40,866 nucleotides of DNA from Candidatus Poribacteria bacterium (GTDB lineage: Bacteria > Poribacteria > WGA-4E > WGA-3G): the NCBI GenBank assembly GCA_003635305.1, contig PYJE01000112.1:7614-48479 (forward strand), given 5' to 3'. The notes beneath the pieces are model-generated. The model worked only from the letters and a program-made list of their open reading frames with translations, ran no database searches and had not been told where the DNA came from. Shown piece by piece: positions 1 to 40,866 of this stretch. The translations under genes were made by a program, and so were the position numbers. The stretch's first letter is position 1, and each line of letters opens with the position of its first letter.

Positions 1-13
1 TGCGTCACTAGTT

Positions 14-138
14 AGGGCGAGGGCCTGTCCTTCGCCGTGTTCAAAATGTTCTGCGTCACCGTAGGGCGAGGGCCTGTCCTTCGCCGTGCTCAAAATGTTC
101 CGCGCACTGTAGGGCGAGGGCCTGTCCCTCGCCGTGTT
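14..138. repeat. Tandem palindromic repeat array, 3 units of ~48-49 bp, core GTAGGGCGAGGGCCTGTCC(T/C)TCGCC
   Basis: gggcgagggcctgtcc starts at ~15, 64 and 112; the spacer 'gtg(t/c)tcaaaatgtt' is also repeated. Confidence 0.9.
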
Positions 139-156
139 ACGCTTAGGGAAAAAACC

Positions 157-651
157 GTGCTCATCTCACTCATCGCTGCAATGGACGAAAACCGCCTTAT
201 CGGTAACGGACCGGAGATTCCGTGGCGGCTCCCGGCAGACCGGCGGCACTTTCGGGACATGACGGTGGGCAAACCGGTAGTCATGGGAAGAAAGACGTTT
301 GAGACGCTGAAGCGGCCTCTCGGCAAGCGGCTTAACATTATTTTAACGCGCAACGTGAAGTATGAGGTGCCGTCCGGCTGTCTCGTCGCGCATTCGGTAG
401 ACGATGTGTTGGCAATTGCTGCCGATGCAGAAGAGCTCATGATTTGCGGCGGCGCGCCGATTTATCAAGCATTTTTGCCGCACGCGCATCGACTCTACCT
501 GACTCGAGTGCATGCAACGTTTGAGGGGAACGTCTACTTCCCCGCGTTTGATGTGACAGAGTGGCGCGAGGCGAAGCGCGTCGATTGCGAACCAGATAAG
601 AAAAATCCGTATGCGTATAGTTTCCTCTTTTTAGAACGGAGAACCGGCTGA
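157..651 (+). CDS. folA: Dihydrofolate reductase (the ORF is open upstream through the repeats; GTG at 157 is the likely start)
   Basis: VLISLIAAMDENRLIGNGPEIPWRLPADRRHFRDMTVGKPVVMGRKTFETL...MICGGAPIYQAFLP is typical DHFR. Confidence 0.9.
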   Translation: MLISLIAAMDENRLIGNGPEIPWRLPADRRHFRDMTVGKPVVMGRKTFETLKRPLGKRLNIILTRNVKYEVPSGCLVAHSVDDVLAIAADAEELMICGGAPIYQAFLPHAHRLYLTRVHATFEGNVYFPAFDVTEWREAKRVDCEPDKKNPYAYSFLFLERRTG

Positions 652-657
652 ACCCTA

Positions 658-1875
658 ATGGAAACGCTGACTATCGCCAACGGCGACATCTATACCCCGA
701 AATCTGTCGGGCGCGGCACTGTCATCATTCAGGGTGACATTATCTCAGAGGTGACGACGAACGGCGCGCCGCAAAACGCGTCTAACGTTATTGACGCGAC
801 TGGGTGCATCGTCATTCCGGGCCTCATTGACGGCCTCGTTCACGGCGGCGGTGGGTGCGATACGATGACGGGAGAGGTTGAAGACGTTCAGCGAATTGCC
901 CGCGCGCATGCGGCGGCAGGTGTCACCACGCTTGTCTTGGGTATCTCCTCCGGTAGCATGGAGGTAATCAACGCCTCGCTAGCAGCGATAGCGCGCGTTG
1001 CTGATTATCCGATTGAAGACGGTGCACGCGTTTTAGGCTCTTATGTGGAGGGGAAATTCGGCAGTCTCGCGAAGAATGGCGCGCAGGACGCGCGGTTTAT
1101 CACACCACCGAACTTTGAAGAGTTCCACTCTATGTGGGCGGCCTCCGATGGAACGCTGAAGGTTATCTCGATTGCGCCGGAGAGGGACGAAGACTTTCGG
1201 TTTATCAAACACCTCGCCGAATTCCGGAAAGATGCCTATAACGACATCGTCATTGCGATGGGGCACACGGATGCCACGTATCCGGTGGCGATGGCGGCGA
1301 TTGACGCGGGCATCACGCGCGCCACGCATACCTTTAACGGTATGAGCGGCATGCACCACCGCGAACTGGGTGCCGCTGAAGCAGTGTTAGCGCATGAAGG
1401 CATTCATGCGGAGTTAATCGTTGATGAACGGCACGTTTCTCCCTTTTGGGGTGACGCGCTCATCCGACGAAAGGGGATTGACGGAGTCGGGTTGATTACG
1501 GACTGCACGGAGCTCGCCGGTGTGCCTACCGACGAGTGGCAAGCGCAGGCGGTGTATGTGCCAGAGTTGGAAGCGTATCGGTTGGAGACGGCAAAATACG
1601 TGAAAGATGGCGCGATGTATCTTGATGTCGGCGAGCCAACAGAACGGCTCGCTGGCGCGAACATTACGCTGATGGAAGGCCTCCGGAACGTCATCAACTG
1701 GGGTTATTCGCTTGAGGCCGCGCTGACGATGGCAACGTTAACGCCTGCGCGGAATTTCGGCATCGCCGGTCGGATAGGCACCATTGCGCGCGGTAACGCG
1801 GCGGATATCGTCATTCTTGACGAAAATATGAATGTCCGCGATGTCATTTTGCGCGGAAAATTGCAAAAAAAGTAA
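658..1875 (+). CDS. nagA: N-acetylglucosamine-6-phosphate deacetylase
   Basis: PGLIDGLVHGGGG, GHTDAT, THTFNGMSGMHHRELG, LITDC motifs of the NagA amidohydrolase family. Confidence 0.88.
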   Translation: METLTIANGDIYTPKSVGRGTVIIQGDIISEVTTNGAPQNASNVIDATGCIVIPGLIDGLVHGGGGCDTMTGEVEDVQRIARAHAAAGVTTLVLGISSGSMEVINASLAAIARVADYPIEDGARVLGSYVEGKFGSLAKNGAQDARFITPPNFEEFHSMWAASDGTLKVISIAPERDEDFRFIKHLAEFRKDAYNDIVIAMGHTDATYPVAMAAIDAGITRATHTFNGMSGMHHRELGAAEAVLAHEGIHAELIVDERHVSPFWGDALIRRKGIDGVGLITDCTELAGVPTDEWQAQAVYVPELEAYRLETAKYVKDGAMYLDVGEPTERLAGANITLMEGLRNVINWGYSLEAALTMATLTPARNFGIAGRIGTIARGNAADIVILDENMNVRDVILRGKLQKK

Positions 1876-1923
1876 AAAAAATCGTAAAATTCCAACTTTT
1901 TTTACAAAAAAAGCAAAAAAAAT

Positions 1924-1952
1924 TTGACAAACGGGATTTTTTGTGGTATAAT
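1924..1952 (+). promoter_or_regulatory. Consensus sigma70 promoter of the str operon with an A/T-rich UP-like element upstream
   Basis: TTGACA (1924-1929), 17-bp spacer, TATAAT (1947-1952); preceded by A/T tracts 1875-1923. Confidence 0.9.
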
Positions 1953-2124
1953 TATACTTTTGGAAACCCTCACCGGGTCTTTTTTAGTCTTTTGGACAAG
2001 AAAAGGGGCAAATTATTCGGAAACATTCTAACGTTGATTCTCCCTCTCACGTTAATTTGTTCAGAATTTGCAATCTGAGGTTGAGGTAGCGCGCGTTGCG
2101 CTGCCTGGTGCCTCGTTTTGCATG

Positions 2125-2144
2125 GCCCCGCGAGGGGCTTTTTT
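2125..2144 (+). terminator. Leader intrinsic terminator/attenuator-like hairpin upstream of rpsL
   Basis: GCCCC-GCGA-GGGGC followed by TTTTTT, located between the promoter and the rpsL start. Confidence 0.65.
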
Positions 2145-2206
2145 CATGGAGAGCGGTTTGCTTAAGCGCGGTTTTCGTCCGCGCTGAACCTAAAGGACAG
2201 TTAAAA

Positions 2207-2578
2207 ATGCCGACAATTAACCAGTTAATCAAAAAACCGCGCAAGCGTTCCCGGAAGAAGACGAAGTCACCGGTGTTGCAGCAGTGTCCGCAGCGTCGTG
2301 GCATCTGTTTGCAGGTGAAGACGATTACGCCAAACAAGCCGAATTCGGCTTTGCGCAAGGTGGCCCGTGTGCGGTTTACCTCCGGGTATGAGGCAACCTG
2401 CTATATTCCCGGGATCGACCACAATTTGCAAGAGCACTCTGTCGTGTTGGTGCGTGGTGGGGCCGTGAAGGACCTATCCAATGTCCGTTACCACATCGTT
2501 CGTGGTAAATTGGACACCGCTGGTGTAGAGAACCGGCGGCAGGGCCGCTCGAAGTACGGTGCGAGAAAACCGGCTTAA
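2207..2578 (+). CDS. rpsL: 30S ribosomal protein S12
   Basis: [18 protein letters not shown]...[24 protein letters not shown]...[13 protein letters not shown]. Confidence 0.98.
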
Positions 2579-2598
2579 CAAGAATCGGAGGAACCCCC

Positions 2599-3069
2599 AT
2601 GCCGAGACGTGGCAACGTCGCCAAACGCGATGTGAACGCGGATGCTGTTCATAACAGCAAAGTCGTGTCAAAATTTATCAACAGCCTCATGCTGGATGGG
2701 AAGAAAAGCACTGCGCAACGTATCCTCTATGAGAGTTTTGAGATTATCGAGTCACGCATGAAGGAAGATGGCTTCGCGGTGTTTCGCCAAGCGATTAATA
2801 ACGTCAAGCCGGTTTTGGAGATTCGTCCGCGGCGTGTCGGTAGCCAAACCTATCAGGTGCCGATTGACGTAAAAGCGGAGCGGAAGACGCGTCTGGCGTT
2901 CAGTTGGCTTATCCAATCGGCGCGTGGGCGTGGTGAGAAACGGATGGCTGAGCGCCTCGCTGGCGAGTTGATGGATGCGGCGCGCAACGAAGGCGGCGCA
3001 ATCCGCCGAAAACAGGAACAACATCGAATGGCTGAGGCGAACCGCGCCTTCGCACATTACCGATGGTAG
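2599..3069 (+). CDS. rpsG: 30S ribosomal protein S7
   Basis: MPRRGNVAKRDV...RPRRVGSQTYQVPIDV...HRMAEANRAFAHYRW. Confidence 0.98.
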   Translation: MPRRGNVAKRDVNADAVHNSKVVSKFINSLMLDGKKSTAQRILYESFEIIESRMKEDGFAVFRQAINNVKPVLEIRPRRVGSQTYQVPIDVKAERKTRLAFSWLIQSARGRGEKRMAERLAGELMDAARNEGGAIRRKQEQHRMAEANRAFAHYRW

Positions 3070-3099
3070 GCGCGTGAAACGCCGCCGAGAAGGACAAAA

Positions 3100-5214
3100 A
3101 TGGCTGATAAGAAGGACAACCCCCAACAACGCTTGGAGCTGCCGCACGTGCGAAACATCGGCATCATGGCGCATATTGATGCCGGCAAAACGACGGTGAC
3201 CGAACGGATTTTATACTACACCGGCCGCGTCTACCGTATCGGTGATGTTGACGATGGCACGACGGCGATGGACTGGATGGTGCAGGAGCAGGAGCGCGGC
3301 ATTACGATTACCGCCGCCGCTACTACCTGCCACTGGAAAAAGCACCACATCAACATCATTGACACACCGGGGCACATCGATTTTACCGTTGAGGTAGAAC
3401 GCTCACTGCGCGTCCTTGACGGTGCCGTCGCTGTCTTCTGTGCTGTCGGCGGTGTTGAACCGCAATCCGAGACAGTCTGGCGACAGGCGGATAAATACGA
3501 CATCCCGCGCATCGCGTTCGTCAATAAGATGGACAGAACCGGCGCAGACTTCTTCCGCACCGTAGAAATGATGGAAGAACGCCTCGGCGCGATGGCGATT
3601 CCGGTGCAACTCCCTATCGGCTCCGCTGAAGGGTTTAGCGGCATCGTCGATCTCATCGCCATGAAGGCGCAGTTGTGGGATACCACAACCGGGGATGGCT
3701 CTGTCATCCATGAGACAGACATCCCCACCGAGATGGAAGCGATGGCGAACGAGTATCGTGAACGGATGCTTGACGCTGTTGCCGAATCGGATGACGAACT
3801 CTTAGAAAGGTATCTTGACGGCATTGAATTGTCGCCAGCCGAGATTAAATCCGGCTTGAGAAAGGCTGTGCTGCACGGCAAAACCGTGCCGGTCTTGTGC
3901 GGAACCGCTTTGAAGAACAAGGGTGTCCAGCCGTTGTTGGATGGCATTGTCTCCTATTTGCCGGCCCCGACAGATGTGCCGCCGATTGTGGGTGTGAACC
4001 CGCGGACAGAGGCGGAGGAGATTCGGCAGGCAAGCGACAAGGAACCGTTCTGCGCGCTGGCATTCAAAATCATGACAGACTCGCACGTCGGCAAACTCAC
4101 CTACGTCCGTGTCTACTCCGGTGTGCTGAAGAAAGGCGATACCGTCTACAACAGCAAACGCGGCAGGCACGAACGCATCGGCCGCTTGATGCAGATGCAC
4201 GCCAACAAGCGCGAGGAGCATCAAGTTGTCTACGCAGGCGACATCGCCGCTGTCATCGGATTAAAGGATATTGCGACAGGCGAGACGCTCTGCGATGTGA
4301 AGCAGCACATCACGCTGGAGACGATGGATTTCCCTATGCCTGTCATGGCTATTGCCATTGAACCGCGCACGCAATCGGATATTGACAAACTCAACCTCGC
4401 GCTATCAAAACTAGCGGAGGAGGATCCGACGTTTAAAGTGCATCAGGATGCAGACACGGGACAGACGCTGCTCTCTGGCATGGGTGAGCTGCACCTTGAG
4501 ATTATCGTAGACCGGCTGGTTCGCGAATTCAACGTCTCGGCGAACGTCGGGAATCCGGAAGTGGCATATCGGGAGACGCTCCTTGAACCTGTCAAATCGG
4601 TAGGACGCTTCGTGCGGCAATCCGGTGGCAGGGGACAATTTGGACACGTCGTGATTGAGGTTGAACCGCTTGAGAAAGGCGGCGGCTTTGTGTTCACCGA
4701 CGAAACGAAAAGCGGTGTCGTCCCTCAGGAATACATCCCTGCGGTGCAGAAAGGCATTGAGAATGCGATGAATACCGGCGTGTTGGCAGGCTACCCTGTC
4801 GTGGACGTATCGGTGCGGCTGGTAGACGGTTCACACCATCCGGTGGATTCCTCGGAAATAGCGTTCGGCATCGCTGCTTCTATGGCATTTAAAGATGCGA
4901 TGAGGCGCGCGAACCCGACGCTCCTGGAACCGATGATGGACGTTGAAGTCATCGTCCCGGACGAATACCTTGGGAAAGTCATCGGCGATCTGAATTCCCG
5001 ACGTGCGCAGATTCGTGAAACGGTTCAGCACGATGCCGGGCGACAGATAAAATCGCGTATCCAGCATATTCTCGTTGACGTGCCGCTGTCAGAAATGTTC
5101 GGCTATGTCAAGACGCTGCGCTCTCTGACACAGGGACGGGCGAACTACTCGATGGAATTCTCGCACTACAGCGAGGTGCCGCCGAGTATGATGGAAGACT
5201 TAATTGGTAAGTAG
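3100..5214 (+). CDS. fusA: Elongation factor G
   Basis: [22 protein letters not shown]-motifs; full-length 704 aa. Confidence 0.97.
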
Positions 5215-5235
5215 GCGTAAAATGGGCATGAACCC

Positions 5236-5262
5236 GTAGCGCGAGGAAGCTTCCTCGCGAAC
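5236..5262. repeat. 20-bp perfect palindrome CGCGAGGAAGCTTCCTCGCG (5240-5259) in the fusA-tuf spacer; variant of the GTAG-GCGAGGG repeat family
   Basis: gtagCGCGAGGAAGCTTCCTCGCG is self-reverse-complementary over 20 bp. Confidence 0.85.
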
Positions 5263-5292
5263 GCCGAGTTCAACTAGCAAAGGATAAAAAGA

Positions 5293-6492
5293 ATGGCTAA
5301 GGAAACTTTTGAAAGGACTAAGCCACACGTCAATATTGGCACAATCGGCCACGTCGACCACGGTAAGACGACGCTCACGGCGGCGATTACTATGGTGCTT
5401 TCCAATCTCGCCAGCAAAGACTACGTCATGACGTATGACGAAATTGACAAGGCACCCGAGGAGAAAGAGCGTGGCATTACAATCAACACGGCACACGTTG
5501 AATACGAAACCGAGAATCGGCACTACGCGCACGTGGACTGCCCCGGACACGCGGACTACATCAAAAACATGATTACTGGTGCCGCGCAGATGGACGGCGC
5601 AATCCTCGTCGTCTCTGCTGCAGACGGACCGATGCCGCAGACGCGCGAACACGTGCTCCTCGCACGCCAGGTCAACGTTCCCTCTCTCGTTGTCTTCCTC
5701 AATAAGGCAGACATGGTGGATGACGACGAGCTGCTGGAGCTCGTGGAATTGGAAGTCCGCGAACTCCTCACGGAATACGAATTCCCCGGCGACGATGTCC
5801 CTATCATCGCAGGCTCCGCGCTGGAAGCAATGGAAGCCGCTGGCAGCCCGGATAGCGACGCGTGTAAACCTATCCGCGAACTGATGGAAGCCGTTGACGA
5901 ATACATCCCGGAACCTGTCCGCGATACTGACAGGCCGTTCCTGATGCCGATTGAAGATATCTTCACCATCAGTGGACGTGGCACGGTTGTCACTGGACGC
6001 GTTGAGCGCGGTGTCATTCACACCGGCGATACTGTCGAAATTGTCGGACTCCGAGAGACGCAGGACACCGTCGTCACCGGTGTAGAGATGTTCCGCAAAC
6101 TCCTTGACCAGGGGCAAGCGGGTGACAACATCGGCGCGCTGATTCGTGGCATCGACCGGGATGAAGTGGAGCGCGGACAAGTCCTCTCGATTCCAGGAAC
6201 AGTCACACCGCATACGAGGTTTGAAGCGGAAGCCTATATCCTCACGAAGGAAGAAGGCGGACGCTGGAACCCCTTCTTTAGCGGATACCGGCCGCAGTTC
6301 TACTTCCGGACGACAGACGTTACTGGGAAAATGGATTTGCCGGAAGGCATTGAGATGATTATGCCGGGCGACAATGCGCAGATTACGGTAGAGCTCTCCA
6401 AACCGATTGCGATGGAGGAACAACTCCGATTCGCTATCCGCGAAGGTGGGCATACCATCGGTGCCGGTGTTGTCTCCAAAATCCTTGAATAA
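5293..6492 (+). CDS. tuf: Elongation factor Tu
   Basis: [23 protein letters not shown]...[39 protein letters not shown]. Confidence 0.98.
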
Positions 6493-6505
6493 TGCTGCTG
6501 TCTGG

Positions 6506-6537
6506 CCCCAGAGCGGCCCCGCAACGCCGCTTTGGGG
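6506..6537 (+). promoter_or_regulatory. 11-bp-stem hairpin in the tuf-rpsJ spacer
   Basis: CCCCAGAGCGG-(10 nt)-CCGCTTTGGGG, fully paired if G:U is allowed; no U-run follows. Confidence 0.6.
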
Positions 6538-6558
6538 TTATCTGTAAAGGATGCAAAC

Positions 6559-6870
6559 ATGGACAACCAAAAGATTCGCATTCGGCTCAAAGCTTTTGAC
6601 TACCGGCTGTTGGACCTGTCGTCAAAACAGATAGCGGATACCGCCAAACGCACAGGCGCAGCTGTCTCCGGACCGATTCCGTTGCCGACGAAGAAGCATA
6701 TCTATACTGTCCAGCGTTCGACTTTCAAAGACAAGAAGTCGCGGGAACAATTTGAGATGCGGATTCACAAGCGGTTGTTGGATATCCTCGAAACGACACC
6801 GAAGACCGTGGATGCTTTGATGCGCTTGGACCTGCCCGCTGGGGTGGATGTGAAAATCATCTTGTTGTAA
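6559..6870 (+). CDS. rpsJ: 30S ribosomal protein S10
   Basis: [19 protein letters not shown]...[17 protein letters not shown]. Confidence 0.96.
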
Positions 6871-6908
6871 GCGTTCGCGCTTGGCTGGATGTGCAGAGGA
6901 GAAGGAAA

Positions 6909-7553
6909 ATGGTGAACGGAATCATCGGACGAAAAGTCGGCATGACCCAGGTTTTCGAGGAATCCGGGAAAGTGGTGCCTGTTACCGTCATTGAAGCGGG
7001 CCCCTGTCCGATCGTCCAATTGAAAACGCAAGAGAGAGATGGGTATGAGGCTGTCCAGTTGGGGTTCGGCGAGCGGAAAGCGAGCCGGACGAACCGGCCG
7101 CGGCAGGGACATTTTGCGAAGGCGCAAGTTGAACCGACTTGGGTGCTCCGCGAGTTCCGTGTGAAAAGTCTCGCCGAGGTAACCGTGGGCAGTGTTGTTG
7201 ATGCCGGTCTCTTTTCGGAAGGCGAGCTCGTTGACGTGAGCGGCACCTCGAAAGGGCACGGCTTCACCGGTGTTGTCAAACGGTGGGGTTTCGCGGGCGG
7301 CAAGAAGAGCCACGGTGGTGAGCAGGACTTGCGTCGTCCTGGTTCTATAGGTGCGAGCGCGACTCCATCACGGGTTTTCAAAGGCAAACGGATGGCGGGC
7401 CGCTATGGTGCGAAACGGCATACCGTCCAAAATTTACCGGTTATCCAAGCGGATGCCGAACGGAATTTGCTTGTGGTGAAGGGAGCGGTTCCGGGCCCGC
7501 CGAATGGGCTCCTGCTCATCTGGAAGGCTTCCAAATCGGCACCGGAAGCATAA
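6909..7553 (+). CDS. rplC: 50S ribosomal protein L3
   Basis: [14 protein letters not shown]...[20 protein letters not shown]. Confidence 0.97.
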
Positions 7554-7565
7554 GGAGAAGAAGTG

Positions 7566-8210
7566 ATGTCAACGCTAGCGGTTCACGCTCGCACAGGTGC
7601 TGTGCTTCATGAGAAGGAGCTCTCCGAGGCGTTTACACACGCTGAGGTGAACGGGCCTGTTATCCACCAATGCGTTGTCGCGTATCTCGCGAATCAGCGG
7701 CGCGGCACGGCATCCACGAAAACGCGCAGCGAAGTGAAAGGCAGCGGCAGGAAATTATACCGCCAGAAGGGAACAGGCAGGGCCCGCGTTGGGCATGCGA
7801 AATCGCCGATTCGGGTGCATGGCGGTGTCGCCTTCGGTCCGAAACCGCGGAGTTATCGGCAGCACACCCCGAAACAGGTGCGCCGTTTGGGGCTCCACAG
7901 CGCGCTCGCAGACCGGTTCCAAAATGAGCAGTGCATTCTCGTCGAAGATTTCACGTTAGAAAAGCCTCGCACGAAGGACATGCTCAGCCTCCTTAAGGCA
8001 GTGAACGCGGAAGGGAAGGTGCTTGTGGTGCTGAACGAACATAGCCCCAATATCTACCTCTCCGTGCGGAATATTCCGCAAGTCAACTGCTGCACCTGGG
8101 ATATGCTGAACATTTACCAGGTGATGTGGCACGACACGTTGGTAATCACGGAGAAGGCGGCGGAGCAGCTTCAGGCGAAGTTTGTCGCCCCGGATGTTGA
8201 GGGAGGATAA
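7566..8210 (+). CDS. rplD: 50S ribosomal protein L4
   Basis: TRSEVKGSGRKLYRQKGTGRARVGHAKSPIRVHGGVAFGPKPRSY. Confidence 0.96.
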   Translation: MSTLAVHARTGAVLHEKELSEAFTHAEVNGPVIHQCVVAYLANQRRGTASTKTRSEVKGSGRKLYRQKGTGRARVGHAKSPIRVHGGVAFGPKPRSYRQHTPKQVRRLGLHSALADRFQNEQCILVEDFTLEKPRTKDMLSLLKAVNAEGKVLVVLNEHSPNIYLSVRNIPQVNCCTWDMLNIYQVMWHDTLVITEKAAEQLQAKFVAPDVEGG

Positions 8211-8213
8211 AAG

Positions 8214-8513
8214 ATGAACGACGTATATCAGGTGATCTTACACCCGCAGATTACGGAGAAAAGCACCGTCCTCCGCGAAGAGAACAAGTACGCCTTCGTC
8301 GTCAATCGCAATGCGACGAAAGTCCAAATCCGCCGTGCCGCCGAGGAGCTGTTCGACCTCAAAGGGGATATCGTCAGTGTTCATACGATGCAGGTGCGCG
8401 GGAAACCGAAAGGGAAGATGCACCGCTACAAGCGTGGCCGCAGACCGCATTGGAAGAAGGCGATTATCACGCTGAGGGAAGGCGCGACGATCCAGGCGTT
8501 TGAATCGATATAG
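8214..8513 (+). CDS. rplW: 50S ribosomal protein L23
   Basis: LHPQITEKSTVLREENKYAFVVNRNATKVQIRRAAEELF. Confidence 0.95.
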   Translation: MNDVYQVILHPQITEKSTVLREENKYAFVVNRNATKVQIRRAAEELFDLKGDIVSVHTMQVRGKPKGKMHRYKRGRRPHWKKAIITLREGATIQAFESI

Positions 8514-8528
8514 GATTCACGCCACATC

Positions 8529-8560
8529 GTAGCGTGTTGCGGGATGCACTCGCAACCTAC
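8529..8560. repeat. GTAG-[stem GTTGCG/CGCAAC]-CTAC palindromic element in the rplW-rplB spacer
   Basis: gtagcgtGTTGCGggatgcactCGCAACctac. Confidence 0.6.
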
Positions 8561-8585
8561 GGTGACAAGGTTAAGACTTGTTTCG

Positions 8586-8622
8586 GGTAGGCGCGCGGGC
8601 GCGGTTGCAAACCGCACCTACC
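8586..8622. repeat. GGTAGGCGCG...GCGGTTGCAAACCGC...CCTACC palindromic element (second repeat family)
   Basis: Inverted repeat with GGTAGG/CCTACC ends; related to the element at 22699-22723. Confidence 0.7.
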
Positions 8623-8642
8623 GAACTGAGGAGGAATTGAGA

Positions 8643-9461
8643 GTGCCTAAGACATATTCACCGGTAACCCCAAGCCGCCGATTTATGACCGGCTATACCT
8701 TTGAGGAGATTACGCGGAGCAAACCGGAAAAATCTCTCGTCAAAGGCAGCAAGAAAACCGCTGGGCGCAATGCAAGCGGTCGGATGACGGTGAGACGGCG
8801 CGGCGGGGGACACAAACGCCGCTATCGGGTTATCGATTTCAAGCGCGACAAATTTGGCGTGCCTGCCAAAGTCGCCTCTATTGAGTATGATCCGAACCGG
8901 TCTGCGCATATCGCGCTGCTCCACTATGTTGATGGCGAGAAGCGTTATATTATCGCCCCGGTCGGCGTTCAAGTGGGCGACATGTTGAATTCAGGTGCGG
9001 ATGCGGAAATCCGGGTAGGGAACGCCTTGCCGCTTGAAAAGATTCCGCTGGGTTCATCTATCCATAACATTGAAATGCGCCCTGGGAAAGGTGGGCAGTT
9101 AGTCCGCAGTGCCGGTGGTGCTGCGCAGCTCGTCGATCGTGAGGGGAAATATGCCCGTGTCCGCTTACCGTCGGGTGAGATTCGGCTGATTCCGGTGCAA
9201 GCGATGGCTACACTGGGGCAGGTTGGCAATGTCAGCAAGATTGTCATCGGTAAGGCGGGACGTTCGCGATGGTTGGGCAAACGTCCGAAGGTGAGAGGTG
9301 TCGCGATGAACCCGATCGATCATCCGCATGGTGGTGGTGAAGGGAAGAGCTCCGGCGGCCGGCATCCGGTTACGCCGTGGGGTGTTCCCACGAAAGGGTA
9401 TAAGACGCGAAACCCGAAGAAGAAATCGAGCCGCTACATCGTTGGAAAGCGGAAGAAGTAG
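8643..9461 (+). CDS. rplB: 50S ribosomal protein L2 (GTG start)
   Basis: [14 protein letters not shown]...[30 protein letters not shown]; gaggag SD upstream. Confidence 0.97.
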
Positions 9462-9473
9462 AGGAGGGACGCT

Positions 9474-9743
9474 ATGCCGCGTTCTATCAAGAAGGGCCCT
9501 TACATCGATGCCAAACTGGCGAGGAAAATCGCGGTGATGGAGCAATCCGGCACGAAGCGGGTTATTCGCACCTGGTCGCGCCGTTCCACGGTGACACCGG
9601 AGTTGGTAGGACATACGCTCGCGATTTACAACGGGAAGAAGTTTTTTCCGGTGTATATTACGGAGAACATGGTAGGGCATAAGCTCGGGGAGTTCTCGCC
9701 GACGCGGACCTTCCGTTCTCACGCGGGTGGTTCAAGAAGGTAA
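9474..9743 (+). CDS. rpsS: 30S ribosomal protein S19
   Basis: [15 protein letters not shown]...[26 protein letters not shown]. Confidence 0.97.
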
Positions 9744-9821
9744 CATTCGTCGATGCTCAGTCGTCTTTGTTTGTGGGAGGCTGAGTGTGTATCAACAATC
9801 GCTTTTGTTGGGAGAATACTG

Positions 9822-10175
9822 ATGGAAGCCAGAGCTAGGATTCGGAATGCGGCGGTTGCACCGCGGAAGGCCCGCCTCGTTGCCGCTCTTGTCCGCAATC
9901 AATACGTTGAGGATGCGTTAAGCCAGTTGCGGTTTACGCATAAGGCCGCGTCGCCTGTGATTTACCAGCTGATTCAATCGGCTTCTGCGAATGCGCAGTA
10001 CAAAGACCCGAGCGTGGATATATCCGATTTGTATGTCAAGGAGATTCGCGTTGATGAGGGTGTGACGCGGAAATGGATACGTCCCCGGGCACGGGGGATG
10101 GCGAACCGGATTTTGAAACGGCATAGCCATATCACCGTCGTTGTGGATGAGGAGAGTGAGGATGATGGTGAGTAA
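9822..10175 (+). CDS. rplV: 50S ribosomal protein L22
   Basis: ARARIRNAAVAPRKARLVAALVR...RPRARGMANRILKRHSHITVVV. Confidence 0.95.
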   Translation: MEARARIRNAAVAPRKARLVAALVRNQYVEDALSQLRFTHKAASPVIYQLIQSASANAQYKDPSVDISDLYVKEIRVDEGVTRKWIRPRARGMANRILKRHSHITVVVDEESEDDGE

Positions 10176-10269
10176 CACGGTGCGCAGCCATCGCTACCGG
10201 CTGAGCCAAGACTCCCCTGCCTCTAACAGTGACAGCCGCAAACGGGACGCAGTCTGACAGGAGGTTTGC

Positions 10270-11127
10270 GTGGGACAAAAAACTCACCCGCGTGGATTAC
10301 GCTTAGGAATCATTGAGACGTGGGATTCAAAGTGGTATAGCGAACGCGACTATGCGCGATGGCTCCATGAAGATTTTCAGATTCAGGAGTTCGTCAAAAA
10401 GGAATTGGCGCGTGCAGGCATTTCACGCGTCGAAGTTGAACGTGTCGCAGACCGGTGTAGCATCAACATCCATACAGCCCGCCCCGGCATTGTCATCGGC
10501 CGCCGCGGTGTTGAGGCTGAGAAACTACAGGCCCTGTTGGAGAAACACATCGGGCGCCCGGTCCGGATTAACGTCTCTGAGATTAAACAACCGGATTTGG
10601 ATGCCCAACTTGTCTCCGAAGCAGTGGCGACACAACTGGAACGCCGCGCCCGGTTTAAACAGGTAATGCGCCGGAACATTCAGGTTTCGATGCAGGAAGG
10701 TGCCTTGGGCGTTAAAATCATGGTGAGTGGGCGGTTGGATGGCAACGAAATCGCCCGTTCCGAATCAAGCATTGAGGGACGCGTGCCACTGCACACCCTC
10801 CGCGCGAATGTGGACTACGGCTTTGCCGAGGCGAATACCACTTACGGCAAACTCGGTGTCAAGACGTGGATTTTCAAAGGCGAGATTATCGGGGTGCCGG
10901 ACAAGCTGAAAGGCGAGATTCCGACGCGTCGTGCAGGCCAGCGTGAGGACACCGGCGCACGCCGCCCCTCCCCGCGCTCCTCTCAGCCACCGCGTTCCCG
11001 GCGGGAATCGCGTTCCCGACAGCAAGGCGAACGTGGCCGCGGAAGAGGCGGCGGCGGACGCAGACGTTCACGCCGCGGCAGGGGCCAAGGGCAAGGACAG
11101 GGACACGGCCAGGGTGGGCGCAGTTAG
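10270..11127 (+). CDS. rpsC: 30S ribosomal protein S3 with a long basic RG-rich C-terminal tail (GTG start)
   Basis: [34 protein letters not shown]...[16 protein letters not shown]; tail [28 protein letters not shown]. Confidence 0.97.
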
Positions 11128-11161
11128 CCGCCCAGTTGTGAGCGAAAAGGAGTGATTCAAC

Positions 11162-11575
11162 ATGTTAATGCCGAAACGCGTGATGCACCGAAACGTGCAC
11201 CGCGGCAAACGCCGTGGCAAACCCCTGCGGGGTTCAAGCATTAGCTTCGGCGAGTACGGCTTGCAAGCGATGGAAGCTGGCTGGATAACGAGCAACCAGA
11301 TCGAATCTGCACGGATTGCGATTACCCGGTATGTTCGGCGTGGTGGTAAAGTTTGGATTAAAATTTTCCCGCACAAGCCGGTCAGCAAGAAACCTGCTGA
11401 AACGCGCATGGGCAGCGGTAAGAAGGGCCCACCCGAGTACTGGGTGGCTGTCGTCAAACCGGGCAGAATTCTGTATGAATTGAGCGGCGTTTCGCTTGAA
11501 GATGCAAAAGGGGCGATGAAACGTGCCGCCCACAAATTGCCAATCAAGACTAAGTTCGTTGCGCGCGATGCGTAG
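11162..11575 (+). CDS. rplP: 50S ribosomal protein L16
   Basis: [20 protein letters not shown]...[61 protein letters not shown]-like. Confidence 0.97.
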
Positions 11576-11630
11576 GCGAGGTTTGCGTTGTCCGAACGGG
11601 CCGCCGGGCTTGTTCGTTTTGGAGGAAGAG

Positions 11631-11840
11631 ATGAAAGCGGCTGAACTACGAAACAAGACGACTGAGGAATTGCAGTCGGAGCTGCAGTCTCTCAAGGAGA
11701 ATCTGTTTAACCAGCGATTCCGCAGTATCTTGGGACAGCTTGAGGACACAACGCGCATCGGTAAAATCCGAAAGGATATCGCGCGGGTTCAAACTGTCCT
11801 GCGGGCACGTGCTTCGGGGCTTGAGGGGCAGGGAGGATAG
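11631..11840 (+). CDS. rpmC: 50S ribosomal protein L29
   Basis: [30 protein letters not shown]; ggaggaag SD. Confidence 0.93.
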
Positions 11841-12118
11841 TGTTGAACGAGGAAAGGCGTAGACATCGCAAGATGCGCACGGGCCGTGTCACTAGCAACA
11901 AGATGGATAAGACGGTTGCAGTGGCTCTGGTTCGGCGTTATCAACATCCCCTTTACAAAAAGGTGGTGCGGAAGACGAAGAAGATTCTGGCTCACGATGA
12001 GCGGAATAGTTGTAACGTCGGTGATGTGGTGCAGGTTATTGAAACGCGCCCGCTGAGTCGGCAGAAACGGTGGCGGGTTCAGGCGGTAGTAAGCGCAGTG
12101 CAACCCGCAAACGACTAA
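11840..12118 (+). CDS. rpsQ: 30S ribosomal protein S17 (GTG/TTG start overlapping the rpmC stop)
   Basis: RTGRVTSNKMDKTVAVALVRRYQHPLYKKVVRKTKKILAHDE. Confidence 0.95.
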   Translation: MLNEERRRHRKMRTGRVTSNKMDKTVAVALVRRYQHPLYKKVVRKTKKILAHDERNSCNVGDVVQVIETRPLSRQKRWRVQAVVSAVQPAND

Positions 12119-12159
12119 TTGCGAAGAAAGGGTTTTCGTTCTGTCACCGGTGAGGTGCT

Positions 12160-12546
12160 GTGACGAAAAATACGGAGATGGTTCAATCACACACTCGATT
12201 AACCTGCGCGGATAACACCGGTGCGCGGAAACTGATGTGCATTAGCGTGCTCGGCGGCACACGTCGGCGTTATGCACGTGTCGGTGACGTTATCGTGGCG
12301 AGCATCAAGGAAGCAACACCGAATACGCAGGTGAAGGCGGGCGAAGTCGTCCGGGCTGTTGTCGTGCGCACCGCCAAAGAATATCGCCGTGCCGACGGTT
12401 CCTACATCAAATTCGATCAGAACGCGGCGGTGCTCATCGACCCGCAGAATCAGCCGCGCGGCACTCGCATTTTCGGGCCCGTCGCGCGCGAGTTGAGAGA
12501 GAAAGCGTTCACCCGAATCGTCTCGCTCGCGCCCGAAGTGATTTAG
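12160..12546 (+). CDS. rplN: 50S ribosomal protein L14 (GTG 12160 or ATG 12178)
   Basis: [27 protein letters not shown]...[24 protein letters not shown]. Confidence 0.96.
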
Positions 12547-12556
12547 GAGGACAATT

Positions 12557-12790
12557 GTGGCACAGAGAAAACTGCATATCAAAAAAGATGATATGGTGCT
12601 CGTCCTCAGCGGCAAAAATAGAGGCGAGCGCGGCGTGGTTTTGGAAGTGTTTCCAGAGAAAAACCGGGCCATCGTTGAGGGCATCCACATGATTAAACGG
12701 CATCTCCGTCCCAGCCAGATGGGGCAGGGTGGCGTTGTGGAACGCGAAGGCACCATTCATGTTTCTAACCTCAAGAAGGTTGAAAGTTAG
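12557..12790 (+). CDS. rplX: 50S ribosomal protein L24, short form
   Basis: LHIKKDDMVLVLSGKNRGERGVVLEVFPEKNRAIVEGIHMIKRHLRPSQ; KOW motif; 77 aa. Confidence 0.93.
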   Translation: MAQRKLHIKKDDMVLVLSGKNRGERGVVLEVFPEKNRAIVEGIHMIKRHLRPSQMGQGGVVEREGTIHVSNLKKVES

Positions 12791-12876
12791 GGGCTTTCGG
12801 CGGCGCGGCATCGGACGCATCTCGGCGGAGATGCACCGCTTCAACCCGATAATGGAAACGTAGAGGATAAAGGCTG

Positions 12877-13416
12877 ATGAGCCCATTTAAAGCATTTTAT
12901 CAGACGGAAGTCGTCCCGGCATTGCAAAAGCATTTTGGCTACGCAAACGTGATGCAGATTCCGAAACTGGACAAAATCGCGCTGAACATCGGTGTCGGCG
13001 AGGCAATTCAGAACCCGAAGGCATTGGAAGATGCTGTCGAAGAATTGACGCTGATTGCCGGACAGCGCGCCATCATCACGCATGCCAAAAAGTCTGTCTC
13101 TGCCTTTAAAGTCAGAACAGGCATGGCAATCGGCTGCAAAGTTACCTTAAGACAGCAGCGGATGTATGAGTTTTTCAACCGGCTGGTGAACGTTGTTCTG
13201 CCGCAGATTCGGGACTTCCGCGGTGTCTCGCCGGACGCTTTTGATGGCCGGGGGAACTACTCCCTGGGCCTTACGGAACAACTCATCTTCCCGGAAATTG
13301 ACTATGACCGGGTGAATGATATCCGCGGCTTGAATGTAACCGTTGTTACCACCGCTGCTACCGACGAAGAGGGGCGCGAGTTGCTAAGGTTACTAGGCAT
13401 GCCGTTCCGACGCTAA
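12877..13416 (+). CDS. rplE: 50S ribosomal protein L5
   Basis: [18 protein letters not shown]...[23 protein letters not shown]. Confidence 0.97.
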
Positions 13417-13435
13417 CTGAAAAGGAGAATCTGAA

Positions 13436-13621
13436 TTGGCAAGCAAATCTTGGATTGCCAGGCAGCAGAGAACACCGCGGTTTAGCACGCGCGCCTACAG
13501 CCGCTGCAAGAGTTGCGGCAGGGCCCGCGGTTACCTGCGGAAGTTTGAGATGTGTCGTATCTGTTTCCGCCTGAACGCCCGCGCCGGCAAAATCCCCGGT
13601 GTCCGAAAGGCGAGTTGGTAG
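13436..13621 (+). CDS. rpsN: 30S ribosomal protein S14, zinc-binding (type Z), TTG start
   Basis: [27 protein letters not shown]: two CxxC pairs. Confidence 0.96.
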
Positions 13622-13703
13622 AAACGCGCGACAGCGCAGCCGCTACCGATGCGACACTACCTATCGGGCTGCGCGTGTATCCACGAAATAAGGAGAATCT
13701 TTC

Positions 13704-14105
13704 ATGTCGATGACCGATCCGATTGCAGATATGTTAACCCGTATCCGCAATGCCAACATGGCGGGACATGAACGCGTTGAAATCCCTTCCTCCAAAGTCA
13801 AGGCGGAAATTGCCCGCATCTTGTCTGAAGAAGGGTTTGTCAACAATTACCGTTTAATTGATGATGGCAAACAGGGGATTTTAAGAATCTACTTGAAATA
13901 CGGTAACACGAAAAAGGAGAAGGTTATCACGAACCTCAAGCGGATTAGCAAACCGGGCCGGCGTGTCTACGTCAAGTCCGATAATTTGCCGCGGGTTTAC
14001 GGTGACCTCGGCGTGGCTATCTTATCAACGTCACAGGGGTTGAAAACGTCACCGCAGTGCCGAAGTGCCAAGATCGGCGGTGAAGTCCTCTGCTATGTCT
14101 GGTAG
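13704..14105 (+). CDS. rpsH: 30S ribosomal protein S8
   Basis: [38 protein letters not shown]...GGEVLCYVW. Confidence 0.97.
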
Positions 14106-14174
14106 GACGAGTCGCGTGCTGGGTTCCGCGAGCGAACGAGAATTCGGCTAGCGGATTGAATTGGGAGAAAACGC

Positions 14175-14741
14175 ATGTCACGCATTGGACAAAAACCGAT
14201 TCCGATTCCGAATAAAGTGCAGGTAGTTTTAAACAAAAACGACGTGCACGTTGAAGGGCCGAAAGGGCACCTTGATTGGAGGCTGCCGCTCGGAATCGAT
14301 GTGACGCTTGAGGAAAACGTCATAACCGTCCAAAGGACGAGTGATCAGAAACAACACAGGGCACTGCATGGATTGGCCCGAAGCCTTATCGCCAATATGG
14401 TGACAGGGGTTTCCGAGGGCTTTGAGAAGAAGCTCCGGGTAGTCGGCACGGGTTATCGGGCTGAAGTCAACCGGCAGAAAGTTTTGGTGCTGGATGTCGG
14501 GTATTCGCATTCCGTGTCTTATTCGCCGCCTGCGGGGATAACGCTCAGTGTTGAGGCTACAGAGACGGTGGATGGGCAGACGCACACGCCGATTCTGGTG
14601 AGTGGCATTGATAAGCAACTCGTCGGACAGGTAGCGGCTTCTATCCGCCAGATTAAGAAGCCTGAAATCTACAAACCGTGTAAAGGCATTCGCTACGATG
14701 GCGAACGCGTTCGGGATAAAGAAGGGAAGGCTGCGACGTAA
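14175..14741 (+). CDS. rplF: 50S ribosomal protein L6
   Basis: [15 protein letters not shown]...GPKGHL...[19 protein letters not shown]-like. Confidence 0.96.
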
Positions 14742-14742
14742 T

Positions 14743-15120
14743 ATGGAAGCGACGAAAAAGAAGCGCGCAAGTCATGCCAGGCGCCGAAGACGCATCCGCC
14801 GGAAGGTCAGCGGCAGCGGCCAACGACCGAGGCTCTCTGTGTTTCGGAGCCTGAAACATATCTATGCGCAGATTATTAACGATGAACTCGGTGAGACGCT
14901 AGTAGAAGCCTCCAGTTTGTCGCCGGAGTTGAAGACGACGCTCGGTGGTAGTGGTGGCGGCGGCAATGTGGCGGCGGCGCGGCAGGTAGGCGCGCTCATC
15001 GCGCAGAAAGCCAAGCAGCACAATATTGACGTAGTTGTCTTTGACCGGGGCGGCCATCTCTACCATGGGCGCGTGAAGGCACTCGCCGAAGCCGCCAAAG
15101 AGGGTGGACTCAAGTTCTAG
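14743..15120 (+). CDS. rplR: 50S ribosomal protein L18
   Basis: [32 protein letters not shown]...[28 protein letters not shown]. Confidence 0.95.
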
Positions 15121-15162
15121 CCGCCCCACAGTTGCGCAACGCGCAGTGGCAAGGAGAATTTT

Positions 15163-15675
15163 TTGCTGAGAGATAAAATTAACCCTGATGAATTTGAATT
15201 TGAGGAGCGCGCCATCGCAATCAACCGCGTTATGCGTGTCGGCAAAGGGCGACGGACCCCGAGTTTTAACACGCTTTCGGTTGTCGGCAATCGTGATGGC
15301 ATCGTCGGTATCGGGTTTGGCAGCGCGAGTGAGGTGGCAGGGGCTATTCAGAAAAGCCTCGCCGATGCGCGGAAAAACCTGATTCGGGTGCCGCTCGTTG
15401 AAGGCACGCTCCCACACGAAATCATCAGCGAATTCAAATCCGCCAAAGTTTTGCTGAAACCGGCTAGCCCCGGCACCGGCATTATCGCCGGACACGCTAC
15501 GCGCGCTATCTTGGAATTTGCAGGTGTCCGAGACGCGCTGACGAAGTGTCTTTCCTCGCGGAACGTGAAAAACATCGCCGAAGCCACCATGCTGGGGTTG
15601 AAAAACCTCAAAGATGTGAACGAAGTGGCACGGCTCCGTGGCAAGACCGTGGAGGAATTGCTGCACAAAAAGTAG
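15163..15675 (+). CDS. rpsE: 30S ribosomal protein S5 (TTG start)
   Basis: FEERAIAINRVMRVGKGRR...LLKPASPGTGIIAGHATRAILEFAGVRD. Confidence 0.95.
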   Translation: MLRDKINPDEFEFEERAIAINRVMRVGKGRRTPSFNTLSVVGNRDGIVGIGFGSASEVAGAIQKSLADARKNLIRVPLVEGTLPHEIISEFKSAKVLLKPASPGTGIIAGHATRAILEFAGVRDALTKCLSSRNVKNIAEATMLGLKNLKDVNEVARLRGKTVEELLHKK

Positions 15676-15813
15676 CCTGTCTCTGCACGGCGATGTTTCG
15701 GCGGTTACGTGATGCCCCTCGGCCAGCGCGGGGCGATTCACGCACAGATTCAGAAGCCCTCTAACCGTAATTTATTCAGACACAGGCGTTTTACGTCTAT
15801 GGAGTGAATCTTG

Positions 15814-16260
15814 ATGAAATTGAATGAACTCAAGCCCGCGCCCGGAGCGAGGCGTGCCCGAAAGCGAGTCGGCCGAGGCAATGCATCCGGCCGGGGCGGC
15901 ACCTGCGGCCGCGGGCATAAGGGGCAAAAATCCCGTTCCGGTGGTTCTATCCCGGCATGGTTTGAAGGGGGACAGATGCCGCTAGTGCGGCGGCTCCCCA
16001 AGCGCGGGCCGCGAAGAACCGCCCACAAACGATTGGCATACGATGTCGTCAACGTTGAAACCCTTAACCGATTTGAGGCGGAAGACGTTGTGAATCCTGC
16101 CACGCTGCGGCAGAAGGGCATCGTCAAACGAAAAAACGCGCTAATAAAGATACTGGGAGAGGGTGAGCTCGAAAAACGGCTGAACGTCCAAGCCCATCGC
16201 TTCTCAAAAACGGCTATTGAGAAGATCGAGTCACAAGGCGGCACGGCTGAGGTGATTTAA
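15814..16260 (+). CDS. rplO: 50S ribosomal protein L15
   Basis: MKLNELKPAPGARRARKRVGRGNASGRGGTCGRGHKGQKSRSGG. Confidence 0.97.
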   Translation: MKLNELKPAPGARRARKRVGRGNASGRGGTCGRGHKGQKSRSGGSIPAWFEGGQMPLVRRLPKRGPRRTAHKRLAYDVVNVETLNRFEAEDVVNPATLRQKGIVKRKNALIKILGEGELEKRLNVQAHRFSKTAIEKIESQGGTAEVI

Positions 16261-17592
16261 GTGATTAAGGCATTTCAAAACGCTCTCAAAATCCCGGAAT
16301 TGCGGCAGCGCATCATTTTTACGGCGTTGTTTTTGATTGTGTATCGCCTCGGTGCCCACATCACACTCCCCGGTATTGATGACCAGGCGTTGGAAGCATT
16401 TTTCCGGCAGCTTATGGAACGCGGCGGAAACGTCATCGGCTTCATTGACTTGTTCTCCGGCGGTGCTTTCAGCCAAATGACGATTTTCGCGCTCGGCATC
16501 CAGCCGTATATCAGTGCCTCAATCATCATGCAGCTCCTCGCTGTCATCGTGCCGTCCTTGGAGAAACTCTCTAAGGAGCCCGATGGCAGGAAGAAGATTA
16601 CGCAGTACACCCGCTACGGCACAGTCATCCTGAGTCTCATTCAGGGGATAACGATTAGCATCGTTTTGCGGAATCCGGGGCAAATCACTGGACAGGCAGA
16701 ACAGGTGGTGACGAACCCAGACCTCTGGTGGCACTTTTTGGTAGTCCTCACCTTGACGGCTGGCACCTCTTTTGTGATGTGGCTCGGCGAACAGATTACG
16801 GAGCGCGGCATCGGCAACGGCATCTCGCTGATTATTACCGTCGGTATCATCGCCGGATTGCCGGGGGGCATCACGACTGTCTTCAACAATCTGTTCTCCA
16901 ATCCGAGTTTCGGGATTCCACAGCTTGTGCTCCTGACAGGACTTGTCATTGTCGCAGTGATGGGGACTGTCTTTATCACGCTCTCTGTCCGCAGGATTCC
17001 GGTGCAATATGGACGGCAGATTCGTGGCAGGAGAGTGTTCGGTGGACAGACGACGCATCTCCCACTCCGTGTGAACGCCGCGGGCATGATTCCGATTATT
17101 TTCGCCGTGACGTTAATTCAGTTTCCGACGACTGTCCTCAACTTTTTGCCGCGTGATTGGGGATGGGTAGTCGGTGCGAGCGCGCTTTTTAGTCCTGGCT
17201 CGCCGTTATATCTGATTGTTTACGCGCTGCTGATTGTTGGGTTCACCTATTTCTACACGGCGGTGCAAATCAACCCGGTTCAGATGGCGGAGGATTTGCA
17301 GAAATATGGGGGCTTTATTCCCGGCATTCGTCCGGGCAGGCAGACGGCGGATTACATCAACACGACGCTGACGCGCATCACGCTTCCGGGCGCGCTATTC
17401 CTCGCGGCTATCGCCGTGATTCCGATTATCATCACGAGCCGTTTGGGTATCGGCAACATGGTGGAAGGTGCCTCCGTTTTGATTGTTGTCGGTGTGGTGT
17501 TGGATACGATGTCGCAGATTGAATCCTATTTGACGACGCGCCACTACGAAGGGTTCCTCAAGGATCGGAAGCTCCGGAACCGGCGGCGATAA
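16261..17592 (+). CDS. secY: Preprotein translocase subunit SecY (GTG start, abuts the rplO stop)
   Basis: 443-aa polytopic protein; [50 protein letters not shown]. Confidence 0.97.
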
Positions 17593-17605
17593 ATGGAGAA
17601 GAGAC

Positions 17606-17722
17606 ATGAAAGTCAGACCATCTGTTAAGAAGATGTGTAACCGATGTAAGGTTATTAAGCGCAAAGGGGTTATCCGCGTGATTTGTCCTGCTAACCCGAA
17701 GCACAAACAGCGGCAGGGTTAA
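17606..17722 (+). CDS. rpmJ: 50S ribosomal protein L36 (38 aa; missing from the supplied ORF track)
   Basis: ATG..TAA translates to [38 protein letters not shown], the canonical L36 with C-C-C-H zinc ligands. Confidence 0.95.
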
Positions 17723-17749
17723 TCCCGCTGCGCGAGGAGGAGGAAAACC

Positions 17750-18145
17750 ATGGCAAGGATTGCAGGCGTAGATCTGCCGCGGAACAAACGGGTAGATATC
17801 GCACTTACGGCGATTTACGGCATTGGCCGTTATACTGCATCGCAGATTGTCAACGATTTGGAGATCGATCCGGCGACGAAGGTGGATAGCCTTGCGGAGA
17901 ACGAGGTGAACCAGATTCGGACGAAGATCACCCGGGATTACAAGGTTGAGGGTGACTTGCGCCGCGAGGTAGATCAGAACATTAAGCGGCTGATGGATGT
18001 GAACAGTTATCGTGGTTTGCGTCACCGCCGGCAGTTGCCGGTTCGCGGCCAGCGCACCAATACGAACGCTCGGACGCGTAAAGGCAAGGCGCGCACGATT
18101 TCCGTCGGCAGGAAGGCGAAAGAGGCGGCACGCAAGGGCGGCTAA
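17750..18145 (+). CDS. rpsM: 30S ribosomal protein S13
   Basis: [26 protein letters not shown]...[25 protein letters not shown]. Confidence 0.98.
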
Positions 18146-18154
18146 TTTTGCGCG

Positions 18155-18194
18155 GCTGTGTGGCTCGATTGCATGTCCATTTGGGCCACGCGGC
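18155..18194 (+). promoter_or_regulatory. 12-bp-stem hairpin in the rpsM-rpsK spacer
   Basis: GCTGTGTGGCTC-(16 nt)-GGGCCACGCGGC, all 12 positions pair if G:U is allowed. Confidence 0.55.
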
Positions 18195-18337
18195 ATATCT
18201 GGTACCGAATTCATTTCTGTGGTTTGGAGTCGCCTGATTCCAAACGGGACAAGAGCGTTTGGAGGATGGACAGGTTTGTAGGATTCAGATGCTCTGGTTT
18301 CGCTACAGACACGATTGGTATTAAAGGAGAAACGGTT

Positions 18338-18709
18338 TTGCGTGGAAGAAGAAGAGAACGCAAGAACGTGCCTGAGGGTATCGCCCATATCCAGGCTACC
18401 TTCAATAACACGATTATCACGATTACGGATTTAAACGGGAACACCGTCGCTTGGGCGAATGCGGGGATGACGTTCACGGGTTCGCGGAAGTCTACGCCGT
18501 TTGCGGCGCAGCAGACTGCGGAGTCTTGCGCGCGTCGAGCGATGGACCACGGTATGAAGCGCGTTGAAGTGCGAGTCAAAGGGCCGGGTTCTGGCCGTGA
18601 GTCCTCTATCCGCGCGCTCGCGCAATCGGGGTTGCAGATTACGGCGATGAAGGACGTGACACCTATCCCACACAACGGCTGTCGTCCCCCGAAGAGACGG
18701 CGCGTTTAA
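18338..18709 (+). CDS. rpsK: 30S ribosomal protein S11 (TTG start)
   Basis: [27 protein letters not shown]...[14 protein letters not shown]; ttaaaggaga SD upstream. Confidence 0.96.
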
Positions 18710-18786
18710 GTTTCGGGACGGACGCAAATGCCATCATTCGCCGTTCGTTCTGTGGAAGTCCTAACCTTGTTGATAGCGAGGGAGCA

Positions 18787-19419
18787 ATGAGTAGATATTT
18801 AGATTCAGTCTGTAAATTATGTCGGCGGGAGGGTGAGAAGCTCTTTCTGAAGGGGCACCGTTGCAACGGGCCGAAGTGCGCTTTTGAGCGTCGCAGTTAC
18901 CCGCCGGGGGAGCACGGCCAAAAGCCCCCGAGTCGCGTTCGGGGTGATTTTCGGCGGCAATTGCGGGCGAAGCAGAAAGCGAAGCGCACTTACGGTGTGT
19001 TCGAGAAGCAGTTCCGCAACTATTACTTCAAAGCCTCGCGTCAAACCGGTATCACGGGCGAGAATTTGATTAGCCTTCTGGAACGCCGCTTGGATAATGT
19101 TGTCTATCGGCTTGGGTTTGCAACCTCCCGCAACCAGGCACGTCAACTCGTGAAGCACAACCACTTCCTGATCAACGGCAGGCGGGTGAATATTCCCTCC
19201 TATACGGTGCAGGTTGGGGATGTGATTACGCCGCGTGAGCGGAGCCGGCACCTTGCCGTCATTCAGGAGGCGTTGGATTACGCGAAGCAGCGCGGTGCCC
19301 CCGAATGGCTGGATATTGACACCGATAAGGCGGAAGGCCGCGTGCAAGGTGCCCCCGTGGTGGAGCAGATTGCAATGGAGCTTGAAACACAGCTCATCAT
19401 TGAGCTTTACTCCAGATAA
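18787..19419 (+). CDS. rpsD: 30S ribosomal protein S4 with zinc-ribbon N-terminus
   Basis: CKLCRREGEKLFLKGHRCNGPKCAFERRSYPPGEHG...YYFKASRQTGITGENLISLLERRLDNVVYRLGFA. Confidence 0.97.
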   Translation: MSRYLDSVCKLCRREGEKLFLKGHRCNGPKCAFERRSYPPGEHGQKPPSRVRGDFRRQLRAKQKAKRTYGVFEKQFRNYYFKASRQTGITGENLISLLERRLDNVVYRLGFATSRNQARQLVKHNHFLINGRRVNIPSYTVQVGDVITPRERSRHLAVIQEALDYAKQRGAPEWLDIDTDKAEGRVQGAPVVEQIAMELETQLIIELYSR

Positions 19420-19425
19420 TTCTTT

Positions 19426-19492
19426 TGTGTGGTTCAAAGGGAGCCCTGGCGCGCCCGATTCGCGCAATCGCAAACTCCCTTCGGGCCACACA
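19426..19492 (+). promoter_or_regulatory. Long imperfect hairpin in the rpsD-rpoA spacer
   Basis: TGTGTGGTTCAAAGGGAG ... CTCCCTTCGGGCCACACA, 17 of 18 positions pair if G:U is allowed. Confidence 0.6.
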
Positions 19493-19520
19493 ACGCCCCC
19501 ACTTCTATAGGAGGAAATTG

Positions 19521-20633
19521 ATGATAAGGTCCGAGCTATCGATACCGGAACGGCTGATAACGGACACCGCGTCCTTACGGCCGAATTATGCCAAGTATAC
19601 GGCTGAACCTTTTGAGCGCGGCTATGGAACGACCCTCGGCAACTCGCTCCGCCGCGTCCTCCTTTCTTCAATTAAAGGAGCCGCCATCACGGCTGTCCAG
19701 ATCGACCAGGTGCAGCATGAATATTCGACTATTCCGGGTGTCAAGGAAGATGTCGTCCAGATTCTCCTCAATCTCAAGGAGATTCGGTTTCGGATAGAGA
19801 CAGACGAACCGATGACGCTGTGGCTGAACGCCGTTGGTTCCGGCCAGTTAACTGCCGCGGATATCAAGCCGAACGCGTTCGTTGAGATTATCAATCCAGA
19901 CCTGCATGTTGCCACGCTTGACAAATGCGATGGTTTGGATATGGAGATTCATGTCCGAACCGGGCGCGGCTACTCACTCGCTGAAGAACACAGACCTGCC
20001 AGACACACCATTGGGTTGATTCCCGTTGACGCGAAGTTCTCGCCGGTCGAAAAAGTCAATTTCTGGGTAGAGGAAACCCGCGTTGGCGATATGACGAACT
20101 TTGACAAACTCAACTTGGAAGTCTGGACAGATGCGAGCATCACACCGAAAGAGGCAGTAACGCGCGCCGCTGAAATCTTGACAGACCAGCTCAGCCGGTT
20201 TATGGACATTGACGAGTCCTATGTAGAGAAACCGTTGGAAATCGACGAACGGCGGCAGCGGCAAGACAGATACCTCTCCAAACCGGTTTCGGAACTCGAT
20301 CTTTCTGTCCGTGCCGCGAACTGCCTGAAAACCGCCGGCATCCAAACTATCCGCGAGTTAGTTTCCAAAGAGGAGAAGGAGATGCTGGAATATAAGAATT
20401 TCGGCAAAACCTCCCTTAAGGAAATCACCGATCAGCTTGACAGCATGGGACTCTATTTGGGCATGCCGGTTGCCGATGAGCTGGAGGCAGAGGAAGCCGA
20501 GGTGGAAGAGGAAACACCTGAAACGAACGAGGAGGCGCGAACGGAACCGGCCGAAGAAGCCGAAGGAGAGGATACGGCTGAAGATGCGCCGCCGGCCGAC
20601 GATACGCACACGGAGGAAGAAGATGCGTCATAG
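19521..20633 (+). CDS. rpoA: DNA-directed RNA polymerase alpha subunit with a ~50-aa acidic C-terminal extension
   Basis: [27 protein letters not shown]...[23 protein letters not shown]...GKTSLKEI; tail [34 protein letters not shown]. Confidence 0.97.
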
Positions 20634-21024
20634 AAAACAGGGGCGGAAACTTGGACGGACGAGCAGCCATCGCAAGGCACTCTTCCGGAACCAGGCAACC
20701 GCGCTTTTCGAGCATGAACAAATCCGCACTACCTTGCCGAAATGCAAGGAGTTGCGGCGCGTCGCGGAAAAACTGATCACCCTTGCGAAACGGGGAGATC
20801 TGCACGCACGCCGCCAAGCGGCAAAAATGCTTTACGGCCGCGACTTGCACTATACACCACGTCGCGGGGAGAGCGGCGCAATCGACAAACACGATATCCT
20901 ACAGAAACTGTTTGACGAAATCGGGCCGCGGTATCAAGACCGGAGCGGTGGATACACGCGGATTATCCGCGGCGAACTTCGCAAAGGCGATGGCGCGCAG
21001 ATGGCTTATATCCAGTTGGTTTAA
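20623..21024 (+). CDS. rplQ: 50S ribosomal protein L17 (overlaps the rpoA 3' end by 11 bp)
   Basis: [45 protein letters not shown]. Confidence 0.96.
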
Positions 21025-21091
21025 GCGAAACCGCCGCCAATTTCCGTAACGCGCGGGACAGGCCCGCGCAATCTCTCAACCGAACCGAAAA

Positions 21092-21127
21092 CCGTCCACT
21101 GCCAACGGGCTGTGGACGGTTTTTTTT
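21092..21127 (+). terminator. Rho-independent terminator ending the ribosomal superoperon
   Basis: CCGTCCAC-tgccaacgggct-GTGGACGG-TTTTTTTT. Confidence 0.92.
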
Positions 21128-21144
21128 GCGCGTCGCGGGAGTTG

Positions 21145-22515
21145 TTAGAACCGATACGCCGCCGATACAAAAACTCGATGTGTGACGCGTTCGGTTGTTA
21201 ACGCATTATTGCTGCGCTGCCAATTGCCTAACATATACGCCAAATCCACCTTCAGCATATTCTCAAAAACCTTGCCGACACCCATCGTCAAGAAATCGCG
21301 CTCGTTCTCAACGTCAGTTTCCGTGAACGGAAGGGTATCGCGAAAATAGCCGAGCCGGACGTGCGTATCAATCACCGGGATGCGATATTCTGCGCCGAGC
21401 CGCGCTTGAAGCGTGGTAGCGTAGAATTTCTCAAAATTGTTCTGCGAGATGTTGTCTGCAGGCACCGGATCATAGCGGGTTTGCGTCCAGTCGGTGAGTT
21501 GGACATCGCCTGCGAAGGTGAGGCGTTTGTCCAGCAGTTTGATGGCGATGCCTGTTCCGATTTCAAACGGCCTCTCAATATCAAACGCCTGCGCGCCGCT
21601 CTCCGAATCCGATATCTGCTCTCCATCGTCATAATAGGCGACGGTGCCTTGATACCAATGTTCGTTGACACTGAGTTCAATCGGCGAGACGAGGGTGATG
21701 CCGAGACTGATAGCGTCTGTCAGGTGTGCGAGCAAACCTATCCTTCCGCCGATGCCTGAATATTCCCGGTCGGTTTCGTCATCATATCTGAAGCGCGCCA
21801 GTTCGCTGTCGATGTTGACGATGTCGGTGGCGGTGGTGTCAAGTTCGTTGAGGCTATGTCCTTGCCAGAAATCGATTGAGCCGCCGATGAGGATGCGCTT
21901 GGTGAGCGACATGCTTGCACCGAAGCTCCAAATTCCGATGCCGCCGGTGTTGACGTTGGTTTCATCAACGGCGAGCCCGCTGAACTCTGTCCCTGAGCCC
22001 GGGTCGATGCCCTGAATAGCGGTTTGGGTATCAAAGTTTTGCGCGCGGTTGTATCCGAAGGCAATGGCGAGTCCGCCTTCTCTACGCGGGAACGGATAAA
22101 CCATCCCGATGGCATTCGGTCTCACCTGCGAGCGGCTCGTGCCAGTTGTCTCCGCGCCTGCAAACGTTGTATCCGCGGTTGCGGTGTTATGCGAGAAGCT
22201 GGTGAAGAGCTCAAACTGACGGATTTGGGCTAAGCCTGCGGGGTTCCAATAAAGCGCGGTGTAATCGTCGGCGAGTCCGAGGGATGCGCCGCCCATGCCC
22301 ATCTCCCGCGCGCCAACGCCGAACGTGTTGCCGATGGCCATTTCTTCCACTTGCGCTGCGCCAACAGATGCAAAGAAACCGATGGCGAGTAGGCAGAATA
22401 AGAGGCGATAGCCTTTCCTTCGCTTGTCCCGTGGCGCGCGGGTTTCCTGTCCCCCGCTATGCCCCGGTCTGCCTCGGTGTTTGTCCGTAATTCGTTTCAT
22501 TTTTCTTTCCTCCAT
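21145..22515 (-). CDS. Outer-membrane protein of the FadL/PorV/UPF0164-like beta-barrel type
   Basis: Signal-like N-terminus, GVGAREMGMGGASLGLADDYTALYWNPAGLA motif, C-terminal FVSAAYRF. Confidence 0.75.
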   Translation of the reverse strand: MEERKMKRITDKHRGRPGHSGGQETRAPRDKRRKGYRLLFCLLAIGFFASVGAAQVEEMAIGNTFGVGAREMGMGGASLGLADDYTALYWNPAGLAQIRQFELFTSFSHNTATADTTFAGAETTGTSRSQVRPNAIGMVYPFPRREGGLAIAFGYNRAQNFDTQTAIQGIDPGSGTEFSGLAVDETNVNTGGIGIWSFGASMSLTKRILIGGSIDFWQGHSLNELDTTATDIVNIDSELARFRYDDETDREYSGIGGRIGLLAHLTDAISLGITLVSPIELSVNEHWYQGTVAYYDDGEQISDSESGAQAFDIERPFEIGTGIAIKLLDKRLTFAGDVQLTDWTQTRYDPVPADNISQNNFEKFYATTLQARLGAEYRIPVIDTHVRLGYFRDTLPFTETDVENERDFLTMGVGKVFENMLKVDLAYMLGNWQRSNNALTTERVTHRVFVSAAYRF

Positions 22516-22542
22516 TGTTCGTCTCCCTCAATTATGAACACT

Positions 22543-22571
22543 ATTTTAACGGATTTTGCTCAGGATGTCAA
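22543..22571 (-). promoter_or_regulatory. Sigma70-like promoter for the OMP gene
   Basis: Minus strand TTGACA-17 bp-TAAAAT. Confidence 0.75.
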
Positions 22572-22698
22572 GATTTTCGTTTTTTTCGGAGAGGCCGATT
22601 TATCCGCCTGCCGCGCCCTTTTCATTCTGGTTCGGCAATCTCTTCTGCGCGGGCTAGTGCGGGTTGCGACATGCGAATCACCTCAAGGTTCAATCTGG

Positions 22699-22723
22699 TA
22701 GGCGCGGTTTGCAACCGCGCCTA
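22699..22723. repeat. Palindromic element TAGGCGCGGTT-tgc-AACCGCGCCTA (second repeat family)
   Basis: 11-bp perfect stem; related to 8586-8622. Confidence 0.75.
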
Positions 22724-22789
22724 TCCGAAAAGCGCGATGACAACGCGCGCCTACTGGGTTCGTTTAGTGCGAGTCTGTTTGAGTTCTTC

Positions 22790-23725
22790 CTAACCCGCTT
22801 CAAACAGACGCGTTTGCGACGAATACTCCTCAATCCTTTCGTTAGCGAGCGCGATATACTTTTCCTCAACGTCATAACCGATATAGTGCCGCCCGGCTTT
22901 CAACGCGCTCAAGCAGGTTGTCCCACTGCCACAAAACGGATCCAACACGACATCGCCTTCAAACGTATACAACTGAATCAGGCGGTGCGGCAACTCTTCC
23001 GGAAACGGCGCGGGATGCCCGATGCTTCTCGCCGAGGCTGCAGAGAAAGTCCAGACACTTTTCGTCCATTCCAAAAAATCCTCTTTGCGGATGGAGTTCG
23101 GTTTGCCGTTGCGTTTCCGCGAGAACGTATCCTTAGAAAAGACGAGGATGTATTCGTGGATATCCCGCAGCACCGGATTCGCCGCTGACATCCAACTCCC
23201 CCATGCCGTTGATGAGCCCGCGCTTGAACCTTTGTCCCAGATGAGCTCCCCGCGCATATAGTAGCCAATCTCCAGCATATCTTCGATGATATAGTTGTGC
23301 AACGGAATGTAGGGTTTCCTTCCTAAATTCGCGATATTAATGCAGGCTCTGCCGCCTGTCACCAATGTCCGATACGTCTCGGCGAAGACGGCCCTAAGCA
23401 GCTCCCGATACTCCGCCAGCGATAAATCGTCGTCGTATTCCTTCTTCGCGTTATAGGGAGGCGAGGTTACCATCAGATGGACGCTTCCGTCGGGAATTTC
23501 GGTCATCTGCTCGCTGGTTTTGCAATAGAGGCGGTTTAGCGTTTCTGCCGGAATCGGGTTTTCTATCCAGGTGTCGGGTTCTGTCAGTTGCTGTCCTGCG
23601 TAAAGTTGGCTATTGTAAAACGCGCTGGAATCGTGCGCGACTTTTTTCGGCATTCCGAACGCGCTGGTTTGGGTGCCGCGCTGTTTTGAGTTTGGATTGG
23701 GGTTGTTCATAGTTTTCTGAGTCAT
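22790..23725 (-). CDS. Site-specific DNA methyltransferase (N4-cytosine/N6-adenine family), solo
   Basis: VTSPPYNAKKEYDDDLS catalytic motif and DPFCGSGTTCLSALKAGRHYIGYDVEEKY SAM motif; ORF is open to 23800 through a repeat. Confidence 0.88.
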   Translation of the reverse strand: MTQKTMNNPNPNSKQRGTQTSAFGMPKKVAHDSSAFYNSQLYAGQQLTEPDTWIENPIPAETLNRLYCKTSEQMTEIPDGSVHLMVTSPPYNAKKEYDDDLSLAEYRELLRAVFAETYRTLVTGGRACINIANLGRKPYIPLHNYIIEDMLEIGYYMRGELIWDKGSSAGSSTAWGSWMSAANPVLRDIHEYILVFSKDTFSRKRNGKPNSIRKEDFLEWTKSVWTFSAASARSIGHPAPFPEELPHRLIQLYTFEGDVVLDPFCGSGTTCLSALKAGRHYIGYDVEEKYIALANERIEEYSSQTRLFEAG

Positions 23726-23757
23726 CTCATTGAGCCGTGCGGTACCACCCTTGGAAC

Positions 23758-23835
23758 GTAGGGCGGGGGCCTGTCCTCCGCCATGCTGCGGTTTGTTCAT
23801 GAATCAACGCTTGCGAGGGACAGGCCCTCGCGCTG
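23758..23835. repeat. Two palindromic repeat cores in opposite orientation between the MTase and VWA genes
   Basis: gtagggcgggggcctgtcctccgcc (23758-23782) and gcgagggacaggccctcgcgctgcg (~23813-23835). Confidence 0.85.
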
Positions 23836-23862
23836 CGGGAGGAAAACGTTATCCAGTTTGCA

Positions 23863-24831
23863 TTACCTATCCACCAGCCAGAGCTCTCCTTCGCTAACGT
23901 TGGCGAGCTGCTTCAACATCACCGCGCCCGGGAAATTCGGTGCCATCCCGATGCTCATGGCGAAAATCCGGCCATTGCCAGTTGCGTGTCGCCCAACTAA
24001 CCCCAGGTCTGGGCTCTCAAGCGTCGTTGGAATGCCGTCGCTAAAAAGGACGACGATGGTCGGCGCGGTCCCGGCGATTGCTGTCAACGCCGTTAACATA
24101 TCCTGGTCGGTGCCTTTTGCGCGCAGCTGTGCTCTGATGTCCGCCAAATATGCCGCCCCTGCACTCACCGTATCCTCTGTCACTGGGACAAAGTTGCCCT
24201 GATAAACGACAAGTTCCGCGCTAAATGCCATGATGTTAAAACTATCATGTGCCTCAAGGAAGGTTAACGAATCGCGCATGAGGTTAACGATTTTTCGCAG
24301 TTTCGCTTCGGGGAGGTTCTGCATGCTGGTGGAGAGATCGATGCAGTAGACGATGCGTTGCGCTCCCTCCTGTGCCTCAATGAACTTCACCAACCGACTT
24401 TTGGGGCGCGTCTCCGTTTTCGGTTTCTTGACAAAGGGCCGTTCGATACTCTTCTGGACGCGCGGCGCGCCCTCAAATTCAACGGTAGTCGTCGCCGGTC
24501 CGACGGTATCGCCGACGTTGAGTTCTCCGAACGGCTGGAACGGTGCCGGTTCTGCGGCAGAAACTACGCCTCGGTGGCTAGGAGGCGCGTTGCTCGTGAG
24601 GATTTTTAGGCGTGGTTCACTCACCGTCCGCGTCGTCGGCTGTTGGACTTGCGGACGTTTCGGCGGCGTGATGCGTCGCACCTTCGGCTTCTCTTCCGAG
24701 ATAAGCACCGCGTTGATGCCGGTGACATCCCGCATAGGATTGGTGCTAAACCAGAAGAAGAACCCGATTACGCCAACGATGGCATGCAGAGCGATGGAGA
24801 TGAATAAGGATTTACTGGATTTTGATTTCAT
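23863..24831 (-). CDS. TonB/TolA-like membrane-anchored protein with a C-terminal von Willebrand factor A domain
   Basis: Single N-terminal TM (ISIALHAIVGVIGFFFWFS), proline-rich linker, VWA MIDAS-like DLSTS and VVLFSDGIPT. Confidence 0.75.
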   Translation of the reverse strand: MKSKSSKSLFISIALHAIVGVIGFFFWFSTNPMRDVTGINAVLISEEKPKVRRITPPKRPQVQQPTTRTVSEPRLKILTSNAPPSHRGVVSAAEPAPFQPFGELNVGDTVGPATTTVEFEGAPRVQKSIERPFVKKPKTETRPKSRLVKFIEAQEGAQRIVYCIDLSTSMQNLPEAKLRKIVNLMRDSLTFLEAHDSFNIMAFSAELVVYQGNFVPVTEDTVSAGAAYLADIRAQLRAKGTDQDMLTALTAIAGTAPTIVVLFSDGIPTTLESPDLGLVGRHATGNGRIFAMSIGMAPNFPGAVMLKQLANVSEGELWLVDR

Positions 24832-24865
24832 GATTTTATGAATTTTCCGATTATAGGTTGCTGGA

Positions 24866-24894
24866 ATTTTAGCATAATTTGGGGAAGATTTCAA
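24866..24894 (-). promoter_or_regulatory. Sigma70-like promoter for the VWA gene
   Basis: Minus strand TTGAAA-17 bp-TAAAAT. Confidence 0.65.
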
Positions 24895-24952
24895 GAAAAA
24901 AAACGCGCTGTGCGGCAGTTTTCAGAATAGCGGACTGACAGGATTCGTGGGG

Positions 24953-25450
24953 TTACCGTCTCTTTTTTTGGAAAAGAATGCCCGCGAGATTCCGCTCCCT
25001 ACCGCACCGGTCTGTCTGAACCGTCAACCCTCCACCAAAGGACACTTTGAGGCCTTGTTTTTTCTTCCTCGGGTTTGTCCACTTAATACCTCTGCCATGG
25101 AAAAGAATTGGAACGTAGATGGGTTTTGACCGTGGCAAGGTCGAAACAATTTGGCGGGCGAAATTCAGACTATTTTCTGTCTTTTCAATTACGTCCGATT
25201 CGGGAGCTTTGCCGCTCTTGAGTTCAATGGTTGCCACAAAGAGGAAACTCTGATCCCTAAAGAAGAGTAGCCGGTCGCACCGTTTCTCAGTCTTTTTGCG
25301 CGAATCAAACTCCGTTTCCAGATTGACGACAACTAGCTCTCTTGGCAAGCCATCCATGTCAACCTTGCAACCCTCTCCGCCACACGAAGTGACAAGACTC
25401 TCTTTGTTAAATTGCGCGCTGATGTCCTCAAGCGCTTTACGCTCATTCAT
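24953..25450 (-). CDS. Small PD-(D/E)XK-nuclease-like protein, cassette copy A
   Basis: MNERKALEDIS...KRCDRLLFFRDQSFLFVATIELKSGK...NFARQIV...LFHG...RCGRERNLA; homologous to 38953-39462; ATG lies inside the upstream ATPase 3' end. Confidence 0.7.
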   Translation of the reverse strand: MNERKALEDISAQFNKESLVTSCGGEGCKVDMDGLPRELVVVNLETEFDSRKKTEKRCDRLLFFRDQSFLFVATIELKSGKAPESDVIEKTENSLNFARQIVSTLPRSKPIYVPILFHGRGIKWTNPRKKKQGLKVSFGGGLTVQTDRCGRERNLAGILFQKKRR

Positions 25451-26951
25451 GCGACTGATTATCCTCCGTTTGAACAAGCCAGTTTTGGAGGCGTGCCGAA
25501 CGATTGTAGAGGTCTGACGCTACGTCAATGTATTCCTCCGGATCTACGCCATCAACGCGATTGTATTCAATCTCCGTGACGATTCCATCGGGTTGAAAAC
25601 GCCAGACACCGACCTCTTCTTTTTCAAGCGTTACCGGTGATTCGCCGTAAGGTTTGCCTAACTTTTCATCCAACTCTCCCTCACGAATGAGGTTTCCGAT
25701 TTCTTCAAGGAAGCCGCCGCTGTGCGTTGTGACTACCACGCGCACCCCGGCTTTCACGAGGCGCGCGAGTGCTACCGCTACTTCGGGCTGCGCACCGGGA
25801 TGCAAATGCGATTCCGGTTCCTCAATGATGAGCGTATCGCCGGGGCTGATGATACCGCGGATAAATAGGACCAGCGGCGCGAGTTCGGATACCATAGAGG
25901 AGGCGTTGCTCAGGCGAATCTCCTCTTCCATTCCTCGTGGACGATAGAGGAATTGCGGATATCCACTCGGTGAAGGTTTCATGATTACCTCCCCTGCAAG
26001 CACATCATTTTCCAAAGCCTCGGCAATAGCAACCATGTCATTAGCCGGTTCTTTATGTGGACTATAGAGTATGAGGTTTTGCAGGAAGTCTGCAACCCCG
26101 GTTGAAAATGTTGGAACTTCAGGTAAGCGTTCAAACCCCGCGCGAGTGGAACGTGCCACAAGCGAACTTGCGATGACTGCTTGACCTTGTAGGATTCCAC
26201 TGCGATTAGCGGGTAGGTAAAACGGCTCTCCTGAATCTATGATAGGACTACCGAGAGGATTGCGTCTGATAGGACTATCGTGACGGTAACTACGCGATTC
26301 AAAGTGTGGAGTCTTGTCCAACCCCGGCGCATACTCAGAGCGAAGGGGGGCATCTCCGTTGATGGCTCCATGGACAGTGACATCTGATTCGGCAATCTGC
26401 ATGTTAAAGTTCCAGTGAAGTAAATCTTCCTCGCTTACTTCCACTTTGATGGCAGTGTCATGGCGATGCCCTTTGACTGAGTGTCTCATCTGCGAAACAG
26501 ACTCAAGATCGAAGCAGGTTTCAAATTCCTCCCTGAATCTTTGGGGAATGTTGAAATTTGATTCAATCTCCGCGCGGAGTTCCTGTGGTAGATGTGAGAA
26601 CTTTAACGGCTTCTCCGCCGTTTTTAGTTTTTCAAATACGGCGTAAAGCTTCTCGTCGCGACTATTGCCTCGCAAAAAATGGTTGGAATCTAATAATGCT
26701 CCCCGCCTAACGCGAGATTGCCAAGGAGAGAAAACCTCAATCTGTGGGAAAGGAATAGGTGGAAAACCAACAAAACTCCGGTGCAACGTATAAAGCAGCG
26801 TGGCGAAATAGGTTTTCCCAGTGTTACTCGGACCGACAAACACTGTCAGTGGACGCAAGTCAACGGTGCCTTCCACAATCGGACCGAAATTCCGCACGGC
26901 GATTTTGACGTTCGGATGTTTGGGGGCATCGATGGTTCTTATCTTTTTCAT
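25443..26951 (-). CDS. AAA/OLD-like ATPase, cassette copy A
   Basis: Walker A GPSNTGKT, Walker B DTLIIEEPESHLHPG, H-loop VVTTHS; VRNFGPI...LRPLTVFVGPSNTGK. Confidence 0.88.
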   Translation of the reverse strand: MKKIRTIDAPKHPNVKIAVRNFGPIVEGTVDLRPLTVFVGPSNTGKTYFATLLYTLHRSFVGFPPIPFPQIEVFSPWQSRVRRGALLDSNHFLRGNSRDEKLYAVFEKLKTAEKPLKFSHLPQELRAEIESNFNIPQRFREEFETCFDLESVSQMRHSVKGHRHDTAIKVEVSEEDLLHWNFNMQIAESDVTVHGAINGDAPLRSEYAPGLDKTPHFESRSYRHDSPIRRNPLGSPIIDSGEPFYLPANRSGILQGQAVIASSLVARSTRAGFERLPEVPTFSTGVADFLQNLILYSPHKEPANDMVAIAEALENDVLAGEVIMKPSPSGYPQFLYRPRGMEEEIRLSNASSMVSELAPLVLFIRGIISPGDTLIIEEPESHLHPGAQPEVAVALARLVKAGVRVVVTTHSGGFLEEIGNLIREGELDEKLGKPYGESPVTLEKEEVGVWRFQPDGIVTEIEYNRVDGVDPEEYIDVASDLYNRSARLQNWLVQTEDNQSHE

Positions 26952-27136
26952 TTCGTGTGTTGTCCTTACTATTAGGTTTCGCTTGGGAAAGTTCCTGAAA
27001 TAAGCGAACCGTAAGCAGTTACGTTATTTTATCGTCGCGCTAAGGGAAATAAGGGCATGCCTCTGGCGGATGAGACATCAAGCCCATTATGCGCCACATG
27101 CATTCGGTTGGTGCCGCCACTGTCATTATACTAAAA

Positions 27137-27165
27137 ATTATAGCATAACTAAGGAGAAAAGTCAA
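27137..27165 (-). promoter_or_regulatory. Sigma70-like promoter upstream of cassette A
   Basis: Minus strand TTGACT-17 bp-TATAAT. Confidence 0.65.
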
Positions 27166-27216
27166 GCCAAAATTCACTTTTAGGAGATTCATGTTCTCCT
27201 CATTAGGTTGAGTGTG

Positions 27217-27433
27217 GCGAGGGACAGGCCCTCGCCCTACAGGTGCGCGGGATGCAGGTGGCTTGGCGAGGGACAGGCCCTCGCCATACGGATTAGCGAA
27301 AGTTGATGCTTGGCGAGGGACAGGCCCTCGCCCTACGGGTGCGTGGGATGCAGGTGGCATGGCGAGGGACAGGCCCTCGCCCTACGAATTAGCGAAAGTT
27401 GATGCTTGGCGAGGGACAGGCCCTCGCCCTACG
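27217..27433. repeat. Array of 5 palindromic cores with alternating spacers (higher-order ~96-bp unit)
   Basis: gcgagggacaggccctcgcc(c/a)tacg at 27217, 27266, 27313, 27362, 27409 (spacing 49/47/49/47). Confidence 0.95.
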
Positions 27434-27452
27434 GAACCAAGACGTTATTCCC

Positions 27453-30400
27453 CTAACGCATTGTCACGCGCGCTTGTTTTTCTAACTTCCGGCGGAGGAC
27501 GATACCCCACTGCCCTACTACCCACAGCGCGCTCCCGTCTTTCGCACGCGTGATGACGTAGAGGGCATTGTCAATATCGGTATGCTCCTGCTCCCACGTC
27601 TCACCGCTATCGGTTGAATGGAGAATTAGCCCCTTTTCGCCGACGACATAGAGCTCGTTTTCGGAAAGTGCCAAAATGCCGTGCAGCGTTTTGGTAGTCC
27701 CGCTTGATTTCGCTGTCCACGTAAACCCACCATCGGTGGTTTTCAGGACGATGCCGTGTAGTCCTACCGCCCATCCCTTGCGCTTGGCAATAAAGGAAAC
27801 CGCGTTCAGATCATAGCCAGTCTGCGTTTCGTGGAATCGCCAATATTCGCCGCCGTTGATGGTGCGTTGGATGATGCCGCTATGTCCCACCGCCCAACCG
27901 AGGGGAGCGAACTTCATGTCAATATGCATCAGGTCTTTGCCTGTAGTGGTGCGTTGCGGTGTCCACGTCGGGCCTCCATCTTTATTATGGATGATTTGCC
28001 CATCGCTGCCGGCCGCCCATCCTTCGGAGAATTTGCCGAAGTCAATGGCGTTCATCGCAAAACTGCGAGGCGGATCCCCCTCTATAAACGGCGGTCTTTC
28101 CGGTGTATCACCCGCTGTCCACGCCTGTCCATCAGTGGTATACAGCACCGTTCCATCGCGTTGCATTGCCCATCCCCACTTCGGTTCGAGGCTGGTAAAG
28201 TGCACCCCGACGAGGCGTTGGCGCGTTTGGCTCCGCAGCGATTTCCAGTTTTCGCCGCCATCTTGCGTTTCCAGAAGCACGCCGCTATCACCGGCGATCC
28301 AACCGTGCTGTTCATCGTAGAAGAGGACATCACGGAAGTTATCCACCTGCGCTTCGCCGAGTTGACGTTCCCAGGTCTGCCCGCTATCTGCGGTGTGGTA
28401 AATCTTCCCTGCACTACCGACTGCCCACGCGTGTTCAGCGTCTAAGAAATAGACGCTGGCAATGTCCTGTCCGCCGCGTCGCCGCCTTTGCGGTTCAGGA
28501 GGAGGGGCTCCCATGTCTCGATTTTCGGTAGGAGAGACTTCCGCTTGCGCCTTGTCAGGTGGAAGTTCCCCTTCCGGCGCGAAGCGTCCGGGACGTTGCG
28601 TTTGGGAACGGAGTTGCCTTTGGATTGCATCTGCCGGTGCTTCGTCGTATTGAAGGGTGGGGCCTTCTGGTTCCTCGTCTGCAGCATCGCGAGGGACAGG
28701 CCCTCGCGCTACATCACCGAAGGCACCATTGGCATCGCGAGGGACAGACTCTCGCGATACGTTATCGGGGGTGTCTTCGGGTTGTCCCATCGCGAGCATT
28801 TCGCTGGGGATGGAGACAGGGATTGCCCTCCAACTTTCACCTTGATTTTCGGTGATGTAGGCGGTGCCGCCCGCGCCGAATGCCCATGCATTTGTATGTG
28901 AACGGAACGTCACGCGTCGGATACCGCGCGCGCCCGGTTTCGCCGTGCGCAACTTCCACGTCTCACCGCCATCGGTTGTCAACAGCGAATTGCCATCCCC
29001 CAAAACTACCCAGCCGTTCATCGCATCCGCGAAATGGACAGCGGCACCGACATGGTTCGTCTTCGCCTGAATTTTCCAATAGTCGCCGCCATCGACGGTG
29101 TGGAGGATAAAGCCGCCATCTCGCCGTTGCGGCGTGACTGCCCAGCCTTCCTGACTGTTGATGAAGTGGATATCCGAGATGGGTTGCATCGTCGTGCCGG
29201 TTTTCTGGAGTTTCCATGTCTTGCCGCCATCGGTGGTGTGCAAGGTTTGCCCGATGTCCGCACCGAGCCAGCCTTCTTGTGGATTGAGGAATTGCACCGT
29301 GCTGATGCCGCGCAGGTTTTGCACCGTCTTTCGGATAACTTGCCACGTCTCCCCGGCGTTTTCTGTGCGGAGCAAAATACCGGGACCGAAAATCCAGCCG
29401 TGTTTCTCGTCAATGAATTCGACATGGCGCAGATTTTCATTGATGCCGCTATGCTGCGGCAGCCACGTTTTTCCGCCATCGGTGGTATGCGCGATGACAC
29501 CGCTTGAACCGACTGCCCAACCGTTCTGTGCATCGACGAAATGCGTATCGGAGAAATTCGTCTGCCACGTGGCTTGACGGATGATATCCCAATGATAGAC
29601 GACCGGGGTGAGCGGTTCCTCTTCCGCCGCTGCTTCCGCCACTTCCTCTGCGACAGGCGGCAGTTTCGCCGGGAGTTCTGCCTCTTCTACAGAATACCGC
29701 ATCGCAATGCCGCCCTTGCCTACCGCGACAACTCCCTGCGGAGAGAGTGCCAATCCGTAGAGATCGTTGTCGGTGCCGCTCTCTTGCAGTTCCCACTTCG
29801 CGCCGCCATTCGTCGTGGTGAGCATCACGCCGTTATCACCGACAATCAGGCCGTGCTGCGTATCGGCAAAATAGAGTTTATTTAGGTTTTCTTGCGTGCC
29901 ACTTCGTTGGAAGTTCCACTTCTCCCCACCGTTTTTGGTGAACAGAATCTCGCCGAATTGCCCGACAATCCAACCGGTGTTTTCATCGGCAAAATAGACA
30001 GCGTAGAGCTCGTTGTAGGTGCCGGTGGTTTGATGCCGCCAAGTGAGTCCACCGTCGCGCGTAGTGAGGCAGATGCCGGGCCATCCGATTGCCCAGCCTC
30101 GCTTCTCGTTAAGAAAGTAGACACCTTTGAGCATGTGGAATTCGCCGGGGGATTGTTGCACCCACGTTTCGCCGCTATCTGCGGTGTGCAGAATCGTGCT
30201 GAGGTCTCCGACAATCCATCCTTTTTGCGGGCTAATAAAATGGACAGAACGGAGGGTATAGCCGCCGCCGCCAGACTGACGTTCCCAGTTCGCGCCGCCA
30301 TCGTTGGTATGCACGATGAGCCCGCGTTCGCCGACGGCCCACCCGTGTTTATCGGTGGCAAAATAGATGTTCCAGATGCCGTCCCAGATATCGGTATCAA

Positions 30401-31520
30401 GTTCGTTCCACGTTTGTCCGCCGTCGTTACTCATCGCCATTGTGCCCCGCTTACCGACAGCAATTGCACGGTTCGCATCGGTAAATTGGACATTCTGCAG
30501 GTCATTCGCTGTTGTGCCACTACTCATCGTCCATGTCGCGCCTGCATCTTCGGTGTGCAAAATCGTGCCATACCAACCGACTGCCCATGCTTCTTTGCGG
30601 GAAGTCCACTGCACTGCGGTGAGATTATTTTCAGTGCCGCTATCAATTAGCTGCCAATTATCGCCGCCATCTTCGGTGCGCGTGATAAACCCGACATCCG
30701 CAACGCCGATGCCGTAATTCTCATCGGTGAAGTGGATGCTGTTGACGGTATCGCGGACATGTCCGTTGATGAGTGGTATTCGGCTGTCTTGCCGTTCCCA
30801 GGTTGCGCCGCCGGTAGTCGTGTGGAAAATCGAACCGTCGCTCCCGGCAATCCAACCTTCATTGTCGCTAATGAAGAAGATTTTCTTGTTATCGTTTATC
30901 AGCCGGTCGCGTTCGCCATCAAAGCGGTTGCTCTGTTCGCGCCATGCTTTGCCTGCAGTTTCGGTATAAAAAATCCGGTCATATTCGCCGACAACCCAGC
31001 CTCGCGAATCGTTAACGAACCAGATGCCGTTGAGGGGGAATTCGCTGACGTATTCGTATCGGTACCACTGTTTTCCGCCGTTTTCGGTATAAAGGACATC
31101 GGCATCTTCACCGACAATCCAACCTTCTTTAGAATTGGCGAAGAAGACATCTCGGAGCATGGCATACGTGCCGCTCCGCTGCAGCGTCCAGTGTCTGCCA
31201 CCATCATCTGTCGTAGCGATGAGGCCTTCGTCGCCGACGGCCCATCCATACTGCGCGTTGGTAAAGTAGACTGCCTTGAAATCGCCGGTGATGTCGGTTT
31301 CCTGTTGCTGCCACGTTTTTCCGCCGTCTTTTGTGTGGATGATGAGTCCTTCCAAACCGACAATCCATCCCAGTTTTGCGTTGACGAAGTGGATGTCGGT
31401 AAAGTGCGTTTCCCAGTCTGCCTTTCGCGTCGCTTCTCTCCGGACGCATCCGTTGAGCACGGTGAGTGCGCATAGCAGGAGCGCGATGGCGATTGGCGTT
31501 GCATAGTTTTTAGGTTTCAT
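27453..31520 (-). CDS. Giant lipoprotein with many Ycf48/BNR-type repeats
   Basis: MKPKNYATPIAIALLLCALTVLNGC lipobox start; dozens of GWAVG..G.I.HT.DGG.TW..Q.SGT repeats. Confidence 0.85.
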   Translation of the reverse strand: MKPKNYATPIAIALLLCALTVLNGCVRREATRKADWETHFTDIHFVNAKLGWIVGLEGLIIHTKDGGKTWQQQETDITGDFKAVYFTNAQYGWAVGDEGLIATTDDGGRHWTLQRSGTYAMLRDVFFANSKEGWIVGEDADVLYTENGGKQWYRYEYVSEFPLNGIWFVNDSRGWVVGEYDRIFYTETAGKAWREQSNRFDGERDRLINDNKKIFFISDNEGWIAGSDGSIFHTTTGGATWERQDSRIPLINGHVRDTVNSIHFTDENYGIGVADVGFITRTEDGGDNWQLIDSGTENNLTAVQWTSRKEAWAVGWYGTILHTEDAGATWTMSSGTTANDLQNVQFTDANRAIAVGKRGTMAMSNDGGQTWNELDTDIWDGIWNIYFATDKHGWAVGERGLIVHTNDGGANWERQSGGGGYTLRSVHFISPQKGWIVGDLSTILHTADSGETWVQQSPGEFHMLKGVYFLNEKRGWAIGWPGICLTTRDGGLTWRHQTTGTYNELYAVYFADENTGWIVGQFGEILFTKNGGEKWNFQRSGTQENLNKLYFADTQHGLIVGDNGVMLTTTNGGAKWELQESGTDNDLYGLALSPQGVVAVGKGGIAMRYSVEEAELPAKLPPVAEEVAEAAAEEEPLTPVVYHWDIIRQATWQTNFSDTHFVDAQNGWAVGSSGVIAHTTDGGKTWLPQHSGINENLRHVEFIDEKHGWIFGPGILLRTENAGETWQVIRKTVQNLRGISTVQFLNPQEGWLGADIGQTLHTTDGGKTWKLQKTGTTMQPISDIHFINSQEGWAVTPQRRDGGFILHTVDGGDYWKIQAKTNHVGAAVHFADAMNGWVVLGDGNSLLTTDGGETWKLRTAKPGARGIRRVTFRSHTNAWAFGAGGTAYITENQGESWRAIPVSIPSEMLAMGQPEDTPDNVSRESVPRDANGAFGDVARGPVPRDAADEEPEGPTLQYDEAPADAIQRQLRSQTQRPGRFAPEGELPPDKAQAEVSPTENRDMGAPPPEPQRRRRGGQDIASVYFLDAEHAWAVGSAGKIYHTADSGQTWERQLGEAQVDNFRDVLFYDEQHGWIAGDSGVLLETQDGGENWKSLRSQTRQRLVGVHFTSLEPKWGWAMQRDGTVLYTTDGQAWTAGDTPERPPFIEGDPPRSFAMNAIDFGKFSEGWAAGSDGQIIHNKDGGPTWTPQRTTTGKDLMHIDMKFAPLGWAVGHSGIIQRTINGGEYWRFHETQTGYDLNAVSFIAKRKGWAVGLHGIVLKTTDGGFTWTAKSSGTTKTLHGILALSENELYVVGEKGLILHSTDSGETWEQEHTDIDNALYVITRAKDGSALWVVGQWGIVLRRKLEKQARVTMR
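28687..28762. repeat. Two palindromic repeat cores inside the Ycf48-repeat CDS, in frame
   Basis: gcgagggacaggccctcgcgctac and gcgagggacagactctcgcgatac, 48 bp apart; encode VARGPVPRD and VSRESVPRD on the minus strand. Confidence 0.9.
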
Positions 31521-31581
31521 TGGTTCCCTCCCTGTTGTTAAATAATTCAATTCCATAACCAGAGAACGGCCTGTCTCTGAT

Positions 31582-32439
31582 TCAATACCCGCTGTTACTC
31601 CCAAAAAGTCCTGAGAATGCAACCGCGGTGCCCATTGCGACGATGACTGGCAGTGCGATGCATGCTATCTGGATGGGGGCAGATTTTCCTCTGCCTACCC
31701 ACGCCATCGCCGGTGCAACGGCTAACAGAACCGCGCTCGCCGCTGGGACTTCCGCATAGAAATAGCCGTTTAACCACAACCCGACGAGTAGGTATGCGAC
31801 AGCTGGCATAAAAGAATCGGGCAAGGCGGCAGCGGTGCCGAAAAATCGCGGTAAGAGAAGCATCGCTATCCAAATGGCGGCGAGGATTGCGACTAAAACG
31901 GCGGCGTGTTGTGCGAGTCGCATGCTTCCCGAAAGTGCGAGGATGAGCGCGCTTCCACCGGCTATGCCGAAAAAGACAAACGGTTGCGCTGCACCAGTCG
32001 GTAAGAGCGTCGTGCCTTTCTCCACCGATGTAAAGAAAAAGAAAATCGCCGCGGCGAGGCATGCCCACCAAATCAGTTCTTCAAGAGTGCCCCATGTATA
32101 CTTAAACTTCGCGTTGAGAATGAGGCGTGGGATAACGACAGCAAGCGCGAGACGCGCGAACAGACGGAGCTGGGCCGGTAAAAACAGCACTCCTTCCATA
32201 ACGAATGCGGCGATGGCAAGGTAGAAAAGCCACTGCGTCCCTTCCCGCGGTGGCAGCTGCAGTCTGCCTTCTATGCCAAGATACCCGATGATATATCCAC
32301 TGGCCAAAGCGAATGCGGCGAGGCGCGCCCGGGACTTTGTGCTGATGGATTGCGGCAACAAGGACGCAGCTGCGAAATTGCTTCCACAGACGATGGCTGG
32401 CAAAATCAGTCCGAAGAAGATGGCCTTGAGAGATAGCAT
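31582..32439 (-). CDS. Polytopic integral membrane protein of unknown function
   Basis: MLSLKAIFFGLILPAIVCGSNFAAASLL... multiple hydrophobic segments. Confidence 0.65.
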   Translation of the reverse strand: MLSLKAIFFGLILPAIVCGSNFAAASLLPQSISTKSRARLAAFALASGYIIGYLGIEGRLQLPPREGTQWLFYLAIAAFVMEGVLFLPAQLRLFARLALAVVIPRLILNAKFKYTWGTLEELIWWACLAAAIFFFFTSVEKGTTLLPTGAAQPFVFFGIAGGSALILALSGSMRLAQHAAVLVAILAAIWIAMLLLPRFFGTAAALPDSFMPAVAYLLVGLWLNGYFYAEVPAASAVLLAVAPAMAWVGRGKSAPIQIACIALPVIVAMGTAVAFSGLFGSNSGY

Positions 32440-32528
32440 TGCTCGCTGTCCTCTAATGCGAAAAAGGGTTGAGAACCGCCGGTGGGCGCGATGTGAGGCC
32501 GCGCCCACCGGGTTCAGTCGCGTCAGTG

Positions 32529-33104
32529 TTATTTTTTCATTCCCTCAACACTCACGGTAATGCGAACTTCGTCACTGACGGCACCGATGCCGTAGTTCAT
32601 GCCGAATTCGCTTCGCTTAATGGTGAAGATGGTTTCAAAACCGATGAGAGCAGTTCCCTGTTGGTTCTTGCCTTTTCCGGTCATTTCCACCTCAACTGTC
32701 ACGGATTTCTTCACGCCGTGGAGCTCGAAGTCGCCCGTTACCTTCAGGGTATCCTCGTCTACCTTCTCGACTTTCGTGCTTTTGAAGGTAATCACGGGGA
32801 ATTGTTTCGCGTTGAAAAAGTCGGGGCTTCTGAGGTGCTGGTCCCGCTTTTCATTGCCGGTATCCACACTCTCCGCTTTGACTTCGAGTTCTATCGCGCT
32901 ATTCGCCGCGTCTGCCTCATCAACGGTGAGCATTCCCGAAAATTGGTTGAATCTTCCGTAGTTGTTGCTCACGCCCATGTGTTTGGCGCGGAAGATAATC
33001 ATCGAATGCGCAGCATCAACTTCATACGTATCCGCCGCGTCTGCCAGTTGTAACATGCCTGCCATGCCGATGAGCATGAGTAGGCACACCCATTTGATTT
33101 TCAT
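32529..33104 (-). CDS. YceI-family periplasmic protein
   Basis: Signal peptide, then YEVDAAHSMIIFRAKHMGVSNNYGRFNQFSG...RSPDFFNAKQFPVITFKST. Confidence 0.9.
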   Translation of the reverse strand: MKIKWVCLLMLIGMAGMLQLADAADTYEVDAAHSMIIFRAKHMGVSNNYGRFNQFSGMLTVDEADAANSAIELEVKAESVDTGNEKRDQHLRSPDFFNAKQFPVITFKSTKVEKVDEDTLKVTGDFELHGVKKSVTVEVEMTGKGKNQQGTALIGFETIFTIKRSEFGMNYGIGAVSDEVRITVSVEGMKK

Positions 33105-33135
33105 AGTAAGTCTCCTTTTTAGAGTGATTACAAAC

Positions 33136-33164
33136 ATGATACCTTATTTTCGCTGCGATGTCAA
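33136..33164 (-). promoter_or_regulatory. Sigma70-like promoter for the YceI gene
   Basis: Minus strand TTGACA-17 bp-TATCAT. Confidence 0.7.
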
Positions 33165-33357
33165 GAAAAATTGTCAGAGTGGATTTCCATGGTTTCCACG
33201 AGCGTCGGGCAGTTATAGAAATCTGGCCCATCGGAAAGATGATTGCCAATGCGAGGTTCCACGGGTAGTTGCGGTTTTCACCTGCGCCTGTGTGAGATTA
33301 CGCGATTTGAAAGCGCGCCTACGGGGTTCGTGCTGCATAAGTCCTATGGCTCGGAAA

Positions 33358-34707
33358 TTAAACCAGCCAAAACACCAGCGCGCCAAATATCGGCAGCAGC
33401 ACAACCAAAAGTTTCGCCTCTAATAGATAACGCTTATAGCGAAGGATGGAGGCACTCCCGGCTATGACTCTGTCGACGAAATCGATGCGCCGGAAGATGG
33501 ATGGGTGCGTGTTGAAGAGTTCAAAGAACCGTCGGATTGATGCCGGTAGCGCGTTCAGCACGGCCAGTTTCAGCAACGCTTCTTTGAACGCCTCTGCCTT
33601 CCCGGTAAGTTCTACTGCGTACAGATCTGCCTGATGTTCAAATCGTCGAGAGAGATACCGAAAGATAAAGACGAAATAGAGGATGAAAAATACCAGCCAG
33701 CATAAGGTGATGAGCATCGGTACATCGTCTAGATACGGTGCGAGCGGTGCCTCAACGAACCGGTAAAAAAGCCCGGAACTCAACATATAGATGACAGAAA
33801 AGAGGAGATAGGTTGGAATGTGCCGATAGCGGAGATGTCCGAGTTCGTGGGCGACAACCGTTTCGATTTCGTCATCGGAAAAATAGTAGAGGAGCGCGTC
33901 AGTCAAAAAGATGCGGCGGTTCCACAGCGCGGTGCCAGCGACAGCGGCGTTTGCGATGGAGAGCGAGCCCGTTTGCCAGACGACTATCTCCTTGTAGTTC
34001 ACGCCGCTGCGTTGTGTCAACGTTTCCAGTTTCCGTTTCAGTTCGCCTTCTGGCAGTGGTTGCGTGCGCCACAGAAATTGCACGAAATAGGGTGCGAACA
34101 GATAGACAAACGCCAGTGCGGGCAACAGCAGCACACCGATTAAAATCCATTCATACGTCACGAGGAAATACTTCGCCCGATAGGGAAGTTCTAAAAGCAC
34201 ATCGCGGGTGAAGAAATAGATAAACATCGGGACTATCGGGAAGAGCAGCAGTTTAAGCTGAAGACTGAGCAGTTCCCTGTAATCCACTTGTTCATTCCGA
34301 TTCACCTGATAGAAAGCGAATCGAATCGAGACTAACCCGATGACAAGCGGAACGAGTGCCACTGCATACTGCAATGTCCGCGTTGGGAAGACGGTAATAT
34401 ATCGTTCGATGAGCCCGGGCAGATTCAGCAGATAGAGGTTGCCCAAGTACGCCACTAAGCTCAGGCATTCAAACCCAATCACGAAGCGTTTGAGAGTGTG
34501 GAGTTTGGGGAGGTTATCTTCGGTGTCTGCGGGTAGGACGCGGTTGGCAAACACGGTGACGCAGTATGCGAGAAAGGCGGGTGCCACCGTGAGCGCCAGC
34601 GTCCAGAGCAGCCGTTGCGCGGTACCGAGCGCGATGTCTGTCTCCGGCTGTTCAAAATTTAAAAGGAAGAGCATTCCGGCGAGTAAAATAATGCTTATCT
34701 GTCCCAT
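33358..34707 (-). CDS. M48-family membrane metalloprotease
   Basis: VVAHELGHLRYRHIPTYLL HExxH motif, polytopic N-terminus. Confidence 0.88.
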   Translation of the reverse strand: MGQISIILLAGMLFLLNFEQPETDIALGTAQRLLWTLALTVAPAFLAYCVTVFANRVLPADTEDNLPKLHTLKRFVIGFECLSLVAYLGNLYLLNLPGLIERYITVFPTRTLQYAVALVPLVIGLVSIRFAFYQVNRNEQVDYRELLSLQLKLLLFPIVPMFIYFFTRDVLLELPYRAKYFLVTYEWILIGVLLLPALAFVYLFAPYFVQFLWRTQPLPEGELKRKLETLTQRSGVNYKEIVVWQTGSLSIANAAVAGTALWNRRIFLTDALLYYFSDDEIETVVAHELGHLRYRHIPTYLLFSVIYMLSSGLFYRFVEAPLAPYLDDVPMLITLCWLVFFILYFVFIFRYLSRRFEHQADLYAVELTGKAEAFKEALLKLAVLNALPASIRRFFELFNTHPSIFRRIDFVDRVIAGSASILRYKRYLLEAKLLVVLLPIFGALVFWLV

Positions 34708-34756
34708 GCAGTCCTCGTTTTCAGTGTTTTCAGTAGCGGATATCTATCATATTTTT

Positions 34757-34785
34757 ATTTTACCCTATCCCTCTCTAAAAATCAA
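34757..34785 (-). promoter_or_regulatory. Sigma70-like promoter for the M48 protease
   Basis: Minus strand TTGATT-17 bp-TAAAAT. Confidence 0.5.
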
Positions 34786-34809
34786 GACAATTTCGTTTTG
34801 AAAAAAAGT

Positions 34810-34839
34810 TTGACAAATTTTAGCAAAACGTGGTATAAT
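34810..34839 (+). promoter_or_regulatory. Consensus sigma70 promoter for the OmpA-type lipoprotein
   Basis: TTGACA-18 bp-TATAAT. Confidence 0.85.
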
Positions 34840-35042
34840 ATATAGCAAAATCGCTTATCATTGTCCGCGAGTTTGTAGGAGGAGTGTTTATCTTTTGACG
34901 TGCCGCCTTTTCCGATGCGCGGCGACAGAGGATAACGTTCATCATTCGTTCCTACGCAGCGGGATGCGCATAGATAATTTTGCATATAGAAAAGTCAATT
35001 TTTCGTCCCGATTTGGAATCCGGGGCAAAACAGGAGGAATCC

Positions 35043-35921
35043 ATGAAAACTAGAACCGCTTTCACGCTGATAGCTTTCTTCGGTGTCGTCGCACTGGCCA
35101 TTACCGGCTGCGGCAAGTTGGACCAGGGGGAGTTTGAAATGTGGAAGAACGAGCATGTCTCACAGGTGGAGGCAACCAAGGCCGAGATGTCCAACAAGAT
35201 GACGATGTTAGACACCAAAGTCGATGGGCAGAAGACTGCATTGATGGAGGCAATTTCCGAGGCGAAGGATGAGTCAATTGCCGCCGCCCAGCAGGGGGAT
35301 GCCGATACCATCGCCGCCGCCATGCAAAACGCGAAGGAATTGGACGCGAAGCTTCGCGCCGATCTGACAGAGACAGCCGAAATGCAGGCCGAAAAAGCTA
35401 TGAAGGCCGCTAAAGATGGCGATGCTGAACTGCAGAAGCAGCTTCACGCGGAAGCCAAAGCGAATAAAGCGCAGGCTGACGAGCTCAAAATGCTCAACGC
35501 GAAGGTGATGGCGTTGGAAGAGCAGGTTGAGGAGGTGGAGATGGAAGTCGCCGCCAAGCCGATAGTGCTCACCACCGTCCACTTCGCCAGTGGGCAGACG
35601 GGGCTTTCCAGCAAGGCAAAAGCGATGCTTGATGAGATTGTTGAGCAGCTGATGTCTGAATCAGATGCGAAGATCATCGTTGAGGGGCATGCTGATGGCG
35701 CGCCGGTGCTGCGGGGCACGTATCGCAGCAACTGGGATTTATCCCAGGCGCGTGCGAATTCCGCCGCGAAATACCTGAAATCGAAAGGTATTGATGCTAG
35801 CCGCATTGATGCAGTCGGCAGAGCGCACAACGATCCGGTTGCACCGCAGAACACGTCTGCAGGCAGAGCGATGAATCGGCGTGTGGAAGTCATCCTGCTC
35901 CCGATGGGCGCGATGATGTAG
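35043..35921 (+). CDS. OmpA-family lipoprotein (coiled-coil plus OmpA/Pal peptidoglycan-binding domain)
   Basis: Lipobox LAITGCGK; VEGHADGAPV...SQARANSAAKYLKSKGIDASRIDAVGRAHNDPVAPQNT...NRRVEV. Confidence 0.88.
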   Translation: MKTRTAFTLIAFFGVVALAITGCGKLDQGEFEMWKNEHVSQVEATKAEMSNKMTMLDTKVDGQKTALMEAISEAKDESIAAAQQGDADTIAAAMQNAKELDAKLRADLTETAEMQAEKAMKAAKDGDAELQKQLHAEAKANKAQADELKMLNAKVMALEEQVEEVEMEVAAKPIVLTTVHFASGQTGLSSKAKAMLDEIVEQLMSESDAKIIVEGHADGAPVLRGTYRSNWDLSQARANSAAKYLKSKGIDASRIDAVGRAHNDPVAPQNTSAGRAMNRRVEVILLPMGAMM

Positions 35922-35934
35922 CCGTGCGTGGATG

Positions 35935-36068
35935 GCGAGGGAAAACCTATCCCTCGTGAGAGTTGGGTATCGCGAGCGCGTGCGGGGGACAGGCCCCCGC
36001 ACTACAATGCCTCAGAACACCCGCCTCTACTGTATGGCGAGGGAACTTTCCTGCGTCTGTCCCTCGCC
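35935..36068. repeat. Three palindromic repeat variants (some degenerate)
   Basis: gcgagggaaaacctatccctcg; gcgggggacaggcccccgcactac; gcgagggaactttcctgcgtctgtccctcgc. Confidence 0.75.
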
Positions 36069-36141
36069 ATGCCTCATCCTGTCAGGGTGGATATCTCTAT
36101 CCGTCCGTGCGTTTCGTTTCATTATTCAGGAGAACGCAATC

Positions 36142-36828
36142 ATGCGCTTTATATTCGCCGGGTGCTTGCTACTGCTAGTCTTTTCCGGCTCGTTACTTGC
36201 GGCACCCACCGATACTGCTGCAGTCCGGCAGTCACCTATCTTACGGACGTTTTTCACGCAGCACGTCCGGTCTTCGTCTGTGCAAGCCTCCCTCTTTTCC
36301 TATAAACCGGCGCTCGGCGGTTTAACCGATGTCCTGCAAAGCGTTGGGGTATCCCAGGTTCCTGCGGTTTTGATGCCGATGGTATCTGTCGTTTTTGAGC
36401 ACACGGATGCGTTAGATTCGCGGTTGGAAATCGGCTATTGGCAGCTGGATCTTGACATTCCGCCGCCTACATCAGCGACGCTGACAACGACGCTGGTGCC
36501 TATCTCGTATCAACTCATCTACCGGCCTGTGCTGCTGTCAGCGTTTTTGCCGATTTATTTCGGCGGCGGCATCGGATTTTTAGGCGCGAGTTTCGGCGGC
36601 AGCGCGATACCCCTGGTTGAACAACAGGGCATCTCTTTCGATGGGAGTTCTTCGGGGTTGACAGGTTACGTTAGCGTCGGTGCTGAACTGCTTCGGTGGG
36701 AAGATAATTTAGCACTCTATTTAGAATTAAAGCGCGTGCTCAAGACAGTAGAAACGACTGGGGAACTGCCTCTGAATGTCGTATTAGATGGGACTGCTAT
36801 TGGACTTGGGGTTAGAATGTGGTTTTGA
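36142..36828 (+). CDS. Exported, probable outer-membrane beta-barrel protein of unknown function
   Basis: MRFIFAGCLLLLVFSGSLLAAPTD signal peptide; glycine-rich barrel-like body; C-terminal VRMWF. Confidence 0.6.
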   Translation: MRFIFAGCLLLLVFSGSLLAAPTDTAAVRQSPILRTFFTQHVRSSSVQASLFSYKPALGGLTDVLQSVGVSQVPAVLMPMVSVVFEHTDALDSRLEIGYWQLDLDIPPPTSATLTTTLVPISYQLIYRPVLLSAFLPIYFGGGIGFLGASFGGSAIPLVEQQGISFDGSSSGLTGYVSVGAELLRWEDNLALYLELKRVLKTVETTGELPLNVVLDGTAIGLGVRMWF

Positions 36829-36855
36829 AAGCACCGATGAGTATTGGAGGCGATT

Positions 36856-37461
36856 ATGGCAACCGCTGCTGCTTATGCTTACATCACGCCTGAAGAATAT
36901 CTGGACTTGGAGCGCGAGGGCACGACGAGAAACGAATACCGCGATGGGGATATCTTCGCGATGGCGGGTGCGAGCCGAGCACACATTCTTATCACGGCGA
37001 ACATCGCGGGGGAACTCCGTTCCCGGTTGAAAGGCAGAACTTGTGAAGTCTACCCGATTGATATGCGGGTGCGTGTGAGACAGACAACGCTATTCACTTA
37101 TCCGGATGTTGTTGTCGTATGTGGTGAACCGCGCTTTGAGGATGACGTATTTGACACGCTTCTCAATCCAACGCTTATTGTAGAGGTGCTGTCGCCTTCG
37201 ACGGAGGCTTATGACAGGGGTGAGAAATTTGCGCGCTTTCGGCAACTCGCATCGCTGCGGGAATACGTTCTCGTCGCGCAAAAAGAGGTGCATGTAGAAC
37301 GTTATCTGCGGCAAGGCACACAGTGGCTACCGAGCGAATTTCGTTCTCTTGACGATGTGCTGCGGCTTCTTTCCATCAATTGCGAGTTGCCGCTACGTGA
37401 GATTTATGAGCGCGTCACATTTCCTAACAGCGGCGCGCAACCAAGATTGGATATCCTCTGA
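36856..37461 (+). CDS. Uma2-family (DUF820) PD-(D/E)XK-type protein
   Basis: YITPEEYLDLEREGTTRNEYRDGDIFAMAGAS..H..I...PDVVVVCGEP...NPTLIVEVLSPSTEAYDRGEKFARFRQLASLREYVLV. Confidence 0.9.
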   Translation: MATAAAYAYITPEEYLDLEREGTTRNEYRDGDIFAMAGASRAHILITANIAGELRSRLKGRTCEVYPIDMRVRVRQTTLFTYPDVVVVCGEPRFEDDVFDTLLNPTLIVEVLSPSTEAYDRGEKFARFRQLASLREYVLVAQKEVHVERYLRQGTQWLPSEFRSLDDVLRLLSINCELPLREIYERVTFPNSGAQPRLDIL

Positions 37462-37487
37462 TGGGGTTTGGGTAAGAGGGGAGAGAA

Positions 37488-38966
37488 ATGACGAGCAAAA
37501 TCAGCGACATTCAGCAGCATCCGAACGTCGAAATATCGGTGAAGAATTTCGGACCGATTGCCGAAGGCACTGTTGACTTACGTCCGTTGACAGTATTCGT
37601 CGGGCCGAGCAACACCGGCAAGTCCTATTTTTCGACGTTGGTGTATGCGTTGCAGGGTGTGTTCAAAAGTTTTTCTAGTTTTGTGTTTTTCGCGGCATTG
37701 ATAAAGGAGTTACGGTACCGGCTTTTTTCGGCTGCTTCAAGTCCTGAAAAGGAAAAAATGGAGCGTCTGTTGAAAAAGTTAATCACTGCAGAGGGCCCGT
37801 TCAAATTGTCAGAGCTGCCGAGTGACACGCGCGCCCTTTTACAAAATATTGTTAAGCATTCGGAGACGTTCGGGGACGAATTCCGGGGCACGCTCCTAGC
37901 AGAGTTGAAAAACTGTTTTGATGTAAAGTCCGTCTCAACCTTAGTCCGGTTGAATGAGGAACGGATTGCTAATGAACTGATGGTTTCTCTGAAAGTGAGG
38001 GAGGAACATCAAACGCTTTGGAACATCAGAATGGCTGTTTCCGATTCCGATGTTATTTTCGACTGGGGTGTCCCTGACCGGATGACTCTCACCTCGGTGG
38101 GGCGAGTTGAGTTGATGGATGCCGGTTTCGCGAAGATCGAACGGTGGACAGAGCCAGTGGGTAGGCGGTATTATCTCCCCGCTGTGCGGAGCGGCATCAT
38201 GCAGAGTCATCGAGTTATGGCAAGTTCGCTTGTAAAGCGCGCTACCCGGGACGGTTTAGAGTGTTATCCAGAGGTTCCTACCTTTTCAAGTGTCATAGCC
38301 GAGTTGATGGAGAAAATCATCCGCTACGAGGAAGACGCGAACGCTGATGGTGATATGAGACACCTTGCAGAAACATTGGAATCTGATGTGCTTTCTGGCG
38401 AGATACGCTTGAAGCCATCCGCGAGTGGGTATCCCGATTTCCGCTACCGGCCACAAGGGACAAAAGCGGATATGCAGATCGGACAGGCCTCGTCCATGGT
38501 ATCTGAGCTCGCGCCGTTAGTGCTGTTACTCCGCAGCGGCATCAAACCGGGTGATACGCTCATTATTGAGGAACCAGAAGCACACCTGCATCCCGGTGCC
38601 CAAACCGATATAGCGATTACCCTAGCGCGCTTAGTCCGTGCCGGTGTGAGAGTCATCGTGACAACGCACAGCGATTGGCTCCTTGAACAGATAGGTAATC
38701 TCATCCTTGAAGGCGAGTTGGAGAAGCAGGTTGGAGAAACCAATGCGCCGCCGGTTTTTCTTCACAAAGAGCAGGTTGGATGCTGGCACTTCCAGAAAAA
38801 CGGAAAAATCGAAGAGATTGCGTACGACCGGATGGATGGCGTAGAGCCACAGGAATACGCGGACATCGCAGAAAGCCTCTATAACCGTTCAGCGGAACTC
38901 CACAACCGCCTTGAGGAATTGCGGTTGAATACGGAGACAGTTCAGGGAATTGATGGAAAGAAGTGA
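37488..38966 (+). CDS. AAA/OLD-like ATPase, cassette copy B
   Basis: HPNVEISVKNFGPIAEGTVDLRPLTVFVGPSNTGKSYF; DTLIIEEPEAHLHPG; VIVTTHS; paralog of 25443-26951. Confidence 0.88.
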   Translation: MTSKISDIQQHPNVEISVKNFGPIAEGTVDLRPLTVFVGPSNTGKSYFSTLVYALQGVFKSFSSFVFFAALIKELRYRLFSAASSPEKEKMERLLKKLITAEGPFKLSELPSDTRALLQNIVKHSETFGDEFRGTLLAELKNCFDVKSVSTLVRLNEERIANELMVSLKVREEHQTLWNIRMAVSDSDVIFDWGVPDRMTLTSVGRVELMDAGFAKIERWTEPVGRRYYLPAVRSGIMQSHRVMASSLVKRATRDGLECYPEVPTFSSVIAELMEKIIRYEEDANADGDMRHLAETLESDVLSGEIRLKPSASGYPDFRYRPQGTKADMQIGQASSMVSELAPLVLLLRSGIKPGDTLIIEEPEAHLHPGAQTDIAITLARLVRAGVRVIVTTHSDWLLEQIGNLILEGELEKQVGETNAPPVFLHKEQVGCWHFQKNGKIEEIAYDRMDGVEPQEYADIAESLYNRSAELHNRLEELRLNTETVQGIDGKK

Positions 38967-39462
38967 AATGCTTGAACACATTAGGAAGGCGATAGGTTCA
39001 GAAAACCTGACTCCGCTGCGGAGCCGAGCTGGATGCCGTGTAGATATGACAGGTGCGCCTTCTCCGCGAGTTGTAGTCGACGTAGATGTGGCGTTCCCCG
39101 CGCATGGAGTCGCCGGGCAGAAATGTGACTATATTCTCTTTTATGTTGATGCGGCGCAAAATCTTGTCGTCGTTCCGATAGAACTCAAGCGCGGCAGTGT
39201 TAACATATCCCAAGCATTGAGCCAGTTACAAGGCGGCGCAGATTTCGCGGCGCGCTTCGTCCCGGCGCGGCGGAATTGTCATATTATCTGCCGCCCGCTG
39301 CTCTTCCACGGCGGCCGTGTTCATCACCTGAAGCAGAAGCGGAAACGGAGAAACGAACGGAGCCGCGCCACCGTTCGCTTCCGTGGCGGCGACTTTCACA
39401 TTAAAACGGCGCGCTGCGGCAGAACGCGCAATTTAGCCAATGGGTTGTTCGCGGAAAGTTAA
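38953..39462 (+). CDS. Small PD-(D/E)XK-nuclease-like protein, cassette copy B (ATG 38953 or 38968)
   Basis: GCRVDMTGAPSPRVVVDV...KCDYILFYVDAAQNLVVVPIELKRGS...QALSQLQGGADFAARFV...LFHGG...RCGRTRNLA. Confidence 0.7.
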   Translation: MERSEMLEHIRKAIGSENLTPLRSRAGCRVDMTGAPSPRVVVDVDVAFPAHGVAGQKCDYILFYVDAAQNLVVVPIELKRGSVNISQALSQLQGGADFAARFVPARRNCHIICRPLLFHGGRVHHLKQKRKRRNERSRATVRFRGGDFHIKTARCGRTRNLANGLFAES

Positions 39463-39464
39463 CC

Positions 39465-40866
39465 TTGAAACATGCTAAGCACATTCTCCCCATCCTCCTT
39501 TGTCTCGGGCTCGGCGTAATTATTGGGCACTACGCTGGCACACCCCTCCCACTTCTCTGCATGCTTGCCGTGATAGGAGCCTTTGTTTTTATTGACATGG
39601 AGCTCGCTGTCTATGTGCTGTTAATCGCGCTCCCGTTCTCGTTCCGTTACATCCTGCCAGGCCGCTTTGAAATTCAGACACCGACGGAGCCGCTGTTAGG
39701 CATGCTCGTCGCGGTTTATTGGGTGAAAAAGAGCGTCGCGTTCTCGCAAGGAAAGCGTGCCTCTAACGCGCACACCGCTGTAAAAGAGACGTTTCCATTC
39801 CTCGCACCGCTCTGCTGCTATATCTTTATCACGTTCCTATCTGCAGTCAATACGCCAGTTCTCTTCGGCACTCTCAAAGGCGCGACGCGCGCGACTGTCT
39901 ACATAATGTTCAGTTTGGTGGTGTATGCAGTGTTCAGGCCTCGGGGCATCGGGCTGTTGCGGAACAGGCCCACGGCCGACGACGCGGGAAGCGTGTTGAG
40001 GGATAGAGCTTCACGCTACGATGAAAGGTGCTTGTTCGTCGGTGGGAGACAGTTGAGGCGGCTTTTTATCGCCACCTTCCCTACCGCTGCCATCGCTGTC
40101 ATTTGGACGCTCTTCGTGCTTATCTACCACATTGACGAATGGCAGTGGACGAGCGCGTATCGGCATGCGCCGTTTACTAACTACTCCGTTTACGGTTCTT
40201 TCACCGCCATCTTTTTTCTCATCTGCCTGAGCCGCCTGCTTTTCGATACCACGCCTTACGACAAGGTGCTATGGATAGGGTGGTTTGCCTGCTTCGGGCT
40301 TGGGCTCATGATGTGCTTTTCGCGCGGCGTTTGGCTTTCGGTTCTCATCGCTGTCGTGTTTATGTTGTTGCAAGTCGGTAATCGGAACAAGCCAGCAGCG
40401 CGGGCAAGTGGCGTGACGCGTAAAAAGATTCTCTTCATCGGTGCCGCCGGCCTGATTTTATTAGTATGCCTTAACTTGCCGGGCGTTTACGGCATCGTCA
40501 TGGAGCGGATTGCCACCACCGTGGACATCAGTTATGCCTCCAACCGGGCGCGGCTCCTCCGATGGGCACAGGCGATGACAATGTTCCTTGAAAATCCTGT
40601 TTTAGGAAAAGGTTACGGTGCCTTCGCCATGCTTTACGAAGAAGATGTCGCGCTTGTCGGGACATACACAGCACAGTTCCAACTCGGCGCGCACAGCGAA
40701 TATCTGCAGGTGCTGGCAGAATTAGGCATTGTCGGCTTCATCGCATGGTTATGGCTCAACCTTGCATTCCTCCGTTACGGGTTTCGCTCTCTCAAACGGA
40801 TGAACAGCCCATCAGACAGTTTTTACCGCGCCATCGTCATCGGACTCATGGCATCCGAACTCTCGC
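39465..40866 (+). CDS. O-antigen ligase/polymerase-like (Wzy_C) membrane protein, 3' truncated by the window edge; absent from the ORF track
   Basis: TTG start; KHAKHILPILLCLGLGVIIGHYAGTPLPLL...CFSRGVWLSVLIAVVFML...NPVLGKGYGAF...GAHSEYLQVLAELGIVGFIAWLW. Confidence 0.82.
   Translation, partial: MKHAKHILPILLCLGLGVIIGHYAGTPLPLLCMLAVIGAFVFIDMELAVYVLLIALPFSFRYILPGRFEIQTPTEPLLGMLVAVYWVKKSVAFSQGKRASNAHTAVKETFPFLAPLCCYIFITFLSAVNTPVLFGTLKGATRATVYIMFSLVVYAVFRPRGIGLLRNRPTADDAGSVLRDRASRYDERCLFVGGRQLRRLFIATFPTAAIAVIWTLFVLIYHIDEWQWTSAYRHAPFTNYSVYGSFTAIFFLICLSRLLFDTTPYDKVLWIGWFACFGLGLMMCFSRGVWLSVLIAVVFMLLQVGNRNKPAARASGVTRKKILFIGAAGLILLVCLNLPGVYGIVMERIATTVDISYASNRARLLRWAQAMTMFLENPVLGKGYGAFAMLYEEDVALVGTYTAQFQLGAHSEYLQVLAELGIVGFIAWLWLNLAFLRYGFRSLKRMNSPSDSFYRAIVIGLMASELS
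39988..40021. repeat. Degenerate palindromic repeat copy inside the O-antigen-ligase-like CDS
   Basis: gcgtgttgagggatagagcttcacgctacg aligns with gcgagggacaggccctcgcgctacg. Confidence 0.55.

Follow-up and report, generated by a model that had tools for sequence, protein, structure and literature searches.

The anti-phage system PD-T4-4 originated from anti-phage selection (Vassallo et al. 2022, PMC9519451). For WonAB, defence requires both genes, the motifs of the ATPase and K71 of the nuclease; the system shuts down translation with the chromosome left undegraded, its ATPase is required for toxicity, and its authors assign it, together with PD-T4-4, to a broader family in which ABC-ATPase sensors are paired with nucleases (PMC12137116). 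PDC-M47 is a PADLOC candidate, for which no paper reporting a test was found in the literature. To our knowledge, the activating trigger of systems of the PD-T4-4/WonAB type is not known.

We analyzed a stretch of 40,866 nt from Candidatus Poribacteria bacterium, hereafter the window (assembly GCA_003635305.1, contig PYJE01000112.1, forward-strand positions 7,614-48,479). The initial annotation had described a PD-(D/E)XK-like core in two small proteins of the window, copies A and B, and this description needs to be extended to the operon, in which each nuclease gene lies second, behind that of its ATPase (Table 1). The nuclease adjoined an ATPase gene in 76 of 77 loci, the lone exception lying at a contig edge, and in every locus with sufficient room the ATPase gene was located 5' of the nuclease gene and on its strand, the two genes overlapping in most cases. 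Clustering of the neighbors gave only syntenic genes (metabolic, ATP synthase and the like) and no recurrent third operon gene, and no cognate methylase recurred beside the pairs. The Poribacteria genome of the window contains six copies of the nuclease family, and the nucleases of copies A and B shared 33% identity over 168 aa (E 1e-26, a single BLASTP comparison).

Table 1 Features of the two ATPase-nuclease loci and neighboring genes in the window
Feature	Position	Strand	Basis or remark
N6/N4 DNA methylase	22790-23800	-	PF01555, 3e-46; two genes from copy A; no visible restriction partner
Copy A gene 2, PD-(D/E)XK-like nuclease	24953-25477	-	Probable start ATG 25450, overlaps ATPase stop; E85-x-K87 at 25225-25217
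Copy A gene 1, ABC/OLD-type ATPase, 502 aa	25443-26951	-	46% identity with copy B ATPase
1389-aa protein with many BNR/YCF48-type repeats, 18 stretches	27453-31622	-	Just upstream of copy A
Uma2 family protein, PD-(D/E)XK-fold family	36844-37461	+	Pfam PF05685, 2e-33; 26-nt gap before copy B operon
Copy B gene 1, ABC/OLD-type ATPase, AAA_15/AAA_21, 492 aa	37488-38966	+	Pfam AAA_15, 1.3e-20; PADLOC PD-T4-4_A, 2.2e-32; AlphaFold2 model matches PtuA, GajA, OLD and SMC heads
Copy B ATPase insert, Walker A to ABC signature, about aa 61-335	37668-38492	+	Proposed sensor; variability measured in relatives and mapped onto copy B
Copy B gene 2, PD-(D/E)XK-like nuclease, 169-170 aa	38950-39462	+	Probable start ATG 38953, overlaps ATPase stop
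Copy B clade cysteines C29, C59, C156	39034-39036, 39124-39126, 39415-39417	+	
Copy B first catalytic acids D46, D60	39085-39087, 39127-39129	+	Family alignment
Copy B E78-x-K80, (D/E)XK motif	39181-39189	+	Family alignment, 56/56 each
Copy B Q92	39223-39225	+	Family alignment; K in copy A

The Uma2 gene was rejected as an operon partner of copy B and the DNA methylase as a partner of copy A, since neither recurred beside other copies. The window also contains a 19-nt hairpin-forming repeat, GCGAGGGACAGGCCCTCGC, with five copies in a row at 27212-27439 and others near 21046, 23808, 28684, 28732 and 35977, some of the window copies being slightly different. The 4.35-Mb genome holds 581 exact copies (300 and 281 by strand), against 0 for the reversed control. 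This repeat looks like a REP-type element, often arranged in short tandem runs between genes.

The translation initially given for 39100-39258 was exact and lies within the nuclease frame of copy B. D-x(16-17)-E-x-K is common to both copies, together with the quoted motifs GC.VDM.G.P..VVV, CD..LF, IELK.G, LFHG and RCGR.RNLA. This spacing alone is little proof because D-x(16,17)-E-x-K also appeared in 2% (copy B) and 11% (copy A) of same-composition shuffles, and it is conservation within the family that carries the case. Relatives were gathered from 59 related genomes and a named genome collection, and 56 distinct proteins were aligned. In copy B numbering, E78, K80, G82 and C29 were invariant, column 60 was acidic throughout (D in 53 proteins, E in 3), and a third acid (E/D) occupied column 46 in 55 of the 56, where D46 of copy B aligned with the invariant D of plasmid and phage relatives. 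The downstream Q, which had been counted as part of the shared core, did not stand: copy A has K, and with Q in 38 and K in 18 of the 56 proteins this column is not a fixed part of the nuclease core. Four further columns (24, 29, 59 and 156) were all Cys in 46 of the 56 nucleases; copy B retains three of these cysteines, with R in place of the one at column 24. C59, which precedes the catalytic D, is the only one of these clade cysteines common in the plasmid relatives. The four cysteines may form a metal or redox site.

An AlphaFold2 model of the nuclease, built with 30 relatives, was predicted with a pLDDT of 90.6 and a pTM of 0.87. Its elements follow the order alpha 4-15, beta 40-44, alpha 45-51, beta 61-66, beta 72-80, alpha 86-101 and beta 112-120. 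The alpha-beta-beta-beta-alpha-beta core is present, with an extra short helix (45-51) between strands 1 and 2; the lack of this core, or of D/E/K conservation in the family, had been named by the initial annotation as evidence against its proposal, and both the core in the model and the three residues in the 56-protein alignment were found. D60 comes immediately before strand 2, and strand 3 ends with E78-x-K80, as is standard for PD-(D/E)XK proteins. The C-terminus is modeled as a beta part followed by a final helix (161-167), and RCGR.RNLA covers the turn into that helix. In Foldseek searches the matches were weak: the five best in the PDB were all to PD-(D/E)XK nucleases (EndoMS/NucS, BsmI; best E 0.05), and those in a viral library included Mrr, UL24, VRR-NUC and PD-(D/E)XK proteins (best overall 0.006). 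These named entries are taken to be PD-(D/E)XK folds. Conservation, predicted fold and the profile alignment described below thus support the identification of both small proteins as real PD-(D/E)XK-type nucleases, with predicted activity.

Both ATPases matched AAA_15 and the PADLOC model PD-T4-4_A (2e-32 for copy B, 1e-29 for copy A), and a match to the PARIS AriA model was also obtained (3e-22). The model of the copy B ATPase retrieved PtuA (5e-10), GajA (3e-8) and OLD (5e-8) in Foldseek, and SMC heads as well. Pfam gave no Toprim match in the ATPase, and no HNH match was found in the partner nuclease with Pfam, PADLOC or NCBIfam. For the nuclease, NCBIfam yielded no credible match and phmmer against PDB sequences only chance matches. 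With the ATPase as bait, relatives were reached on plasmids and in one Vibrio temperate phage, each consisting of an AAA ATPase followed by a "hypothetical" protein of 176-210 aa, while tblastn of the nuclease against plasmids gave no match; the phage relative adjoins a phage repressor and an integrase. Among viral contigs, 127 pattern matches were obtained, none of which encoded a relative. The plasmid and phage partner proteins matched the PADLOC models PD-T4-4_B or PDC-M47B, and have in common an invariant acid, a nearly invariant CD, (D/E)xK and Q. Aligned with these partners by hhalign, the profile of the Poribacteria family scored 97% (E 1e-10) over 93 columns; the acid, CD and (D/E)xK fell in matching columns, and the C-terminal part lay outside the alignment. 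Single nucleases of the window matched the PADLOC nuclease models weakly (E 0.002-0.04).

The nuclease was found in 60 of 85 genomes of the phylum (43 of the 56 good ones), and the carriers, each with as many as six or seven matches, belong almost all to one order. Copy number ranged from 0 to 7; several genomes had none, for some of which assembly gaps are possible. Truncated or split copies were observed in seven genomes, which suggests turnover by decay. In the named genome collection, 39 of 42 loci were titled Poribacteria, and the other three came from bins of Roseovarius, Defluviicoccus and Caldilineaceae. These three clustered with one Poribacteria member in both the nuclease and the ATPase trees, possibly reflecting transfer between sponge symbionts or misbinned sponge-metagenome contigs.

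Across species, the pairs recur at corresponding chromosomal positions, with neighbors mostly 74-95% identical (a few 64-66%), and they adjoin metabolic genes, outside clear mobile elements or defence islands. In five Poribacteria genomes, F1 ATP-synthase genes are located within a few kb of a pair, a setting of unusual stability for what is presumed to be a defence system. At one spot compared across four species, the N-terminal (Walker A) part of the ATPase was 71-81% identical and the signature/Walker B core 86-94%, against 21-31% for the first insert. The corresponding values were 60% against 88% in the ATP-synthase-side clade and 56% against 96% in family f4, so that over the three groups of syntenic or close relatives the mean identity of the first insert was 25-60% and that of the core 88-96%. 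For the closest pair among the four species, DNA identity was about 80-90% outside the gene but only 45-66% within it, between about +210 and +1110, and codon positions 1 and 2 of the insert were 51% identical, compared with 57% for four-fold silent sites of the neighbors. In this pair, the ATPase insert has diverged at the pace of silent DNA. Either positive selection or recombination may account for the divergence, and the insert is probably a rapidly evolving sensor, with a conserved nuclease under its control. At two spots nuclease identity was down to 42% and 34%, with the ATPase still at 65% and 61%. In the nuclease tree, the two proteins from the first spot belong to separate main clades, whereas their ATPases are sisters, suggesting occasional exchange of the nuclease.

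Based on these comparisons and on analogy with studied systems, we consider it likely that each copy is an abortive-infection system of the PD-T4-4/WonAB kind, that is, an ATPase-controlled nuclease with the insert as sensor. The pairing in 76 of 77 loci, D/E60 and E78-x-K80 in all 56 proteins, the profile kinship with PD-T4-4, the fast insert and the defence provided by the studied relatives argue for such a role, whereas the stable places beside metabolic genes and the weak PADLOC matches of single proteins speak against it. The OLD/PtuA-like ABC ATPase would work as a dimer controlling the small PD-(D/E)XK nuclease, and the rapidly evolving insert that separates Walker A from the signature motif would detect an infection cue. 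ATP binding or hydrolysis could then switch on the nuclease docked at the conserved C-terminal extension of the ATPase, and cleavage of nucleic acid would halt growth and abort phage infection. By analogy with WonB, RNA would be a somewhat likelier target than DNA.

Because the positions of the pairs are stable, the main rival to defence is a housekeeping ATPase-nuclease acting in chromosome or cell-cycle processing, for which the archaeal OLD protein Cran1 is a precedent (PMC12796447). Such a role would fit a place kept across several species between mostly conserved flanking proteins and the presence of the nuclease in most good genomes of the phylum, but an insert that diverges at silent-site pace, a copy number of 0-7 with broken and truncated copies, and relatives on plasmids and beside the repressor and integrase of a temperate phage make it a rather improbable explanation; moreover, the nuclease of Cran1 is of the Toprim type and not PD-(D/E)XK. 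We regard as unlikely, yet worth keeping in view, a restriction-type system in which the nuclease cuts incoming phage DNA with the host unharmed. The fold is common to many restriction enzymes, a weak HSDR_N match was obtained and a DNA methylase gene lies near copy A, but no methylase stands beside most copies, and expression of WonB spares chromosomal DNA and stops translation (PMC12137116).

Strict pairing and overlapping genes would also be expected of a plain toxin-antitoxin pair with the nuclease as toxin and the ATPase as antitoxin. The make-up and size of the pairs are unlike those of the usual ones, and the need for the ATPase in WonAB toxicity rules out simple neutralization there (PMC12137116), leaving this explanation with very little probability. 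That the motif arose by chance in a non-nuclease accessory protein is hardly credible: the spacing does occur in 2-11% of shuffles and the Foldseek matches in the PDB all had E > 0.01, but E and K are invariant, an acid is always present at D60, homologues of PD-T4-4_B/PDC-M47B carry the same residues, and the AlphaFold2 model has the element order of the fold.

What is new here is the fixed-locus pair with a fast insert, together with the four-cysteine marker of the clade. Within the preferred reading of ATPase-controlled abortive infection, we tentatively raise a more specific proposal, of which we are ourselves doubtful: the pairs could be lineage-specific, multi-copy immune genes at fixed loci, with an arms race swapping or diversifying the sensor insert while the nuclease core and, in the ATPase, the core and C-terminal end are conserved, and with the four cysteines forming a new metal or redox site. 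If this were true, the Poribacteria pairs would be chromosomal receptor genes with swappable sensing parts. The copy numbers show that uncultured sponge symbionts are heavily invested in this kind of system. The series of same-locus orthologues, in which the insert is replaced but core and nuclease are kept, indicates which part is the likely sensor and enables the construction of chimeras; the conserved active site and the cysteine set are likewise offered for study.

Compared with known systems, the pairs resemble PD-T4-4 in the order of an ATPase and a PD-(D/E)XK protein of about 200 aa, in the strong ATPase HMM match and in the acid-CD-(D/E)xK register, but the PD-T4-4 partners lack C24/C29/C156 and reside in mobile elements, and its nuclease models match single proteins only at about 1e-3. 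Among the PADLOC nuclease models, PDC-M47 matched the family best (23 of 30 members, down to 1.3e-7), and its member on an Annamia plasmid matched the Poribacteria family profile at 1.7e-8, although this member has neither the clade cysteines C24/C29/C156 nor the RCGR.RNLA end. Septu PtuAB, OLD, Gabija and PARIS share the ATPase fold by Foldseek and the AriA model match, but their effectors are HNH or Toprim, unlike the PD-(D/E)XK-like protein here. HSDR_N and other PD-(D/E)XK nucleases have the D...ExK core in common with the family (Pfam match 0.006-0.02, below the Pfam cut-off), whereas the helicase and restriction subunits of the HSDR_N setting are absent. WonAB is alike by description, as a two-gene system of an OLD-ABC ATPase and a small nuclease with an essential K (PMC12137116), but it is located on the V. 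cholerae WASA-1 prophage, in an unrelated host. As judged from profiles and analogy, and for WonAB from that description, the pairs are a large, many-copy and divergent branch of the PD-T4-4/WonAB kind in uncultured sponge-symbiont bacteria.
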